Source: Pseudobutyrivibrio sp. (GTDB lineage: Bacteria > Bacillota > Clostridia > Lachnospirales > Lachnospiraceae). From it: a stretch of 64,000 bases of DNA. The stretch covers positions 1 through 64,000 of the forward strand of contig JAILGH010000057.1 of the NCBI GenBank assembly GCA_024697025.1. Direction: 5' to 3'. Within the stretch, counting starts at the first letter, position 1. The number at the start of each line of letters is the position of its first letter. Shown one piece after another: positions 1-64,000 of the stretch. The notes beneath the pieces are model-generated. The model was not told the origin of the DNA. It saw nothing but the letters and a program-made list of their open reading frames with translations, and did not search any database. Position numbers and translations under genes: made by a program.

Positions 1-567
1 ACACACGGTGTTGGCTGGTGTGCTCCACAGCAGGGTGCCTGCAAATTATCTTTAAATGTTAAGAATGGTGTTATTGAGGAAGCACTTGTTGAGACAATTG
101 GTTGCTCAGGTATGACACATTCAGCAGCTATGGCTGCAGAGATTCTCCAGGGTAAGACTATCCTTGAGGCTCTTAATACAGACCTTGTTTGCGATGCTAT
201 CAACACAGCTATGAGAGAGCTTTTCCTTCAGATCGTTTACGGACGTACACAGTCTGCATTCTCTGATGACGGACTTGCAGTTGGTGCTGGTCTTGAGGAT
301 CTTGGAAAGGGTCTTCGTTCACAGGTTGGTACAATGTACGCAACAAAGGAAAAGGGCGTTCGTTACCTTGAGATGGCTGAAGGCTATGTAACAGGTATCG
401 CTCTTGACGCTGATAACGAAGTTATCGGTTACCAGTTTGTTTCTCTTGGAAAGATGACAGACTTCATCAAGAAGGGTGATGATCCTAACACAGCATGGGA
501 GAAGGCAAAGGGCCAGTACGGTCGTGTTGACGATGCTGTTAAGATTATCGATCCACGTCAGGAATAA
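1..567 (+). CDS. NifU/IscU-like scaffold protein, 5' end missing
   Basis: The frame is open from base 1, so the start lies off the window; 188 residues are visible. The stretch IGCSGMTHSAAMAAEILQG resembles the core of NifU/IscU iron-sulfur scaffolds around their second conserved cysteine. Visible cysteines fall at residues 7, 14, 35 and 64, close to the spacing expected for cluster ligands. The C-terminal part, after about residue 75, does not look like classical NifU and may be specific to this family. The stop is 21 bases before the GGGtGRT gene, which follows with its own AGAAAGGAG site, so the two form an operon. Cluster assembly is inferred from the motif only. Confidence 0.6.
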   Translation, partial: THGVGWCAPQQGACKLSLNVKNGVIEEALVETIGCSGMTHSAAMAAEILQGKTILEALNTDLVCDAINTAMRELFLQIVYGRTQSAFSDDGLAVGAGLEDLGKGLRSQVGTMYATKEKGVRYLEMAEGYVTGIALDADNEVIGYQFVSLGKMTDFIKKGDDPNTAWEKAKGQYGRVDDAVKIIDPRQE

Positions 568-588
568 ATATAGAAAGGAGAAACAATA

Positions 589-1599
589 ATGTCTTTATTT
601 GAATCATATGAGAGAAGAATTGATCAGATCAATGCTGTTCTTAATCAGTATGGTATCAGCTCTATTGAAGAAGCTGAGAAGATTACTAAGGACGCAGGTC
701 TTGATGTATACGAGCAGGTAAAGAAGATTCAGCCTATCTGCTTTGAGAATGCTTGCTGGGCTTACACTGTAGGCGCTGCAATCGCAATTAAGAAGGGTTG
801 CCGCAAGGCTGCTGATGCAGCTGCTGCAATCGGAGAGGGACTTCAGGCTTTCTGTATTCCAGGTTCTGTTGCTGATCACCGTAAGGTAGGTCTTGGACAT
901 GGTAACCTTGGTAAGATGCTCCTTGAGGAGGAGACAGAGTGCTTCTGCTTCCTCGCAGGTCACGAGTCATTCGCTGCAGCTGAGGGTGCTATCGGTATCG
1001 CTGAGAAGGCTAACAAGGTTCGCCAGAAGCCACTTCGCGTTATCCTTAACGGTCTTGGTAAGGACGCTGCACAGATTATTTCACGTATCAACGGTTTCAC
1101 ATTTGTTGAGACAAAGTACGATTATAAGGAAGCAAAGCTTAACATCGTTTCTGAGAAGGCATACTCAAATGGTCTTCGTGCAACAGTTAAGTGCTACGGC
1201 GCTGACGATGTTCAGGAAGGTGTTGCTATCATGCACCACGAGAACGTTGGTGTTTCTATCACTGGTAACTCTACAAACCCAACTCGTTTCCAGCATCCAG
1301 TAGCTGGTACATACAAGAAGGAGTGCGTAGACCAGGGCAAGAAGTACTTCTCAGTTGCATCAGGTGGTGGTACAGGACGTACACTTCACCCAGATAACAT
1401 GGCAGCAGGTCCTGCTTCATATGGTATGACAGATACTCTTGGACGTATGCATTCAGATGCTCAGTTCGCTGGTTCATCTTCAGTTCCTGCACACGTTGAG
1501 ATGATGGGTCTTATCGGTATGGGTAACAACCCTATGGTTGGTGCTACAGTTGCAGTTGCAGTTTCAGTTGAGGAAGCTGCTACAGCTGGTAAGTTCTAA
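589..1599 (+). CDS. GGGtGRT family protein
   Basis: This 336-residue protein carries the family's namesake motif GGGTGRT at residues 259-265. It has no signal peptide or membrane segment and is probably cytoplasmic. The family is common in Clostridia and has no established function. Conserved cysteines and the NifU-like protein immediately upstream suggest a link to an iron-sulfur or other metal cofactor, but this is inference. The start ATG is preceded by AGAAAGGAG, and a hairpin terminator follows the stop. Codon use is strongly biased to a few codons, as in highly expressed genes such as ilvC in this window. Confidence 0.85.
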   Translation: MSLFESYERRIDQINAVLNQYGISSIEEAEKITKDAGLDVYEQVKKIQPICFENACWAYTVGAAIAIKKGCRKAADAAAAIGEGLQAFCIPGSVADHRKVGLGHGNLGKMLLEEETECFCFLAGHESFAAAEGAIGIAEKANKVRQKPLRVILNGLGKDAAQIISRINGFTFVETKYDYKEAKLNIVSEKAYSNGLRATVKCYGADDVQEGVAIMHHENVGVSITGNSTNPTRFQHPVAGTYKKECVDQGKKYFSVASGGGTGRTLHPDNMAAGPASYGMTDTLGRMHSDAQFAGSSSVPAHVEMMGLIGMGNNPMVGATVAVAVSVEEAATAGKF

Positions 1600-1637
1600 T
1601 TAACCGATATCCTTTCGCGTAAATTATAAGAACTTTT

Positions 1638-1686
1638 TATCCCCTAGTCAGTCTGATTATTCAGGTTGGCTCAGGGGATTTTATTT
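1638..1686 (+). terminator. Rho-independent terminator after GGGtGRT gene
   Basis: ATCCCCT at 1639 pairs with AGGGGAT near 1673-1679, with a loop of about 27 bases, followed by TTTTATTT. It closes the NifU-like/GGGtGRT operon. Confidence 0.7.
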
Positions 1687-1765
1687 CGCCTTTATAGAAA
1701 ATGTGACATTATTTAAAAATTAATGAATATTGTGTGTTTTTTGCCCTTTATGGCATTAAACATTA

Positions 1766-1787
1766 TATAATCCTAGTGAGCACTAGG
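1766..1787 (+). promoter_or_regulatory. Likely -10 box and palindromic operator for chemoreceptor gene
   Basis: TATAAT at 1766-1771 is followed at once by the palindrome CCTAGTG-AG-CACTAGG (1772-1787). A poor -35 (TTGCCC, 1741-1746) lies 19 bases upstream. A 7+7 palindrome over the start point is what a repressor operator would look like. The regulator is unknown. Confidence 0.5.
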
Positions 1788-1893
1788 CTAAATGAGGGGT
1801 TGAGAAATTTATAGCATTAAAGATTTTGTTCTTTAACTTGCGACAAATATTAGACGAAGCAAAGTACATTATAAATAATTATAGGGGGCTATT

Positions 1894-3720
1894 ATGAGTA
1901 GCAAGAGAAAAAACAACGAGAAAATGAAGAAAGAAGACACAACAACAATTTCTAGGCTTGATTCAGCCACATCAGGAAGTTTCTTCCAGACTATCACATT
2001 CCAAAACATTATCGTAAATATTGCGATTATGGTTGCTTTTATCGTATTTTCGATTATGGCAACAGCTGGAATCAACAGTGTAAAGGCGCAGGCTATGGTT
2101 GCCAACACTAATCAGCTACAGCTGGCAAATGAGGCAGCTGTATTAAAGCAGGATATTATCCATATTTCTGCAGAAATCAACAAGAATCTTGGCCAGTTTG
2201 AGGCAGGTACAACATTCACTAAGGCTGATTTTGCAGATATGGAAGGTTATATAGCTGAAGCAATGGATAAGCTTGTGTACATGGATGATTGTCTTATCCC
2301 TCAGAATTTACCTGATGGACAGGAGCGTGTACAAAACTTAAGAGCAACTGTAGAAGCATTTACCACAACTGCAACCAATCTTGAAAACTGCATAGTTGCA
2401 GGAGATTTACCAGGTGCTATTTCATATGTTTCTCAGGACTACGGTACAAGTCTTGATAACGTATATGCGGCACTTGCTTCTATAGAAGATGGTATTGTTC
2501 AGTTAAACGATGGCTTCGGCGCATATCTGGATGTATTTATTAGTGAGCAGATGTCTAAGGGCTACATTTTGATGGCAATTGTTATGATTCTTATTGTAGC
2601 AAGCTTTGTTCTTACTTATGTGAGAGTTAACAAGACTATCCGCAACATGTCCAATGAGATTCAGAGTATCATTAAAAATATTGATGATGGTAAGGGTGAT
2701 TTGACTGCCAGATTAAATACCAAGACTAACTCAGAGCTAGGACTTATTTCTGGTGGTATCAATAAATTCTTGAGTACATTACAGGGTGTTATCAAGGATG
2801 TTAAGGATGGTGCAGGTGTGCTTACAGCTGCATCTGACAGAATGATAGTTAAGATTCAAAGTGCAAGTGATAATGTTACCAATACTTCTGCAGCAATGGA
2901 AGAGCTTGCAGCATCTATGGAAAATGTTGCAACAACATCTGACGATTTAAATGAGAGACTTTCGGTGGTTAGAGAGGCTGCGGAAGCTATTGATACAGAG
3001 GCTAAGGCAGGTGCTGAGATGGCTAATGACATCAAGGAAGAGGCTGATACTATCAAACGTGAAGCTAACAGCAAGAAGGAAAGCACTGGTGCCAAGATGG
3101 AAGAGCTTTCAAAAGTTCTTGAGGTTTCAGTTCAGGAATCAGAGCAGGTTGATAAGATTGGCGATTTGACAAATGAAATTTTGGATATCGCTAGCCAGAC
3201 TAACCTTCTTGCTCTTAATGCATCGATTGAGGCTGCACGTGCCGGTGAGGCAGGTAAAGGCTTCGCTGTTGTTGCTGATGAAATTAGTAAGCTAGCTTCT
3301 AATTCAAGGGATACTGCAGGAAATATCCAGGAGATTTCTGGAAAGGTTACAGCAGCTGTTAAGACTCTTTCTGACAATGCAGTGCAGGTAATTGATTTCA
3401 TAAACAATAATGTTCTTACAGATTACGATGCTTTTGTTGAGACTGGTTCTAAATACGAAGAGACCGCAACAAAGATTGATGAGATGCTTGAAAAGTTCTC
3501 TGAAAAGGCAGACAACCTTAATGCTGTAATGAATGAAATGGCAGATAGAATTGAGTCTATTTCTTGCTCAGTTCAGGAAAGCTCAAATGCGATTTCACTT
3601 TCAGCATCTTCTGCATCAGAGATTGTTGGTGAGATTCAGGGTATCAATGATGCTATGGATCAAAACAACGATGTTACAAAGCAACTCAATGCAAGTACTC
3701 AGATGTTTGAGATAGTATAA
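1894..3720 (+). CDS. Methyl-accepting chemotaxis protein
   Basis: A 608-residue transmembrane chemoreceptor. A first membrane segment lies at about residues 38-60, an extracytoplasmic sensor region at about 61-222, and a second membrane segment at about 223-243. A HAMP-like linker follows, then a long coiled-coil signalling domain whose hairpin tip reads [19 protein letters not shown]. It should bind a ligand outside the cell and control CheA/CheW inside. The sensor region is a four-helix-bundle type by eye, with no recognised ligand motif. The gene stands alone; no che or flagellar genes are nearby. AGGGGGC precedes the ATG. Confidence 0.92.
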
Positions 3721-3756
3721 ATCATTGTAGGAATTTATAAAAATAAGGTTTTTTAT

Positions 3757-3837
3757 CAGCCAATTAGTTCAAAATTAGGCGCTCGTTAGTGAATAATTAC
3801 TAAAGAAATGCCGATTTTGAGCTGATTGGCTGTTTTT
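3757..3837 (+). terminator. Long-armed terminator after chemoreceptor gene
   Basis: The 19-base arms 3757-3775 and 3814-3832 pair with only two positions differing (both could be G-U), and T5 follows. The 38-base loop contains an inner stem TTAGT/ACTAA, so the whole folds as a stacked, two-level hairpin. Confidence 0.75.
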
Positions 3838-3844
3838 ATGCATA

Positions 3845-3873
3845 TTGACATATTTGTGTCGGTCGAGTATACT
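3845..3873 (+). promoter_or_regulatory. Near-consensus vegetative promoter of aldolase-like gene
   Basis: TTGACA (3845-3850) is followed by a 17-base spacer and TATACT (3868-3873). This is one of the best sigma-A promoters in the window and starts a leader of about 57 bases. Confidence 0.8.
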
Positions 3874-3886
3874 AGACAATACTTTA

Positions 3887-3908
3887 GCACTTTTAACCAC
3901 TAAAGTGC
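3887..3908 (+). promoter_or_regulatory. Inverted repeat in leader of aldolase-like gene
   Basis: GCACTTT (3887-3893) and AAAGTGC (3902-3908) form a perfect inverted repeat just downstream of the predicted start point. It could be a repressor operator or an RNA hairpin upstream of the GGAGGA ribosome site. Confidence 0.45.
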
Positions 3909-3936
3909 ACTAATACAAATTATGGAGGACAGATAG

Positions 3937-4911
3937 ATGAAAGAGGTTTCAAAGCTTCTCGAAGTTCGAGAAAGCGTACGTGTAGTTGATGCAACACTTC
4001 GTGATGGAGGTCTTGTTAATGACTTTTATTTTACAGACGAGTTTGCTAAGGCACTTTATTTAACTAATGTAAAGGCCGGGGTTGATTACATGGAAATGGG
4101 TTATCGTGCTGACAAAGAGCAGTTCGATGAGTCAAAGTTTGGACCATGGAAGTTTTCATCTGATGAATATATTAGAAAGATAGTTGGAGACAACGACACA
4201 GATCTTAAGCTTGCTATCATGGCAGACGTTGGAAGATGTAACTACAAGGAGGATATTCACGACAAGAGCGAGAGCCCAGTTGATTTGATTCGAGTTGCTA
4301 CATACCTTCACCAGTTACCAGGTGCAGTAGCTATGATTGAGGATGCTGCTAAGAAGGGCTATGAGACTACATGTAACATCATGGCAATCTCAACAGCTCA
4401 GATGGACGACATCAAGGCAGCTCTTGATATTGTTTGTCAGACACCTATTGAGTGCGTATACATCGTAGACAGCTATGGTTCATTATATCCTGAGCAGATT
4501 CAGCGTATTGCTGATGTGTACTGCAATGCAGCTGCTAAGTACGGCAAGAAGGTTGGTATTCATGCTCATGACAATCAGAAGCTTGCATTTGCCAACACAA
4601 TCGAGGCAGTAGGTGATGATGTAGACTTCCTTGATGCTACATATTGCAGCATGGGACGTGGTGCTGGTAACTGTGCCATGGAATTGCTCTTAGGTTTCCT
4701 CAAGAACCCTAAGTACAAGGAGAGATATGCATTCAAGTTTGCTGAGGATTTCATGATGCCACTTAAAGAGCAGGGCGTTGTATGGGGTTACGACCTTCAG
4801 TACCTTACAACAGGTCTCTTAAATCAGCATCCACGTACAGCAATTGAGTTTACAAAACAGGCTAGAAAGGATTACTTCGCTTTCTATCAGGAGATGCTTA
4901 ACTTAGATTAA
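3937..4911 (+). CDS. DRE-TIM aldolase-family protein (HMGL-like)
   Basis: A 324-residue protein of the HMG-CoA-lyase/4-hydroxy-2-oxovalerate-aldolase superfamily. The hallmark DATLRDGG is at residues 18-25, and the metal-binding HAHDN at 209-213 is followed by GRGAGN at 240-245. These supply the Arg, Asp and two His expected for a divalent-metal TIM barrel acting on 2-oxo acids. It is shorter than isopropylmalate or citramalate synthases and has no regulatory domain, so it is nearer to aldolases. The substrate is unknown: no degradation pathway surrounds it. GGAGGA precedes the ATG. Its stop overlaps that of the convergent glycosyltransferase gene. Confidence 0.75.
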   Translation: MKEVSKLLEVRESVRVVDATLRDGGLVNDFYFTDEFAKALYLTNVKAGVDYMEMGYRADKEQFDESKFGPWKFSSDEYIRKIVGDNDTDLKLAIMADVGRCNYKEDIHDKSESPVDLIRVATYLHQLPGAVAMIEDAAKKGYETTCNIMAISTAQMDDIKAALDIVCQTPIECVYIVDSYGSLYPEQIQRIADVYCNAAAKYGKKVGIHAHDNQKLAFANTIEAVGDDVDFLDATYCSMGRGAGNCAMELLLGFLKNPKYKERYAFKFAEDFMMPLKEQGVVWGYDLQYLTTGLLNQHPRTAIEFTKQARKDYFAFYQEMLNLD

Positions 4912-6065
4912 TTTAGAGCATTAATAATTATATTAGCTATATTGGCCCAGGTATGGTTTTTGGAAGCAATTTCATAACCATTCTGGGCTATTTTTTTAAG
5001 AGTTGTTAAATCGGACAAAGCCGAATCTACAATTGAAGCTGTTTCTTCTATATTATTAAGGTCATAAAATAAAATGCTTTCCTTGTCCTTATATTCTTTT
5101 AGTAAAAGAGTGGTTGCATCGGTAAGAGCTGCAGCACCGTTAAGCTGGCCGGAGAAGACTCTATCATGACAACCTGCCTTAAAGTTTGGCATGATATTTA
5201 CGGAAATTTTGGCCTTATTAAAAACAGTAAAGGTGAGATTAAATGGAATCTCGCGGTGAATTGTTGCATGTTTTAAATCTAGCTCTTCCCATAGATTTCC
5301 AAAAAGGTGCAGACCAGATACATTTTTATCAAGTGACTCAACTAAAGCCTTTCTATTAAGGCAGCGAATATAGGTGTCTGCCAGATAGAATATTTGTGTG
5401 TGTAAAGGCTTGTCAGAGTTGATATAGTCATAAATCTCGTTTCTTGCAAGTGCATCAACAGCCTTTTCTATTGTAAGCCCGGAGTCTGCCTTCATCATTT
5501 CTATTAACGTATATACGTTATCCTTTATCATATCAGGCAGCTTTAATATAGAAGCTTCAATTCTGGTTGGAGCAGTATAAGTGCCTGAGAAAAGCACGTC
5601 ATAAGGGCGGTTATAATAGCTATCCCAGTCAATAGAATCCACACCAAAGGCAAGCTCGCCAGTCATAGGCGTAACTAAAACAGACTTTATATGAGGATAA
5701 TATTTTAAAACGTAATCCTTGTGATTTTGGTCGAGACAGATTACGTTAAAGTTTTTTAGTTTGCTTTTAAGTGTGTCATGATGATAGAGGGGATGGTCCA
5801 AAAGAATATCAAAAAATGGAGCATCAACATGATCTAAGAAAAAGGAATCATCATCCATAAGAGCGCAGGGCAAATCTGAGTTGAAATCAATCAGGCAGTC
5901 AAATTTCTGGCCGACATATTGCTCCAGGTCATCTAAGGCATCCTCGTCCATCTTAAAGTACTCAACACTGTGGCCAAGGGCTATAAGAGCCTCACCTAAA
6001 GCATCCCCAAAATATAAATAAGAATTGTAGCATACGGTTTTCATTTCAAAAATAAGAAATCGCAT
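4908..6065 (-). CDS. Glycosyltransferase, CgeB/Glyco_trans_1_2-like
   Basis: A 385-residue protein resembling the CgeB/group 1 family. The C-terminal part runs FNKAKISVNIMPNFKAGCHD, then RVFSGQLNGAAALTD, the usual nucleotide-sugar binding end of such enzymes. The N-terminal half has an acidic stretch and DHPLYHH, as in related proteins with a DUF3880-type front. The start is placed at base 6065, where GGGGAGG precedes ATG by five bases; an upstream in-frame ATG at 6134 has no such site. It probably decorates a surface or spore-like glycan, but donor and acceptor are unknown. It ends tail to tail with the aldolase-like gene, sharing the bases TTAA. Confidence 0.65.
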   Translation of the reverse strand: MRFLIFEMKTVCYNSYLYFGDALGEALIALGHSVEYFKMDEDALDDLEQYVGQKFDCLIDFNSDLPCALMDDDSFFLDHVDAPFFDILLDHPLYHHDTLKSKLKNFNVICLDQNHKDYVLKYYPHIKSVLVTPMTGELAFGVDSIDWDSYYNRPYDVLFSGTYTAPTRIEASILKLPDMIKDNVYTLIEMMKADSGLTIEKAVDALARNEIYDYINSDKPLHTQIFYLADTYIRCLNRKALVESLDKNVSGLHLFGNLWEELDLKHATIHREIPFNLTFTVFNKAKISVNIMPNFKAGCHDRVFSGQLNGAAALTDATTLLLKEYKDKESILFYDLNNIEETASIVDSALSDLTTLKKIAQNGYEIASKNHTWANIANIIINALN

Positions 6066-6187
6066 ATAAGCCTCCCCGAAAAATGGATGTGAATACCTTT
6101 GAATAATTACTTTTTTCACAGAAAATTTTAACATACATTTAGGCTACTATGATATACTTAATCTATAAATATCAAAGGGGAAGGCTT

Positions 6188-6844
6188 ATGATAAAAGCGG
6201 CAGCATACAATTGTGAACCACTACAAAATCCTTTTAAATTTGACGAGATTTACGACATGATAAGTCCTCAGAGAAGGGCTCATGTTGATGAGGCCAAAAC
6301 CATGAAGGGTAAGTGCGAGCGATTGGGAGCTTCCCACCTTTTAGAGAAACTTCTTTGGGAGAATCATATTCAAAGACCTTATGTTTATTCCACCACATCC
6401 CAGGGCAAACCTATCTTTATACAGCCTAAGAATGTTGAGTTTAGTATTTCGCATTCCGATTATTTTGCGGTTTGTGCCATTTCAGACAAGCCAGTTGGTA
6501 TTGATGTGGAACGCATTCGTCCTTTTGATAGAAAATTGGTGGAGAGATATTTTACCAAGTACGATTTAGAATTTCTTGAATCTGTTAAGAGAAATGAGCT
6601 GGATAAAAAGTTCACTGAAGTATGGACCTTCAAAGAGGCAACCAGCAAGATGATGGACAGGCCTTTGATGCAGGTGATGCAGTGGGTGGATTACAGTGAG
6701 TACTGTGACTGCGAAAAGGGCAAGCTGGAGTGGACCAAGCAGGGCTTTGAGTTTAGAGATTATTACATTACTTTATGTTATGAGGATTCCAGACAGCCAA
6801 TTCAAATGGGCCTCTACAATCCAAATGATGGAAGATATTATTAA
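6188..6844 (+). CDS. 4'-phosphopantetheinyl transferase, Sfp type
   Basis: A 218-residue enzyme that would transfer phosphopantetheine from CoA to a carrier-protein serine. The two signature blocks are present: GIDVERI at residues 104-110, with the Mg-binding Asp and Glu, and FTEVWTFKEA at 142-151, the WxxKEA motif. The start at 6188 follows AAGGGGAAGG; an earlier in-frame ATG (6149) lacks a site. Sfp-type enzymes usually serve polyketide or peptide synthetases, but none is in the window, so the partner lies elsewhere or this is the cell's acyl-carrier-protein transferase. A strong terminator follows. Confidence 0.85.
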   Translation: MIKAAAYNCEPLQNPFKFDEIYDMISPQRRAHVDEAKTMKGKCERLGASHLLEKLLWENHIQRPYVYSTTSQGKPIFIQPKNVEFSISHSDYFAVCAISDKPVGIDVERIRPFDRKLVERYFTKYDLEFLESVKRNELDKKFTEVWTFKEATSKMMDRPLMQVMQWVDYSEYCDCEKGKLEWTKQGFEFRDYYITLCYEDSRQPIQMGLYNPNDGRYY

Positions 6845-6878
6845 CTATTCAGGAACCCAGGTTTTTGAATAGTTTTTT
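6844..6878 (+). terminator. Rho-independent terminator after phosphopantetheinyl transferase
   Basis: ACTATTCA (6844-6851) pairs with TGAATAGT (6866-6873), followed by TTTTTT. The stem begins in the stop codon. Confidence 0.8.
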
Positions 6879-6937
6879 ATTTGCTATTATAATAGAAAAA
6901 ACAGCCGGTTTTCATTATATTTTGATTATATTTTGGG

Positions 6938-6965
6938 TTGACATCTTCCTTTATTGTGATAGAAT
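6938..6965 (+). promoter_or_regulatory. Promoter of ilvN-ilvC
   Basis: TTGACA (6938-6943), a 16-base spacer and TAGAAT (6960-6965). The leader to ilvN is only about 60 bases, too short for a T-box, and no leader-peptide attenuator is visible. Confidence 0.7.
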
Positions 6966-7029
6966 TTTTATAGTTTTATACTGTAAACCATTAAAGTGAT
7001 AAAACAAATCAATTATTAGGAGTGACGAT

Positions 7030-7530
7030 ATGGAATCTAAAAAGGTCCTTTCTATTCTTGTCGAGAATACACCAGGTCTTACAAGCAGAATTTCAGGTTT
7101 GTTTTCCCGTAGAGGCTACAATATCGATAGCTTTTCAGCTGGGGTTACAGCAGACCCTAGATACACTAGAGTTACTATCGTAACACATGGTGATGACATG
7201 ATTTTAGAGCAGATTGAAAAGCAGGTTTCAAAGCTTACCGAAGTCATGAACGTCAAGGAGTTAAAGGACGGGCTTTCAGTTACAAGAGAGCTTATGTTAG
7301 TTAAGATTTCAGCTCGTAACACTGATAGACAGGATGTACTTACTATTGTAGAGATTTTCCATGGCAAGGTTGTGGATGTTACTCATGATTCCATGGTTCT
7401 TGAGGTTACTGGCAATCAGAGCAAGTTGGATTCATTCCTTGATATGTTGGGAGATTACGACATTCTCGAGTTGGCTCGTACAGGTCTTACAGGTCTTAGC
7501 CGTGGTACAGACGATGTAGTTATCTTGTAA
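7030..7530 (+). CDS. ilvN: Acetolactate synthase small (regulatory) subunit
   Basis: A 166-residue regulatory subunit that confers valine feedback on acetolactate synthase. The N-terminal ACT domain (about residues 4-77) contains LVENTPGLTSRISGLF and RRGYNIDSF, diagnostic of IlvN/IlvH; a second ACT-like part follows. It lies 67 bases before ilvC. The catalytic subunit ilvB is not in the window, so the enzyme is encoded in two places. Confidence 0.95.
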   Translation: MESKKVLSILVENTPGLTSRISGLFSRRGYNIDSFSAGVTADPRYTRVTIVTHGDDMILEQIEKQVSKLTEVMNVKELKDGLSVTRELMLVKISARNTDRQDVLTIVEIFHGKVVDVTHDSMVLEVTGNQSKLDSFLDMLGDYDILELARTGLTGLSRGTDDVVIL

Positions 7531-7564
7531 TGGTTTATCTATATAGTATTTGCTAAGTTTTTAA

Positions 7565-8626
<1,062 letters not shown>

Positions 8627-8640
8627 TCTTAAATATTATA

Positions 8641-8670
8641 AGAGCCAAGGCAAATGCCTTGGCTCTTTTT
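8641..8670 (+). terminator. Terminator after ilvC
   Basis: An 11-bp perfect stem (8641-8651 with 8656-8666), an AAAT loop and a T5 tail. The stop codon of the convergent minus-strand gene lies in the tail. Confidence 0.9.
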
Positions 8671-9478
8671 AAGCTTCTCTAAAGTTTTTATTGCGGAAGA
8701 ACTTGTATAAGTGTGAGGATATCTTAATATCCGTATATACGTCGGCGTATTCTCGAGGAGTGAACTCTGTGACAAAGTTGGTGGCAAAGTTTTTATTCAT
8801 GCCACGGGATTTGCACAAATCCACAGCCTTGTTGTAGGCTACAGCGGCCTTGGCTTCGCTGGAATATCGGCCTATGATGAAGTCGCCATTAAGATGAATC
8901 TTGGCAACGTATTTAATACGTCCTGATTTGTCTTCCTTAGTGACACCATGATACTTATTAACTAAAATAATATTTGAGTATCGCATATCAAATTCATCGC
9001 CGTTGGCGAATACATAGTCCTTGCCTTTGACTGCATATGGTCTTATGCCATATCGACTTAGGATGTTGTACTGCATACCGTAGTCACTGACAAATAGGTG
9101 GCCGCCACGGTACTGAATTTTGTGGCTTGAATAGTAGAATAAGTCATCCTTGTCAAATTTTAGAATAGTAGATTGATCAAGGTAGTAAATGAAATAATTA
9201 TTCTGCAGATAGATAGGATTTTTGATGTAGATTTTGTTGTCTCTAAAATTTATTAAAATCACTATCTTTTCAAAAGGCAGAGATTTAATTTTGTTTTGAT
9301 AGGAAAGCATAGTAATAGAATTGTTTTTTAGAATGGTCCAGGCTTCGTTGTAGGCCTTGTTGCACTGGGCTTCGGTATCAAAGCTTCCGATGCTAATGTG
9401 CTTGCCATTGTAGGTGATATTTCCGCGGTAGTAGATATCGCCGTTTTTCTTTGTCGCTTTGTATACTCCAGGTTTCAC
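8669..9478 (-). CDS. AP2-domain protein with degenerate HNH core
   Basis: A 269-residue protein with two AP2-like DNA-binding modules. One is at about residues 4-45 (GVYKATKKNGDIYYRGNI); the second, near 180-225, begins GVTKEDKSGRIKYVAKI and ends KAAVAYNKAVDL. Just before the second, NGDEFDMRYSNI matches the NGxxxDNRxxNL half of HNH homing endonucleases, but the catalytic histidine upstream is missing. Bacterial AP2 domains normally sit on phage or intron HNH nucleases, so this looks like a domesticated, nuclease-dead DNA-binding protein, perhaps a regulator. The start is GTG at 9478, with AAGGAG eight bases upstream. The gene is convergent with ilvC. Confidence 0.65.
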   Translation of the reverse strand: MKPGVYKATKKNGDIYYRGNITYNGKHISIGSFDTEAQCNKAYNEAWTILKNNSITMLSYQNKIKSLPFEKIVILINFRDNKIYIKNPIYLQNNYFIYYLDQSTILKFDKDDLFYYSSHKIQYRGGHLFVSDYGMQYNILSRYGIRPYAVKGKDYVFANGDEFDMRYSNIILVNKYHGVTKEDKSGRIKYVAKIHLNGDFIIGRYSSEAKAAVAYNKAVDLCKSRGMNKNFATNFVTEFTPREYADVYTDIKISSHLYKFFRNKNFREA

Positions 9479-9532
9479 AGTAAATCTCCTTGATTCTATT
9501 ACAGCTGTATTATATTATTTATTAGGCTGTCG

Positions 9533-9560
9533 TTGATTGATGGGGATTGCTCCTAATCAA
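9533..9560 (+). promoter_or_regulatory. Inverted repeat upstream of azlC
   Basis: TTGATT (9533-9538) and AATCAA (9555-9560) flank GATGGGGATTGCTCCT in the 138-base gap between the divergent AP2-protein and azlC genes. It may be an operator. The azlC start has no good ribosome site, so expression may be weak or controlled. Confidence 0.3.
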
Positions 9561-9616
9561 TGAAATATTATATATATGATTTTACACTTTTGCGAAGGCG
9601 AATGTATTAAAAAACT

Positions 9617-10345
9617 ATGAAAACTTTTTATTTTGAATCTAAAAAAACAGCATTTAAAGAGGGATTAAGAGATGGTCTTCCAATTGGATTGGGATATTTG
9701 GCTGTTTCATTTTCACTTGGTATTTTGGCGAAGAATTCCGGACTATCTCCATTTCAAGGATTTTTGGCTTCGCTTTTAAATAATGCCAGCGCCGGAGAAT
9801 ACGCCGTGTTTACATTGATTGGTGCTGGGGCTACCTATTTAGAGGTGGCACTGATGACTTTTGTGGCCAATGCCAGATACCTGCTTATGTCCACTGCAGT
9901 CAGTCAAAAGATGCATGAGGATACGCCGCTGATTCACAGGCTGGCCGTTGCCTTTGATATTACAGATGAGCTATTTGCCATCGCCATGAACCGACCGGGT
10001 TACATCAATCCATATTATAGCTACGGAGCATTTACCTTGGCTCTACCGGGGTGGGCCTTTGGTACAGCCTTTGGTGTAATTGCAGGTGAGCTTATGCCAC
10101 TTAGATTAGTGAGCGCCTTATCTGTTGCTTTGTATGGAATGTTTTTGGCTTGTATCATTCCGGCGGCTAGGAAAAATAGGATAGTAGCAGTTATTATTCT
10201 CATTTGTTTTGTTCTTAGCTATGTTGCATCAACAGTGCCTGTGCTTGCACAGATTTCAAGCGGTACAAGGACAATCATCTTGACGGTTGTGATTGCCTCG
10301 TTGGCAGCTATTATTTTCCCTTATCCGGAGGAGAGCGATGAGTAG
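9617..10345 (+). CDS. azlC: AzlC family branched-chain amino acid exporter subunit
   Basis: A 242-residue polytopic membrane protein. The N-terminal segment FKEGLRDGLPIGLGYLAVSF is the AzlC signature (conserved Pro and Gly in the first helix), with about seven hydrophobic segments in all. With AzlD it exports branched-chain amino acids, which fits the nearby ilvNC genes. The ribosome site is weak: only GAAGGCG, about 16 bases before the ATG. It overlaps azlD by eight bases, indicating translational coupling. Confidence 0.9.
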   Translation: MKTFYFESKKTAFKEGLRDGLPIGLGYLAVSFSLGILAKNSGLSPFQGFLASLLNNASAGEYAVFTLIGAGATYLEVALMTFVANARYLLMSTAVSQKMHEDTPLIHRLAVAFDITDELFAIAMNRPGYINPYYSYGAFTLALPGWAFGTAFGVIAGELMPLRLVSALSVALYGMFLACIIPAARKNRIVAVIILICFVLSYVASTVPVLAQISSGTRTIILTVVIASLAAIIFPYPEESDE

Positions 10346-10646
10346 AAATATTTATATTTATATATTGGTGTCGGGTCTTGTGAGTTTTATAATCAGAGCA
10401 TTGCCAGTTACCATTTTTAGAAAGCCAATTCAAAATAAGTTTGTCAGGTCCTTTCTATATTATGTGCCTTACGTTACATTGGCGGTTATGACTTTCCCGG
10501 CCATAGTAGAGGCTACGCAAAATAAGCTGGCAGGCATTCTTGCATTAATCGCCGGCACAGTTGCAGCCTGGTTTAACCAAAGCCTGTTTAGAGTTGCTGT
10601 TATATGCTGTGCAGTGGTATTTATAGTAGAGCTTATATTAGTTTAA
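10338..10646 (+). CDS. azlD: AzlD family branched-chain amino acid exporter subunit
   Basis: A 102-residue membrane protein with about three to four hydrophobic helices, beginning MSRNIYIYILVSGLVSF, and containing the family's early FIIRALPVTIF. The start at 10338 is chosen because GGAGGAGAG lies just upstream inside azlC; an in-frame ATG at 10293 has no such site. It is the usual small partner of AzlC. Confidence 0.88.
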   Translation: MSRNIYIYILVSGLVSFIIRALPVTIFRKPIQNKFVRSFLYYVPYVTLAVMTFPAIVEATQNKLAGILALIAGTVAAWFNQSLFRVAVICCAVVFIVELILV

Positions 10647-10650
10647 AATT

Positions 10651-10736
10651 TCCCTTTCTGTATCTAGGATAATTCCATTTACTGGAAAATTATTTTATCT
10701 GGTTAGAATATCCTAAATACAGGAAGGGACTTTTTT
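10651..10736 (+). terminator. Long-armed terminator after azlCD
   Basis: The 21-base arms 10651-10671 and 10709-10729 match with two G-U-compatible differences and are followed by CTTTTTT. The 37-base loop holds an inner stem TTCCA/TGGAA. The architecture is like the terminator at 3757-3837. Confidence 0.8.
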
Positions 10737-11090
10737 ATAGAAATATCCTATAAATTAACAACACTCTGTTAGTATTAGAAAAATCGGTTTTAATTTCTTA
10801 AAAATAATAAACTCTTTAAGGGTTCTTTCCTGTGTTATGGAAAATTCAAGTAAAAAGAAATTGGGAAAAATAAAGTGGGATTTTTCTTCCTGATTATTAA
10901 TGTTCATATTGCATATATGAGGGATAATTTTCCTTAAACGATTAAAACATAATGTATAGATTTTTATTGTAGATTTTCTAAGATTGAAAATAGAATTTTA
11001 TATTTTAAACAAAAAGGGGAACTGCTAGAATCTTTTTATAGTAAAAAGCAACAAAGGGTTGCAGAAATATTTTTAGGAGGAGAAGAAATA
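10737..11090 (+). other. Long AT-rich leader of sugar ABC operon
   Basis: 354 bases without a gene before the ChvE-type lipoprotein. It should hold the operon's promoter. The best eye match is TTGTAG, 18 bases, TAGAAT near 10968-10997, which is weak. A small hairpin GCAAC-AAAGG-GTTGC lies at 11048-11062, just before the AGGAGG ribosome site. No riboswitch was recognised. Confidence 0.4.
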
Positions 11091-12224
11091 ATGAAAAAGA
11101 AAGTTTTGGGGTTATTGCTTACTGCCGTAATGTCTATGGGCTTACTTATTGGTTGTGGTCCTGCAGACACAGGCGAACCTACAGATGACGGCTCAGCTGC
11201 TGCTACAACAACAGAAGCTAAAAAGGGAGATAGCTCTGGCAAGAAAGTTGCCGTTGCAATGCCTACTCAGTCATCTGAGAGATGGATCAACGATGGTAGC
11301 AACATGAAGGAAAAGCTTGAAGCTTTAGGCTATGAGGTTGACCTTCAGTACGCAGAGGATGATGTACAGGCTCAGGTTTCTCAGATTGAGAACATGATTG
11401 CAGCTGGTGCTGACTGTCTCGTAATCGCAGCTGTTGACTCTTCAGCTCTTGTAAACGTTGAGGCACAGGCTAAGGAAGCTGGTATTCCTATCATCGCTTA
11501 CGATCGTCTTCTTATGGACACAGATGCTGTTAGCTACTATGCAACATTCGATAACAAGGGTGTTGGTACAGCAATCGGTAAGTACATTGAGGAAGCTAAG
11601 GATCTTGCAAACACAGACGAGACATACACAATCGAGTTCTTCATGGGTTCTCCAGATGACAACAACGCGGTAATGCTTTACAACGGTCTTATGGAAGTTC
11701 TTAAGCCATACCTTGACAATGGCACATTGGTATGTAAGTCAGGCAGAACATCATTTGATGACACATGTATCTTAAGATGGTCTCAGGAAACAGCTCAGCA
11801 GAACTGTGAGAACTACTTAACAGGATTCTATTCAGATGAGAAGCTTGATATCTGCGCAACAGCTTTTGATGGTTTCGCTTATGGATGTAAGGCAGCTCTT
11901 GAGGGAGCAGGCTACAAGGTTGGCAAGGATTGGCCACTTATCACAGGTCAGGATGCTGAGCTTATGGCTACAAAGAACATCATTGCAGGTTCACAGACAA
12001 TGTCTATCTACAAGGATACACGTCTCCTTGCTGACAAGTGCGTAACAATGGTTCAGGCAGTTCTTGAAGGCTCAGAGCCAGAGATTAACGATAAAGAGCA
12101 GTATGACAATGGCAAGCTCGTTGTTCCTTCATACCTCTGCACACCTGTAGCAGTAGATAAGGACAACTACAAAGAAATTATCGTTGATGGTGGTTACTAC
12201 ACAGAAGAGCAGTTAGCTGAGTAG
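11091..12224 (+). CDS. chvE: Monosaccharide-binding lipoprotein, ChvE type
   Basis: A 377-residue extracytoplasmic sugar-binding lipoprotein. The signal peptide ends in the lipobox LIGC, with the lipidated cysteine at residue 22; a Thr/Ala/Ser-rich linker follows, then a type 1 periplasmic-binding fold. Blocks such as AYDRLLMDTDAVSYYATFDN and QDAELMATKNIIAG are typical of ChvE/xylose-binding proteins. It would feed pentoses or hexoses to the MmsAB transporter encoded downstream. The ribosome site is strong (AGGAGGAGAAG) and codon bias marks high expression. Five hairpins separate it from the ATPase gene, which fits a need for more binding protein than transporter. The exact sugar is unknown. 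Confidence 0.88.
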   Translation: MKKKVLGLLLTAVMSMGLLIGCGPADTGEPTDDGSAAATTTEAKKGDSSGKKVAVAMPTQSSERWINDGSNMKEKLEALGYEVDLQYAEDDVQAQVSQIENMIAAGADCLVIAAVDSSALVNVEAQAKEAGIPIIAYDRLLMDTDAVSYYATFDNKGVGTAIGKYIEEAKDLANTDETYTIEFFMGSPDDNNAVMLYNGLMEVLKPYLDNGTLVCKSGRTSFDDTCILRWSQETAQQNCENYLTGFYSDEKLDICATAFDGFAYGCKAALEGAGYKVGKDWPLITGQDAELMATKNIIAGSQTMSIYKDTRLLADKCVTMVQAVLEGSEPEINDKEQYDNGKLVVPSYLCTPVAVDKDNYKEIIVDGGYYTEEQLAE

Positions 12225-12397
12225 AAATCAAAAAATTATCAAATTTTTTGATTTCGTAATTGGCAGGATTTTTTGAACTTGATTCAAAAAATCATGTCTA
12301 GCTCGAAAGAGCTAGATTCAAAAGCAATATTCCACTTACTGCTTTTGAACCTTAATAAATAAATCATTAATAGTGGCGGCTTTTAAAGTCGCCACTA
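12224..12397 (+). repeat. Array of five hairpins between binding protein and ATPase genes
   Basis: Five consecutive perfect inverted repeats fill the gap. They are 12224-12255 (14-bp stem), 12267-12293 (11-bp stem), 12297-12316 (8-bp stem with GAAA loop), 12317-12349 (10-bp stem) and 12371-12397 (8-bp stem TAGTGGCG/CGCCACTA). The first has A- and T-rich arms but no long T tail. Such structures probably protect the 3' end of the binding-protein message or cause partial termination. Confidence 0.85.
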
Positions 12398-12418
12398 ATT
12401 ATAAGAAGGAGAAACAAA

Positions 12419-13981
12419 ATGTCAGATTACATCTTGGAAATGAAACATATCATTAAAGAATTTTCCGGAGTAAGAGCACTTGATGATGTTAATCTGCAAG
12501 TGAAAAAGGGGGAAATCCATGCTCTTTGTGGAGAGAATGGTGCTGGCAAATCTACACTGATGAATGTCCTTTCCGGCGTTTATCCCTTTGGTACTTATGA
12601 GGGCGAGGTAGAATACAAAGGCCAACCTTGTAGGTTTCATAATCTAAGGGATTCTGAAGCAAAAGGAATCGTTATTATCCATCAGGAATTAGCGTTAAGT
12701 CCCCTTCTTTCTATTGCTGAAAACGTGTTCTTAGGAAATGAACAATTGTCTATGAAGGGTGTTATTGATTGGACAAAGACAAGACAACGTGCTCAGGAAA
12801 TGCTTGCTAAAGTAGGACTTGAAAATGAAAATGTTAACGCACCAGTTAACACACTTGGTGTTGGTAAGCAGCAGCTTATCGAAATTGCAAAGGCTATGGC
12901 AAAGAAGGTTGAGCTTCTTATTCTCGACGAGCCTACAGCCGCATTAAACGACGAGGAGTCTAAAAAGCTTCTTGATATTATGCTAGAGCTTAAGAGACAG
13001 GGCATTACCTGTATCATCATTTCTCATAAGCTCAACGAGATCAGCTATGTTGCTGATGCTGTTACTGTCATTCGTGATGGTAAGACAATTGAGACTCTCG
13101 TTAAGGGAGTAGATGATTTTTCAGAGGATAGAGTTATCAAGGCCATGGTTGGTCGTGAGCTTACTAACAGATATCCCGTTAGAGAAGGTGTTACTATCGG
13201 TGACACAATATTTGAGGTCAAGGATTGGAATGTATTCCATCCAGATGATCCAGACAGACAAGTTCTTAAAGACATAAACATCGAAGTTAAAGCAGGAGAG
13301 GTTGTTGGCTTGGCAGGCTTGATGGGCGCAGGACGTACAGAGTTTGCTATGAGTGTATTTGGCCACAGCTACGGACAAAAGATTTCGGGTACTATCAAAA
13401 TCAATGGAAAGGAAGTTAATATCCGTACAGTTAAGGATGCCATTGATAACAAGCTTGCTTATGTTACAGAGGATAGAAAGACAAATGGTCTTATCTTAAT
13501 TGGCGACATCAAAGAGAATATGACTCTTGCTGCACGTCCAAAGTTCTTTTCTAAGCATGGTGTTATAGATGGAAACCAGGAAATCTTGGCTGCTGAAGAA
13601 TATAGAAAGAGAATAAATGTAAAAGCTAATTCCATCAACCAAGTGGTTGGCTCATTATCCGGTGGTAATCAGCAAAAGGTTGTACTTGCAAAATGGATGC
13701 TTACACAGCCTGATGTATTGATTCTGGATGAACCAACACGAGGAATCGATGTAGGTGCTAAATACGAAATTTACTGTGTTATTAATGAGCTGGCAAAGGC
13801 TGGTAAGGCGGTAGTCGTTATATCATCAGAAATGCCGGAAATCATTGGTACCTGCGACCGTATATACGTTATAAACGAGGGCGAGATAGCAGGTGAGTTA
13901 ACCAGTGAAGAGGTTTCTCAGGAGAAAATTATGCAGTGCGTAATGGCGCATAACAGAAAGGAAGATGGAAATGAAAAATAA
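12419..13981 (+). CDS. mmsA: Multiple-monosaccharide ABC transporter ATPase (duplicated ABC domains)
   Basis: A 520-residue cytoplasmic ATPase with two ABC modules. The first has Walker [10 protein letters not shown] at about residues 39-47, and its Walker B runs [13 protein letters not shown]. The second has the usual degenerate Walker A ([11 protein letters not shown]), a good signature [10 protein letters not shown] and Walker [14 protein letters not shown]. Length and layout match the RbsA/XylG/MmsA carbohydrate class. It drives sugar import with MmsB and the ChvE-type lipoprotein. AGAAGGAGA precedes the ATG; its end overlaps mmsB. Confidence 0.93.
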
Positions 13982-15137
13982 ACGCGTTAATCTAGATATG
14001 AAACAATACGGCATGTTCATTGCCTTGATTGTTATTTATTTAATATTCGCCTTGATTACTCATGGCAAAAACCTTACACCTATGAATATTAACAACCTTG
14101 TAATGCAGAATGGTTACGTAGTAATCCTTGCAATCGGTATGTTGCTCTGCGTACTTACAGGTAACGTCGACTTAGGTGTTGGTTCCATTGTAGCTTTATG
14201 TGGTGCTACAGCCGGAATCATGTTGATGGATCACAAGGCAAATATGTGGGTTGCTATTTTTGCTTCCCTTGCTATTGGTCTTTTGGTTGGTATGTTTGCA
14301 GGCGTATTCATAGCCTACTTAGGTATTCCACCATTCGTTGTTACACTGGCAACAATGCTTATGGGTCGCGGACTTACATATACACTTCTCCAGGCGCAGA
14401 CAAAGGGACCTCTTCCAGTAAGCTACAACTTTATTGGTGCTGGATTCCTTCCAAACTACAAGATTTTTGCAGGTGGACAACCACTTGATTTAGTATCGAT
14501 TGCAATTGCAATCATTGCATCTGCAGCACTTATTTTCTCAGAAGTTAGAAATACAAAGATTAAAAAGAAATACAACTTTGCACTTGCTCCAGTTTGGCAG
14601 ACAGTGTTAAAGCTTGGAATCGAGTTATTCATTCTTTGGTTCTTCTTCTACAAGCTTGCTAGATACAACGGACTTCCATTCGTACTTCTTATCATGGTAA
14701 TCCTTATTGCTATCTACGCATTCATCACAACCAAGACTGTTGCAGGTCGCCAGATTTACGCCTTGGGTGGTAACAGAAAAGCAGCAAACCTTTCTGGTAT
14801 CAACACCAACAAGGTATTCTTCTGGGTATATACCAACATGGGTATCTTATCAGCTGTAGCTGGTATCGTGCTTTCAGCAAGAAACGGTTCATCTACACCA
14901 AAGGCTGGTGATGGTTTCGAAATGGATGCCATCGCATCTTGCTACATTGGTGGTGCTGCCGTAGCCGGTGGTTCTGGTACAATCCTTGGTGCTGTAGTTG
15001 GTGCCTTCGTAATGGGTGTGCTTAACAACGGTATGTCCCTCTTTGGATGGTCTACCGATATTCAAAAGATCGTTAAGGGTGCCGTTCTCCTCGGAGCAGT
15101 AACCGTTGACGTACTTTCTAAGCGTAAGAATAACTAA
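13971..15137 (+). CDS. mmsB: Multiple-monosaccharide ABC transporter permease
   Basis: A 388-residue membrane permease of the RbsC/XylH class, with about ten hydrophobic segments. It contains the conserved [11 protein letters not shown] and the late block [18 protein letters not shown], followed by the [20 protein letters not shown] helix. It is longer than RbsC and matches the XylH/MmsB size because of an extra loop near residues 185-215. The start at 13971 is preferred over ATG 13965 because AAAGGAAG is then correctly spaced. It overlaps the end of mmsA by 11 bases. Confidence 0.92.
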
Positions 15138-15195
15138 ACCTTTCTGTTTCTCTCAACTCTTTTTGGTTAACATTTACGCTAGAAAAATAATTCTT

Positions 15196-15230
15196 GGAGC
15201 TCCACATAATCTGTGGGGCTCCTTGTTTTA
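15196..15230 (+). terminator. Terminator of the sugar ABC operon
   Basis: GGAGCTCCACA (15196-15206) pairs with TGTGGGGCTCC (15212-15222), one G-U, followed by TTGTTTTA. Its tail runs into the left arm of the long palindrome. Confidence 0.85.
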
Positions 15231-15523
15231 TAAGCTTTACATATCCAACATTATGTATTCCCCTTTTGGTTATATACACCTTATTTGTCTTCATATTCCA
15301 TTCATCAAGTGTAATTAAGAAAACGTATTTTGTAGATATGGGCACCAGTCAAGATTCACATCCATGTTCAACTTTCCTTGACCTCGCCGTCCATGGCTCG
15401 GTCTGCCCATATCTTTCAAAACTCATTTTCTATTACACTAGATTCATTCCAAAATCAGACAACTAAGGTGTATATAATCCAACAGGGGAATTACCTACAA
15501 TTTTTGAATGTAAAGCTTATAAA
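15227..15523. repeat. 297-bp imperfect palindrome (rod-like element)
   Basis: Four blocks on the left pair in order with four on the right: 15227-15242 with 15508-15523 (16 of 16), 15257-15283 with 15464-15491 (one mismatch, one bulge), 15284-15315 with 15432-15463 (several mismatches), and 15317-15344 with 15404-15431 (a few mismatches, ending in GATATGGGCA). The apical 59 bases contain further complementary bits (CCATG with CATGG). No open frame here looks coding. It fits a long structured RNA, or a small non-autonomous mobile element, lying between the transporter and regulator operons. Confidence 0.85.
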
Positions 15524-15603
15524 TTTGAGTCAGCATAAGAGTGTAGGAACGAAATAATATCAGCAAAAGGACCGAGAGAATTAGTGAAGTTTGAAAGACT
15601 TTT

Positions 15604-15612
15604 TGGTATAAT
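15604..15612 (+). promoter_or_regulatory. Extended -10 promoter of yesN-yesM operon
   Basis: TGGTATAAT fits the extended -10 form TGnTATAAT. There is no good -35, as expected for this class. The predicted start is about 25 bases before the regulator's ATG. Confidence 0.6.
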
Positions 15613-15641
15613 AGACCTACTTTAGTATTGGGAGTTTTAGT

Positions 15642-17243
15642 ATGTACAATGTAATGCTAGTAGATGACGAAGAGGAAGCTCGTATCGCCATCGAAAGAAA
15701 GATTAATTGGCACGAATTGGGCTTTAATGTGGTGGCCACTGCTGAAAATGGCAGGGACGCCCTAGACAAGGCATTGGAAAAGCAGCCTGATGTAGTCATG
15801 ACAGATATCAATATGCCTTTCTTAAACGGCCTAGAGTTTGCCAAGCTTTTAAAAGCAGAGCTGCCTGCCACCAAGATTGTTATTTTTTCTGGATACGATG
15901 AGTTCGATTATGCCAAGGAGGCAATTGAGCTATCTGCAGAGGAATATATTCTTAAGCCTATCGATGCCGATGAGCTCTACAATGTGTTTTCTAGATTAAA
16001 GGCCAGATTAGACGACGAGTTAGATAAGCGCCGTAACTTGGAAACTCTTGAAAAGTATTATCAGGAGAGTTTTCCTTTATTTAGAGAGCAGTTTTTGATT
16101 GGTCTTATTGAGGGCCACATTGAGCCAGAGCGAATCGACGAGATTATTTCTGATTATGGAGAGGGAATTAAGGGGGAATTCTATGCCGTCGGCATTATAA
16201 AGCTTTCCTTTGAAAACGATTCAAATATTAATAATGACAAGAGGCGTTTGCTTTCAGTTTCACTTAACCAGCTGACCAAGGAACGTCTTGGTAGTTTTGC
16301 AAATTATTACTGCATCAACTACCTGGGCAACGTAATCGTCCTTGGATGCTTTGAAAAGGCAGAGGAGTACGACGAGTTTGTTGTAAACCTTGACCAGATT
16401 TGTAAGCTTTCTGCAAAGCTTTTGGAGGTGCCAACTACAGCGGGAGTTGGTTCTATTGTCACGGAATTAAAGGATTTGTTTAGCTCTTTCAAGTCTGCCA
16501 AGGAGGCTGCAGCCTACAGAATATTGCTTGATGAGAATCAGGCATTTTCAATTAAGGATTTGGAGCCTAGGGGAAACTTTGTAAATCTTTTTGAAAACGA
16601 CAATGTTAACCAGATTTTAAAGCAGATTAAAATCGGAGAAGAAGAGGAACTTACTCAGGTAATCCATGAATTTTTCCTTAATATATCAAGCAATGATATG
16701 GCTCTTTATCAATTAAAGCTTTCTATTTTGGAGGCTTATTTTGAGATCATCAAACTGGCAAAATCATTTGCTGTAAACGATGATGAAATCGGTGGCATGG
16801 ACAAGGATATTTTTGATTTTCTAGATAGCGTTGAGTCTATAGATGAGCTTGAAAAGTGGTTCTCTGTAAGATGCTTCTGGCTCAAGGATAGAATCAATCA
16901 GACTCGTCATGACAGCACCAGTATGCTAATTGACAAGGCCAAGGAGTACATTACCGAGCACTACAGTGAATCAGACCTTTCTGTTGACAGGCTCTGTCAG
17001 CATTTAAATGTTAGTCCAAATTATTTTTCATCACTGTTTAAGAAAAATACAGGTGAAACCTTTGTCACCTATTTAACCAATCTTAGGATGGAAAAGGCAG
17101 TTTGGCTTTTAGATAACACTGATGAAAAGGCATATATTATTGCCGGAATGATTGGTTACGACGAACCGAATTACTTTAGCTATGTGTTTAAAAAGGCATA
17201 TGGCATTTCACCATCCAAGTATAGACAAAAGAAAGAAGGCTAG
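15642..17243 (+). CDS. YesN-type response regulator with AraC output domain
   Basis: A 533-residue regulator. The receiver domain at residues 3-120 has the acidic pair D8/D9 and phospho-acceptor D55 (VMTDINMPFLNG). A middle region of about 300 residues follows, as in YesN proteins, then an AraC-type double helix-turn-helix at about 430-530 (VSPNYFSSLFKKNTGE and IGYDEPNYFSYVFKKAYG). It pairs with the kinase 27 bases downstream and probably activates a carbohydrate-transport operon, most likely the neighbouring chvE-mmsAB. The ribosome site is GGGAG. Confidence 0.93.
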   Translation: MYNVMLVDDEEEARIAIERKINWHELGFNVVATAENGRDALDKALEKQPDVVMTDINMPFLNGLEFAKLLKAELPATKIVIFSGYDEFDYAKEAIELSAEEYILKPIDADELYNVFSRLKARLDDELDKRRNLETLEKYYQESFPLFREQFLIGLIEGHIEPERIDEIISDYGEGIKGEFYAVGIIKLSFENDSNINNDKRRLLSVSLNQLTKERLGSFANYYCINYLGNVIVLGCFEKAEEYDEFVVNLDQICKLSAKLLEVPTTAGVGSIVTELKDLFSSFKSAKEAAAYRILLDENQAFSIKDLEPRGNFVNLFENDNVNQILKQIKIGEEEELTQVIHEFFLNISSNDMALYQLKLSILEAYFEIIKLAKSFAVNDDEIGGMDKDIFDFLDSVESIDELEKWFSVRCFWLKDRINQTRHDSTSMLIDKAKEYITEHYSESDLSVDRLCQHLNVSPNYFSSLFKKNTGETFVTYLTNLRMEKAVWLLDNTDEKAYIIAGMIGYDEPNYFSYVFKKAYGISPSKYRQKKEG

Positions 17244-17270
17244 TAATTAAAGGCCTTAGAAGGATATAAG

Positions 17271-19088
17271 ATGAAAAAGTTTAATCTTATAAATTATATA
17301 AAAAATATTAAGAGGGCCTCTAAACGCCGCAGTATTCAGCTGATTATATCCCTTTCTTTTACTATTGTTTCTATCTTGAGTATGACATTTATGGCTCTTG
17401 CTTTTTACACCAACTATATCAACACAGCAAAGCAGACAGCCATAGACTACAATGAAAAGGTTATTGATCAGATTAGTTGGAACCTTAATTCGTATTTACG
17501 AAATATGATGGGTATTTCCAACAGTATGTATTACAACGTAATCAAGAATTTGGATTTGACCAGCGATACCATGACCAAGGAAATGGACCTTTTGTACGAG
17601 GCCAACAAGGACAATCTTATTAGTATCGCCTGCATTTCCCAGGATGGGGCTTTGATTTCTGCTGCGCCAATTGCCACTAGAAAGGCAGGGGTGGACTTTA
17701 CCAAGCAGGAATGGTTTATGAATACAGAAGAGCGAATTGAGAATTTTCATTTCTCTTCTCCACATGTTCAAAACATGTTTGATAGCAGTAATTATCGCTA
17801 CTATTGGGTTGTGTCCTTAAGTCGAAGCGTGGAGCTTAACTACATGGGACATACGAGGCGCGGTATTTTGCTTGTAGATATGAACTATTCTGCCATAGAG
17901 CAGATGTTTTCAAATGTAAATGAGCAGAGTAAAGGCTATGTGTACCTGATTGATTCTAACGGTGAGATTATTTTTCACCCAAGACAGAAGGCTATCTATG
18001 CAGGTCTTGCCAAGGAAAATAATATCAAGGCTGCAAGCTACGATGAGGGCAACTATGTTGAGCGTTTCAATGGCCAACAGCGCGCAGTAGTTGTAAAGAC
18101 TGTTGGTTATACAGGCTGGAAGATTGTATCAGTTGTTCCTATGGAGGATTTGGCTGTTGAGTACAACCAGCTTAGGGTGTTTATGCTCATTATCATTACA
18201 GTTACCCTGTTCCTCATTACTTTTGGTAATTTTTTCATTTCCAAGATTGTTACCGACCCAATACGACGTTTGGAGAATTCTCTTAACGATATTGAAGGCG
18301 GAAGATTTGACGCAGACAACATTTATATTGGCGGTTCCCATGAGATTAGGCACTTGGGCCGGACCATAAAATCCCTTGTTGTACAGATGAGAAATCTTAT
18401 GGATGAGCGAGTTGCAGAGCAGAAGGATAAACGTAAATCCGAATTAAATGCCCTTCAAGCTCAGATCAATCCGCACTTTTTATATAACACTTTGGATTCT
18501 GTTGTATGGATGATTGAAGCCCAGAAGTATCCAGAGGCTATTTCTATGATTACTAGTCTTGCCTCGCTTTTTAGAATCAGTCTTAGCAAGGGCAACAATA
18601 TCATTACCATCAAGGATGAGATTACTCACGCCAAGAACTATCTTGCGATTCAAAAGATTCGTTACAAGAACAAGTTCGAGGCCAATATTAAGGTGGACCC
18701 AGAAATCGAAAACTGTATCACCATCAAGCTTATTATTCAGCCACTTATTGAAAATGCCATTTATCATGCCGTAGGTGATTTGGATGATGAGGGTATTATT
18801 GATGTTGAGGCATATCAGAAGGATGGAGACATCTATATCGAGGTAAGGGATAATGGAATGGGAATTCCACCAGAGGTACTTGAAAATCTCCTTACCGAAA
18901 AATCCGCTTCTAAGGGTAAGGGCTCAGGAATCGGTCTTTGGAATATTAATCAGCGCATTAATCTCTATTTCAAAGAGGATTACGGCCTATCTATTACCAG
19001 TGAGTTAGACGAGGGTACAACAGCCACCATCAGGCTGCCTAAGCTTACTTACGAGGAGTACATGAAGGGGGTAGAAAATGAAAAATAA
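17271..19088 (+). CDS. YesM/LytS-type sensor histidine kinase
   Basis: A 605-residue membrane kinase. A first membrane segment lies at about residues 23-46, an extracellular Cache-like sensor at about 47-300, a second membrane segment near 300-325, then HAMP. The His_kinase H-box QINPHFLYNTLDSV follows, and the ATPase domain contains NAIYHAV and DNGMGIPPE. It phosphorylates the YesN-type regulator encoded upstream. The next gene, a membrane-anchored sugar-binding protein, overlaps its end by 11 bases, suggesting the two proteins form a sensing complex, as described for XylFII-LytS in Clostridium. Confidence 0.93.
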   Translation: MKKFNLINYIKNIKRASKRRSIQLIISLSFTIVSILSMTFMALAFYTNYINTAKQTAIDYNEKVIDQISWNLNSYLRNMMGISNSMYYNVIKNLDLTSDTMTKEMDLLYEANKDNLISIACISQDGALISAAPIATRKAGVDFTKQEWFMNTEERIENFHFSSPHVQNMFDSSNYRYYWVVSLSRSVELNYMGHTRRGILLVDMNYSAIEQMFSNVNEQSKGYVYLIDSNGEIIFHPRQKAIYAGLAKENNIKAASYDEGNYVERFNGQQRAVVVKTVGYTGWKIVSVVPMEDLAVEYNQLRVFMLIIITVTLFLITFGNFFISKIVTDPIRRLENSLNDIEGGRFDADNIYIGGSHEIRHLGRTIKSLVVQMRNLMDERVAEQKDKRKSELNALQAQINPHFLYNTLDSVVWMIEAQKYPEAISMITSLASLFRISLSKGNNIITIKDEITHAKNYLAIQKIRYKNKFEANIKVDPEIENCITIKLIIQPLIENAIYHAVGDLDDEGIIDVEAYQKDGDIYIEVRDNGMGIPPEVLENLLTEKSASKGKGSGIGLWNINQRINLYFKEDYGLSITSELDEGTTATIRLPKLTYEEYMKGVENEK

Positions 19089-20022
19089 AAAGTTGCTAAT
19101 TGGTTTCTTTTTCGCCCTTCTTGGTCTCATTTTGGTTGAGTACTACATTTATATTAATTACAGTAGGCTCACAAGAGAGACTACTGAGATCTCCTTTGTT
19201 GCCAGTGGGGACAACTTGGATCAGTGGGATAATATGATATCAGGCTCTGAGGCTGCAGCTTCTGACATTGATTGCATTATCAACTATGTGAACAGTCCAA
19301 TTGACGCCGGCGCGGAAGGCGAAATCGATATGATTAACCGTCAAATCAGTGAAGGCGCCGACTATGTCATTGTAAATAGTGGCTTCTATGAGCAGGTGTA
19401 CGATTACGTCAGAGCTAATCACATGCTCAGCACTGTTTCATTTGTAAAAAATGGAAACTCTAAAAATGAGAGTTATAACATACAAGCGGATGAGTTTAAG
19501 CTGGGGCAAGACTTTGCTCAGTACATATTAGAGGAAAACGAAAGTCACAGTCTGCTTTTTTTAGCAAGCGAAGATTCCGTAAATACGAATGATGCAATTG
19601 AAGGCTTAAAGGATGGCTTCAAAGATAGTGAATTAGAATATGATGTTCAAATTTGCAGCAATTCATCAGAACTATTAAAAAACATATACAACCTAAAATA
19701 CTCTAGCAAGCACGATGGTGTAGTTGCTCTTGACTCAGAAACTATAGATTTGTTAGTATCCAAGAAAAATTATATCTCTGAGGATATTGCTATATATGCT
19801 ATTGATAACAGGCAGGAATCTGTATATTATCTTGATTCATCAGCCTTAAGAGCACTGGCTTACGAGGATGATTATGCCTTAGGGTATATAACGGTAAAGC
19901 ATTTTCTTGAAGGAAAGTCACTTACAAGGATTGCTAGGGGAGTGCCGCTTTATTACATAGTTGATAGAAAGACTATGTATTCTGAGCAATTGGAAAAGGT
20001 ATTGTTTCCATTTGTTAAGTAA
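19078..20022 (+). CDS. Membrane-anchored periplasmic-binding-fold protein (XylFII-like sensor)
   Basis: A 314-residue type 1 binding-fold protein with a single N-terminal membrane segment (about residues 5-25, FFFALLGLILVEYYIYI) and no lipobox cysteine, so it stays anchored. The body resembles LacI/ribose-binding folds (DYVIVNSGFYEQV and IAIYAIDNRQESVYYL). Its start lies inside the kinase gene. Anchored binding proteins next to LytS/YesM kinases act as sugar co-sensors (XylFII in Clostridium beijerinckii), and the same role is inferred here. The sugar is unknown, and similarity to XylFII is by context more than sequence. Confidence 0.7.
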   Translation: MKNKKLLIGFFFALLGLILVEYYIYINYSRLTRETTEISFVASGDNLDQWDNMISGSEAAASDIDCIINYVNSPIDAGAEGEIDMINRQISEGADYVIVNSGFYEQVYDYVRANHMLSTVSFVKNGNSKNESYNIQADEFKLGQDFAQYILEENESHSLLFLASEDSVNTNDAIEGLKDGFKDSELEYDVQICSNSSELLKNIYNLKYSSKHDGVVALDSETIDLLVSKKNYISEDIAIYAIDNRQESVYYLDSSALRALAYEDDYALGYITVKHFLEGKSLTRIARGVPLYYIVDRKTMYSEQLEKVLFPFVK

Positions 20023-20037
20023 GGTATAGGAGAAGGT

Positions 20038-21078
20038 ATGTTTAAAAGATTATTAAGCCGCTATGTTATTTTGGCTGTTATGGTCAGTCTGTCATTTTCA
20101 GGGTGCACAAAAGGGGAAGAAGAGACTGATAAAAAGGAATCAATCAAGGTGGGCATCACTATGTACACCGAGTTTGATCCATTTACTGAGGACATCAGAC
20201 ACAATATCGAGGATTCTCTCGCCGAGTATGCCCAGCAGCAGAATATGGATATTACTACTACAGTTATGTATTCCGGCAAGAATCAGCTGGTCCAAAATGA
20301 CCAGGTGGAGGATTTCATCGAGCGAGGTTATGATGTTATCTGCGTAAATATCGTGGATAGAACAGATGCCACAGTAATTATTGAAAAGGCAAAGTCTGCC
20401 GATGTACCGATTATCTTTTTCAATCGCGAGGTTGTTGAGGATGACCTGAATCGTTTTGACAAGCTTTACTATGTTGGAGCAAAGGCTGAGGAAAGCGGAA
20501 TCATCCAGGGTGAGATTGTGCTTGAGGCTCTTAAAGAAAAGTTTGAGCAGGTGGATTTAAACCAGGATGGAGTAATCCAGTATGTTATGCTTGAGGGCGA
20601 GGCAGGCCATCAGGATGCCATAGTTAGAAGCCGTGTCTCTGTTGAAACCATTATAAATGGTGGTGTCGAGCTTGAACGCCTTGGAGACGAGATGGCCAAC
20701 TGGGATAGACAGCAGGCTCACACTAAGCTTACGGCACTTTTACAGGGCTATCCTAGACAGATTGAGCTTGTAATAGCTAACGATGACAACATGGCTCTTG
20801 GTGCGGTTGATGCCCTAAAGGAGTTTGGGGTTCAGACTATGCCAATGGTTGTTGGTGTAAATGGCCAGCAGGAGGCGTTGGAGGCTATAGCAGCAGGTGA
20901 CATTGATGGCACTGCCTTAAACAACGCTAAGGAAAAGGGCAGAGTTATAGCAATGATGGCTACAAGTATTGCAAGATACGGCCAGGTGGACAAATCTATT
21001 GAGCTTACAGATGGAAAATACTATTTTGTTCCATACGAAAAAATCGATAAAAATAACGTTGATAGTTATTTGGAGTAA
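20038..21078 (+). CDS. Galactose/glucose-binding lipoprotein, MglB-like
   Basis: A 346-residue lipoprotein with lipobox FSGC (Cys 23). The block DLNQDGVIQ at residues 173-181 is the EF-hand-like calcium loop of the galactose/glucose-binding protein, and the following LEGEAGHQDAIVRSR matches the same family. It lies 15 bases after the anchored binding protein and shares its operon, but no second transporter is here. It may deliver sugar to MmsAB or act as a soluble sensor subunit for the kinase. AGGAGAAGG precedes the ATG. Confidence 0.8.
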   Translation: MFKRLLSRYVILAVMVSLSFSGCTKGEEETDKKESIKVGITMYTEFDPFTEDIRHNIEDSLAEYAQQQNMDITTTVMYSGKNQLVQNDQVEDFIERGYDVICVNIVDRTDATVIIEKAKSADVPIIFFNREVVEDDLNRFDKLYYVGAKAEESGIIQGEIVLEALKEKFEQVDLNQDGVIQYVMLEGEAGHQDAIVRSRVSVETIINGGVELERLGDEMANWDRQQAHTKLTALLQGYPRQIELVIANDDNMALGAVDALKEFGVQTMPMVVGVNGQQEALEAIAAGDIDGTALNNAKEKGRVIAMMATSIARYGQVDKSIELTDGKYYFVPYEKIDKNNVDSYLE

Positions 21079-21112
21079 GATTGATTTTATGATTTTTTAA
21101 TAAAGATTTATG

Positions 21113-21150
21113 TTGCGGTAATGGGCTTTAAAGGTTTATAATCTTTAAAG
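21113..21150 (+). promoter_or_regulatory. Promoter with repeated CTTTAAAG boxes
   Basis: TTGCGG (21113-21118), an 18-base spacer and TATAAT (21137-21142). Two identical self-complementary CTTTAAAG boxes, at 21126-21133 and 21143-21150, flank the -10 box with a 17-base period. They look like a regulator site controlling the rhomboid-like/glnS operon. Confidence 0.5.
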
Positions 21151-21190
21151 TCTATAATTATGTCTAAAAACAATTACTGGAGGGTAAGTT

Positions 21191-22054
21191 TTGCTTGATA
21201 AATTAGAGAAAAAGTTTGGCAAATTCGCCATTCGCAACTTAATTATATATTTGTTAATGGGATACGGAATTGGTTATGTGCTTCAGTTTTTAAGCACCCT
21301 CACTCAGGTCCCATGGCTTAGCTATTTACAGCTTGAGCCATATTACATTATTCATGGCCTTCAGCTTTGGAGACTAGTTACCTGGGTGTTGATTCCACCT
21401 AGCACCAATCTGTTGTTAGCCATTATTATGTTTATCTTGTACTATCAGTTGGGTATTACCCTAGAGCATACTTGGGGCACATTCCGCTTTAATGTATTTA
21501 TCTTTGGCGGTATGATTCTTACTATTATAGGTGCCTTTATAACATATGCTATTTGGGGCGTTACAGTTCCTATTGGCTCGACAATCAGTACTTATTACAT
21601 TAATTTATCTATATTTTTGGCATTCTCTGCATGTTTTCCAGATATGCAGGTATTACTTTATTTCATCATTCCTATCAAGATGAAGTGGATGTCAATTTTT
21701 TACCTGGTAATGATTACAATTACTGTTGTTCAGTATATTTCAGGTGGCCTTATTTTTGCGGCTATCCCAATCATCATGTCGCTTTTGAACTTTGGCATTT
21801 TCTATCTGATGACCAAAAGGACCATCAGGTTCAATCCAAAGGAAATGCGAAGAAGGGCTGAATTTAGGAGACAGGCTACACCACCACGTACCCAGTATCG
21901 TGATGGTACACCAATTGCTAAGCATAGATGTGTAGTATGTGGTCGCACTGAGCTTACCAATCCGGAACTTGAGTTTAGATTCTGCAGCAAGTGCGATGGC
22001 AATTATGAGTACTGCAGTGATCATTTGTTTACACACAAGCATATTAAGAAATAA
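21191..22054 (+). CDS. Rhomboid-fold membrane protein with C-terminal zinc ribbon, likely inactive
   Basis: A 287-residue protein with about six hydrophobic helices (residues 15-205), resembling rhomboid/DUF1751-like proteins ([16 protein letters not shown] early, then [11 protein letters not shown]). The expected GxSG is replaced by PIGSTIS, and no catalytic histidine is evident in the last helix, so it is probably a pseudoprotease. The C-terminus has a zinc-ribbon-like CVVC (about residue 249) and CSKC with further Cys and His. The start is TTG, with GGAGGG nine bases upstream. It lies just before glnS. Confidence 0.6.
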
Positions 22055-22083
22055 ACACCAATAAATTGAAGGGAATATATGAA

Positions 22084-23754
22084 ATGAGTGAAGAAGTAGT
22101 AAGCAAGAATTTTATCGAGGTAGAAATCGATAAAGACTTAAAGGAAGGTGTGTACGACCATGTATGTACACGTTTCCCACCAGAGCCTAATGGTTACTTA
22201 CATATAGGTCACGCTAAGTCAATCATCTTGAACTATGGCCTTGCCAAGAAGTACAACGGTGAGTTCCATATGAGATTTGATGACACCAATCCAACCAAGG
22301 AAAAGGTAGAGTTCGTTGATTCTATCAAGGCTGATATTCAGTGGCTTGGCGCAGATTGGGGCGAGCATCTTTATTTTGCTTCTAATTACTTTGATAAGAT
22401 GTATGAGGTTGCTGTTGATTTGATAAAAAAAGGCTTAGCCTATGTTTCAGACCTTACAGCAGAGGAGATGAGAGAGTACCGTGGCGATTTTGAAAAGCCA
22501 GGTAAGGAAGACCCAAGCCGCAATCGTAGCGTTGAGGAGAATCTCCAGTTATTTGAAGATATGAAAAATGGCAAGTTCGAGGATGGAAGTCATACTCTTC
22601 GTGCCAAGATTGATATGGCAAGCCCAAATATCAACATGAGAGATCCAATTCTTTACAGAGTTGCTCACATGACTCATCACAACACAGGAGATAAGTGGTG
22701 CATCTACCCCATGTACGATTTTGCACATCCACTTGAGGATGCTTTCGAGGGTATTACACATTCAATTTGTACACTTGAGTTTGAGGATCATAGACCATTA
22801 TATGACTGGGTTGTTAAGTCTGCAGGCTTTGCACATCCACCTCGTCAGATTGAGTTTGCTAAGATGTACCTTACCAACGTGGTTACAGGAAAGCGTTACA
22901 TTAAGAAGCTTGTAGAGGATGGCATTGTAGACGGTTGGGATGACCCACGTCTTGTATCTATCGCAGCTCTTAGACGCCGCGGATTTACACCTTCATCAAT
23001 TCAGAAGTTTGTTGAGCTTTCTGGTATTTCAAAGGCTAACTCATCGTCTGATTATGCAATGCTTGAATATTGTATCCGCGAGGATTTAAAAACTTCAAGA
23101 AGTCGTGTTATGGCAGTTCTTGACCCAGTTAAGCTTGTTATCGACAATTATGAAAGTGATGAGATAGAGTGGCTCGAGGCTCCTAACAACCTTGAGAATG
23201 AGGCACTTGGAAGTCGTAAGGTTCCATTTGGCAAAGAGCTTTACATCGATAGAGAGGATTTCATGATTGAGCCTCCAAAGAAGTACTTTAGATTATATCC
23301 AGGCAACGAAGTTCGCCTTATGAATGCATATTTTGTTACATGTAATTCCTATGAGACAGATGAAAATGGCAAGGTTACATGTATCCACTGTACTTACGAC
23401 CCAGCAACTAAGGGTGGAGACAGCCCAGATGGCCGCAAGGTTAAGGGAACAATCCATTGGGTTGCAGCAAAGACTGCTTTAAAGGCAGAAGTGCGACTCT
23501 ACGAAAACATTGTGGACGAAGAAAAAGGAGTGTATAATGAGGATGGAAGTTTGAATCTTAATCCAAACTCACTTACAGTTCTTAAGGATTGCCTTGTAGA
23601 GCCATCTTTAAAGGATGCCAAGGCATACGACAGTTTCCAATTTGTTCGTCAGGGATTTTTCTGTGTAGATTCCAAGGATTCTAAGCCAGATTCACTTGTG
23701 TTTAACAGAATTGTATCTCTTAAGAGCTCGTTTAAGTTACCAGTAAATAATTAG
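22084..23754 (+). CDS. glnS: Glutaminyl-tRNA synthetase
   Basis: A 556-residue class I synthetase that charges tRNA-Gln directly. The HIGH box is in [15 protein letters not shown], and the catalytic core continues through [16 protein letters not shown] to CIREDL. The KMSKS-type loop reads VVTGKR where Escherichia coli has VMSKR, so only the second lysine is kept. The anticodon-binding domain includes KGTIHWV and ends with the usual VSLKSSF. The ATG at 22084 is chosen because GGGAA precedes it correctly. It is followed closely by the DUF2225 gene. Confidence 0.95.
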
Positions 23755-23767
23755 TAAAGGATTGATT

Positions 23768-24634
23768 ATGAATTTACTTTCAGGTATGGAAAAGTTCGGC
23801 TTCTCGATGGACGGGGAGTTAGATATTTTGGCTGATGAAAACGCCAAAAAGAGTGATGGAGCATCTGGTCAGGCAGCCGCTCCGGTAGTTAAAGAGGAAA
23901 AGGATTTTATCCTTGATAAAAAGGTTAGATGTCCTGTGTGTGACAAGGATTTCCCTATCAAGGCAGTTCTTGCAACAAAGCTCAAGAGACTTGAGCCAGA
24001 CTTTGACCTTAGACCAAATTATGAGTATGTTGACAAGTGCAAATACGACTTTATGTCATGCCCACACTGTGGATACTCAGCACTTGATACTACATTTTCT
24101 AAGATTGATACAGCTCGTGTAAAGCTTATTCGCTCTGAGTTTTGTCCTAGCTTCAAGCCTCAGGCTGAGCAGCTTCCAGAGACATACTCTTATGACTATT
24201 CAGTTGAAAAGTTTAAGCTTGCACTTATCTGCACCATGAAAAAGCGTGCAAAGATGTCTGAGAAGGCTTATGTTTGCCTTAAGATAGCTTGGCTTCGCAG
24301 GTCTCAGCTTCAGGAGCTTAAGGGACAGAAGGATGCAGATCCAAAGCTTGTTGAGCTTGTTACGAAGGAGTATGAGGGCTTCTATAAGCAGGCCTACGAA
24401 GGCTTCATGAAGGCCATCTCATCTGAGACTCCACCCTATTGTGGTATGGCTTCAGAGGCAGTAGAGTTTATGCTTGCCAACATGTCTATGTACTACAAGA
24501 AGTACGATGCAGCAATGAAACTTATTGCTCGTCTTATTCAGTCGCCAAGCACATCTAGAAAGCTTAAGGATAAGTGCGTTGACCTTAAGGACGAGATTAC
24601 AGCAAAGGCTGCAGCTGAAAAGGCGCAGAGTTAG
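23768..24634 (+). CDS. DUF2225 family protein with zinc-binding cysteines
   Basis: A 288-residue cytoplasmic protein. The front half has two CxxC pairs, CPVC near residue 57 and CPHCGYSAL near 98, with further Cys and Asp, which is the DUF2225 signature and suggests zinc binding. The back half is helical and Lys/Glu-rich, probably TPR-like. Function is unknown. The start ATG 23768 follows AAAGG; a TTG six bases upstream is unlikely. It shares the glnS operon and ends at a perfect terminator. Confidence 0.8.
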   Translation: MNLLSGMEKFGFSMDGELDILADENAKKSDGASGQAAAPVVKEEKDFILDKKVRCPVCDKDFPIKAVLATKLKRLEPDFDLRPNYEYVDKCKYDFMSCPHCGYSALDTTFSKIDTARVKLIRSEFCPSFKPQAEQLPETYSYDYSVEKFKLALICTMKKRAKMSEKAYVCLKIAWLRRSQLQELKGQKDADPKLVELVTKEYEGFYKQAYEGFMKAISSETPPYCGMASEAVEFMLANMSMYYKKYDAAMKLIARLIQSPSTSRKLKDKCVDLKDEITAKAAAEKAQS

Positions 24635-24676
24635 TATGCAATTTACTCTGAGCAATTCTGATACTTATGATAACAC

Positions 24677-24709
24677 CACATATCAAGGGAAACCTTGATA
24701 TGTGTTTTT
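24677..24709 (+). terminator. Terminator after DUF2225 gene
   Basis: A 12-bp perfect stem CACATATCAAGG/CCTTGATATGTG with a GAAA tetraloop and a T5 tail. Confidence 0.92.
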
Positions 24710-24750
24710 GCTGTTAAAGGGGATAGGTTATTTTGACCGTTCCTTGGAGA

Positions 24751-24766
24751 TTTCCCGTTAGGGAAA
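24751..24766 (+). promoter_or_regulatory. Hairpin abutting the prmA ribosome site
   Basis: TTTCCC-GTTA-GGGAAA lies directly before AGGAG; flanking CCTT/AAGG could extend the stem over the ribosome site. It could modulate translation of prmA. Confidence 0.35.
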
Positions 24767-24775
24767 AGGAGACTT

Positions 24776-25732
24776 ATGAACTGGATTAAATATACGATTA
24801 ATACCATAACAACAGCTGAAGAGATTGTTAGCGCTGCTCTTATGGAGCTTGGCATTGTCTCAATTGAAATCGAAAACAATGTACCAGTTTCTGGTGAGAA
24901 TCAAGGAGGCGAGTTTGAAGAGCTTCAACCAGATTTGCCAGAGGATGATGGACTTTCAAAGGTTTCATTTTACTTAGGTGAGGATGATGACCACGAGGAT
25001 ATTATCCAGCAGGTAAAGGTGGCTCTTGCAGAACTTAAGGAGACTATGGATGTAGGAGAGGCCACCATAGATACTTCTGTTACTAAGCAGGAGGACTGGA
25101 TTAACAATTGGAAGCAGTTCTTTAAGCCATTTTATATTGATGATATTCTTATCAAGCCTACTTGGGAGGAGCTTGGCCCAGAGGATAAAGGTAAGATATT
25201 TGTTGAGATAGATCCAGGTGTTTCCTTTGGTACAGGCAAGCATGAGACAACTCAGCTTTGCATTAGACAGCTTAAGAAATACTTAAAGCCTGGGAACGAG
25301 ATTCTTGATATTGGTTGTGGTAGCGGTATTTTATCCATAATTGCAAGCAAGCTTTTGGATGGGGATTGCCACTTGGTTGGCACCGATATTGACGATGACT
25401 GCATCGCATCCACCTATGAGAATTTTGAAGTAAACCATATTCCAAGGGAAAGTGGAGATTATTACGTAGGCAATCTTACAGATGACAAGCAGTTGCAGGA
25501 CAAGGTTGGCTACGAGAAATATGACGTTGTTGTTGCCAATATTTTGGCAGACATTATTATAGGGATGGCTGAGGCTGTTCCACCTACCATGAAGCCAGGA
25601 GCTTATTTTATTACATCAGGAATAATTGACTTCAAGGAAAATGAAGTTAAGGAAGCTCTTGAGGCAGTGGGACTAACTATTCTAGAGGTTAATCATCAAG
25701 GAGAGTGGGTAAACATTACCGCTCGTAAATAA
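24776..25732 (+). CDS. prmA: Ribosomal protein L11 methyltransferase
   Basis: A 318-residue SAM-dependent enzyme that trimethylates ribosomal protein L11. The N-terminal L11-binding part includes EDWINNWKQFFKPF. The catalytic part has DPGVSFGTGKHETTQL, motif I LDIGCGSGILSI and VVANILADII, all diagnostic for PrmA. An acidic insertion (residues about 45-80) is longer than in Escherichia coli. It lies five bases before rsmE, forming prmA-rsmE-desulfurase-thiI. Confidence 0.95.
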   Translation: MNWIKYTINTITTAEEIVSAALMELGIVSIEIENNVPVSGENQGGEFEELQPDLPEDDGLSKVSFYLGEDDDHEDIIQQVKVALAELKETMDVGEATIDTSVTKQEDWINNWKQFFKPFYIDDILIKPTWEELGPEDKGKIFVEIDPGVSFGTGKHETTQLCIRQLKKYLKPGNEILDIGCGSGILSIIASKLLDGDCHLVGTDIDDDCIASTYENFEVNHIPRESGDYYVGNLTDDKQLQDKVGYEKYDVVVANILADIIIGMAEAVPPTMKPGAYFITSGIIDFKENEVKEALEAVGLTILEVNHQGEWVNITARK

Positions 25733-25737
25733 TAGCT

Positions 25738-26469
25738 ATGCAGCAAGTATTTATTAATGAATCACCGGTAGGCGGTGAGATAACAATTACAGGACAGGAT
25801 GCACATCATTTGATTAGAGTAGTGCGCTTAAAGACTGGTGAGAAGATTAGAGTTTCAACAGCTGATGGATGCAACTACATCTGTTCAGTTAAGGAGGCCA
25901 TGGACAAAGAGCTTGTGGTCTCTGTACTTGAAGAGGTGCCATCTACCGAGCTTCCTAACAAGATTTATCTATTTCAGGCTGTTCCAAAGGGGGACAGAAT
26001 GGAGACCATCATTGAAAAATGCGTGGAGCTTGGGGTGTATGAAATAATTCCTGTTCAGATGAAAAACTGTATAGTTAAGCTAGATGACAAAAAGAAGAAA
26101 TCTAAGGGCGAGAGATACCAGGCTATTGCTGAGGCTGCAGCTAAACAGTCCAAGCGCTCCATTATCCCTGAGATTCATTCTTTTATGTCCTTCAAAGAGG
26201 CTTTTGATTACGCCAAGTCTTTGGATGTTATTCTTTTGCCTTTTGAAAGCAAAAATGGAATGCAGGATACTTTTGATGCAATGTCATCAATAACAAAGGG
26301 GCAGAGCATTGGAGTATTTATAGGGCCAGAGGGCGGCTTTGATCCTTCTGAGATAGAACTAGTTAAAGACAGTGCTAAGCTTGTTTCTCTTGGCAAGAGA
26401 ATACTTAGAACTGATACAGCAGCAATATGTACCCTTAGCATGTTGATGCTTAGATGTGAGGAATTGTAA
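25738..26469 (+). CDS. rsmE: 16S rRNA m3U1498 methyltransferase
   Basis: A 243-residue SPOUT-class enzyme. The N-terminal PUA-like domain has GQDAHHLIRVVRLKTGEKI. The C-terminal knot has IGPEGGFDPSEI and SLGKRILRTDTAAI, which are the SAM-binding signature blocks. Adjacency to prmA is widespread in Firmicutes. Its TAA overlaps the next ATG (TAATG). Confidence 0.95.
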   Translation: MQQVFINESPVGGEITITGQDAHHLIRVVRLKTGEKIRVSTADGCNYICSVKEAMDKELVVSVLEEVPSTELPNKIYLFQAVPKGDRMETIIEKCVELGVYEIIPVQMKNCIVKLDDKKKKSKGERYQAIAEAAAKQSKRSIIPEIHSFMSFKEAFDYAKSLDVILLPFESKNGMQDTFDAMSSITKGQSIGVFIGPEGGFDPSEIELVKDSAKLVSLGKRILRTDTAAICTLSMLMLRCEEL

Positions 26470-27623
26470 TGATTTATTTTGATAATTCAGCCACCACAAG
26501 GTGCTGCGATGAGGCTATGGCTATAATGCAAGAATGCCTACAGGTAAACTATGGCAATCCATCGTCGCTACACAGTATGGGCTTTAAAGGAAAGGACTAT
26601 TTGAAGGATGCCAGAGATATTATTTCAGGCATTTTAAAGGTTCAGTCTAAGGAGATTTACTTTACTTCTGGAGGAACAGAGGGTAACAATCTAGCAATCA
26701 AAGGCGGTGTAGAGGCCAAGAAGCGCAGAGGTAATCACATTATTTCAACTAAGATTGAGCATGCCAGCGTGGCTAACCCTATCAAATACCTTGAAAAGCA
26801 AGGCTTTGAGGTGACATATCTTGGCACAGACGAATATGGAGTTATTTCTCTAGAGGAGCTTAAGGCCAGCCTTAGAGAGGATACAATCTTTGTTTCTATT
26901 ATGATGGTAAACAACGAGATTGGCTCAGTTCAGCCCATTGCTGAGGCCGGAAAGATTATTAAGGATTTCAACAAAGAGATACTATTTCACGTAGATGCTA
27001 TTCAGGCTTTTGGCAAGATGAAGATTCTTCCTAAAAAGATGAATATCGATTTGCTCACAGTTAGCGGTCACAAGATTCACGGCCCAAAGGGTTCTGGATT
27101 TATATATATTAACGAGACAATCTTTAATATAATGGTTCCACAGATTTTAGGTGGAGGCCACGAGAGAGGTATGCGCTCCGGCACAGAGAATGTTCCAGCG
27201 ATAGCTGGTCTCGGTATTGCTGCGAAGGCTGCTTATGATAACCTTGACAGCAATCGCGAGCACATGTATGCTATGAGACGGCGATTAATTCAGGGTGTTT
27301 CTGATATTGATGGTGTCAGCGTTAATGGTCATGTGGACGATGAGAGTGCGCCACATATTGTTAGTGTATCTATCAAGGGCAATCGTACGAGAGCACAGGT
27401 TATCCTAAATGCTTTACAGGATAGCTATGGCATCTTCGTCTCAGCTGGTTCTGCTTGTTCATCCAACAAGCCTGCCATCAGTGAAACCCTTAAATCAATC
27501 GGGCTTGAAAAGGATTTGTTAGAGCGTACAATTCGCTTTAGCTTTAGCCCGGACAATACAATGGAAGAGGTGGAGGAGGCCATCAAGGCCCTTACTGCTT
27601 TAGTTCCAATGATGACTAAATAA
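26469..27623 (+). CDS. Cysteine desulfurase, ThiI-associated
   Basis: A 384-residue PLP enzyme of the NifS/IscS family that takes sulfur from cysteine as a persulfide. The PLP lysine lies in SGHKIHGPKGSGF, and the active-site cysteine in SAGSACSSNKPAIS near residue 327. It starts at the overlapping TAATG of rsmE and is 24 bases from thiI. This pairing identifies it as the sulfur donor for tRNA 4-thiouridine rather than general cluster assembly. Confidence 0.93.
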   Translation: MIYFDNSATTRCCDEAMAIMQECLQVNYGNPSSLHSMGFKGKDYLKDARDIISGILKVQSKEIYFTSGGTEGNNLAIKGGVEAKKRRGNHIISTKIEHASVANPIKYLEKQGFEVTYLGTDEYGVISLEELKASLREDTIFVSIMMVNNEIGSVQPIAEAGKIIKDFNKEILFHVDAIQAFGKMKILPKKMNIDLLTVSGHKIHGPKGSGFIYINETIFNIMVPQILGGGHERGMRSGTENVPAIAGLGIAAKAAYDNLDSNREHMYAMRRRLIQGVSDIDGVSVNGHVDDESAPHIVSVSIKGNRTRAQVILNALQDSYGIFVSAGSACSSNKPAISETLKSIGLEKDLLERTIRFSFSPDNTMEEVEEAIKALTALVPMMTK

Positions 27624-27647
27624 GTTATTCTCATGAAGGAGATTTAA

Positions 27648-28829
27648 ATGAATTACCAGGCTTTTTTGATTAAGTATTCAGAGATAGGCGTAAAGGGCAA
27701 GAATCGTTTTATGTTTGAGGACGCTCTTGTTACACAGATAAAGCGTTCTTTAGATAGAGTAGAGGGCAAGTTTATAGTTCGTAAGCAAAGCGGACGTATT
27801 TTTGTTGCCGTTGAAGGCGAGTATGATTACGACGAGGCAGTTGAAGCCCTTCAGCATGTGTTCGGTGTCAGCGCTATTTGTCCTACAGTTGTTGTTCCTG
27901 ATGAGGGCTTCGACAAGATGGCAGAGGATGTCATCAAATATGTGGACGAAGAGTTCCCTGACAAGAACTTCTCATTTAAGGTAATGGGACGTCGTGCCAA
28001 CAAGAAGTATCCAATGACTTCAATGGAGGTTGCGGCAGAGATTGGAGCACGTCTTTTAGATGCTTTCCCAGAGATGCATGTAGATGTTCATCATCCCGAG
28101 AAGATTATATACGTTGAAGTTAGAGAGAACATTGCTATCTATTCAACTGAGATTCCTGGTCCATGTGGCATGCCAGTGGGCACAGCCGGCAAGGCAATGC
28201 TTCTCCTTTCAGGTGGTATCGATTCACCGGTTGCAGGCTACATGATTGCAAAGCGTGGTGTTAAGCTTGCAGCTACATATTTCCATGCACCACCTTACAC
28301 ATCTGAGCAGGCCAAGAACAAGGTTGTGGATTTGGCAAAGCTTGTTGCCAAGTACTCTGGACCTATTGACTTACATATTGTCAACTTTACTGATATTCAG
28401 CTTTATATCTATGAGAAGTGTGCTCACGAAGAGCTTACAATCATTATGCGTAGATATATGATGAGAATAGCTGAGTATTTTGCTAAGGAAAACGATTGCC
28501 TTGGACTTGTAACAGGCGAGTCAATTGGGCAAGTGGCAAGCCAGACTATGCAGTCACTTAACTGTACAAATGCAGTTTGTTCCCTTCCTGTATACAGACC
28601 ACTTATCGCTTTCGATAAGCAGGACATTGTAGATATTTCTGAAAAGATTGATACATACGAGACTTCAATCCTTCCATATGAGGATTGCTGTACAATTTTC
28701 GTAGCAAAGCATCCTGTTACTAAGCCAAAGCTTGAGGCTATTGAAAAGCACGAGCATAATTTGGATGAAAAGATAGATGAGCTTATGAAGCAAGCTATTG
28801 ATACAGTTGAGATAATCAAGGTTAGATAA
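27648..28829 (+). CDS. thiI: tRNA 4-thiouridine synthase
   Basis: A 393-residue enzyme that inserts sulfur at U8 of tRNA. It has an N-terminal ferredoxin-like part, a THUMP domain (about residues 60-165) and the PP-loop LLLSGGIDSPVAGYMIAKRG near 184-203. There is no C-terminal rhodanese domain, so sulfur should come from the desulfurase encoded upstream, with a Cys in DCCTIF as candidate acceptor. AAGGAG precedes the ATG. Confidence 0.95.
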   Translation: MNYQAFLIKYSEIGVKGKNRFMFEDALVTQIKRSLDRVEGKFIVRKQSGRIFVAVEGEYDYDEAVEALQHVFGVSAICPTVVVPDEGFDKMAEDVIKYVDEEFPDKNFSFKVMGRRANKKYPMTSMEVAAEIGARLLDAFPEMHVDVHHPEKIIYVEVRENIAIYSTEIPGPCGMPVGTAGKAMLLLSGGIDSPVAGYMIAKRGVKLAATYFHAPPYTSEQAKNKVVDLAKLVAKYSGPIDLHIVNFTDIQLYIYEKCAHEELTIIMRRYMMRIAEYFAKENDCLGLVTGESIGQVASQTMQSLNCTNAVCSLPVYRPLIAFDKQDIVDISEKIDTYETSILPYEDCCTIFVAKHPVTKPKLEAIEKHEHNLDEKIDELMKQAIDTVEIIKVR

Positions 28830-28863
28830 CAAAAAAGGAGCTTTGCAATTAAGCAAAGCTCCT
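28830..28863 (-). terminator. Terminator between thiI and the HPr-like gene
   Basis: An 11-bp perfect stem (28836-28846 with 28853-28863). On the minus strand it is followed by T6, so it mainly serves the HPr-like gene; it may also stop thiI transcripts. Confidence 0.85.
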
Positions 28864-28885
28864 AATATTTACCACTTAAGTAGGA

Positions 28886-29116
28886 TTAAACGATGTAATC
28901 CTTTAATGTAGACATAACGTCTTCTGCATCACCCTCAGCGTGAACTGTAAGATCGATTGGCTTAGATAAGTCAAGTGAGAATATACCCATGATAGACTTA
29001 GCATCGATAACATAACGTCCGCTAACAAGATCAAAATCATAATCGAACTGGCTGATTGTGTTTACAAATGACTTTACCTTGTCGATTGAGTTAAGAGAAA
29101 TTTGAACTGTTTTCAT
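28886..29116 (-). CDS. HPr-like protein without the phosphorylatable histidine
   Basis: A 76-residue protein with the HPr fold. The serine-46 region is well kept (DAKSIMGIFSLDL), but the active-site block GLHARPA is replaced by SIDKVKS, so it cannot accept phosphate from enzyme I at His15. It is therefore not a sugar-transport phosphocarrier and is more like Bacillus Crh, a regulator modified only at Ser46. That role is inferred. The ribosome site on the minus strand is GGAGGCAGCAGC just before the ATG. It is a single-gene unit. Confidence 0.8.
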   Translation of the reverse strand: MKTVQISLNSIDKVKSFVNTISQFDYDFDLVSGRYVIDAKSIMGIFSLDLSKPIDLTVHAEGDAEDVMSTLKDYIV

Positions 29117-29231
29117 GCTGCTGCCTCCTCAATAGTTTTATAATTTATATATAGGATTATACTAAAGCATAGGTGGTTAAAAGTCAACAAAACTATTGAA
29201 TATTACGGTAATTAGAAAGGTTTTAAATACA

Positions 29232-30551
29232 ATGAAAAAAGCCGCATTACACAACCTTGGTTGCAAGGTTAATGCATACGAAACGGAAGCCATGGAAGAG
29301 CTTTTAAAAAAGGATGGATTTACTATCGTTGGATTTGATGAAGTGGCTGATGTGTATGTTATCAACACATGTTCTGTTACTAATATTGCAGATAGAAAAT
29401 CCCGTCAGATGATTCATAAATGCAAGAAGATGAATCCTGACGCATGTGTAGTTGCTGCCGGCTGCTATGTTCAAAACTTTGGAAAGGATATTCCTGAGGA
29501 GCTTGGCGCTGACATCATCATTGGTAACAACAAAAAGAACGACTTGGTTGAGAGAATCCATGAGTACTACGCTAATTTGGATAAGCAGCCAATTCTTGAT
29601 TATATAGATATTAACGATGGCAATGTTTCATACGAAAACATGCACATTGAAAAGGACTCAGAGCATACAAGAGCCTTCTTGAAGGTACAGGATGGGTGCA
29701 ATCAGTTTTGCAGCTACTGCATCATCCCTTTTGCAAGAGGTCGTATTAGAAGCCGTGAAATAGGAGACGTAGTTGAAGAGGTTAAAGGTCTTGCTAAAAA
29801 TGGCTACAAAGAGGTGGTTATCACAGGTATTCATTTAAGCTCCTTTGGCAGTGGCACGGAGTTTACTCTGGCGGATTTACTTGAGGCTGTTCATGAAGTT
29901 GATGGCATCGAAAGAATTAGACTTGGTTCCCTTGAACCACAGATTGTAACAGAGGATTTTGCAAAGAGAGTTTCTGCTCTTTACAAGATGTGTCCTCATT
30001 TTCATTTGTCTCTTCAATCAGGTTGCGACACTGTATTAAAGAGAATGAACAGAAAATACACAATTGAACAGTATACTAAGGGAGTAGAGATTCTTAGAAA
30101 GTATTTCAAGGATCCAGCAATCACTACAGATATCATTGTGGGATTTCCAGGTGAGACAGAGGAAGAGTACAAGGTAACAGAGGATTATGTTCACGAGATT
30201 GCCTTTTATGAGCTTCATGTATTTGCCTATTCTAAGCGTGCCGGAACCAAGGCTGCAACTATGCCAAATCAGATTGCAAATACAATAAAAAAGCAGCGTA
30301 GTGCAAGCTTAATAGCTGCTGGAAATGAAAGCACTTTAGCCTATAGAAAGGCCCACATTGGTCAGACTTTAGACATTCTCTTTGAGGAAAAGGCATTGAT
30401 TTCAGGGCAGGAGTATTTTGTAGGATTTTCAAAAGAATACATTAAGTGTGCTGTTAAGGCTTATGATAATCAGGACTTATCCAACTGCATTATCAAGGCC
30501 CGAGCCGTTGATATAACTGAGGATGGACAGTACTTGGTTGTTGAAATTTAA
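29232..30551 (+). CDS. mtaB: tRNA t6A37 methylthiotransferase
   Basis: A 439-residue radical-SAM enzyme that makes ms2t6A. The N-terminal MTTase domain starts LGCKVNAYETEAM and includes NTCSVT and AAGCYVQ, giving three cluster cysteines. The radical-SAM motif is CNQFCSYCIIPFARG near residue 155, and a TRAM-type end is present. The start at 29232 follows GAAAGG; an upstream in-frame ATG is less well placed. It heads the ireB-ruvX-DUF1292-rnj run. Confidence 0.93.
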   Translation: MKKAALHNLGCKVNAYETEAMEELLKKDGFTIVGFDEVADVYVINTCSVTNIADRKSRQMIHKCKKMNPDACVVAAGCYVQNFGKDIPEELGADIIIGNNKKNDLVERIHEYYANLDKQPILDYIDINDGNVSYENMHIEKDSEHTRAFLKVQDGCNQFCSYCIIPFARGRIRSREIGDVVEEVKGLAKNGYKEVVITGIHLSSFGSGTEFTLADLLEAVHEVDGIERIRLGSLEPQIVTEDFAKRVSALYKMCPHFHLSLQSGCDTVLKRMNRKYTIEQYTKGVEILRKYFKDPAITTDIIVGFPGETEEEYKVTEDYVHEIAFYELHVFAYSKRAGTKAATMPNQIANTIKKQRSASLIAAGNESTLAYRKAHIGQTLDILFEEKALISGQEYFVGFSKEYIKCAVKAYDNQDLSNCIIKARAVDITEDGQYLVVEI

Positions 30552-30622
30552 GGCTTACTATATTACAATAAATGCAGTAATGGTTGCTATATTGTGGGAT
30601 ATTATTGAGAGACGAGGTAATT

Positions 30623-30889
30623 ATGGCAGATTTAAGTAACACACAATATTTTAAGGTTCAGAAGGATAATCCTGTTGGAGTTAAAGAGGTTATCGAGCAG
30701 GTATACAGTGCCTTATCGGAAAAAGGCTACAATCCAGTGAACCAGATTGTGGGGTACATTATGTCTGGTGATCCTACATATATTACCAGTCATAATAATG
30801 CTAGAAGCCTTATTATGAAGGTTGAACGTGATGAGCTTGTAGAAGAGCTTTTAAAGGAATACATTTCTAGTGAAAGCTGGAGCAAGTAA
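30623..30889 (+). CDS. ireB: IreB family regulatory phosphoprotein
   Basis: An 88-residue protein matching the IreB/DUF965 family ([20 protein letters not shown], then HNNARS). In Enterococcus it is a substrate of the Ser/Thr kinase IreK and dampens cephalosporin resistance. The phospho-threonines lie near the N-terminus in that family; here LSNTQYF holds the likely site. It overlaps ruvX by one base (TAATG). The start at 30623 follows GAGG. Confidence 0.92.
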
Positions 30890-31314
30890 TGGCAAGTAGA
30901 ATTCTAGGTCTTGATTATGGAACCAAAACTGTGGGGGTCGCTATTAGTGACCCTTTGCTTTTGACTGCACAAGAGTTTGAGACAATTACTCGTGAGCGAG
31001 CTAGTGCACTGAGGCACACTTTGGTACGTATCAAGGAAATATGTGAAGAATATCAGGTGGATGAAATTGTCCTTGGCTATCCCCGCAACATGGATGATAG
31101 CGAGGGCTTTCGTTGTGAGGACACGCTCAAATTTAAAGCACTACTTGAAAAGCGTGTTGATATCCCAATCACACTTGTAGATGAGAGACTTACTACCGTA
31201 TATGCGGATGAGATTCTCGAGGAATCTGGAGTAGCCAAGAAGGACCGCAAAAAGGTTATCGACCAAATTGCGGCAGCAATCATTCTCCAGGATTACTTAG
31301 ATAACCGCAAGTAA
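30889..31314 (+). CDS. ruvX: YqgF/RuvX-type nuclease (pre-16S rRNA processing or Holliday resolvase)
   Basis: A 141-residue RNase H-fold protein. The first acidic residue lies in RILGLDYGTKTVGVAISDP, further conserved blocks are VLGYPRNMDDSEG and DERLTTVYADEIL, and the last Asp is in DQIAAAIILQDYL. It follows ireB, the usual Firmicutes order. Confidence 0.93.
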   Translation: MASRILGLDYGTKTVGVAISDPLLLTAQEFETITRERASALRHTLVRIKEICEEYQVDEIVLGYPRNMDDSEGFRCEDTLKFKALLEKRVDIPITLVDERLTTVYADEILEESGVAKKDRKKVIDQIAAAIILQDYLDNRK

Positions 31315-31372
31315 TAATGGTTAGCAGGCTAAGGTAACACTTAGTCGTTAGATAATTATTGAAGGAGTGTTT

Positions 31373-31636
31373 ATGGAAAAGATAATTTTAGCTGGCGCAG
31401 ATGGTGAAGATTTGACTTTTTATGTACTTGAAGAGACCCAGCTTTCAGGATACAAATATTTATTAGTTTGCGATAGCGAAGATGAAAATGAGGATAGTGA
31501 AGCAACTATCTTAAAAGAGATTGCAGAGGAAGGCGAAGACGTTGTCTACGAATTTGTTGAAGATGACGTTGAGTTTGATGCTGTAGCAAAACTTTTTGAT
31601 GAGTTAGTTGGCGAGGATGCTGACATTGAATTTTAA
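31373..31636 (+). CDS. DUF1292 family protein (YrzB-like)
   Basis: An 87-residue, very acidic protein of the DUF1292 family, found between yqgF and mltG/trmR in many Firmicutes. It has no known function. The pattern of Asp/Glu throughout and YLLVCDSEDENEDSEATIL fit the family. AAGGAG precedes the ATG. Confidence 0.85.
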   Translation: MEKIILAGADGEDLTFYVLEETQLSGYKYLLVCDSEDENEDSEATILKEIAEEGEDVVYEFVEDDVEFDAVAKLFDELVGEDADIEF

Positions 31637-31668
31637 TTAAATTTTATTGAATTTAGGAGGTTTATTTT

Positions 31669-33345
31669 TTGAAAAAGACAACTGAACAGACAGCTGAAAG
31701 GCTGAAGATTATTCCACTTGGAGGTCTTGAGCAAATCGGCATGAATATTACTGCTTTCGAATATGGAGACAGTATTATTGTGGTGGATTGCGGACTTTCA
31801 TTTCCTGAGGACGATATGCTGGGCGTGGATCTGGTTATTCCAGATGTAACATATCTCAAGGAAAACCAAGACAAGATTAAGGGATTCTTTATCACCCATG
31901 GTCACGAGGACCATATTGGGGCGATTCCTTATGTATTTAAGGAGCTTAATGTTTGTCCTATTTATTCAACTAAGCTTACCAATGGTCTTATCGAGCACAA
32001 GCTCGAGGAGCACAAGATGCTTACCAAGGTTAAGCGTAAGGTAGTTAAATACGGTACACATATTAACGCTGGCGATTTTAGAGTTGAGTTTATCCGTACT
32101 AATCATAGTATTCAGGATGCTGCAGCTTTAGCAATTTATTCACCAGCTGGTATTGTTGTGCACACAGGCGATTTTAAGGTTGATTACACACCTGTTTACG
32201 GTGACCCTATCGATTTACAGCGCCTTGGTGAAATCGGCAGGAAGGGTGTACTTGCCCTTATGTGTGATAGTACTAACGCAGAACGTCCTGGCTTTACTGC
32301 ATCAGAGAAGACGGTTGGTAAAACCATCGATTCTATTTTTGCAGACAATGACAAGACACGTATTATCATTGCAACATTTGCATCAAATGTAGACAGAGTT
32401 CAGCAGATTATCAATTCTGCAGATAAATATGGACGTAAGGTATGTGTGGAGGGCCGTTCAATGGTCAACACAATTGATACAGCTCAGAAGCTTGGATACC
32501 TTCAGATTCCAGACAATACACTTATCGATATTGAGTCACTTAAGGCTTATCCAGATGAGAAGGTTGTTCTTGTAACAACAGGTTCTCAGGGAGAGTCAAT
32601 GGCTGCACTTTCCCGCATGGCCAATGGTACCCACAAAAAGGTACAGATTAAGCCGGGTGATATGATAGTATTTTCTTCTCATCCAATACCTGGTAATGAG
32701 AAGGCAGTATCAAATGTTATTAATGACTTAACTATGCGCGGTGCACAGATTGTTATGCAGGATGTTCACGTTTCAGGCCATGCCTGCGCTGAGGAAATCA
32801 AGCTTATTTATTCTCTGGTACGTCCTCAGTTTGCAATTCCTGTACACGGTGAGTTCAAGCACCTTACAGCTCAGGCCAAGATTGCAGAGTCCCTTGGTTG
32901 GGATCACGACCACATCAAGATTATTCGTTCAGGCGATATTCTTGAGCTTGGTGACAACTATTCCAAGATTACAGGTCACGTACACACAGGTGCAATTATG
33001 GTTGATGGTATCGGTGTTGGTGATGTAGGTAACATCGTACTTAGAGATAGACAGAAGCTTGCGGAGGATGGAATCATTATCGTAGTGCTTACACTTGATT
33101 CTGCTTCTGGTACAGTTTTGGCTGGTCCTGATATTGTTTCTCGAGGCTTCGTTTACGTTAGAGATTCAGAGGACTTAATGGAGAGTGCTCGCGCAGTGCT
33201 TGCAGATACTGTTGAGTCTCTTGAAGAAAAGAATATTACTGATTGGAACAAGATTAAGGGTGATATCAGAGACAACCTTTCTGATTTTGTATGGCACGAG
33301 ACACAGCGTCGTCCTATGATTATTCCAATCATTATGGAAGTTTAA
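31669..33345 (+). CDS. rnj: Ribonuclease J
   Basis: A 558-residue metallo-beta-lactamase/beta-CASP nuclease with 5'-3' exo- and endonuclease activity in mRNA decay and rRNA maturation. The metal site is HGHEDHIGA near residue 75, followed by HTGDFKVD. The beta-CASP part includes TTGSQGE and SSHPIPGNEK, then VHVSGHA and HGEFKHL. The start is TTG, with AGGAGG eight bases upstream. Confidence 0.95.
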   Translation: MKKTTEQTAERLKIIPLGGLEQIGMNITAFEYGDSIIVVDCGLSFPEDDMLGVDLVIPDVTYLKENQDKIKGFFITHGHEDHIGAIPYVFKELNVCPIYSTKLTNGLIEHKLEEHKMLTKVKRKVVKYGTHINAGDFRVEFIRTNHSIQDAAALAIYSPAGIVVHTGDFKVDYTPVYGDPIDLQRLGEIGRKGVLALMCDSTNAERPGFTASEKTVGKTIDSIFADNDKTRIIIATFASNVDRVQQIINSADKYGRKVCVEGRSMVNTIDTAQKLGYLQIPDNTLIDIESLKAYPDEKVVLVTTGSQGESMAALSRMANGTHKKVQIKPGDMIVFSSHPIPGNEKAVSNVINDLTMRGAQIVMQDVHVSGHACAEEIKLIYSLVRPQFAIPVHGEFKHLTAQAKIAESLGWDHDHIKIIRSGDILELGDNYSKITGHVHTGAIMVDGIGVGDVGNIVLRDRQKLAEDGIIIVVLTLDSASGTVLAGPDIVSRGFVYVRDSEDLMESARAVLADTVESLEEKNITDWNKIKGDIRDNLSDFVWHETQRRPMIIPIIMEV

Positions 33346-33346
33346 G

Positions 33347-33988
33347 ATGATAGTCGATGAGAGATATACCACTTATTTAAACAGCCTTTATCCAGAGCTT
33401 AGTCCTGTTCTTAAGGAGATTCAGCAGGAGGCAATTGAAAGCTATGTGCCTATCATTAGGCCAGAGACCGTAAATTTGCTTCAGCTGTTGCTTAAGATGA
33501 ACAAGCCTAAGAACATTCTTGAGGTAGGGGCAGCGGTAGGTTTTTCAGCCAATCTTATGGCAGAAACTGTTGGCGACGATGTTCCTATTACTACAATTGA
33601 GAATTACGAGCCACGTATTCCTATCGCAAATGCGAATTTTAAACGAACAGGAAGAGACAAGCAAATAACCTTACTTGAGGGTGATGCTATGGAGATTCTT
33701 CCCACACTTAAAGGCCCTTACGATTTTATTTTTATGGATGCAGCTAAGGGTCAATACATTAACTTTTGGCCAGAGATTAAACGTCTTTTGTCAAAAGGTG
33801 GCGTTGTTGTTACTGACAACGTTTTGCAGGACGGGGATATTATTGAATCTCGTTTTGCTATAACCCGGAGAAACAGAACCATTCACAAGAGAATGAGAGA
33901 TTACTTATACGAATTGACTCATGATGAAGGTTTTTCTACTACGATTCTTCCATTGGGGGATGGAGTTAGTATTAGCGTGAAAGGATAA
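33347..33988 (+). CDS. trmR: tRNA 5-hydroxyuridine methyltransferase
   Basis: A 213-residue class I SAM methyltransferase. Motif I is ILEVGAAVGFSANLMAE, and the acidic metal/catalytic region is DFIFMDAAKGQY, as in catechol-like O-methyltransferases. In Bacillus subtilis the homologue TrmR (YrrM) methylates 5-hydroxyuridine at tRNA position 34. The next gene encodes the matching hydroxylase TrhP. It begins one base after rnj ends. Confidence 0.85.
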   Translation: MIVDERYTTYLNSLYPELSPVLKEIQQEAIESYVPIIRPETVNLLQLLLKMNKPKNILEVGAAVGFSANLMAETVGDDVPITTIENYEPRIPIANANFKRTGRDKQITLLEGDAMEILPTLKGPYDFIFMDAAKGQYINFWPEIKRLLSKGGVVVTDNVLQDGDIIESRFAITRRNRTIHKRMRDYLYELTHDEGFSTTILPLGDGVSISVKG

Positions 33989-33990
33989 TA

Positions 33991-35217
33991 ATGAGAAATA
34001 CAGAGTTATTAGTTCCAGCAAGTAGCCTTGAGGTACTTAAGGTTGCAGTTATCTATGGAGCAGATGCAGTTTATATTGGTGGAGAAGTTTACGGTCTTAG
34101 AGCTAAGGCCAAGAATTTCTCAAAAGAAGACATGATTGAGGGCATCAAGTTTGCCCATGACCATGGTGTAAAGGTTTATGTTACTGCTAATATCTTAGCC
34201 CACAATGAGGATTTAGAGGGAGTTAAGGAGTATTTCAAGGAGCTTAATGAGATTAAGCCAGATGCTCTTATTATTGCTGACCCAGCTGTGTTTATGCTTG
34301 CAAAGGAGATATGTCCAGATATTGAAAGGCATGTCAGCACTCAGGCAAATAACACCAACTACGGCACATACAAGTTTTGGTATGACCTTGGGGCCACAAG
34401 AGTTGTTTCTGCCAGAGAGTTATCTCTTGCAGAGATTAAAGAAATCAGAGCCAACATTCCAGATGATTTGGAGATAGAGACATTCATTCACGGTGCAATG
34501 TGTATTTCATATTCTGGTAGATGTCTTCTTTCCAATTACTTTGTTGGAAGAGATGCCAATCATGGAGAGTGCACACATCCATGTCGTTGGAAGTACGCAG
34601 TGGTTGAGGAGCAGCGTCCAGGTGAGTACCTTCCAGTTGAGGAAAACGAGCGCGGCACCTACATCTTTAACTCTAAAGATTTGTGCATGATTGAGCATGT
34701 GCCAGATTTACTTGAGTCAGGTATCGACAGCTTTAAGATAGAAGGTCGTATGAAGACAGCGCTTTATGTTGCAACAGTTGCACGTACCTATCGCAAGGCT
34801 ATCGATGATTGCAAGGAATCAGTCGAAAAGTACGAGGCAAATCTTGACTGGTACAAGGAGCAGATTGCTGCATGTACTTACCGTCAGTTTACAACTGGAT
34901 TCTTCTATGGAAAGCCATCGGAGGAGTCTCAGATTTATGACAATAACACATACAATATCGGATATACATATTTGGGTATTGCTGGTCCTACTAATTCTGA
35001 AGGATACTTTGAAATTGAGCAACGTAATAAATTTTCAGTGGGCGAAACTATTGAAATTATGAAGCCAAACGGAGATAATATAAGTGTAGATGTTTTAGGT
35101 ATCAAAAACGAAGAAGGGGAGGATATGGATAGCTGTCCACATCCAAAGCAAAAGCTCTTTATCAAGCTTAGTGTATCCCCTGACGAGTTTGATATTTTAA
35201 GACGCAAAGAGGCATGA
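33991..35217 (+). CDS. trhP: U32 family tRNA U34 hydroxylase
   Basis: A 408-residue U32 'peptidase' family protein. The signature ETFIHGAMCISYSGRCLLS is followed by the cysteine-rich GECTHPCRW, which holds an iron-sulfur cluster in this family. TrhP proteins form 5-hydroxyuridine at tRNA position 34 using prephenate. It directly follows trmR, giving the two-step ho5U to mo5U path. Bacillus has two U32 genes here (yrrN, yrrO); this organism shows one. Confidence 0.9.
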   Translation: MRNTELLVPASSLEVLKVAVIYGADAVYIGGEVYGLRAKAKNFSKEDMIEGIKFAHDHGVKVYVTANILAHNEDLEGVKEYFKELNEIKPDALIIADPAVFMLAKEICPDIERHVSTQANNTNYGTYKFWYDLGATRVVSARELSLAEIKEIRANIPDDLEIETFIHGAMCISYSGRCLLSNYFVGRDANHGECTHPCRWKYAVVEEQRPGEYLPVEENERGTYIFNSKDLCMIEHVPDLLESGIDSFKIEGRMKTALYVATVARTYRKAIDDCKESVEKYEANLDWYKEQIAACTYRQFTTGFFYGKPSEESQIYDNNTYNIGYTYLGIAGPTNSEGYFEIEQRNKFSVGETIEIMKPNGDNISVDVLGIKNEEGEDMDSCPHPKQKLFIKLSVSPDEFDILRRKEA

Positions 35218-35250
35218 AATTAATAAGTGTTTTTACGAGGAGAATAGGGG

Positions 35251-36306
35251 ATGGCAGAAAACAAATACGTGGCTTATGTTGGTACCTACACACACGAGAC
35301 TAGCGTCGGTATTTACGTTTACAATGTAGACCCAGACACTGGCGTACTTACAGAGCAGAGTGTAGCACCAATCAATAATCCATCAGACATTATTAATTCT
35401 AAGGACAACAAATATCTTTATTCCATTGCTGATGAGGGAGTTGCTTCTTTCAAAATTTTGGAGAATGGTGATTTGGAAAAAATCAACCAGGAATGGGTTG
35501 GAGGAATGCGTGGATGTAATCTCTGCGTAGATTCCAAGAATCGTTTCCTTTTTGTTGCAGGATATCATGATGGTCGTGTTTCCATGATGAGTCTTAAAAA
35601 GGATGGTAGTATCGGTGGTATTTCCGATGGTATTTTCCATCAGGGCATCGGTAAATCTGTTGCTGATAGGCCACTGTATCCACACTGTACATGTGTGGCG
35701 CTTACTCCAGATGAGCAGTTCTTGTGCGTTGTAGAAAACGGTCTACATCAGATTAAAATCTACGAGGTAGATTACGAGCTTGGCAAGCTTCGTCTGGTTG
35801 ACATAGTTAGATGTGCAATGGGGTCAGCACCTCTTCGTATGAAGTTTTCACCAGATGGCAAGTATGCTTATGTAGTTACTGAGATGTCTAATGAAATCCT
35901 GGTTTATGACTATCACATAATTGAGGGTCATCCAGATTTTGAGAATATACAGACGGTTTCACTTCTTCTTGGAGAGGATGAGGAAATCAGTACGGGCACT
36001 AACATTAAGTTTGGTGATGATCCAGCATTTTTGTATGCAAGTGTTGACGGTTTAAATGCCATATGCGTATACAAGCGAGATGTTAAGTCGGGCAAGCTTG
36101 AGTATTTTGCTCACAGCTACATCAGTGGAGATTATCCAAAGAGTTTTGCAGTTTTACCAGGGGACAAGTACTTTATTTCCCTCAATCACGATACTAACGA
36201 GATTCGTTGCTTTAGTATCGACAAGAAGGCAGGACATTCTCTCATGAAGAATGCTCCAATCAAGATTGCAAAGCCAAATAGTATCATTATTGTAAAGATT
36301 AAATAA
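35251..36306 (+). CDS. Lactonase-family beta-propeller protein
   Basis: A 351-residue protein of the seven-bladed propeller lactonase family (PF10282, 6-phosphogluconolactonase-like). It opens YVAYVGTYTHETSVGIYVY, and repeated blades such as MKFSPDGKYAYVVTE follow. No signal peptide is seen, so it is cytoplasmic. It might hydrolyse 6-phosphogluconolactone, but no pentose-phosphate genes are near. CGAGGAGAA precedes the ATG. Confidence 0.85.
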   Translation: MAENKYVAYVGTYTHETSVGIYVYNVDPDTGVLTEQSVAPINNPSDIINSKDNKYLYSIADEGVASFKILENGDLEKINQEWVGGMRGCNLCVDSKNRFLFVAGYHDGRVSMMSLKKDGSIGGISDGIFHQGIGKSVADRPLYPHCTCVALTPDEQFLCVVENGLHQIKIYEVDYELGKLRLVDIVRCAMGSAPLRMKFSPDGKYAYVVTEMSNEILVYDYHIIEGHPDFENIQTVSLLLGEDEEISTGTNIKFGDDPAFLYASVDGLNAICVYKRDVKSGKLEYFAHSYISGDYPKSFAVLPGDKYFISLNHDTNEIRCFSIDKKAGHSLMKNAPIKIAKPNSIIIVKIK

Positions 36307-36355
36307 ATGTAATTTTTTGTTTTATAGAAATTGCAAAGCAGTCTTTATAGAACAG

Positions 36356-36383
36356 AAAGGGGGCTGTCAAAGGCAGCCCCTTT
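36356..36383 (+). terminator. Hairpin between lactonase gene and aroC
   Basis: GGGGCTG pairs with CAGCCCC, with AAA/TTT below; the tail is only TTTAATTAT. It is probably a partial terminator. Confidence 0.6.
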
Positions 36384-36400
36384 AATTATAGGAGGGATAA

Positions 36401-37495
36401 ATGGCAGGTTCTACATTCGGAAGCAGAATTAAAGTTACTACATGGGGCGAGTCTCACGGCGAGGCACTGGGTGTTGTCATCGATGGATTCCCAGCTGGTC
36501 TTGAGCTTTGCGAGGAGGATATTCAGGTATACCTTGACCGCAGAAAGCCAGGACAATCCAAGTTTACAACTGCAAGAGCAGAGGGAGATAAGGTAGAGAT
36601 TCTTTCAGGTGTTTTTGAGGGATATACTACAGGTACTCCTATTTCTCTTATGGTTAGAAATATGGATCAGCATTCCAAGGACTATGGAGATATAGCAACA
36701 ACATTTAGACCTGGTCATGCAGACTATGGCTTCTATGAAAAGTTCGGCAGAAGGGATTACCGAGGCGGTGGTCGTTCTTCTGGTCGTGAAACCATTGGTA
36801 GAGTTGCTGCAGGTGCTATATGCGCCAAGCTTCTTAAGGAACTTGGAATTGAGGTGTTTGCCTATACCAAGCAGATTGGCGATATCAAGGTAAATGAGTT
36901 CCAGCTTGGAGAGCGTGACCTTAATCCACTTGCTATGCCAGATGCCAATGCTGCTAAGAAGGCGCAGGAATATCTTGAGGCATGTATGCTCAACAAGGAT
37001 AGTGCCGGTGGTATTGTAGAATGTGTCATTATTGGAGCACCAGCTGGTTTAGGTGAGCCTGTATTTGAAAAACTCGATGCTAAACTTGCTCAGGCGCTTG
37101 TATCTATAGGTGCTGTTAAGGGTGTAGAAATCGGCGATGGCTTTGGCGTTGTTACTACAACAGGTAGCATCAACAACGATGAATTTTATGTATCTAGCAA
37201 CGGTGTAGCAAAGGATACTAACCACAGTGGTGGTATTTTAGGTGGTATTTCTGATGGTGATGACATTATCGTTAGAGCGGCTATTAAGCCAACACCATCT
37301 ATTGCTCAAAAGCAGCATACAGTTAATGAAAAGATGGAAGAAGTGGACATTGAGATTCATGGTCGTCATGATCCAATCGTCGTTCCAAGAGCAGTCGTTG
37401 TGGTAGAGGCAATGTGTGCAATCACAATTTGTGATGCTGTCCTTAGCCATATGACTGACAGAGTTGATTATATTAAGGAGTTTTATAAGATTTGA
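36401..37495 (+). CDS. aroC: Chorismate synthase
   Basis: A 364-residue FMN-dependent enzyme making chorismate, the last shared step to aromatic amino acids. Signatures are TWGESHGEALGVVIDGFPAG at residues 11-30, GGGRSSGRETIGRVAAG and RHDPIVVPRA. GGAGGGA precedes the ATG. Its TGA overlaps the TTG start of tgt. No other shikimate gene is here. Confidence 0.97.
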   Translation: MAGSTFGSRIKVTTWGESHGEALGVVIDGFPAGLELCEEDIQVYLDRRKPGQSKFTTARAEGDKVEILSGVFEGYTTGTPISLMVRNMDQHSKDYGDIATTFRPGHADYGFYEKFGRRDYRGGGRSSGRETIGRVAAGAICAKLLKELGIEVFAYTKQIGDIKVNEFQLGERDLNPLAMPDANAAKKAQEYLEACMLNKDSAGGIVECVIIGAPAGLGEPVFEKLDAKLAQALVSIGAVKGVEIGDGFGVVTTTGSINNDEFYVSSNGVAKDTNHSGGILGGISDGDDIIVRAAIKPTPSIAQKQHTVNEKMEEVDIEIHGRHDPIVVPRAVVVVEAMCAITICDAVLSHMTDRVDYIKEFYKI

Positions 37496-38628
37496 AATAC
37501 GAGTTATTGAAAACTGAAGGTAGAGCCAAGCGTGGCAGATTTCATACAGTGCATGGAGCTATTGAGACACCTGTATTTATGAATGTTGGAACTGTGGCTG
37601 CAATAAAGGGAGCTGTTTCTACTGACGATTTAAAGGAAATTAAATGTCAGGTGCAGCTTTCCAATACATATCATCTTCATGTCAGAACAGGAGACAAGCT
37701 GATTAAAGAATTGGGCGGTTTGCATCGCTTTATGAACTGGGACAGGCCAATTCTTACTGATTCCGGCGGATTTCAGGTGTTTTCTCTTGCCGGGATTCGC
37801 AAAATCAAAGAAGAGGGTGTTACCTTCAATTCTCATATAGATGGTCGAAAGATATTTATGGGGCCAGAGGAGTCAATGCAGATTCAGTCTAACCTTGGCT
37901 CTACAATTGCCATGGCTTTTGATGAGTGCCCACCAGCTCTTGCAGACCGTAAATACGTAGAGGATTCTGTTGCTCGCACCACAAGATGGCTTCATAGATG
38001 TAAGGACGAGATGGCTCGCCTCAACTCCTTGGAGGATACTATCAACAGGGAGCAACTTTTATTTGGTATCAATCAAGGTGCCATTTTTAATGATATTCGT
38101 ATTGAGCATGCTAAGGCTATTTCAGAGCTTGATTTGCCAGGCTATGCTGTTGGTGGTCTGGCTGTAGGCGAGAGCCATGAGCAGATGTATGACGTCCTTG
38201 ACCACGTGGTGCCTTATTTGCCGCAGAACAAGCCAACATACCTAATGGGCGTTGGAACTCCTGCCAATATTCTTGAGGCAGTGGATAGAGGCGTAGATTT
38301 CTTTGATTGTGTATATCCTAGCCGAAATGGTAGACATGGTCATGTATATACCAATCACGGCAAGCTCAATTTATTCAACCAGAAGTTTGAAAAGGATATG
38401 AGACCGATTGAGGAGGGCTGTGGCTGTCCAGCATGTCGTAGCTATTCAAGGGCCTATATTCGTCATTTGCTCAAGGCTAAGGAGATGCTTGGCATGAGAC
38501 TTTGTGTGCTCCACAATCTCTATTTCTACAACACTATGATGGAAGAAATCAGAGCGGCTCTCGATGAGGGACGATTCGCCCAGTACAAGAAGGAAAAGCT
38601 TGAGAGCATGGCCACTAAGATTGATTAA
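37492..38628 (+). CDS. tgt: Queuine tRNA-ribosyltransferase
   Basis: A 378-residue enzyme that exchanges G34 for preQ1 in tRNAs with GUN anticodons. Active-site blocks are ILTDSGGFQVFSL near residue 90 and FDCVYPSRNGRHG. The zinc site CGCPACRSYSRAYIRHL is complete. The start is TTG overlapping the aroC stop, with AAGGAG 11 bases upstream. yajC follows, as in many bacteria. Confidence 0.96.
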   Translation: MKYELLKTEGRAKRGRFHTVHGAIETPVFMNVGTVAAIKGAVSTDDLKEIKCQVQLSNTYHLHVRTGDKLIKELGGLHRFMNWDRPILTDSGGFQVFSLAGIRKIKEEGVTFNSHIDGRKIFMGPEESMQIQSNLGSTIAMAFDECPPALADRKYVEDSVARTTRWLHRCKDEMARLNSLEDTINREQLLFGINQGAIFNDIRIEHAKAISELDLPGYAVGGLAVGESHEQMYDVLDHVVPYLPQNKPTYLMGVGTPANILEAVDRGVDFFDCVYPSRNGRHGHVYTNHGKLNLFNQKFEKDMRPIEEGCGCPACRSYSRAYIRHLLKAKEMLGMRLCVLHNLYFYNTMMEEIRAALDEGRFAQYKKEKLESMATKID

Positions 38629-38657
38629 TATTACTATTATTAAAAAAATATTAAATG

Positions 38658-38737
38658 ACTGAATTCGCTTGCCTAAGTCTATATGTTTAGGTAGAATAGA
38701 TTTCAGTGTATAAAGACTTTATGTGAGTCTATAATTA
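38658..38737 (+). promoter_or_regulatory. Imperfect palindrome and -10 region before yajC
   Basis: ACTGAA (38658) pairs with TTCAGT (38702-38707), and CCTAA with TTAGG inside it. A second small stem AGACT/AGTCT follows, then TATAAT near 38730. This suggests a separate, possibly regulated start for yajC. Confidence 0.35.
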
Positions 38738-38751
38738 GGAGGTTTACTTTA

Positions 38752-39069
38752 ATGCAAGGATCATCTAGTCAAATGATTATCATGACAGTTATTCTGTTAG
38801 CAATCATGTATTTCCTTATGATTCGCCCACAGAGCAAGGAGCAGAAGCAGAAGGCTGCAATGTTAAACGCACTTGCAGTAGGAGATACAGTTCTTACAAC
38901 AAGTGGTTTTTATGGCGTTGTTATTTCTATCCAGGAGGATACAGTTATTGTTGAGTTTGGTAGCAACAAGAACTGCCGTATCCCAATGCAAAAGGTAGCT
39001 ATTGCTGCTGTTGAAAAGCCAGAGGATGCTGTTAAAGCAGAAGAGTCTAAGGACGACAAGAAGAAATAA
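38752..39069 (+). CDS. yajC: Preprotein translocase subunit YajC
   Basis: A 105-residue protein with one membrane helix (about residues 6-24) followed by the family's IRPQSKEQKQ, then a small beta domain (VGDTVLTTSGFYG). It has an acidic, Lys-rich tail. It works with SecDF in protein export. AGGAGG lies nine bases before the ATG. Confidence 0.93.
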   Translation: MQGSSSQMIIMTVILLAIMYFLMIRPQSKEQKQKAAMLNALAVGDTVLTTSGFYGVVISIQEDTVIVEFGSNKNCRIPMQKVAIAAVEKPEDAVKAEESKDDKKK

Positions 39070-39085
39070 ATTAGCTTAGACAAGG

Positions 39086-39116
39086 AAGTGAAATCTTCGG
39101 ATTTCACTTCTTTTTT
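39086..39116 (+). terminator. Terminator after yajC
   Basis: AAGTGAAATC and GATTTCACTT form a 10-bp perfect stem closed by a TTCG tetraloop, followed by CTTTTTT. Confidence 0.95.
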
Positions 39117-39266
39117 ATTGCTTAATTTTAGAGGCGAATGGGTCAAGTAATATTATCAGCAGTTAATGTGGCTTGAATGTTGTTTAAGTTTTGTAAACAA
39201 TTGGTAAAATTCCTTAACTTTTTCTAAATTTTATTGTGTATACAAAATCATTGTGGGAAAATATTC

Positions 39267-39291
39267 TCGTCGCGACGAAGGTGAGTATAAT
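39267..39291 (+). promoter_or_regulatory. Promoter with TCGTCGCGACGA palindrome
   Basis: The perfect 12-base palindrome TCGTCGCGACGA (39267-39278) lies in the spacer just upstream of TATAAT (39286-39291). Its high GC content stands out in an AT-rich gap and marks a probable operator for the secreted-protein pair. Confidence 0.55.
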
Positions 39292-39333
39292 AGGGTTCTT
39301 ATGTTAATAAAATAAGAAAGAGAGGTTTTTTAC

Positions 39334-40224
39334 ATGAGAAACAAAAAATTTTTAACACTTGCGTTAATGATGGCTGTTACAGCATTAACAGTTGCGGAGA
39401 CAACAAATACAGTTGTTGCTAAATCACATCATCACACATGTAAAATAGAGGCAGCAGCAGAGGCAGATACTACAGAAGAAGTTACAGAAGAGGTGACTGA
39501 AGAAGCGCCTGTTGAGACTAAGTCAGACGCTGAAAAAGCTGCGCTTATTGAAAAGTGCAAGAGCCTTACACCATTTACTTATGCTAACGACGAAGTGCCA
39601 GAGAGTCGACTTATGATTGTAGAGACTAAAACTGGTGTAAATATATACCAAGAATATGCCTATATTGATTACGATCAAGAGGTAGTTGATGAGAATAATA
39701 AAGACGAGACATATTACAATGCAACAATTAACAATCCTCAGGATATGGAGTTGATTTATTCAACTGATGGAAACGAAGATTTGACAGATATTCACGTGGT
39801 TTGTGAGGTTGGCGTTTTCAAAATTGCAGGCGAAGAGTTGAGACAAGAAGGCTACAAGGGATTTGAGACAATTGATTTAATAAACGGCATCGAGGGCGAT
39901 GACTTTGATTTAGATTCAAGCTATTTTAAGGTGGCTGCTTTAAATAGAGAAGAGGGCTGCTTAAACGGCAAGATTACATGTACAAATCCTTACTCTAAAA
40001 TAAAGTATAACTACGGTGAAGGCCTCTACGGTGGCGGTTATGTATTCTACTCACAGTTTGAGGAGAACAGCCAGTACGTAGATTGCACTGTGGGCTATGA
40101 TATTAGCGTAAACCCTGATAAGACAATTAATCTTACTATCGGTGGCTATAACGAGGATGAGAACTTTGCTTCAACAGTTGAGTACACCCTTAGCCCAAGC
40201 AATATAGCATACACTGCTCAGTAA
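39334..40224 (+). CDS. Secreted protein of unknown function (paralogue 1)
   Basis: A 296-residue protein with a clear signal peptide (about residues 1-30, ending near VVAKS). A histidine cluster SHHHTC follows, then an acidic Thr/Glu spacer (about 40-65). The folded part begins ALIEKCKSLTPFTY. It shares NNPQDMELIYSTDGNED and a C-terminal NLTIGGYNEDENFASTVEYTL-like end with the next gene. No sortase motif, lipobox or recognised domain is seen. It was probably formed by tandem duplication. The His cluster could bind metal. Function unknown. Confidence 0.75.
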   Translation: MRNKKFLTLALMMAVTALTVAETTNTVVAKSHHHTCKIEAAAEADTTEEVTEEVTEEAPVETKSDAEKAALIEKCKSLTPFTYANDEVPESRLMIVETKTGVNIYQEYAYIDYDQEVVDENNKDETYYNATINNPQDMELIYSTDGNEDLTDIHVVCEVGVFKIAGEELRQEGYKGFETIDLINGIEGDDFDLDSSYFKVAALNREEGCLNGKITCTNPYSKIKYNYGEGLYGGGYVFYSQFEENSQYVDCTVGYDISVNPDKTINLTIGGYNEDENFASTVEYTLSPSNIAYTAQ

Positions 40225-40257
40225 TAGTTAACAGCATGAAGAAAGGAAGGTCTTTAC

Positions 40258-41184
40258 ATGAAAAGAAAAACAGTTATCACATTTGCACTTTTAATGGCAG
40301 CTTGTACTGCAATGATTTCTACAACAACAATATTAGCTGATGCAAAGGGCTTTAGACATTGCCATCATCACCATAAAACTGTAGTTGAAAATAACGTCGA
40401 TGAACAGACAACAGAAGAGACAACAGTAGAGACTACAGATGATTCAGCTAAGGGAATTATGGAAAAATGCAAGGCTCTTACACCATTTGAGGTAGTTACT
40501 GATGAGGATAATCAACAATTCCTTTTGCTGGTTGAGACAAAGACCGGCGGTATAAATGTATACAAAGAAAAGGATATAATTTCATTTGAAAAAATCGATG
40601 TTGAGGGATTAACTGAAAAGGAAGCATATTATGACACCAAAATCACTAATCCTCAGGACATGGAGTTGATTTATTCTTCAGATGGAAATGAGGATATCAG
40701 CATTGTTCACATGGTCGGCGAGTTTGGCGCATTCCAGTGTGTAGGAGATAGATTAAAGGCCCCTAAATACGAAGGAATGACTTATGACGAGACTATCAAG
40801 CAAGGTCCTGCACTTGACCAGAATAAGCAGTACGTTAACTTCTTATTCCATAATTTCAGGGATGGTGCTTTAAGAGGAGTTGCTGAAAGCACAACTTCTG
40901 CCACTGAGGTTAAGTATGAGACAGGTGATATGTTCGAAGGCGGCGGCTATGACTACTATGCAGAGTATGGCGATAACAATGGTGCTGACGCAGAATATAC
41001 ACTTGGATACAACATTGTAATCAACAAAGACAAGACAATTACTTTCACTATTGGCGCTTATAACGAGGACAATAATTTTGCAGCTGATGTTACATACAAT
41101 CTAGTTGCAGAGGATGGCGGAGCATATGCTATCTTGCCTCAACTAATCGATAACGGTGACGGTAATTATACACTCTTCCAATAA
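40258..41184 (+). CDS. Secreted protein of unknown function (paralogue 2)
   Basis: A 308-residue paralogue of the preceding gene, 33 bases downstream with its own GAAAGGAAGG site. The order of parts is the same: signal peptide, histidine cluster (HCHHHHK, about residues 34-40), acidic Thr/Glu spacer and KCKALTPFEVV. TNPQDMELIYSSDGNED and TFTIGAYNEDNNFAADVTY follow. It has about 15 extra C-terminal residues. A strong terminator closes the pair. Function unknown. Confidence 0.75.
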   Translation: MKRKTVITFALLMAACTAMISTTTILADAKGFRHCHHHHKTVVENNVDEQTTEETTVETTDDSAKGIMEKCKALTPFEVVTDEDNQQFLLLVETKTGGINVYKEKDIISFEKIDVEGLTEKEAYYDTKITNPQDMELIYSSDGNEDISIVHMVGEFGAFQCVGDRLKAPKYEGMTYDETIKQGPALDQNKQYVNFLFHNFRDGALRGVAESTTSATEVKYETGDMFEGGGYDYYAEYGDNNGADAEYTLGYNIVINKDKTITFTIGAYNEDNNFAADVTYNLVAEDGGAYAILPQLIDNGDGNYTLFQ

Positions 41185-41190
41185 TATTAT

Positions 41191-41227
41191 ATCCCCTCAG
41201 GCCTTGCTCTGAGGGGATAGTCTTTTA
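41191..41227 (+). terminator. Terminator after secreted-protein pair
   Basis: A 10-bp perfect stem ATCCCCTCAG/CTGAGGGGAT with an 8-base loop, then AGTCTTTTA. Confidence 0.85.
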
Positions 41228-41284
41228 TGTTAGAAATATTCCAATTGGTATGAAATAGAATTTATAAAACGGTATGATATATGG

Positions 41285-42136
41285 CTATTTGTTTTTACCA
41301 TTCCTATGTCGTAGGAATTCTGAGCCCTTATCCAAAAGAGCCTTGGTAGACTCCACTGGATGAGTAAACTTTGTAATGTGCCTAAACTGACCCTTTTGAG
41401 GAGAAGACGCATGGCTAATCCATTGCTTAACATATTCTGTAGAAAGCTGTTCTAGCAGCTTGCGTTTGTCCTCTAAGGATAGCTCTTGCTTTAGGGCTTC
41501 CTTTGTCTCGTTAATCTTTTCTATTGTTGCAGTCTTGGCATCTGCAAGGTTAGTAGATATAGCCTCAACTCTTTCTGCCATCTGGTTATTGAGCATATCG
41601 TTGATGCGCTCAAACTCCTTAGCAAAGCTAGTAAGAGCAGATACGGTAAGAGCCAAGTCCATTCCAAATATAAACATAAAAATCAATGCAATCAATTCTA
41701 TTGCAATCATTGGAAGCATCCCCACTACAGAGACAACTGGTGGCACCAAATATTTAGTTACCAAGATTCCAGCCAAACCAAAGCAGCAGGTAAAGATGAG
41801 GCATACTCGACCATTGATATTAAGTGGCATTTTAGAATAGTCCCACCAACGAGCATGGAACTTTCTCTCCAAGAAATAACTTGTTGCGTATTCTAAAACA
41901 AATGAGCCGATGGCACAGCTTAGGAAAATTGTAAGATTACTTGATTGATTCAAAGCAGGACAGTCCACAAAAAGTATTTGGGCTAGTGTTGCACCAACTC
42001 CATATATTGGAATACATGGTCCGTACAAAAAGCCTCTATTTCTCCATACCTTCTCGTGTATGGTACAAAAGCATGTCTCGTAAATCCAACCAAAGAAACT
42101 ATAAATTATAAACAACACAAAATATGTACTTATCAT
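41285..42136 (-). CDS. CmpB-family membrane protein (putative ABC transporter permease)
   Basis: A 283-residue membrane protein with about five hydrophobic segments in the first 160 residues. The opening YFVLFIIYSFFGWIYE and the block RNRGFLYGPCIPIYGVGA are typical of the PF06541 (CmpB-like) family. The C-terminal third is a charged, soluble coiled coil (AERVEAISTNLADAKTATIE). Transport is only a family label. The start at 42136 is chosen for AGGGGG just upstream; ATG at 42154 is also possible. It is divergent from the metalloprotease gene across the 403-bp palindrome. Confidence 0.7.
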   Translation of the reverse strand: MISTYFVLFIIYSFFGWIYETCFCTIHEKVWRNRGFLYGPCIPIYGVGATLAQILFVDCPALNQSSNLTIFLSCAIGSFVLEYATSYFLERKFHARWWDYSKMPLNINGRVCLIFTCCFGLAGILVTKYLVPPVVSVVGMLPMIAIELIALIFMFIFGMDLALTVSALTSFAKEFERINDMLNNQMAERVEAISTNLADAKTATIEKINETKEALKQELSLEDKRKLLEQLSTEYVKQWISHASSPQKGQFRHITKFTHPVESTKALLDKGSEFLRHRNGKNK

Positions 42137-42197
42137 AAATCCCCCTGAACTCATTTTTCTTCCATTTTATTCCACTTAAGGCCAAAAATAAAGTTGG

Positions 42198-42600
42198 ATA
42201 CATGTAACTATTCACATCTTTTATTTATTCTTGAGACATCTTTTACTATATAGGTATAGGTTCAATCATAGAATAATGATTCTCTAATTGCTGCATGTAG
42301 CTTTCTTTATTGTGGGTGTTCTTTCAATTATTTGCACTTCTATCGCTACAGTATGCATTGCTCAAACACACTCTATTTAAAGTAAGATTCCCATATAACT
42401 TATAGGGGAATTAATGTAACCTTCAAGTGTCTGAGCCATTCATACAGTAGCTACAAAGTGCAAAATCAATGAAAGGACACCCACTTAAAGCTACGTTTGC
42501 AGCAATAAGAAAATCTATTATTCTATTCAAATTCACCTATACCTACATAGTAGAAGATGTCTCAGTTTGAATATTTAAGGTTGTGAATAGTTACATGTGT
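42198..42600. repeat. 403-bp imperfect palindrome (rod-like element)
   Basis: The sequence is nearly symmetric about base 42399. The outer arms 42198-42216 and 42582-42600 pair almost fully. The 29-base blocks 42233-42261 and 42535-42563 match at all but two or three positions. Many shorter blocks pair in order (ATTGCTGCA with TGCAGCAAT; GTGGGTGT with ACACCCAC; TTTGCACTT with AAGTGCAAA). The apex is GATTCCC...GGGGAATT at 42386-42412. No open frame looks coding. It fills the divergent gap between two genes. Candidates are a large structured RNA or a foldback mobile element. Confidence 0.85.
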
Positions 42601-42674
42601 GCCACTTCATAGAAAATTCTTATATGGGTGATATTATTAACATGAGGTTGTGTGCAGATTATGGTGGTGGTTGT

Positions 42675-43190
42675 ATGAGCATTAATTCATTGACGGGAAT
42701 TGCAAGAAATGAAGTGCAGACTGCGTACCAGAGCCCTGGGCAGAAGCGAGTGGCTGACGCCATCGAAAGACAAGGGGGCAATCCTGCTTTGGCAAAGGGG
42801 TTCTCTTCTGAGAAGGCGGCGAAGCGTGCCGGGGTATTAAAGTGCGAGACCTGCGCCACTAGAAAGTATCAGGATGGCAGCGACGAGCAGGTTTCCTTTA
42901 AATCTCCACAGCATATTAGTCCAAATGCAGCTGGGGCGAGAGTAAGAGGCCATGAGCAGGAGCATGTAAACAATGCTTATGATAAGGCAGCAGAAAAGGG
43001 AGGCAAGGTGCTTAATGCTTCAGTGGCGATACACACAGCGGTTTGTCCGGAGTGTGGCAGGACTTATGTATCTGGAGGCACAACCACAACGCAGATTAAG
43101 TATCCAAATGAGGATAACCCTTATCAAAAGGATAGGAAGGCGGCAGATGGCGCAATGCTTTTTGGGATGAATTTTGACGCAAAGTTTTAA
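42675..43190 (+). CDS. SprA-related putative metalloprotease
   Basis: A 171-residue protein of the SprA-related family (PF12118-like). The block SPNAAGARVRGHEQEHVNNA contains HEQEH, an HExxH zinc-protease motif. Cysteine pairs CETC (near residue 55) and CPEC (near 120) could form a second metal site. There is no signal peptide. The start at 42675 follows GGTGGTGG; an in-frame ATG at 42642 is possible. Catalytic activity has not been established for the family as far as I know. Confidence 0.75.
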   Translation: MSINSLTGIARNEVQTAYQSPGQKRVADAIERQGGNPALAKGFSSEKAAKRAGVLKCETCATRKYQDGSDEQVSFKSPQHISPNAAGARVRGHEQEHVNNAYDKAAEKGGKVLNASVAIHTAVCPECGRTYVSGGTTTTQIKYPNEDNPYQKDRKAADGAMLFGMNFDAKF

Positions 43191-43287
43191 GGGCTTGAAA
43201 TCCCATAGATGCTATGATATACTTCAAAAGGTTGCGAGGAGTCGCAAGTTGGTTTTAAATATCAAACTATATTAATAGGAGACATAT

Positions 43288-43530
43288 ATGAAATCATTAA
43301 AGTTAGTTCTTATCATATTATTAATTGTAATTTGCGTAGCACTTACAATCATTATTCTTTTCCAGGAGGGCAAGCAGAACGGTCTTGGTTCTTTATCAGG
43401 CCAGCAGTTCGATTCATACTGGAGCCGTAACAAGGGTCGCTCTCGCGAGGGCTTATTGGTTAAGCTTACTAGCGTTTGCGTAATTCTCTTCTTCGTGCTT
43501 TCAGCAGTGCTCAATATTGGAAGTTTTTAA
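43288..43530 (+). CDS. secG: Preprotein translocase subunit SecG
   Basis: An 80-residue protein with two membrane helices (about residues 4-25 and 57-77) joined by a loop with FQEGKQNGLGSLSG, the SecG hallmark. It stabilises the SecYE channel. secG-rnr-smpB-ssrA is a conserved Firmicutes order. AATAGGAGA precedes the ATG. Confidence 0.95.
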   Translation: MKSLKLVLIILLIVICVALTIIILFQEGKQNGLGSLSGQQFDSYWSRNKGRSREGLLVKLTSVCVILFFVLSAVLNIGSF

Positions 43531-43548
43531 GATTTGATTATTATAGGT

Positions 43549-43575
43549 GCCACCCATTTAGGGTGGCATTTGTTA
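43549..43575 (+). terminator. Hairpin between secG and rnr
   Basis: GCCACCC-ATTTA-GGGTGGC followed by ATTTGTT. The short T content suggests partial termination, tuning rnr relative to secG. Confidence 0.6.
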
Positions 43576-43593
43576 CATAATAGGGAAATTTAT

Positions 43594-45849
43594 ATGAATA
43601 GTTTAGACAAGCAAAAGCATTTTCTAATGGATGTTTTTAAGAGTTCTTCCTACATTCCTATGAAAAAGAAGGACCTAGAAATCCTATTAGATGTAGAAAA
43701 GGATAAAAGAGCAGAGTTTGCGCAGGTTCTTAGCGAGCTTGTGGATGAGGGAAAGGTTGAGGTTACCAAGCGTGGTAAGTATCAAATTGCTGAGAGTCGT
43801 CCAAAGTTTATCAAGACCAAGGACCACCGCAAGAAGAAGCCTACTAAGGCTGAGGCTGCAGCCAAGAAGCAATCTCTTAACGAGGTGGCTAAGGAGGCTA
43901 ATAAGAGTAAATACGACAACGTTGAGCCAGATATTATTGGCCGTTTCATTTCTCATAAGGACGGTTATGGTTTCATTGAGGTTGAGGGCCAGGAGGAGGA
44001 CTACTTTGTAGGACGAGATAATACTGGCTTTGCGATGCAGGATGATACAGTTGCTGCCATTCTTACCTTTGGAGCACCTGGCAAGAGGCAGGAGGCCAAG
44101 GTTATCAGAATCATCACCCATGGTTTTTCTGATGTGGTTGGTACTTTTGAAAAGAGTGAAAACTTTGGTTTTGTTATTGCAGATAGCAACAAGCTAGATA
44201 GAGATATATTTATTCCTGCCGGCAAGGATATGGGCGCAGTTACAGGTCACAAGGTTGTGTGCCATATTAACGACTATGGTGATGACAGTCACAAGCCTGA
44301 GGGTGTTATTACTGAGATTTTAGGTCATAAGAATGATCCTGGCGTAGATATTCTTTCTATTGTTAGAAGTTTTGGTATTGATACAGAGTTCCCTGACAAG
44401 GTTATCAAGCAGGCATCCACAGTTGCTAAGCCTGTTTCTGAGGCTGATATGGCTGGTCGCAAGGACCTTAGAGACCTGACGGTTGTTACAATCGATGGTG
44501 AGGATACTAAGGATATTGATGATGGTGTCAGCCTAGAGGTGAGCGGGGACAACTTCATTCTTGGAGTTCATATTGCGGATGTTACTAACTATGTGCAGGA
44601 GTCGTCTGCATTAGATGTTGAAGCATTAAAGCGCGGCACTTCGGTGTACCTTGCAGACAGAGTCATTCCTATGCTGCCACATACCCTTTCAAATGGCATG
44701 TGTTCCCTTAACGAGGGAGAGGATAGACTTGCCCTTTCATGTATCATGACTTTTGATAAAAAGGGTAAGCTTGTTGACCACGAGATTTGTGAGTCTGTTA
44801 TCCACAGCAATCATCGCATGACTTACACTAGTGTGTTTGCCATTATGAATAATGATGAGCAGGAAAGAGCCAAATACTCTGATGTCTGCGAGATGATTGA
44901 CAACATGTATGAGCTTTCCAAGATTCTTCGTGCAAAGCGTAAGAAGAGAGGCTCTATAGATTTTGATTTTCCAGAGACTCATATTTTGATTGATGAGAAT
45001 GGCAAGGTTGTTGGGCTAGCTCCTTATGAGCGAAATGATGCTCACAAGTTGATTGAGGACTTTATGCTTGCTGCAAATGAAACGGTGGCAGAGCATTTTA
45101 ATTTGATGGAGTCACCATTTGTTTATCGTGTGCATGGGGCACCAGAGCCAGAGAAGATGCAGACTCTTGGCAAGTTTCTCGGCGCATGTGGCTATGCTCT
45201 TAAAGGCAACAAGGAGTACATACATCCGAAGGAAATCCAAAAGATGCTTGATTCCTTGAAGGGGCATGAGGACGAGGCAGTTATCACCAAGATGACACTT
45301 CGAAGTATGCAACAGGCAAGATACGATACTGAGTGCAAGGGACACTTTGGTTTGGCGGCTCAGTATTACTGTCATTTTACTTCGCCTATACGTAGATACC
45401 CTGATTTGCAGATTCATCGTATAATCAAGGACCATCTCCGTGGTAGAATGAACGAGAGGAAAATCTCTCACTACGAGTCAATTCTTCCAGAGGTAGCTAT
45501 GCAAACTAGTAAGCTAGAGCGCAGGGCAGAGGAATGTGAGCGTGAAGTAGACAAGCTCAAGATGGTTCAGTTTATGAAGGACTTTATAGGCCAGCAGTTT
45601 GAAGGCAGCATTTCTTCAATTACTGGTTGGGGAATGTATGTCGAGCTTGATAACACAGTTGAGGGCTTGGTACATGTATCCACCCTTTACGACGATCACT
45701 ATGAGTTTATTGAGGATAACCTTACACTTGTAGGTGAGCGCACTGGTCGTACCTTTAAGCTAGGTCAGCCGGTTACAGTTATTCTTGATTCGGTGGATGA
45801 GCAGGCTCGTACTATAGACTTCATTTTGGAAGAATTCCAGAGATTTTAA
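43594..45849 (+). CDS. rnr: Ribonuclease R
   Basis: A 751-residue 3'-5' exoribonuclease. An N-terminal winged helix (about residues 1-70) and a basic linker are followed by cold-shock/OB domains (GRFISHKDGYGFIEVEGQ). The RNB catalytic core has GEDTKDIDDGVSLE with the metal-binding aspartates, and a C-terminal S1 domain (GWGMYVELDNTVEGLVHVS) follows. It lacks the long Lys-rich tail of the Escherichia coli enzyme. Together with SmpB and tmRNA downstream it degrades non-stop mRNA. The start at 43594 follows AGGG; an upstream in-frame ATT/ATG extension is unlikely. Confidence 0.95.
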   Translation: MNSLDKQKHFLMDVFKSSSYIPMKKKDLEILLDVEKDKRAEFAQVLSELVDEGKVEVTKRGKYQIAESRPKFIKTKDHRKKKPTKAEAAAKKQSLNEVAKEANKSKYDNVEPDIIGRFISHKDGYGFIEVEGQEEDYFVGRDNTGFAMQDDTVAAILTFGAPGKRQEAKVIRIITHGFSDVVGTFEKSENFGFVIADSNKLDRDIFIPAGKDMGAVTGHKVVCHINDYGDDSHKPEGVITEILGHKNDPGVDILSIVRSFGIDTEFPDKVIKQASTVAKPVSEADMAGRKDLRDLTVVTIDGEDTKDIDDGVSLEVSGDNFILGVHIADVTNYVQESSALDVEALKRGTSVYLADRVIPMLPHTLSNGMCSLNEGEDRLALSCIMTFDKKGKLVDHEICESVIHSNHRMTYTSVFAIMNNDEQERAKYSDVCEMIDNMYELSKILRAKRKKRGSIDFDFPETHILIDENGKVVGLAPYERNDAHKLIEDFMLAANETVAEHFNLMESPFVYRVHGAPEPEKMQTLGKFLGACGYALKGNKEYIHPKEIQKMLDSLKGHEDEAVITKMTLRSMQQARYDTECKGHFGLAAQYYCHFTSPIRRYPDLQIHRIIKDHLRGRMNERKISHYESILPEVAMQTSKLERRAEECEREVDKLKMVQFMKDFIGQQFEGSISSITGWGMYVELDNTVEGLVHVSTLYDDHYEFIEDNLTLVGERTGRTFKLGQPVTVILDSVDEQARTIDFILEEFQRF

Positions 45850-45894
45850 CACTATTTTGCGTAAGCTATATTTTTTAGAAATTGGGAATGTGAT

Positions 45895-46359
45895 ATGAAT
45901 AAAGAAGGCAGAAAGTTAATTGCAAATAATAAAAAGGCTTACCATGAATATTTCATGGAGGAGGAATACGAGGCAGGTATAGAGCTTCACGGCACAGAGG
46001 TTAAGTCTATGAGACTTGGTCAGTGCTCTATTAAGGAGGCTTTTGTCCGTATTGATAATGGGCAGATTTACATTTATCAGATGCATGTTAATCCTTATGA
46101 GAAGGGTAACATCTTTAATAGAGATCCACTTCGTCCTAGAAAGCTTTTGATGCACAAGGCAGAGATTAATCGCCTCTTTAGCAAAATCAAGGAGAGCGGC
46201 TATACCATTGTTCCCCTTGAGGTGTATTTAAACAATGGTCTTGTAAAGGTCAAAATTGCTCTAGCTAAAGGTAAAAAGCTTTACGACAAGCGCGCGGATA
46301 TTCAAAAGAAGGATATGAAGCGTGAGGCAGAACGAGACTTCAAGATGAATTTCAGATAA
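45895..46359 (+). CDS. smpB: SsrA-binding protein
   Basis: A 154-residue partner of tmRNA in trans-translation. It has IANNKKAYHEYFMEEEYEAG and GTEVKSMRLGQCSIKEAFV, and ends with GKKLYDKRADIQKKDMKREAE, all diagnostic. It lies between rnr and maf, about 770 bases from the tmRNA gene. Confidence 0.97.
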   Translation: MNKEGRKLIANNKKAYHEYFMEEEYEAGIELHGTEVKSMRLGQCSIKEAFVRIDNGQIYIYQMHVNPYEKGNIFNRDPLRPRKLLMHKAEINRLFSKIKESGYTIVPLEVYLNNGLVKVKIALAKGKKLYDKRADIQKKDMKREAERDFKMNFR

Positions 46360-46371
46360 GGAAGAGATGGC

Positions 46372-46917
46372 ATGAAATTGATTTTAGCATCGGGCTCACC
46401 TAGACGCCGTGAGCTTCTAGCACAGGCAGGTATTGAATATATTGTGGAGCCTGCCGATATAGAAGAGACAACAACCGAGACGCTTCCAGCCAGGGTTGTT
46501 GAAGACCTTAGCCGTCAAAAGGCTCTCGCAGTCTCAAAGAATCATCCGGGCCAGGTTGTACTTGCGGCAGATACAGTGGTTGCCTTTGACGACAAAATAC
46601 TTGGCAAGCCTGTAGATGAGGATGATGCATTTGAAATGCTTACTGAGCTTTCCGGCAGAACTCATCAGGTATACACAGGTGTAACTATCGTATATACGGA
46701 TAGAAGTGTTAAGACATTCTCTGAGTGCACTGAGGTTACAATGTATCCAAACTCACCAGAGGCTATTCGTAGCTACATTGCCTCAGGAGAGCCTATGGAC
46801 AAGGCAGGTGCCTACGGCATCCAAGGCCTTGGGTCAGTTTTAGTGGAGCGCATCAATGGCGACTACAATAACGTAGTTGGCTTGCCCCTGGCAAAAGTTT
46901 ATAGGGAATTGAAATAG
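46372..46917 (+). CDS. maf: Maf family nucleotide pyrophosphatase
   Basis: A 181-residue protein with LASGSPRRRELLAQAG at the N-terminus and AADTVVAFDDKILGKP, followed by AYGIQG, all Maf signatures. It hydrolyses non-canonical or normal nucleoside triphosphates, releasing pyrophosphate (house-cleaning). It follows smpB after 12 bases with GGAAGAGATGG as ribosome site. Confidence 0.95.
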   Translation: MKLILASGSPRRRELLAQAGIEYIVEPADIEETTTETLPARVVEDLSRQKALAVSKNHPGQVVLAADTVVAFDDKILGKPVDEDDAFEMLTELSGRTHQVYTGVTIVYTDRSVKTFSECTEVTMYPNSPEAIRSYIASGEPMDKAGAYGIQGLGSVLVERINGDYNNVVGLPLAKVYRELK

Positions 46918-46936
46918 GCTTCCTCTTGGGGGGATG

Positions 46937-46958
46937 AGATAATGCTTTAGCATTATCT
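46937..46958 (+). terminator. Hairpin after maf
   Basis: AGATAATGC-TTTA-GCATTATCT, a 9-bp perfect stem, with flanking G-rich and C-rich bases that can lengthen it. There is no T tail, so it is a weak terminator or a processing site. Confidence 0.45.
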
Positions 46959-46982
46959 GCCACCCTGGCGAAGGGAAATCTA

Positions 46983-47010
46983 TTGATTTTTATCGTAGAA
47001 AATATATAAT
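46983..47010 (+). promoter_or_regulatory. Likely ssrA promoter
   Basis: TTGATT, a 16-base spacer and TATAAT (47005-47010). The expected start is near 47017, upstream of both copies of the tmRNA 5' end. No equally good promoter lies between the copies. Confidence 0.65.
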
Positions 47011-47025
47011 TAGATTTGCTTTAAA

Positions 47026-47056
47026 AACTTTACAAGGGCTAGTAATGGTTTCGACA
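47026..47056 (+). repeat. Truncated copy of the tmRNA 5' end
   Basis: 31 bases (47026-47056) match 47119-47149 with one difference (C versus T at the seventh to eighth base). The shared part covers GGGCTAGTAATGGTTTCGACA, i.e. the tmRNA acceptor-stem 5' strand and D-like region. After it the sequence diverges completely, so this is a partial duplicate, offset by 93 bp. Confidence 0.9.
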
Positions 47057-47128
47057 AAATGATGTTAAAAGCTGACTGGAAGGAAGTCTTTTCACATCAG
47101 AAACCGGCACAACTTAACAACTTTATAA

Positions 47129-47470
47129 GGGCTAGTAATGGTTTCGACAGGGGTCATGCAGCGGAAGAAGCGAGTCCCACGGCGATGGGTTAAATGGCCA
47201 AACTTAAAATTAAACGCTAACGAAAAAGAATTAGCATTCGCTGCCTAAGCGCAGCAGTCTGACCTAGGGCACCTACATCTTAGGATTCAGACTTCGACTT
47301 TGTAGGAAACGACAGTATCAAAGCTTTGAGATATTGGGCGTATTATGAAGCTACTAAAACATGTATCTTGTTTGTGAGAGCCATGTGGAGGGAATGATAA
47401 TCCACAAACTACACTCGTAGAAGGGCCGGGAATTGGCTTTTGGACACGGGTTCGACTCCCGTCTAGTCCA
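47129..47470 (+). ncRNA. ssrA: Transfer-messenger RNA
   Basis: tmRNA rescues stalled ribosomes with SmpB. The 5' strand GGGCTAG (47129-47135) pairs with CTAGTCC (47463-47469), with A47470 as discriminator; the genome continues CTA, so CCA is not encoded. The T-arm GGGTTCGACTCCC is at the 3' end. The tag frame runs from about 47201 and encodes NLKLNANEKELAFAA, stopping at TAA 47246-47248; the exact resume codon is uncertain. A long hairpin terminator follows. The 5' end is duplicated upstream. Confidence 0.95.
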
Positions 47471-47476
47471 CTATTT

Positions 47477-47531
47477 AAAAAGTCTTAAAACCAATAATTC
47501 TAATTGGATTGTTGGTTTTAAGGCTTTTTTT
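47477..47531 (+). terminator. Terminator after tmRNA
   Basis: AAAAAGTCTTAAAACCAA (47477-47494) pairs with the complementary stretch at 47512-47528, with one G-U, and T7 at the end. The loop contains a second possible CCAAT/ATTGG pairing. Confidence 0.88.
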
Positions 47532-47574
47532 AGTTCGGATCTTTATGGATTTGCAATTTTTTATAAAAGATTTT

Positions 47575-47618
47575 TTCATTTTTTGGAAAAAAATGAAGAT
47601 TTTTTTTGTATATATAAT
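47575..47618 (+). terminator. Second AT-rich hairpin, then promoter of the repeat-protein gene
   Basis: TTCATTTTTT-GG-AAAAAAATGAA (47575-47597) is followed by GATTTTTTTT, a strong intrinsic terminator form. TATAAT at 47613-47618 just downstream is a likely -10 for the next gene. Confidence 0.6.
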
Positions 47619-47700
47619 AAGCGCGCAAGAAGTAAGTTTGAATAAGTAATAATTTAAAGCGATAGGAATATATAAAAATAGCAAGAATGGAGGAATAAAG

Positions 47701-48948
47701 ATGATAATTGATAATATTGAGTATGTTAAAAAATATCTTGAAAAAAGAGCAGAACAGGAAAATATTTTTTATCCAGTTAATGATGAGGGAAAATTAAAAT
47801 TAGTTGAATCAATGAAGAGTTTAAAAACAGAGAACAAGGAATTATTAGAAGATAAAACACTGTTAGAAGATGTGAATGCTATATTTAAAGAAGTGAATTT
47901 GCATTTAAATGGGGACAAAGCAAGTTCAGCAGTAGAAAGAATTATTTCAGAATTTAATGAAATAATTTCAGACAAGGATAAACTGATTTCTGAAAATGAG
48001 GCTGTAAGTTCGGAAAAAAGAGAATTGATTTCAGAAAAAGAGCAAGCTTTTTTAGAAAAAGAAAAAATGAGTTTTGAAAAATTATTTGGCATAGTAAAGA
48101 AAAATAATCCTAGTGTTGAAGGGAATGACTTGCTAAGGGTAATTTCTGATAGAGATGTCGAAGAGTATATTACAAGTGAAATAACAGATAATAGAGGCGA
48201 AAAAACGATTAGTGATTTATTATATACTGCTGAACGCATAAGTGGGTTGTACGAGAGTATTAATTTAGGATTAATAAAAGCTAATGAATATTTTTATAAT
48301 CCAATATCAGATAATTTCTATGACAAAGTTATAGATATTTATAAGACAAAACAACCAGAAGTTTCTTTGTCAAAGTTACAAAATTTTAAGGATAAATTTA
48401 AAGGCAAGGAATTAAATGATGAAGAAAGGTTGCAAGAGTCACTAAAACATATAAGGGCGCTAGTGCAAGACGATGATGCAATACCGTCAAACCCGATTGA
48501 AATGTTGAGGGAATTCGCACAAAACATTTTAGATAGTAAAGAAAATGAAAAAAGAAAATCCAAGACAGAAGAATCATCGTCACAGTCCACTGCAAGCTCT
48601 ATATCTTCTGTGTCAGGTACCAAGGAAGAATTAAATGCAAATGAGAATAATTTTGATAAAAAAACTTTCAAACATAATAATAACTTAAACAGTAATAAGT
48701 ATGAGACTAATATAATAAATAATAACAATCGTTTGTTTAATAATCATTATGTTAATGAAAACTTAAACAGTAATATGCATGAGACTAATATAATAAATAA
48801 AAACAATCTTTTGTTTAATAATCATTATGTTAATGAAAACTCTAAAGATAATGTTCCAGATAAAGCTAGCATAAATACAAAAAGAGAAAAGACGAATGTT
48901 TGGAAGAAAATTAAACAATCATTTAAGCAATGCTGTGGTTATAAGTAA
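47701..48948 (+). CDS. AT-rich coiled-coil protein with tandem repeats, function unknown
   Basis: A 415-residue protein that I do not recognise. Residues about 10-150 are a long Glu/Lys-rich coiled coil. A helical middle part (about 150-290) and a Ser/Thr-rich linker (SSSQSTASSISS) follow. Then come two Asn-rich 26-residue repeats ending FNNHYVNEN, and a basic tail ending KQSFKQCCGYK. There is no signal peptide or membrane helix. Codon use is far more AT-rich than its neighbours, and it lies right after tmRNA, a common integration site. GGAGG precedes the ATG. Horizontal acquisition is likely; an effector or phage role is only a guess. Confidence 0.7.
   Translation: MIIDNIEYVKKYLEKRAEQENIFYPVNDEGKLKLVESMKSLKTENKELLEDKTLLEDVNAIFKEVNLHLNGDKASSAVERIISEFNEIISDKDKLISENEAVSSEKRELISEKEQAFLEKEKMSFEKLFGIVKKNNPSVEGNDLLRVISDRDVEEYITSEITDNRGEKTISDLLYTAERISGLYESINLGLIKANEYFYNPISDNFYDKVIDIYKTKQPEVSLSKLQNFKDKFKGKELNDEERLQESLKHIRALVQDDDAIPSNPIEMLREFAQNILDSKENEKRKSKTEESSSQSTASSISSVSGTKEELNANENNFDKKTFKHNNNLNSNKYETNIINNNNRLFNNHYVNENLNSNMHETNIINKNNLLFNNHYVNENSKDNVPDKASINTKREKTNVWKKIKQSFKQCCGYK
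48682..48837 (+). repeat. Tandem 78-bp repeat (two copies)
   Basis: Copies at 48682-48759 and 48760-48837 differ at only a handful of bases and keep the reading frame (26 codons each). Confidence 0.9.
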
Positions 48949-49084
48949 TAAAATCCATTTGTTCAATACTCACGGAAAGAATGTTCTGAGTTGAAGCCGG
49001 CTCATCCCTTTGTTACACTTTTATTGTAGTGTTAAAAGGGGTGATAGTTAGATTGTTATGAGTAGTTATAAATCTAGGAGAAAT

Positions 49085-50218
49085 ATGTCTTACGAGCAGC
49101 GGCAGACATATCGTAAAAGGAAGAGACTTATCCGTAGGATTCAGGTATACGGCGAGATAGCAGTTATTACTGTATTGTTGCTGTTGGCCGGCGGATTTTT
49201 AGTAAATAAAATAACCAAACATGATTCCAAGATTTCTGTAGCAGCAGAGAAAAAAGAAACTGGCAAAGCAAAGCAAGCTAAGGAAGAGAAAAAGGATGAT
49301 AAGGGCCTAAAGGTTTCTGCCAAGGCAGCTGAGGACCCTGATGCTAAGCCTGCTGAAGGTGAGGATACAGAGACTCCAGCTGAGGAACAGAAAACATCAA
49401 GTGGCACATATTCTGCAACCAAGACCGATGATACAACAACCATTACCGGTGATGTGGTTAGCAATTATGCCATTCTTATAAACAATGATACCAAGCAGAT
49501 TGTTGGTTCACTCAATGGCACAGATAGAATTGTGCCAGCTTCAATGACCAAGGTCATGACAGTGCTTACGGCGGCAAGACATATCAAGCCGGAGCAGCTA
49601 GATGAAAAGGTCACTTTGTCCCACGAGGCAGTTGATTTTTCTTATGCAGGCGGAGGTTCTACCTCTGGCTTTGTTGAGGGCGAGGAGATTACTGTTAAAG
49701 ATTTATTCTACGGTACCATACTCCCATCTGGTGGCGATGCGGCAACTCAGCTTGCAATGTATGTTGCTGGGGATGTAGATACCTTTGTAGGAATGATGAA
49801 CGATGAAGTCAGCAATCTTGGTCTGAGTGATACAACTCACTTTACCAATCCAGTGGGCTTTCACAACGAGGACCATTACAGCACGCCTTATGATATTGCC
49901 ATTATCATGATGGCGGCTCTTGATAATGATATTTGTAAAGAGGTTATCAAGACCAAGGTTTATCAGTCTTCAGCTTCCAATATTAATCCTGAGGGACTTA
50001 CGATTTCTAATTGGTTTTTAAGAAGAATTGAGGACAAAGATATTGGCGGAACCATCGAGGCTGCCAAGACAGGATATGTTGATGAATCAGGTAGCTGTGC
50101 AGTTAGCGCCATGACTACAGAGGGTGGCACAGAGTACATTCTTTGCACGGCCAAGTCTGCATCATCCTGGAGATGTATAAATGATCATGTTTCAATCTAC
50201 AAGACCTATGCTAAATAA
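49085..50218 (+). CDS. D-alanyl-D-alanine carboxypeptidase (PBP5/DacF family)
   Basis: A 377-residue cell-wall enzyme trimming D-Ala from peptidoglycan stem peptides. An N-terminal membrane segment (about residues 17-37) is followed by a Lys/Glu/Pro-rich linker. The catalytic SxxK is in VPASMTKVMTVLTA and the KTG motif in AAKTGYVDESG. The SxN motif appears as LPSGGDAA (SGG rather than SGN), a variant to note. The start at 49085 follows AGGAG; ATG 49058 would add nine residues but has no close site. It overlaps the convergent HAD gene by eight bases. Confidence 0.88.
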   Translation: MSYEQRQTYRKRKRLIRRIQVYGEIAVITVLLLLAGGFLVNKITKHDSKISVAAEKKETGKAKQAKEEKKDDKGLKVSAKAAEDPDAKPAEGEDTETPAEEQKTSSGTYSATKTDDTTTITGDVVSNYAILINNDTKQIVGSLNGTDRIVPASMTKVMTVLTAARHIKPEQLDEKVTLSHEAVDFSYAGGGSTSGFVEGEEITVKDLFYGTILPSGGDAATQLAMYVAGDVDTFVGMMNDEVSNLGLSDTTHFTNPVGFHNEDHYSTPYDIAIIMMAALDNDICKEVIKTKVYQSSASNINPEGLTISNWFLRRIEDKDIGGTIEAAKTGYVDESGSCAVSAMTTEGGTEYILCTAKSASSWRCINDHVSIYKTYAK

Positions 50219-50858
50219 GGTCTTGTAGTTTTGTTATTTTATCTATAAAGGCAATCGGATGAAATTGCTTAAGCACATCCATATCTCTAAATCCGTAGGT
50301 GCAAAGCACATAGTCAAGCCCGGCATTTTCGGCTGTGGTGGCATCTACCTCAGAGTCGCCCACGTAAAGAACCTTTGACTTGTCGGCAATTCCAAGTTTG
50401 TCCAGGGCAATATTTATTGGCTCCGGGTCTGGTTTTCTTTTGTGATTGCCGTCATCGCCAACTACGATATCTATATGTGGGGCAAAGAAATCATTCATTA
50501 GAGAATCGCTGGCTGCCTGGCCTTTGTTGGTTACGATAGCCATTTTGATACCTTTGTCGGCAAGCTCTTTGGTGGTTTCAATCACTCCTTCGTAAGGGGC
50601 AGTCTTGATTCTGTTGTGGCTGGTATAGTAAGCAATGTATTCATCTAAAAATTCCTGAAATCTGGAATAGCCTTCGCCTTCGGGAAGGGCACGTATAACC
50701 AGCTTTTTAAGTCCATTTCCAACAAAGCTTCTCACTTCCTCGATTGAGTGAGTTGGAAGGTTGTATTTTGCAAGTACATGGTTTAGGGAATCGGACAAAT
50801 CTTCTAATGTATATAAAAGGGTTCCATCTAAGTCAAAAAGTATAGTATCGTATTTCAT
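50211..50858 (-). CDS. HAD family hydrolase, phosphoglycolate-phosphatase-like
   Basis: A 215-residue HAD phosphatase. Motif I is TILFDLDGTLLYT, with the nucleophile Asp near residue 8. Motif II lies in MAIVTNKGQAA, the lysine in HKRKPDPEP and motif IV in VLYVGDSEVDATTAENAG. The Gph/PPase subfamily is the closest by eye. The start at 50858 follows AAGGAG on the minus strand; an upstream ATG lacks a site. Confidence 0.88.
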   Translation of the reverse strand: MKYDTILFDLDGTLLYTLEDLSDSLNHVLAKYNLPTHSIEEVRSFVGNGLKKLVIRALPEGEGYSRFQEFLDEYIAYYTSHNRIKTAPYEGVIETTKELADKGIKMAIVTNKGQAASDSLMNDFFAPHIDIVVGDDGNHKRKPDPEPINIALDKLGIADKSKVLYVGDSEVDATTAENAGLDYVLCTYGFRDMDVLKQFHPIAFIDKITKLQDLI

Positions 50859-50936
50859 TTGGTTCTCCTTGTAATTAATCTTGTAAGTACATCTCACAGT
50901 TATATACCTTAATAAAATGTTTGTAAAGGAAATATA

Positions 50937-51764
50937 ATGGAAGTAATAACAATAAATGATTTAAATGATAAGCGAGTCGAGCTTTATACTAGCTATAACG
51001 AGGCGCAGCTTTTACATTTATATGAGCCAAATGGCGGAGTTTTTATTGCTGAAACTCCAATGGTGATTACAAGAGCCATTGAAAGAGGCGCAAGGCCCAT
51101 TTCTTTTTTAATAGAAGAAAAAGCTTTTGAAACCAAGGTTGTTAAAGAGCTATTAAAGCCTTTTGAGAACGATGAAATTCAAACTTTTATTGCGGAGCTT
51201 TCAGTGATAAATCAGCTCACAGGCTTTAACCTTACCCGGGGTGTCCTTGCTGTAATGGAACGACCATCTCTTCCAGAACCTGAGGAATTATTCGCAAATG
51301 CGAATTGTATCGCGGTGCTGGAGGATGTTATGAATCCAACTAATGTTGGAGCAATCTTTAGGTCTGCTGCAGCACTTGGAGTTGATGGAATAATTCTTAC
51401 CACCAACTGCACAGATCCTTTTTACAGAAGGGCGGCAAGAGTTGCCATGGGCACAGTTTTTCAGGTGCCATGGACATATTTTCCAAAGGATGCTGACATT
51501 AATAAGGCTTTGCATAAAGCTAGCTTTAAGACAGCTGCTCTGGCACTAAAGGAGGATGCAATAAGTCTTTCTGATGACAGGCTAAAGGCTTGTGATAAGC
51601 TTGCTGTTATTTTTGGAACCGAGAGCACAGGGATAAAGCAATCCACCATAGATTCCTGCGATTATACAGTGATTATTCCTATGCAAAATCAGGTGGATTC
51701 TTTAAATGTTGCTGCTGCATCCGCAGTTACTTTTTGGGAATTGAAGGGCAAATTTATTGAATAA
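50937..51764 (+). CDS. SpoU/TrmH family RNA 2'-O-methyltransferase
   Basis: A 275-residue SPOUT methyltransferase. Motif 1 is LEDVMNPTNVGAIFRSAAAL, motif 2 VIFGTESTGI and motif 3 IIPMQNQVDSLNVAAASAV. It has an N-terminal substrate-binding part of about 110 residues. It targets 23S rRNA or tRNA ribose; the site cannot be told. AAAGGAA precedes the ATG. Confidence 0.9.
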   Translation: MEVITINDLNDKRVELYTSYNEAQLLHLYEPNGGVFIAETPMVITRAIERGARPISFLIEEKAFETKVVKELLKPFENDEIQTFIAELSVINQLTGFNLTRGVLAVMERPSLPEPEELFANANCIAVLEDVMNPTNVGAIFRSAAALGVDGIILTTNCTDPFYRRAARVAMGTVFQVPWTYFPKDADINKALHKASFKTAALALKEDAISLSDDRLKACDKLAVIFGTESTGIKQSTIDSCDYTVIIPMQNQVDSLNVAAASAVTFWELKGKFIE

Positions 51765-51814
51765 ATCAAGCAGCTTTGTTATGCTTTTTATATTCTAAGT
51801 CTAGGAGTTTTATT

Positions 51815-52342
51815 ATGAGTTATACAATTAGAGATGCTAAGACTAGCGATGCAAGGGCTATTCACGATATATATGGATACTATGTAGACAATACCTTTGT
51901 TACCTTTTCAGAGGTCAATCCATCTGTAGAGGATTATGCAAAGTCCATTGAGACAACTAAGCAATCATATCCTTATATAGTTGCCTGTGATGAGGACGGA
52001 AAGGTAATTGGCATGGCCTATGGCGGAGTGCTTAGACATCATGACGCCTACAAGTTTGCTGTAGAATCTACCATATATTTAGCGCCTGATACGCCAAAGC
52101 AGTCTGGCATTGGAAAGGCTTTATATTTAGAGCTTGAAAAGAGATTATCTCACATGGGATACAAGTTCATGTATGGAGTTATTACCGATACCAATCAGGC
52201 AAGCATCGCATTTCATGAAAAGCTCGGATACACAAGGGTGGGCCACTTTACTGACATTGGATACAAATTTGGAGAATGGAAAGGAATTGTGTGGTATCGT
52301 AAGCAAATCGGGGATTTGAGTGATATGACACTAAAAATTTAG
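51815..52342 (+). CDS. GNAT acetyltransferase, phosphinothricin-acetyltransferase-like
   Basis: A 175-residue GNAT enzyme. It opens YTIRDAKTSDARAIHDIY, and the acetyl-CoA loop is PKQSGIGKALYLELE. A later VITDTNQASIAFHEKLGYTR and GYKFGEWKGIVWYRK match the Pat/YwnH-type subfamily. It may acetylate an amino-acid analogue such as methionine sulfone. The start at 51815 follows TAGGAG. GH25 starts two bases after its stop. Confidence 0.88.
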   Translation: MSYTIRDAKTSDARAIHDIYGYYVDNTFVTFSEVNPSVEDYAKSIETTKQSYPYIVACDEDGKVIGMAYGGVLRHHDAYKFAVESTIYLAPDTPKQSGIGKALYLELEKRLSHMGYKFMYGVITDTNQASIAFHEKLGYTRVGHFTDIGYKFGEWKGIVWYRKQIGDLSDMTLKI

Positions 52343-52343
52343 G

Positions 52344-53345
52344 ATGAAAAGAAGAACAAAATACTTTTTAACATCGATATTATCGATTATATTTACCCTC
52401 GTTGGCGTGGGGGTAATCTATGTGGTGACAGATACAGATAATCATGCCCATATTCCATTTCAGAAGACTTACAGCAAGGAAGAGGTTGATAGTCTTGTAA
52501 ATGAGGCTAGGTATGATAGTCGCAAAAAGCTGTTGGATTCTATCAAGAATTCTCTCGAAAGCGGAAAGACTTTAGTATCGGTATTGAAGTCATTATATCC
52601 AGAACATATCGTATTTTCCGCCAATTCAAAGTACAATTTCGTACCTATTAACAACGAACTTTCAAGAAATAATTATGATATTAAAAGCCTTCAGGAGGAT
52701 GAGACCACTGGCAGATACAGTTATGTAAATAACGGTAAGGTTGAGTCTAAGTTTGGCATAGATGTTTCATCACACCAGGGCGACATAGACTGGGAAGCGG
52801 TAGCTGCTGATGGAGTGGAGTTTGTTTTTGTTCGCGCCCTTTATAGAGGTTATGGCACAGGCAAGCTTGTTGTTGATGAAAAATGTATAGAAAACATCGA
52901 GGGAGCCCATGCTGCTGGTTTGGATGTTGGCGTATACGTATTCTCACAGGCCATCACCAAAGAGGAGATTCAGGAGGAAGCTTCCACTGTACTCAATCTT
53001 TTGGAGGGCTACACCCTAGAGCTTCCAATAGTATTTGATGTGGAAAAGGTTAGCGACAGTCAGGCTAGAACCAATAGCTTAACCGTAGAAGACAGAACCA
53101 ATTTTACAATTGAGTTTTTGAATATGGTAAAGTCCGCGGGCTACGAGCCTATGTTTTATCACAATACAGAAATGGGCGCTATGCTTTTGGATTTGACTAA
53201 GCTTACGGATTATCCAAAGTGGTTTGCGGGATATACCAAAGAATTTTATTGGCCATACGAATATAACCTCTGGCAGTACTCTGAATCAGGTAGAGTCAAT
53301 GGAATTCAGGGAAATGTAGATTTGGATATTTGGTTGAAGAAGTAA
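52344..53345 (+). CDS. Membrane-anchored GH25 lysozyme
   Basis: A 333-residue muramidase. One N-terminal membrane segment (about residues 7-28) anchors it outside. After a helical linker of about 100 residues comes the GH25 barrel, beginning GIDVSSHQGDIDWEAV, with the catalytic acids in IVFDVE. The end WQYSESGRVNGIQGNVDLD is typical. It has no wall-binding repeats. Role in wall remodelling is inferred. The gene is tightly coupled to the GNAT gene upstream. Confidence 0.92.
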   Translation: MKRRTKYFLTSILSIIFTLVGVGVIYVVTDTDNHAHIPFQKTYSKEEVDSLVNEARYDSRKKLLDSIKNSLESGKTLVSVLKSLYPEHIVFSANSKYNFVPINNELSRNNYDIKSLQEDETTGRYSYVNNGKVESKFGIDVSSHQGDIDWEAVAADGVEFVFVRALYRGYGTGKLVVDEKCIENIEGAHAAGLDVGVYVFSQAITKEEIQEEASTVLNLLEGYTLELPIVFDVEKVSDSQARTNSLTVEDRTNFTIEFLNMVKSAGYEPMFYHNTEMGAMLLDLTKLTDYPKWFAGYTKEFYWPYEYNLWQYSESGRVNGIQGNVDLDIWLKK

Positions 53346-53351
53346 TTTTTC

Positions 53352-53385
53352 AAGGGCCAGGGTGGTCTAGACTACCCTGGCCCTT
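53352..53385. terminator. Bidirectional terminator between GH25 and CobD/HisC-like genes
   Basis: A 34-base near-perfect palindrome (AAGGGCCAGGGT and its complement around GTCTAGAC). T-rich stretches lie on both sides, so it can serve both convergent genes. Confidence 0.8.
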
Positions 53386-53401
53386 AGTTTCTATAGTTTT
53401 T

Positions 53402-54490
53402 CTAGTACAAAAGTGTTTCTGCAAGTCTATCATTATCTTCAGGATTCATAAAGCAAAATCTAATGTAATTATCCCCTAGATATGGGAAAGTAGAGCAGTC
53501 TCTAATCATAAGTCCCTTACGAATACATCTATCAAATAATTCGCCACTAGTGATGCCGTCCTGCACAATTTTAAGAAGCATAAAATTGCCTTGAGGCCTG
53601 AATGGCTTAAATCTTTTACTCTTTGCAAAAATATCGTATAGACGATTTCGCTCCTTAGCGATTAAGTTCCTTGTAGCGTGGATATATTCCTTGTCGGAAA
53701 ACATAAGTGTACCTGCAATAACTGCTATTGAGTTAATTGACCAAGGGTCCTTGCGCTGATTCATGGTCTGCATCAAATCTGTGTTGGAGCAGATTGCATA
53801 ACCGAGGCGAAGACCAGGTGCTGCAAAGAACTTAGAGGTGCCGCGAAGTATAGCGATATTGGTGTAAGTCCTTGTAAGGCTTACAGATGAAATTTCATCG
53901 ATGTTTTCGGCGAATTCAACATAAGTCTCATCAACCATTACAAAGATATCGCACTCCTTGCAGGCGTCGAGAATCTTGCGCATGTCCTGCTTGTTGATGG
54001 CAGTGCCGGTAGGATTGTTTGGATTACATATAACAAGCATATCGATATCCTCTGAAAGCTTGCTGATGAAATGATTGACATCCAAAACAAAATCATTTTC
54101 CTCACGAAGAGGATAATAGATTGTCTTGCCGCCGCCTAAAGCGATTTCTCTTTCGTACTCTGAATATGTAGGGCCGAGAATGAGTGCCTTGGCTGGTCGC
54201 TGAATCTGGATAAACAGGGAAATAAGCTCAGTTGAGCCATTGCCTACAATAATGTTGTCGGACTCAGTGGTGCAGTAGTCAGCGATGCACTTTCTAAGCT
54301 GCAGGTAATCACGGTCAGGATAAGTGGTAATGCAGTCGATGTTTGCAGCGATACCTTCCTTTAGCTTTGGAGAAATGCCAAGCGGATTGACGTTGGCAGA
54401 AAAGCTAATGATATCTTCCTTTTTAATACCGTAGATTTGTTCTATTTTTTCTAAATCACTTCCGTGAAAATGATCCTTATGCTTTATCAT
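53402..54490 (-). CDS. PLP aminotransferase/decarboxylase, CobD/HisC-like
   Basis: A 362-residue fold type I PLP enzyme. The opening HGSDLEKIEQIYG and FSANVNPLG are typical of threonine-phosphate decarboxylase CobD. CNPNNPTGT and the PLP lysine in GTSKFFAAPGLRLGY are shared with HisC. No cobalamin or histidine genes surround it, so the substrate is uncertain. The start at 54490 follows AAGGAGG; an ATG 30 bases upstream has no site. Confidence 0.8.
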   Translation of the reverse strand: MIKHKDHFHGSDLEKIEQIYGIKKEDIISFSANVNPLGISPKLKEGIAANIDCITTYPDRDYLQLRKCIADYCTTESDNIIVGNGSTELISLFIQIQRPAKALILGPTYSEYEREIALGGGKTIYYPLREENDFVLDVNHFISKLSEDIDMLVICNPNNPTGTAINKQDMRKILDACKECDIFVMVDETYVEFAENIDEISSVSLTRTYTNIAILRGTSKFFAAPGLRLGYAICSNTDLMQTMNQRKDPWSINSIAVIAGTLMFSDKEYIHATRNLIAKERNRLYDIFAKSKRFKPFRPQGNFMLLKIVQDGITSGELFDRCIRKGLMIRDCSTFPYLGDNYIRFCFMNPEDNDRLAETLLY

Positions 54491-54660
54491 GAAAGCCTCC
54501 TTGGAGTAAGTGTTTTGCAATTATTAATAACTATAGCATCTAAGTATGTAAATTTCTAGGGATAATTATTTTCTAAATTACACTTGATGAATGTAACATG
54601 AAGACAATTAGGGGCAATATAACGTACTAGGAAATTTGCGGATATTGTTATTTATATCGT

Positions 54661-54688
54661 TTGAAAACACAAGATGTTGTGCTATAAT
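54661..54688 (+). promoter_or_regulatory. Promoter of the DUF5717-DUF5716 operon
   Basis: TTGAAA, a 16-base spacer and TATAAT (54683-54688). The spacer contains CACAA-GATG-TTGTG, a small inverted repeat that could be an operator. It seems to be the only promoter before four closely spaced genes. Confidence 0.7.
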
Positions 54689-54757
54689 CAATTGTGAATA
54701 CGCTAGGATTACTGTGCAGATATTCTGTAAAAATACAAGATATACGAGGGTAATGTT

Positions 54758-57700
54758 TTGAGAAAAAGAATCTATCGGATTTCAGAGGATAAATTCGACG
54801 ACTTAAAACCTAATATAGAGTTTGAGACACAGCAGATTGAAGAGACCTGCTTTGTTGGTGATAGCTTTTCTGGTTCAATCAGCTTTAAGAGCACCAATGG
54901 TATCAAGATTCGTGGCGTTGTTTATTGCAACAACCCATATGTCAAGATTGACAATCCATTGTTTGATGGCCTCAATATCAAGATTGACTACAGGATTGAT
55001 GACTACAGCTTTAAGGCTGGAGAGGGACTATCAGGCGATTTTATCGTTGTAGTTGTAGGTCAGGAGAAGTACATTCCATTTTCTATTACTTACACGCGAC
55101 GTTCCCTTGTGGCTACCACTGGCGAGATTACCTCTTTGCAGGACTTTGCCGACCTTGCCCAGAGCAGGTTTTCAGAGGCTGTCGCAGTATTTTATTCGGA
55201 TCGTTTTGCAGATTTTATTTCTGGATTAGACAAGCGTACTAGGCTTCTTTACAGAGGCTTTAAGGCTGCACCTATTGCAGCTATAAATGTAGATGAGTTT
55301 CTGGTTTCCTGCGGCCTAAAGCCACAGATGACTTTCGATGTTAAGGAGGGTTACCACAAGTACTACGAGGTGGATGAGAACCTCAAGGGCGAGGTGGAGA
55401 TTACCCGTTCTACCTGGGGCTATATCGATATCAGTGTTTCCTGTGATGCGGACTTTATCTCAATTGAAAAGAGCCACATTACATCTGATTTCTTTTTGGG
55501 TTCAATCTTTACCATGAACTATTACGTTCACAAGGAAAAGATGCACGCCGGACTAAACTACGCCAAGATTTCCTTTGACTACAGAGATGTTCATAAGGAA
55601 ATTAATATTGTTGCATCTACACTCAAAGAGGGGGCAACCCTCGAGAGCGAGAATCACAGCAAGAATCTCTTGGTACTTAAGGCTTGCCGCATGTATGAGG
55701 ACTTTAGACTTAGAAATATTTCTACTGGCCAGTGGTGCAAGGGGACTCTTGAGATTATTGATTCCATTGAAAATGCCGTCAATCCTAATGGAGCGTACGA
55801 TAATTTCGTGCACTTGATGAAGGCGTTGATTTACGTTACCAACAATCAAAAGCAGGAAGCTCTTTGGATAATCCAAGATTTGAAGCGTACCATCGAGGAC
55901 AAGGGCAGTGCCGAGTGGGCATTTCTGCTTTATATTTGCACCCTTATTGAAAGGGAGGAGGACTATGTTGACAGGCTCACTGCCAATATCGAGGCCATCT
56001 TTAGAGAGCATCCTAATGATGTTAGGATATTCTGGTTTTTGCTTTTCCTTCGAAGGGAATATTTAAAGAATCCTACAGCAAAGCTTAGAGATATTACTGA
56101 TTGGATAATGGATGGCTGGGATTCGCCCCTTTTATACATTGAGGCTTACTATATTTTTATCCAGGATCCATACCTTATCAATTGCCTAGATGATTTTACA
56201 ATCAAGATTTTAAACTGGGCCAAGAAGCGTGGCGCCATCACTAGAGAGATTGCTTTGCAGATGGTTCATGTCCTTGAGACTGAGCGCAAGTTTGATTTTA
56301 GAATGCTTTCTATTTTGGATGCCTGCTACGAGGCATATCCAGATTTGAAGCTGCTTTTAGCTATAGTTACTTATTTGCTAAAGGCGCCATATACTGATGA
56401 GCGATTCCTTAAGTGGTTTCAGATGGCTATTGATGCCAACTTGCATGTGTCAGGTATCTTTGAGGCATATATGGATGCCCTTCCTGAATACTCAGTGGAT
56501 AAGCTGCCACAGATTTTGACAATGTTTTTCAAGTACAACAACGACTTGTCTTACGAGAAAAAGGCGCTACTATACGCCAATATTATTTTGCATCGCAATG
56601 ACGATAACAACACTTATCAGCACTACGAGTCGGCTATCGAGACCTTTGCTTTAGAGCAGCTTAAGCTTGGCAGACTCGATGACAATTTGGCTGTTTGCTA
56701 TCAGCGTCTTATGGAGCTGGGTATCTTTGATAAAGAGGTGGCTCGCCTTATTTCAGAGCTTGTATTCAAGAAAAAGGTTGCTGTCATAAGCTCCAATGTT
56801 CGCAGGATTTTCTTGTATCACGAGGAATTTAAGGCGCCTACTATTGCCAATGTTTCTAATCACAAGGCGTATGTGCCATACATAGGCAGTCAGCCAGTGG
56901 TATTTTTAGAGACGGACGATGGCTATTTGTATGTGGATGATTCTGCATATTTTATAGAGGACATTTTGGATGCAGGCTCTTACATGGACAACCTTAAGAG
57001 CCTGACATCACTTAACATGTCCTTTGCTCTTTCTGATTTTAGTAGCAAGACCGATATGTCGCAGTCTACGGAGGCTGATGTTGAGGCTGCTGAGATGCTT
57101 TTGGATTCAAGACAGATTTCACCTGATTATCTGTGCACTTTGTATCCAAAGATAATTGATGTACTTAAGTTTCACGACAAGGAGTCCATTATCGAAAAGC
57201 ACTTTATGCATCAGGCGGACTTAAAGTCTCTTAAGGCTGAGGTTGTTGCGGCGGTTATTGAGGTGTTTGTACTTAGAAGCAAATACGACGAGGCATTTTA
57301 CATGCTTAAGAATACCAACGCCACAAAGCTTAAGCCTGAGGTTACTAGAAAGATTTGTCAGTATTTTATTAACGAGACACCTGATGAGCCGGATGACTTC
57401 CTTATTGTCATGTGCGCAAAGCTTGCGGCTGACGGCTATTTGGCCTCAGATATATTGCATTATCTAATTCGTTTTTACGTAGGGCCTACAGATTCAATGA
57501 TGCCTTTATTTAAGGAGGCATATGAACGTGGGGATGATATTGTTGAGTTTGCTGAGCGCATTATTACTCAGGTGCTTTATCGAGATTTCCTTTGTGAGGG
57601 AATAATGGAAGTTTTTGATGCTTACATTTCTCGTCGCAACAACAAGATGATTGTGGAGGCGTTCCTTACATACCAAGCTCACGAGTATCTTTCAAAGGAT

Positions 57701-58303
57701 GTACAGATTCCTGAGGAGATATTTGCATATATCTATAATCGATACAAGAAGGCACTTAATGTCAACGAGAGCATGAGGATTGCGCTTCTCAAGTATTTAT
57801 GTACTTCAAAGTCATTAGATGAGGATGACATGAATATGTTGGATGCTCTTTTGGCAGATGCCATTCTTAGAAATCAATATTTTGGTTTCTTTGCAAACTG
57901 TGATGAGAGGCTGAAAATCAAGTATCACTTGTATGACAAGCAGTTTATCGAGATTAATACAGAAAAACGTAAATCCGTTGTGATTACTTATGCAATCAAC
58001 GGAAATGACCCAGAGGAAGAGGATATGATAGAAATGTACGACGGCCTTTACGTCAAGCAGTTCATCCTGTTCTTTGGCGATGAGCTTCGTTACGAGATTT
58101 ATTGTGACGAGCTTTCTGAGGATCCTCTTAAGAAGGATACCATGGTAATGAGTCAGGAAAATGATGTTTCACAGGGTAGATTCGCTTTGATGAACAACAT
58201 TTCCCGAAGTCTTTTATACAACGACTACGCCGAGCTTGCAGCTGATGCCAAAAGGTATCAGGGGCTTGATGCAGTTACCAAAAGTTTATTTACTACAGTT
58301 TAG
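54758..58303 (+). CDS. DUF5717 family giant protein
   Basis: A 1181-residue protein of the DUF5717 family. Residues about 1-125 and 190-290 look like two beta-sandwich (Ig-like) domains, each with an FDV/FET-containing lead and SGSISF- or KGEVEI-type strand. The rest is largely alpha-helical with repeated about 35-residue hairpins, suggesting a long solenoid. A possible beta insert with YLYVDDSAYF is near residue 725. There is no signal peptide, membrane helix or catalytic motif. It may act as a cytoplasmic scaffold. The start is TTG, with GAGGG eight bases upstream. It leads a four-gene operon. Confidence 0.8.
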   Translation: MRKRIYRISEDKFDDLKPNIEFETQQIEETCFVGDSFSGSISFKSTNGIKIRGVVYCNNPYVKIDNPLFDGLNIKIDYRIDDYSFKAGEGLSGDFIVVVVGQEKYIPFSITYTRRSLVATTGEITSLQDFADLAQSRFSEAVAVFYSDRFADFISGLDKRTRLLYRGFKAAPIAAINVDEFLVSCGLKPQMTFDVKEGYHKYYEVDENLKGEVEITRSTWGYIDISVSCDADFISIEKSHITSDFFLGSIFTMNYYVHKEKMHAGLNYAKISFDYRDVHKEINIVASTLKEGATLESENHSKNLLVLKACRMYEDFRLRNISTGQWCKGTLEIIDSIENAVNPNGAYDNFVHLMKALIYVTNNQKQEALWIIQDLKRTIEDKGSAEWAFLLYICTLIEREEDYVDRLTANIEAIFREHPNDVRIFWFLLFLRREYLKNPTAKLRDITDWIMDGWDSPLLYIEAYYIFIQDPYLINCLDDFTIKILNWAKKRGAITREIALQMVHVLETERKFDFRMLSILDACYEAYPDLKLLLAIVTYLLKAPYTDERFLKWFQMAIDANLHVSGIFEAYMDALPEYSVDKLPQILTMFFKYNNDLSYEKKALLYANIILHRNDDNNTYQHYESAIETFALEQLKLGRLDDNLAVCYQRLMELGIFDKEVARLISELVFKKKVAVISSNVRRIFLYHEEFKAPTIANVSNHKAYVPYIGSQPVVFLETDDGYLYVDDSAYFIEDILDAGSYMDNLKSLTSLNMSFALSDFSSKTDMSQSTEADVEAAEMLLDSRQISPDYLCTLYPKIIDVLKFHDKESIIEKHFMHQADLKSLKAEVVAAVIEVFVLRSKYDEAFYMLKNTNATKLKPEVTRKICQYFINETPDEPDDFLIVMCAKLAADGYLASDILHYLIRFYVGPTDSMMPLFKEAYERGDDIVEFAERIITQVLYRDFLCEGIMEVFDAYISRRNNKMIVEAFLTYQAHEYLSKDVQIPEEIFAYIYNRYKKALNVNESMRIALLKYLCTSKSLDEDDMNMLDALLADAILRNQYFGFFANCDERLKIKYHLYDKQFIEINTEKRKSVVITYAINGNDPEEEDMIEMYDGLYVKQFILFFGDELRYEIYCDELSEDPLKKDTMVMSQENDVSQGRFALMNNISRSLLYNDYAELAADAKRYQGLDAVTKSLFTTV

Positions 58304-58317
58304 TTTAGAGGGGCAAT

Positions 58318-59553
58318 ATGAGTAGTTCTGATGGAGCATATCTTGGCATAGATATTAATAAGAACCAAACAGTGCTTAGCATTTACAAATCAAATATGGA
58401 AGAGCCGGTTACAGTTAGTACCATTCTCGGCGAGGAGAATTACTCTATACCTACGGAACTTGCCAAGCGAGTTGGCGTGGGGCAGTGGTTTTTTGGCGAT
58501 GATGCCATTAAGAAGAGCCGATTAAAGGAAGCTGAGCTTGTGGAGGATTTATTCCAGAAGGCCCTATTAAATGAAGAGGTCTTTGTGGATGGAACAGGCT
58601 ACGAGGCCAGAGAGTTGATGGTTATATATTTCAATAAGCTGTTTTCAATTCCTGGTCCCATGGCAGCCCTTGGTGATATCGAAAAGCTTATTATCTGTGT
58701 GGAACAGGTCAACCTTGAAGTGATGGAGCTTATGAATTACATTGTTTCAAGCCTTTCTATTCCTGCCGACAGGCTAATGCTTATAGATAGAAACGAGTGC
58801 TTTTATCACTATGCACTTTCTCAAAAGCCAGAGCTGTTTTTGTACAATGTGGCACTTTTTGATTACAGTGGTTCCAATATGGTTTCTTGTGTGCTCAATC
58901 GCAACCAGACCACCAGACCGCAGCTTATTACCCTTGATGTGGTTAATCACGGCGACCTTGGCGACAACAGGGATGAAGCCTTTGACAGGATAATTGCTGA
59001 TACCTTTGGAAGTAATCTTTTTTCATCGGTTTATCTAGTGGGAAATGGTTTTGATGGTGAGTGGATGAAGTCTAGTCTTACCAGACTTTGCAAAGGCCGC
59101 AAAGTATTTCTTGGAAAGAACCTTTACTCAAAGGGAGCTTGCTATGCTGGCTATACCAAGGATGGCAAGAGAGACTGGCCGTTTATCTATATTGGCGACA
59201 ATGATTTAAAGCTTAATCTTTCTATTAAGATTTTAGAAAATAATGTAATGAAATTTTTCACTTTAATAGATGCTGGCGAAAGCTGGTACGATGTTAAGGG
59301 AGAGTGCGAGGTTATCCTTGACGGGGAGCCGGAAATCGAGTTCTATATCCAACGACCTGAGTCTAGGGAGGCTCACACAGAGGTTCTAGAACTATCAGAT
59401 ATGCCGCCTAGAGAGAATCGCACTACAAGGCTTCGCATAGAGGCAAGTCCTGTTTCCGATGTTGCGGTGGCTATCGTAATTACGGATTTAGGCTTTGGAG
59501 AGATTTCTCCATCTTCCGGCAAATGCTGGGAACATACTATTTCTTTAAAGTAG
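58318..59553 (+). CDS. DUF5716 family protein, actin/Hsp70-like fold
   Basis: A 411-residue protein. Its first 300 residues follow the actin/Hsp70 ATPase plan: phosphate-1 loop YLGIDINKNQTVLSIY, a PTELAKRVGVGQWFFGDDA strand like Hsp70, phosphate-2 region VALFDYSGSNMVSC and adenosine-type VYLVGNGFDGEW. The C-terminal 100 residues look like a beta domain. ATP binding is inferred; the second phosphate loop is degenerate (DYSGS instead of DxGxG). AGAGGGGC precedes the ATG. It follows DUF5717 by 14 bases. Confidence 0.75.
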   Translation: MSSSDGAYLGIDINKNQTVLSIYKSNMEEPVTVSTILGEENYSIPTELAKRVGVGQWFFGDDAIKKSRLKEAELVEDLFQKALLNEEVFVDGTGYEARELMVIYFNKLFSIPGPMAALGDIEKLIICVEQVNLEVMELMNYIVSSLSIPADRLMLIDRNECFYHYALSQKPELFLYNVALFDYSGSNMVSCVLNRNQTTRPQLITLDVVNHGDLGDNRDEAFDRIIADTFGSNLFSSVYLVGNGFDGEWMKSSLTRLCKGRKVFLGKNLYSKGACYAGYTKDGKRDWPFIYIGDNDLKLNLSIKILENNVMKFFTLIDAGESWYDVKGECEVILDGEPEIEFYIQRPESREAHTEVLELSDMPPRENRTTRLRIEASPVSDVAVAIVITDLGFGEISPSSGKCWEHTISLK

Positions 59554-59560
59554 GGTTTAT

Positions 59561-60394
59561 ATGAGTACATTAATTTACTGCAAAAACTCAATAGCCGCCA
59601 GTCCTTACTATATTGAGGAGGCATCCCTTAATGTCTACTCTTTAGAGGAGCTTAGCTATTACATGCTCAACAATGTATATCTGCTTTCTACCAAGATGAT
59701 GAGTGCTGAGCTTTGTAACTGGATTGGTCGAGAGCTTAAGATGCCTCAGCTATCTACTGAGCTTATGGGATTGGTTCAAAACAATTCGCCTTTGCATATA
59801 TTTGTTGGTCACATTTTAAATGCCAATGGCTACGCATCCAACAAGGAGATAAAGGATTTGCTTGGTATTATATCCACCTTCGAGAACAAGTCTGAGGCTG
59901 AGCGAAAGAAGCTTAGAGCTGATAGGCTTATTGCATCAGAAAAGTTGGTTGATGCTATCTACGAGTATGAGACTTTGCTTTCCGATGATGTGGTGGGAGA
60001 CTTGCCAAGAGTTGTGGAAGGCGATGTTTACCACAATCTTGGAGTTGCTTTTGCAAGGCTTTTCTTTTTCGATGAGGCCTGCAGATGCTTTGATGAAGGC
60101 TACAAGAAGAATCAAAAGAAGCAGACTTTGTTTTGCTTGCTTTATGCAACTAGATGCAGTGGTGATAAGACAGCTTTTGATGAGTTCGTTAACAAATATC
60201 AGGTTTCCAAGGACGATGTGGACGAGGTCCTAAAGATTGTTTCCAATGCATCGTCTAATGAAAATATAGTTGGATTTGACAGTGCCATAAATGGACTTGT
60301 ATTTTCAGATGGTAACAGCGCAGAATCCAAAGAGACAATTAAAAACGTTATCTCAAATTGGAAAGAAGAATACATTAAACTTTGTAGAATCTAA
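59561..60394 (+). CDS. TPR-like protein of the DUF5717/5716 operon
   Basis: A 277-residue soluble protein that I do not recognise as a named family. The N-terminal half has a Tyr/Leu-rich helical part. The back half has TPR-like helices (YHNLGVAFARLFFFDEACRC, then FDEGYKKNQK). No membrane or catalytic features are seen. It starts seven bases after the DUF5716 gene, with AGTAGGGTTT upstream, so it is translated as part of the same unit. It probably binds one of the operon's other products. Confidence 0.65.
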   Translation: MSTLIYCKNSIAASPYYIEEASLNVYSLEELSYYMLNNVYLLSTKMMSAELCNWIGRELKMPQLSTELMGLVQNNSPLHIFVGHILNANGYASNKEIKDLLGIISTFENKSEAERKKLRADRLIASEKLVDAIYEYETLLSDDVVGDLPRVVEGDVYHNLGVAFARLFFFDEACRCFDEGYKKNQKKQTLFCLLYATRCSGDKTAFDEFVNKYQVSKDDVDEVLKIVSNASSNENIVGFDSAINGLVFSDGNSAESKETIKNVISNWKEEYIKLCRI

Positions 60395-60411
60395 TTTTGG
60401 GGAGAATATCT

Positions 60412-61620
60412 ATGGGAATTTTTACAAATCGTAAAAAGAAAAAAGAACTTAGAGCAGCCAAAATCGATGACGCATTTAATCGCGTATATAATCAGATAGA
60501 AGGAATTGACAGCTGGGAGGATCCTAAAAAGCTTGAGCAGTATATTTTGGATTCCTGTGAGCAGATTATTTCTTCTACCAAGGAGATGGAAAGGCAAAAG
60601 ACCGAGTATCGCGTTGTTACAAGGTATCTTAACGATATCAAGGCAATCGAGAATTTGCCAAAGAACGAGGCAAAGGAGCTTCGTAACACTGCGGCACGTA
60701 TATGCGAATTGGAACGCAATATTTTAGATGCCAGAACAATCACTCGTAATATTTCTGAGGAACAGTTTGAGGTTATTTCTTCCGAGGAAGAAGATATGCC
60801 AGATATAATCAATCGCTTTAGGTCAGACGAGATATATCAGTCCAAGCTAAAGCGCAACCTTTCATATTTGGAAGGGGAAAAGAGTAGATGGGAAATTGAA
60901 AGAGAGGACCTTTCATCTCAAAACAAGCTCTTTAAGCGCATGGCCATGGCGATTTTGGTTTCATTTACAACTCTGTTATTTTTGCTGATTTTGGTCTACA
61001 ACAATTTCAAAGCTGATGTATCTTTGTGGGCTTTTATAGTGTTGTTTATCTGTGCAGCAAGTGGATTTATTATTTTCCTTAGACAAAACACTATCACTAG
61101 GGATAATCGTGTCGCCCTTGTTCACCTAAATCAAGCTATTAGCATGCTTAATGTTGAGCGTATGAAATATGTGAATGTCACCAACAGTGTGGAGTATTCA
61201 AAGGACAAGTACCACGTTAAGAACTCAGCGGAGTTACAGTATATCTGGGAGCAATATTCCGACAAAGTGAGAGACCAGCAAAGGTATATTCAACACAACG
61301 ACGATTTGGAATTTTATAATGGTAAGCTGGAGAGAATTCTAGGAAGCCTTGGGCTTGCTGACGACAAGATTTGGCTTAATCAGGTAAATGCTCTTGTGGA
61401 CAAGCAGGACATGGCTGACTGTAGACATAGACTTGTGCAGCGTCGCAAGAAGATTCGTGACCGCTTAGACGATCACCGTAGAATTGTTCAAGAAGAAAGA
61501 GATGAAATAGATAGGCTCATGACTGAGCATGAGCACTACCTACCTGAGATTCAGGAAATCATCAAATCAGTTGATAAGCTTTGTGGAACTAGTTCGAGAA
61601 ATTCCAAGCGAAAAGCTTAA
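60412..61620 (+). CDS. Coiled-coil protein with two membrane helices
   Basis: A 402-residue protein. A basic start (NRKKKKELRAAK) and a coiled coil to about residue 170 are followed by two adjacent membrane helices (about 177-195 and 204-223). A second coiled-coil region runs to the end, rich in Arg, Gln and Glu (QRYIQHNDDLEFYNGKLERI). Both long arms therefore face the same side, most likely the cytoplasm. It is the only membrane protein of the operon and may anchor the others. GGGGAGA precedes the ATG at 60412. No family name recognised. Confidence 0.7.
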   Translation: MGIFTNRKKKKELRAAKIDDAFNRVYNQIEGIDSWEDPKKLEQYILDSCEQIISSTKEMERQKTEYRVVTRYLNDIKAIENLPKNEAKELRNTAARICELERNILDARTITRNISEEQFEVISSEEEDMPDIINRFRSDEIYQSKLKRNLSYLEGEKSRWEIEREDLSSQNKLFKRMAMAILVSFTTLLFLLILVYNNFKADVSLWAFIVLFICAASGFIIFLRQNTITRDNRVALVHLNQAISMLNVERMKYVNVTNSVEYSKDKYHVKNSAELQYIWEQYSDKVRDQQRYIQHNDDLEFYNGKLERILGSLGLADDKIWLNQVNALVDKQDMADCRHRLVQRRKKIRDRLDDHRRIVQEERDEIDRLMTEHEHYLPEIQEIIKSVDKLCGTSSRNSKRKA

Positions 61621-62706
61621 TTATTTCAATACGAAGTCCATATAGACTGGATTGTGGTCAGAGTACTTAAACTGGTTGTCATAAACGTTTGCAGCCTTTA
61701 TCTCCACATTATCAGAGACGATAAAGCCATCGATTGTGATTACAAATGAATCATCGGCATATGGCTTGTCAGCGTTTCTGCAAGATGGTATAGGGTTCGC
61801 CTCGTCAACTGGTTTAACTAGCTTTAGTCCGGCACTTAAGTAATCTTCTGGAAATGGCTTGGCCCAGTTTTCCGTACCTGTTGTGTGAAAATATGCTGCT
61901 GAGTCTATCAAGACATCTTTGTTCATATCACCACCTGCGATTACGTAGTTGCCTGCAGCTGCTTCTTTGGCCATATCCTCGTTAAGCAATTTGACCTGAT
62001 TGTTGGAGGTCTCAGGATTGGTTGTGTAAGCAGATAAATGCACATTGTAGAGCACAAGCTTCTTGCCGTTATCCATATCGATAATGGATTTGTTGTAGCA
62101 ACGGTCAAGGTCAATGAACTTTGAAATGCCTTCCTCGATTGGGAGGGAGCGACGTGTTGCTTCCTTTATTTCGAAGTCTGACACTGTAAGTAATCCAGCC
62201 TTTGTTTTGCCGTGAGGCTGATTAAATGGATAGAATAAAAAGCCACTGTCATAGTTTAGTGCAAATGTATTACTGATATTGTTAAAACCTTTTTTAGAAA
62301 GGCCATCAAGTATCAAATCCTTTTCATTCACGTGATAGCTTCGGGTAGCGTCAATGTCCACTTCTTGAAGTATCATAAGGTCAGGATTGATGTCTGAAAG
62401 GACGTCAATGGAACCATTTATATTGTCGTTAACTGCTTCTTTAGAAAATGCCCAGGATTCTGTGCCGCCATCCATAAAGAATGAATAATCATCGGAGTAG
62501 GCGCCAAATCCCACATTAGAAGAAGCAATGCGATATTCTTGACCTGCTTTAATCTGAGGCTCAGGTGAGCCGATTGATGCTATATCTGTCTTGGTATTGT
62601 CATCGATACGATGGTAGCTTAAGAACAGATAGGCAACATAGCCTACTACTATTAGCACTAAAGCAAGGAAAAATAGTAGAATAGCTTTTAATAATTTCTT
62701 AAACAT
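61621..62706 (-). CDS. Endonuclease/exonuclease/phosphatase family protein, membrane-anchored
   Basis: A 361-residue protein with an N-terminal membrane segment (about residues 6-30) and then an EEP domain. MILQEVDIDA holds the metal-binding Glu. NVHLSAY and AGGDMNKD hold other active-site residues, and YSDHNPVYM the catalytic His. It probably acts outside the cell on phosphodiesters or phosphoesters (nuclease, or phospholipase-like). AAAGGATA precedes the ATG on the minus strand. Its stop directly abuts the stop of the convergent coiled-coil gene. Confidence 0.85.
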   Translation of the reverse strand: MFKKLLKAILLFFLALVLIVVGYVAYLFLSYHRIDDNTKTDIASIGSPEPQIKAGQEYRIASSNVGFGAYSDDYSFFMDGGTESWAFSKEAVNDNINGSIDVLSDINPDLMILQEVDIDATRSYHVNEKDLILDGLSKKGFNNISNTFALNYDSGFLFYPFNQPHGKTKAGLLTVSDFEIKEATRRSLPIEEGISKFIDLDRCYNKSIIDMDNGKKLVLYNVHLSAYTTNPETSNNQVKLLNEDMAKEAAAGNYVIAGGDMNKDVLIDSAAYFHTTGTENWAKPFPEDYLSAGLKLVKPVDEANPIPSCRNADKPYADDSFVITIDGFIVSDNVEIKAANVYDNQFKYSDHNPVYMDFVLK

Positions 62707-62819
62707 AACATTATCCTTTCTGGTACAATAACTTGTCCTATAATTGTATTATATAAACTCGATTTCAACAACATATTAGATATTGTTCATATAGTTACTA
62801 CATATACTAAGGAGGCATC

Positions 62820-64000
62820 ATGATAGAGAAGTTTAAAGAATCATTAGAATTTAGATGTAATGTGGGATATATTGTGGCTCAAGGACTTTATTGGATGATA
62901 GTTTGCTGTTGTATCAGCATGGGCAATGCTTACCTATCTAATAAGGGATTCCCACCTGTATCTATAGGATTTTTGTTTGCTTTTGCTTATTTTTTTGCAG
63001 CATTTATCCAGCAGATAATATCAACTCAGGTAGATAATTCTCCAAGAATTAATGTGATAGATGTTTTGTTTGTTCTTGGTATTATTCTTGGAGTTGATTT
63101 GCTCGTTGGAATTGGCTCGAGAGAGTCGAACTTTATTACAGGGCTTTCGTTCTTAGTAGGAGTAATGGTGGCAACAGTAATGCAGCCATTTTTGAATTCT
63201 TTAAACTTTTACATCCAGGACCATGGAATCAAGATGAACTTTGGTGTTGCTAGAGCAAGTGGCTCTTTCTGCTTTTTTATGATGAGCCTTTTGGCTGGAA
63301 CACTTATGAAGCATTTGTCTCCAAATGTGGCACCATGTTTTGGCTTCATTTGCACAGGACTTTTCATTTTTGCCATTTTATGGATAACATTTCAGCTTAA
63401 AAAATCAGGCGTAAACGTTGATGGTGGCTTTGATCCATTTGAAGCAAGGCACACTGATGACACCTTTAGTATTAAAGGAATCAAGACATTTGTTAGTGAG
63501 AACAAGATGTTTTTCGTCTTCTTGCTGGGTGTGGTTTGCTTTATTTTCGGGCATCTATTGATTAATACATTTATTTATGAGATTACAACATATGCAGGAG
63601 GGGATGAGGCGGACAATGGCGGTTTGCTTGCATTTGCTGCCATTTTGGAGCTTCCTGCAATGATTTTCTTTAACAAGCTTAAGGATAGATTTAGGACTAG
63701 AGATTTGCTTGCAGCTTCCGGAGTATTTTTCCTAATTAAAATATTCTTTACAGCAATAGCCAATACGGTGGGAATGCTTTACTTTAGTATGATTTTTCAG
63801 GCTGGAGCCTTCGCACTATTCATTCCGGCATCCGTTCACTATGTTGATGAGATTATGGATGCTAAAAATGCCGTTAAGGGCCAAGCCTTTGTCACTATCG
63901 CAATTACTGTCAGCAATCTGATTAGTAGCCTTTTGGGCGGAATGATTATTGGCGTCATCAACATCAGCGTGGCTCTATGGTTTGCAACACTTATTACATT
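62820..64000 (+). CDS. MFS transporter, 3' end missing
   Basis: An open frame from ATG 62820 runs off the window; 393 residues are visible. It has about eleven hydrophobic segments. The start has YWMIVCCCISMGNAYLSNKG and GFPPVSIGFLFAFAYFFAA; a charged loop in the middle (about residues 195-220) splits two six-helix halves. The FGVARASGSFCFF helix recalls the MFS_1_like/LacY-PPP group (RAFGSxGF), so sugar or aromatic-acid uptake with protons is likely. AAGGAGG precedes the ATG. The substrate is unknown. Confidence 0.85.
   Translation, partial: MIEKFKESLEFRCNVGYIVAQGLYWMIVCCCISMGNAYLSNKGFPPVSIGFLFAFAYFFAAFIQQIISTQVDNSPRINVIDVLFVLGIILGVDLLVGIGSRESNFITGLSFLVGVMVATVMQPFLNSLNFYIQDHGIKMNFGVARASGSFCFFMMSLLAGTLMKHLSPNVAPCFGFICTGLFIFAILWITFQLKKSGVNVDGGFDPFEARHTDDTFSIKGIKTFVSENKMFFVFLLGVVCFIFGHLLINTFIYEITTYAGGDEADNGGLLAFAAILELPAMIFFNKLKDRFRTRDLLAASGVFFLIKIFFTAIANTVGMLYFSMIFQAGAFALFIPASVHYVDEIMDAKNAVKGQAFVTIAITVSNLISSLLGGMIIGVINISVALWFATLIT

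What the first reader, a model, noticed from the sequence alone, without database searches (positions are those of the whole stretch)
42198..42600. 403-bp near-symmetric palindrome filling a divergent promoter region
Read directly, the two halves pair in order along their whole length around base 42399, with a 29-base block (42233-42261 with 42535-42563) nearly perfect and a hairpin apex at 42386-42412. Mismatches are scattered, some being G-U on one strand and A-C on the other. Nothing coding explains it. It could be a very long rod-like RNA, a foldback (MITE-like) element, or a processed double-stranded RNA source next to a metalloprotease gene.
Basis: partly seen in the sequence, partly recalled or inferred. 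Interest (0 to 1): 0.8.

Follow-up and report, generated by a model that had tools for sequence, protein, structure and literature searches.

The report
Core-deleted copy of a mobile palindrome
The 400-base palindrome is a broken copy of a small gene-less element scattered through Pseudobutyrivibrio genomes, whose intact copies carry a known "RNA" motif at the hairpin tip but whose matching arms look as if they are kept matching by DNA copying rather than by selection on an RNA.

Summary
In detail: window 42198-42600 is one continuous imperfect palindrome (RNA-fold z -25 and -22). It is not unique. The genome (a Pseudobutyrivibrio) has relatives of it at 13 other places, some truncated. Intact copies hold a further ~211 nt between the arms. 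That missing piece contains the Rfam motif TwoAYGGAY (RF01731). The window copy is therefore core-deleted. Of 14 relatives in which both flanking genes are adjacent, 13 lack the palindrome and one has a full-length element in the same gap.

The arms do not behave like an RNA helix. In 131 copies isolated mismatches are G·U 233 against A·C 219, versus 13 to 0 in a small tRNA control. Four G003 copies, 92-96% identical inside, carry outer stems only 45-60% alike, each 92-100% complementary to its partner. One orthologous insertion shows stems rewritten in place. I read this as a non-autonomous mobile palindrome whose complementarity is restored by hairpin-templated DNA copying. Intact copies may also make a CsrA-binding RNA; that link is confounded with motility. 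The mover is unknown.

The parts
42200..42598 (+). core-deleted copy of the TwoAYGGAY-type palindromic element (orientation as in intact siblings, whose RF01731 core reads on the same strand)
42200..42216 (+). left terminal inverted repeat, ACATGTAACTATTCACA (form in several siblings GTTACTATTCACAGTC)
42217..42392 (+). left arm, 78-89% identical to left arms of other copies in the genome
42392..42393 (.). deletion junction: the intact copy on C93 has 211 nt here, including the TwoAYGGAY core; two-base CC overlap at the junction (read by eye)
42393..42581 (+). right arm, 87-93% identical to right arms of other copies in the genome
42582..42598 (+). right terminal inverted repeat, TGTGAATAGTTACATGT
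15294..15453 (-). an intact TwoAYGGAY core in the same window, with shorter arms (70 and 67 nt beyond the hit)
41285..42154 (-). flanking gene, ABC_trans_CmpB family (PF06541); conserved neighbour in relatives
42675..43190 (+). flanking gene with HExxH motif, no Pfam match over cut-off; start inferred from relatives

Best explanation
The palindrome is a derivative of a gene-less, dispersed inverted-repeat element of Pseudobutyrivibrio. Intact copies consist of outer stems that differ from copy to copy, conserved inner arms with internal loops that look conserved by eye, and an apical TwoAYGGAY motif. This copy sits between two divergent genes and lost its apical ~211 nt by a deletion inside the stem (shown by comparison; the slippage mechanism is inferred). 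The arms stay complementary mainly by a DNA process: during replication the arms fold back, one arm serves as template for the other, and mismatches are overwritten in blocks (inferred from strand-symmetric mismatches, clustered double changes and copy-specific matching outer stems). The conserved loops suggest that some parts are also selected, probably for recognition by an unknown mobilising factor and/or as RNA in intact copies. In this copy no TwoAYGGAY-type RNA function is expected because both AYGGAY loops are gone; its most likely effect is passive spacing of two promoters (inferred).
For: Relatives at 13 other places in the own genome (33 matches, which counts the query itself, separate arms and reverse-strand matches; places read); 15 RF01731 hits there, 14 over the cut-off; hits in 27 of 29 genus genomes, own included, up to 49 in one. 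Missing core identified as RF01731 (51.1-62.7 bits in 4 of 4 loci tested). Flanking genes adjacent without the palindrome in 13 of 14 relatives. Arms beyond the RF01731 hit exceed the null maximum in 68 of 71 loci. Isolated arm mismatches G-U 233, A-C 219 over 131 copies (binomial p 0.54); core hairpins G-U 6, A-C 4 beside 1321 Watson-Crick; 12 tRNAs: 13 G-U, 0 A-C, 248 WC. Orthologous insertion G009/G005: 23 double compensatory changes against WC->G-U 8 (plus one two-sided), A-C 6, other 20; double changes adjacent 7 times against a random mean of 2.0, equal to the maximum of 2000 draws. Outer stems that differ between copies but match within each copy. The core-less window arms are as complementary (0.83) as five intact siblings (0.82-0.87).
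Against: No target-site duplication was recognised and no mobilising enzyme was found; the Y1 (IS200/IS605-type) transposase has no hit in this genome. One relative (G022) has a full-length element in the same gap, so this insertion may be older than the species, or the gap may be a preferred site. Template switching was not observed directly, and copying alone should erase internal loops. A palindrome functional as RNA from both strands would also give equal G-U and A-C. The tRNA control is small and was counted differently (all pairs of ARAGORN structures). Copies are related, so mismatch counts are not independent. The second ortholog comparison, G009/G023, is weaker: 2 double changes, WC->G-U 4 (plus one two-sided), A-C 2, other 1, with 122 pairs gapped. 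The outer part of the G009/G005 alignment is unreliable because the sequences are rewritten. The outer-stem contrast is sharpest in G003; among three own-genome copies the outer strands are still 66-72% alike, and complementarity over all 14 copies measured is 81-100% (with the best start offset chosen).
Confidence: 0.72

Rival explanations
1. A functional long rod-shaped or double-stranded RNA gene: the arms are kept complementary by selection on a transcript of the + strand, which may be cut by RNase III.
For: Very strong fold on both strands; 23 double compensatory changes in one orthologous pair; internal loops that look conserved in intact copies (by eye).
Against: No excess of G-U over A-C on the putative RNA strand (27 to 35, 61 to 57 and 35 to 45; 233 to 219), unlike tRNA; outer stems rewritten between copies and between orthologs; promoter-like sites no more than in shuffles and no terminator-like site around this copy; the Rfam-recognised core is deleted here.
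Confidence: 0.1
2. Intact copies are transcribed and their two A-N-GGA-N loops titrate the translational regulator CsrA, as proposed for TwoAYGGAY in PMC4333381 (passages seen); the window copy is a dead relic of such a sponge.
For: GGA-containing hairpin loops in intact cores; CsrA (PF02599) in 60 of the 63 RF01731-positive genomes against 148 of 334 others, p 1.5e-15 (overlap counted by hand from the lists).
Against: Flagellin (PF00669) is in 62 of 63 against 151 of 334, so motility or clade explains the link equally well; three RF01731-positive genomes (G219, G370, G409) have no CsrA hit; core hairpins are almost free of G-U; the window copy has no such loop.
Confidence: 0.25
3. An ordinary MITE: an internally deleted insertion sequence moved in trans by a DDE transposase acting on the terminal repeat GTTACTATTCACAGTC; arm matching is a by-product of recent origin.
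For: Terminal repeat shared by many copies (8 exact genome matches of a 15-base form), no ORF, dispersed copies, a short insert on C77 with the same ends.
Against: Copies in G003 and some in G014 have different outer ends (by eye); arms of ~230 nt are far longer than the 4-30 bp TIRs usual for prokaryotic MITEs (PMC10969869 passages); no clear target-site duplication; no transposon with these ends was found, though only the end motif was searched for, in the own genome.
Confidence: 0.25
4. A single-stranded-DNA element moved by a Y1 (IS200/IS605 or RAYT-like) transposase that reads the hairpin loops.
For: Conserved unpaired loops on otherwise freely varying hairpins.
Against: Y1 transposase has no hit in the own genome, which has 15 RF01731 hits, and is not enriched among positive genomes: 30 of 63 against 182 of 334, p 0.34.
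Confidence: 0.05

Closest known systems
TwoAYGGAY RNA motif (Rfam RF01731; Weinberg 2010, PMC2864571, table passage seen)
   Same: Sibling copies contain it at the apex; the window has one at 15294-15453.
   Different: The window palindrome lacks it. In this genus the motif mostly sits on arms of ~230 nt, at the tip of a dispersed element, which none of the passages I read mentions.
Prokaryotic MITEs, e.g. QMITE2 (PMC10969869, passages seen)
   Same: Non-coding, dispersed, inverted ends, strong predicted hairpin, size variants and truncations.
   Different: Arms of ~200-240 nt, nested conserved apex, outer stems that differ from copy to copy, no target duplication recognised, mobiliser unknown.
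Correia/NEMIS elements (PMC2649163, search listing only)
   Same: Dispersed inverted-repeat element with a conserved core next to genes.
   Different: Shorter in known cases (recalled); RNase III processing was not testable here.
Quasipalindrome correction by template switching (PMC7202029 passages; PMC8794818 abstract and start of introduction)
   Same: A DNA process that makes imperfect inverted repeats more perfect and produces clustered compensatory changes.
   Different: The cases in the parts I saw concern lacZ reporters and RNA genes such as rRNA; here it would act on a mobile element with arms over 200 nt.

Membership tests
TwoAYGGAY RNA (RF01731) | covariance-model match over the gathering score at 42198-42600 | tested here: not met
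   one search lists, for this family, only 15294-15453 in the window
TwoAYGGAY RNA (RF01731) | match in sibling copies with the same arms | tested here: met
Functional RNA helix | G-U pairs tolerated more than A-C on the RNA strand | tested here: not met
   control
MITE | several dispersed non-coding copies with inverted ends | tested here: met
MITE | insertion polymorphism (empty site in relatives) | tested here: met
   13 of 14 relatives lack it at the window locus, one is occupied by another element; G028 lacks the L101 insertion
MITE | target-site duplication | tested here: inconclusive
   ends compared by eye; none clear; ACATGT at both ends here is itself palindromic
MITE | autonomous element with the same ends | tested here: inconclusive
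   end-motif search in own genome only; the one larger candidate (L273) looks like a transposase-like gene inserted in an element copy
REP/REPIN with RAYT | Y1 transposase in the genome | tested here: not met
   none in G000 (genome 91% complete)
CsrA-binding sponge RNA | GGA in hairpin loops | tested here: not met
   deleted in the window copy; present in intact cores
CsrA-binding sponge RNA | binding and titration of CsrA | not testable with these tools
   co-occurrence only, confounded by motility
Correia/NEMIS-type RNase III substrate | transcription and RNase III cleavage | not testable with these tools
   no transcript data

The most novel reading that the evidence does not exclude
TwoAYGGAY as a whole is a family of mobile palindromic DNA elements, not (or not only) an RNA: its compensatory changes are written by hairpin template switching, its outer stems are hypervariable copy-specific duplexes, and the covariation that placed it among RNA families is largely made by DNA replication.
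Probability: 0.35. Interest if true: 0.78.

Novelty: new variant of a known kind. Interest (0 to 1): 0.57.

Why it matters
TwoAYGGAY was listed in 2010 as a probable RNA (PMC2864571) and treated in 2014 as of unknown function (PMC4333381). Placing it at the tip of dispersed elements with long arms, insertion polymorphism and strand-symmetric mismatches changes the question from 'what does the RNA do' to 'what moves this DNA, and does it also make RNA'. Counting G·U against A·C on the named strand is a cheap test for other covariation-based RNA families that live in palindromic repeats. Orthologous insertions whose stems are rewritten in place would make hairpin-templated copying directly testable in named strains such as P. 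xylanivorans DSM 14809.

Tried and rejected
Rfam on the palindrome itself: nothing. Y1 transposase as mobiliser: no hit in this genome and not enriched. Target-site duplications: looked for by eye at copy ends and at the empty gap, none clear. Spread of the inverted repeat into host flanks as a general rule: 3 of 39 loci exceed the 99% null beyond the arms, so not general; it does extend into terminator regions at L101 and, from the sequence, at L273. An autonomous version: the 2.2-kb inverted repeat in G003 looks like an element copy with an inserted transposase-like gene. CsrA link: strong, but as strong for flagellin, so not used as proof. First arm-scoring scheme too permissive (null maximum 185), replaced. 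The tRNA control gave no count and worked; one search then stopped with an error on copy C83, so outer stems of 14 of 15 listed copies were measured, and 13 were used.

Rows dropped: one search left out L065, L067 and L089 (short flank; 71 of 74 loci scored). One search left out L100-L104 (strand not listed), one cut-off hit in L208 and two duplicate cores (134 of 136), used 131 with enough flank for the arms, and counted hairpins only when the stem score was 8 or more (102 first and 43 second hairpins). In one search mismatches next to another mismatch were counted apart as 'tandem' (1167 in arms, 72 in hairpins), and isolated mismatches other than G·U and A·C number 597 in arms and 43 in hairpins. 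One search aligned 13 relatives; the 14th with adjacent genes (G022) was examined; the remaining 14 genus genomes did not show both genes close together on one contig. One search used stricter filters and lists at most 6 hits per genome, so some 'negative' genomes may hold weak copies.

Full report
What is there. Window 42198-42600 is a continuous imperfect palindrome that folds as one rod on either strand, far beyond dinucleotide shuffles. It lies between two divergent genes, an ABC_trans_CmpB-family gene and an HExxH-motif gene whose start is, by comparison with relatives, the ATG at 42675. No Rfam family matches it over cut-off.

It is a repeat. Searching the whole genome gave 33 matches, among them the query itself, separate arms and reverse-strand matches of the same copies. 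I fetched the 13 other places and read them: five copies have both arms and a core and the same arm family (C61a, C93, C30, C82, C83), others are truncated, cut by a contig end, or diverged (C12, C61b). In complete copies about 200 bases lie between the arms. They hold a motif that Rfam recognises as TwoAYGGAY (RF01731; 57.4, 62.7, 57.3 and 51.1 bits in 4 of 4 loci searched). The own genome has 15 such hits, 14 over the cut-off, one of them in this window at 15294-15453. Compared with the copy on C93 the window copy lacks 211 nt between GATTCCC (ends 42392) and ATATAAC (starts 42393), with a two-base CC overlap. So the palindrome is a core-deleted derivative; the 27-nt 'apex hairpin' is the healed stem.

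Organism. The tool places all three in the window's genus, so the window is Pseudobutyrivibrio (Lachnospiraceae by recalled taxonomy).

Distribution. RF01731 hits occur in 27 of 29 genus genomes, own included, up to 49 in one, and in 63 of 397 sampled genomes of the family. The long-arm element was found by DNA similarity in 23 of 61 genomes searched, own included, all of the same genus.

Insertion. In 13 of 14 genus relatives in which the two flanking genes are adjacent, the gap lacks the palindrome. The 14th, G022, has a full-length element there (arms 231 and 223 nt) with no BLASTN match to the window element. Either the gap is a preferred site, or an old insertion has been rewritten beyond recognition. 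A second locus (L101) has an element in G009, G005 and, shortened, in G023, but not in G028. I recognised no target-site duplication.

Arms. Measured outward from the RF01731 hit with a strict score, 68 of 71 loci exceed the maximum of 200 mispaired-flank controls (L111, L115 and L124 do not). Median arm length is 224 nt in the own genome (13 copies), 239 in the genus (42) and 48 in other genera of the family (76).

RNA or DNA? If the arms were selected as RNA on the strand of the motif, G·U mismatches should outnumber A·C. They do not: 29 against 38 in the own genome, 120 against 106 in the genus, 84 against 75 in the rest of the family, in total 233 against 219 (binomial p 0.54; copies are related, so this is only a guide). 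A smaller earlier count gave 27 to 35, 61 to 57 and 35 to 45. The alignment scored both kinds alike. Inside the core there are 6 G·U and 4 A·C beside 1321 Watson-Crick pairs, 43 other isolated mismatches and 72 tandem ones. That G·U share is about a tenth of that in 12 tRNAs (13 G·U, 0 A·C, 248 WC; p 5e-7). So the pairing is strand-symmetric, as expected for DNA. A palindrome functional as RNA from both strands would look the same; the control is small and was counted on ARAGORN structures rather than by the same alignment.

How the arms stay matched. In the orthologous insertion of G009 and G005, 23 pairs changed on both sides and stayed Watson-Crick, while WC pairs became G·U in 8 cases (plus one changed on both sides), A·C in 6 and other mismatches in 20 (12 by one change, 8 by two). 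G009 against G023 gives only 2 double changes against 4 (plus one two-sided) G·U, 2 A·C and 1 other, with 122 pairs gapped. Double changes in G009/G005 are neighbours more often than random (7 against a mean of 2.0; 2000 draws). The outermost stems differ almost throughout between G009 and G005 although flanks and core are conserved. Within one genome, four copies of G003 are 92-96% identical over 448-449 inner nt but only 45-60% over the outer stem strand, while each outer stem is 92-100% complementary to its partner. The contrast is weaker elsewhere: three own-genome copies (C61a, C93, C30) are 94-96% alike inside and 66-72% in the outer strand, three G014 copies 92-94% and 66-76%, and over all 14 copies measured complementarity is 81-100% (best start offset chosen). 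The core-less window arms are 83% Watson-Crick against 82-87% in five intact siblings. Template switching is known to make quasipalindromes more perfect in E. coli (PMC7202029, passages) and has been proposed to create and maintain RNA hairpins in evolution (PMC8794818, abstract and start of introduction). I think this is the main cause here. It does not explain the internal loops that look conserved, which suggest that some parts are also selected.

Function of intact copies. TwoAYGGAY was listed in 2010 as probably an RNA and probably not cis-regulatory (PMC2864571, table passage), although Rfam now types it as cis-regulatory, and was proposed to bind CsrA (PMC4333381, passages). In the 397-genome sample CsrA is in 60 of 63 positive genomes against 148 of 334 others (overlaps counted by hand from the lists), which fits. 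But flagellin is in 62 of 63 against 151 of 334, so motile clades explain it equally. The window copy has lost both loops.

Mobiliser. Unknown. Y1 transposase is unlikely as a general helper. Several copies share the end GTTACTATTCACAGTC, but other copies have other ends.

Known and new. In the library I searched, 7 papers hold the word TwoAYGGAY, 5 listed; the passages that I read in three of them do not link it to mobile elements. Searches for related terms listed no title or abstract start that describes this element; of those hits I read only the MITE review passages. Most subscription journals are not in that library, so this is not proof of absence.

Verdict. Observation confirmed; foldback option supported; rod-RNA option not supported for this copy. 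As an object it is a relic of a repeat family, but the family is more interesting than its Rfam entry suggests.

Noticed in passing
window 15294-15453 (-): A TwoAYGGAY core with shorter arms in the same window, between an operon that looks like a sugar ABC transporter and a response-regulator-like gene (my reading of the translations).
   Followed up: partly
L187, L188, L189, L190, L191, L196, L218: In other genera of the family TwoAYGGAY hits occur as close divergent pairs; in G036 pair members are more alike (0.78, 0.82) than members of different pairs (0.63-0.69), as after inverted duplication. Five of the seven loci were fetched because of this arrangement.
   Followed up: partly
L273 1650-4080: A G003 element copy seems interrupted in its apical GGA hairpin by a segment with a 447-aa transposase-like ORF (family not tested).
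   Followed up: partly
G022 (49 RF01731 hits) and G010 (one-contig genome, none): Copy number varies from 0 to 49 within the genus.
   Followed up: no
L101 1212-1234 and 1920-1942: The 3' ends and terminators of two convergent host genes around an element are inverted copies of each other in G009 (nearly so in G005), but not in the empty site of G028.
   Followed up: partly
L161 (G000:C77:1-900), about 275-466: A ~190-bp stretch bounded by the same terminal repeats but without the arms or core of the family.
   Followed up: no
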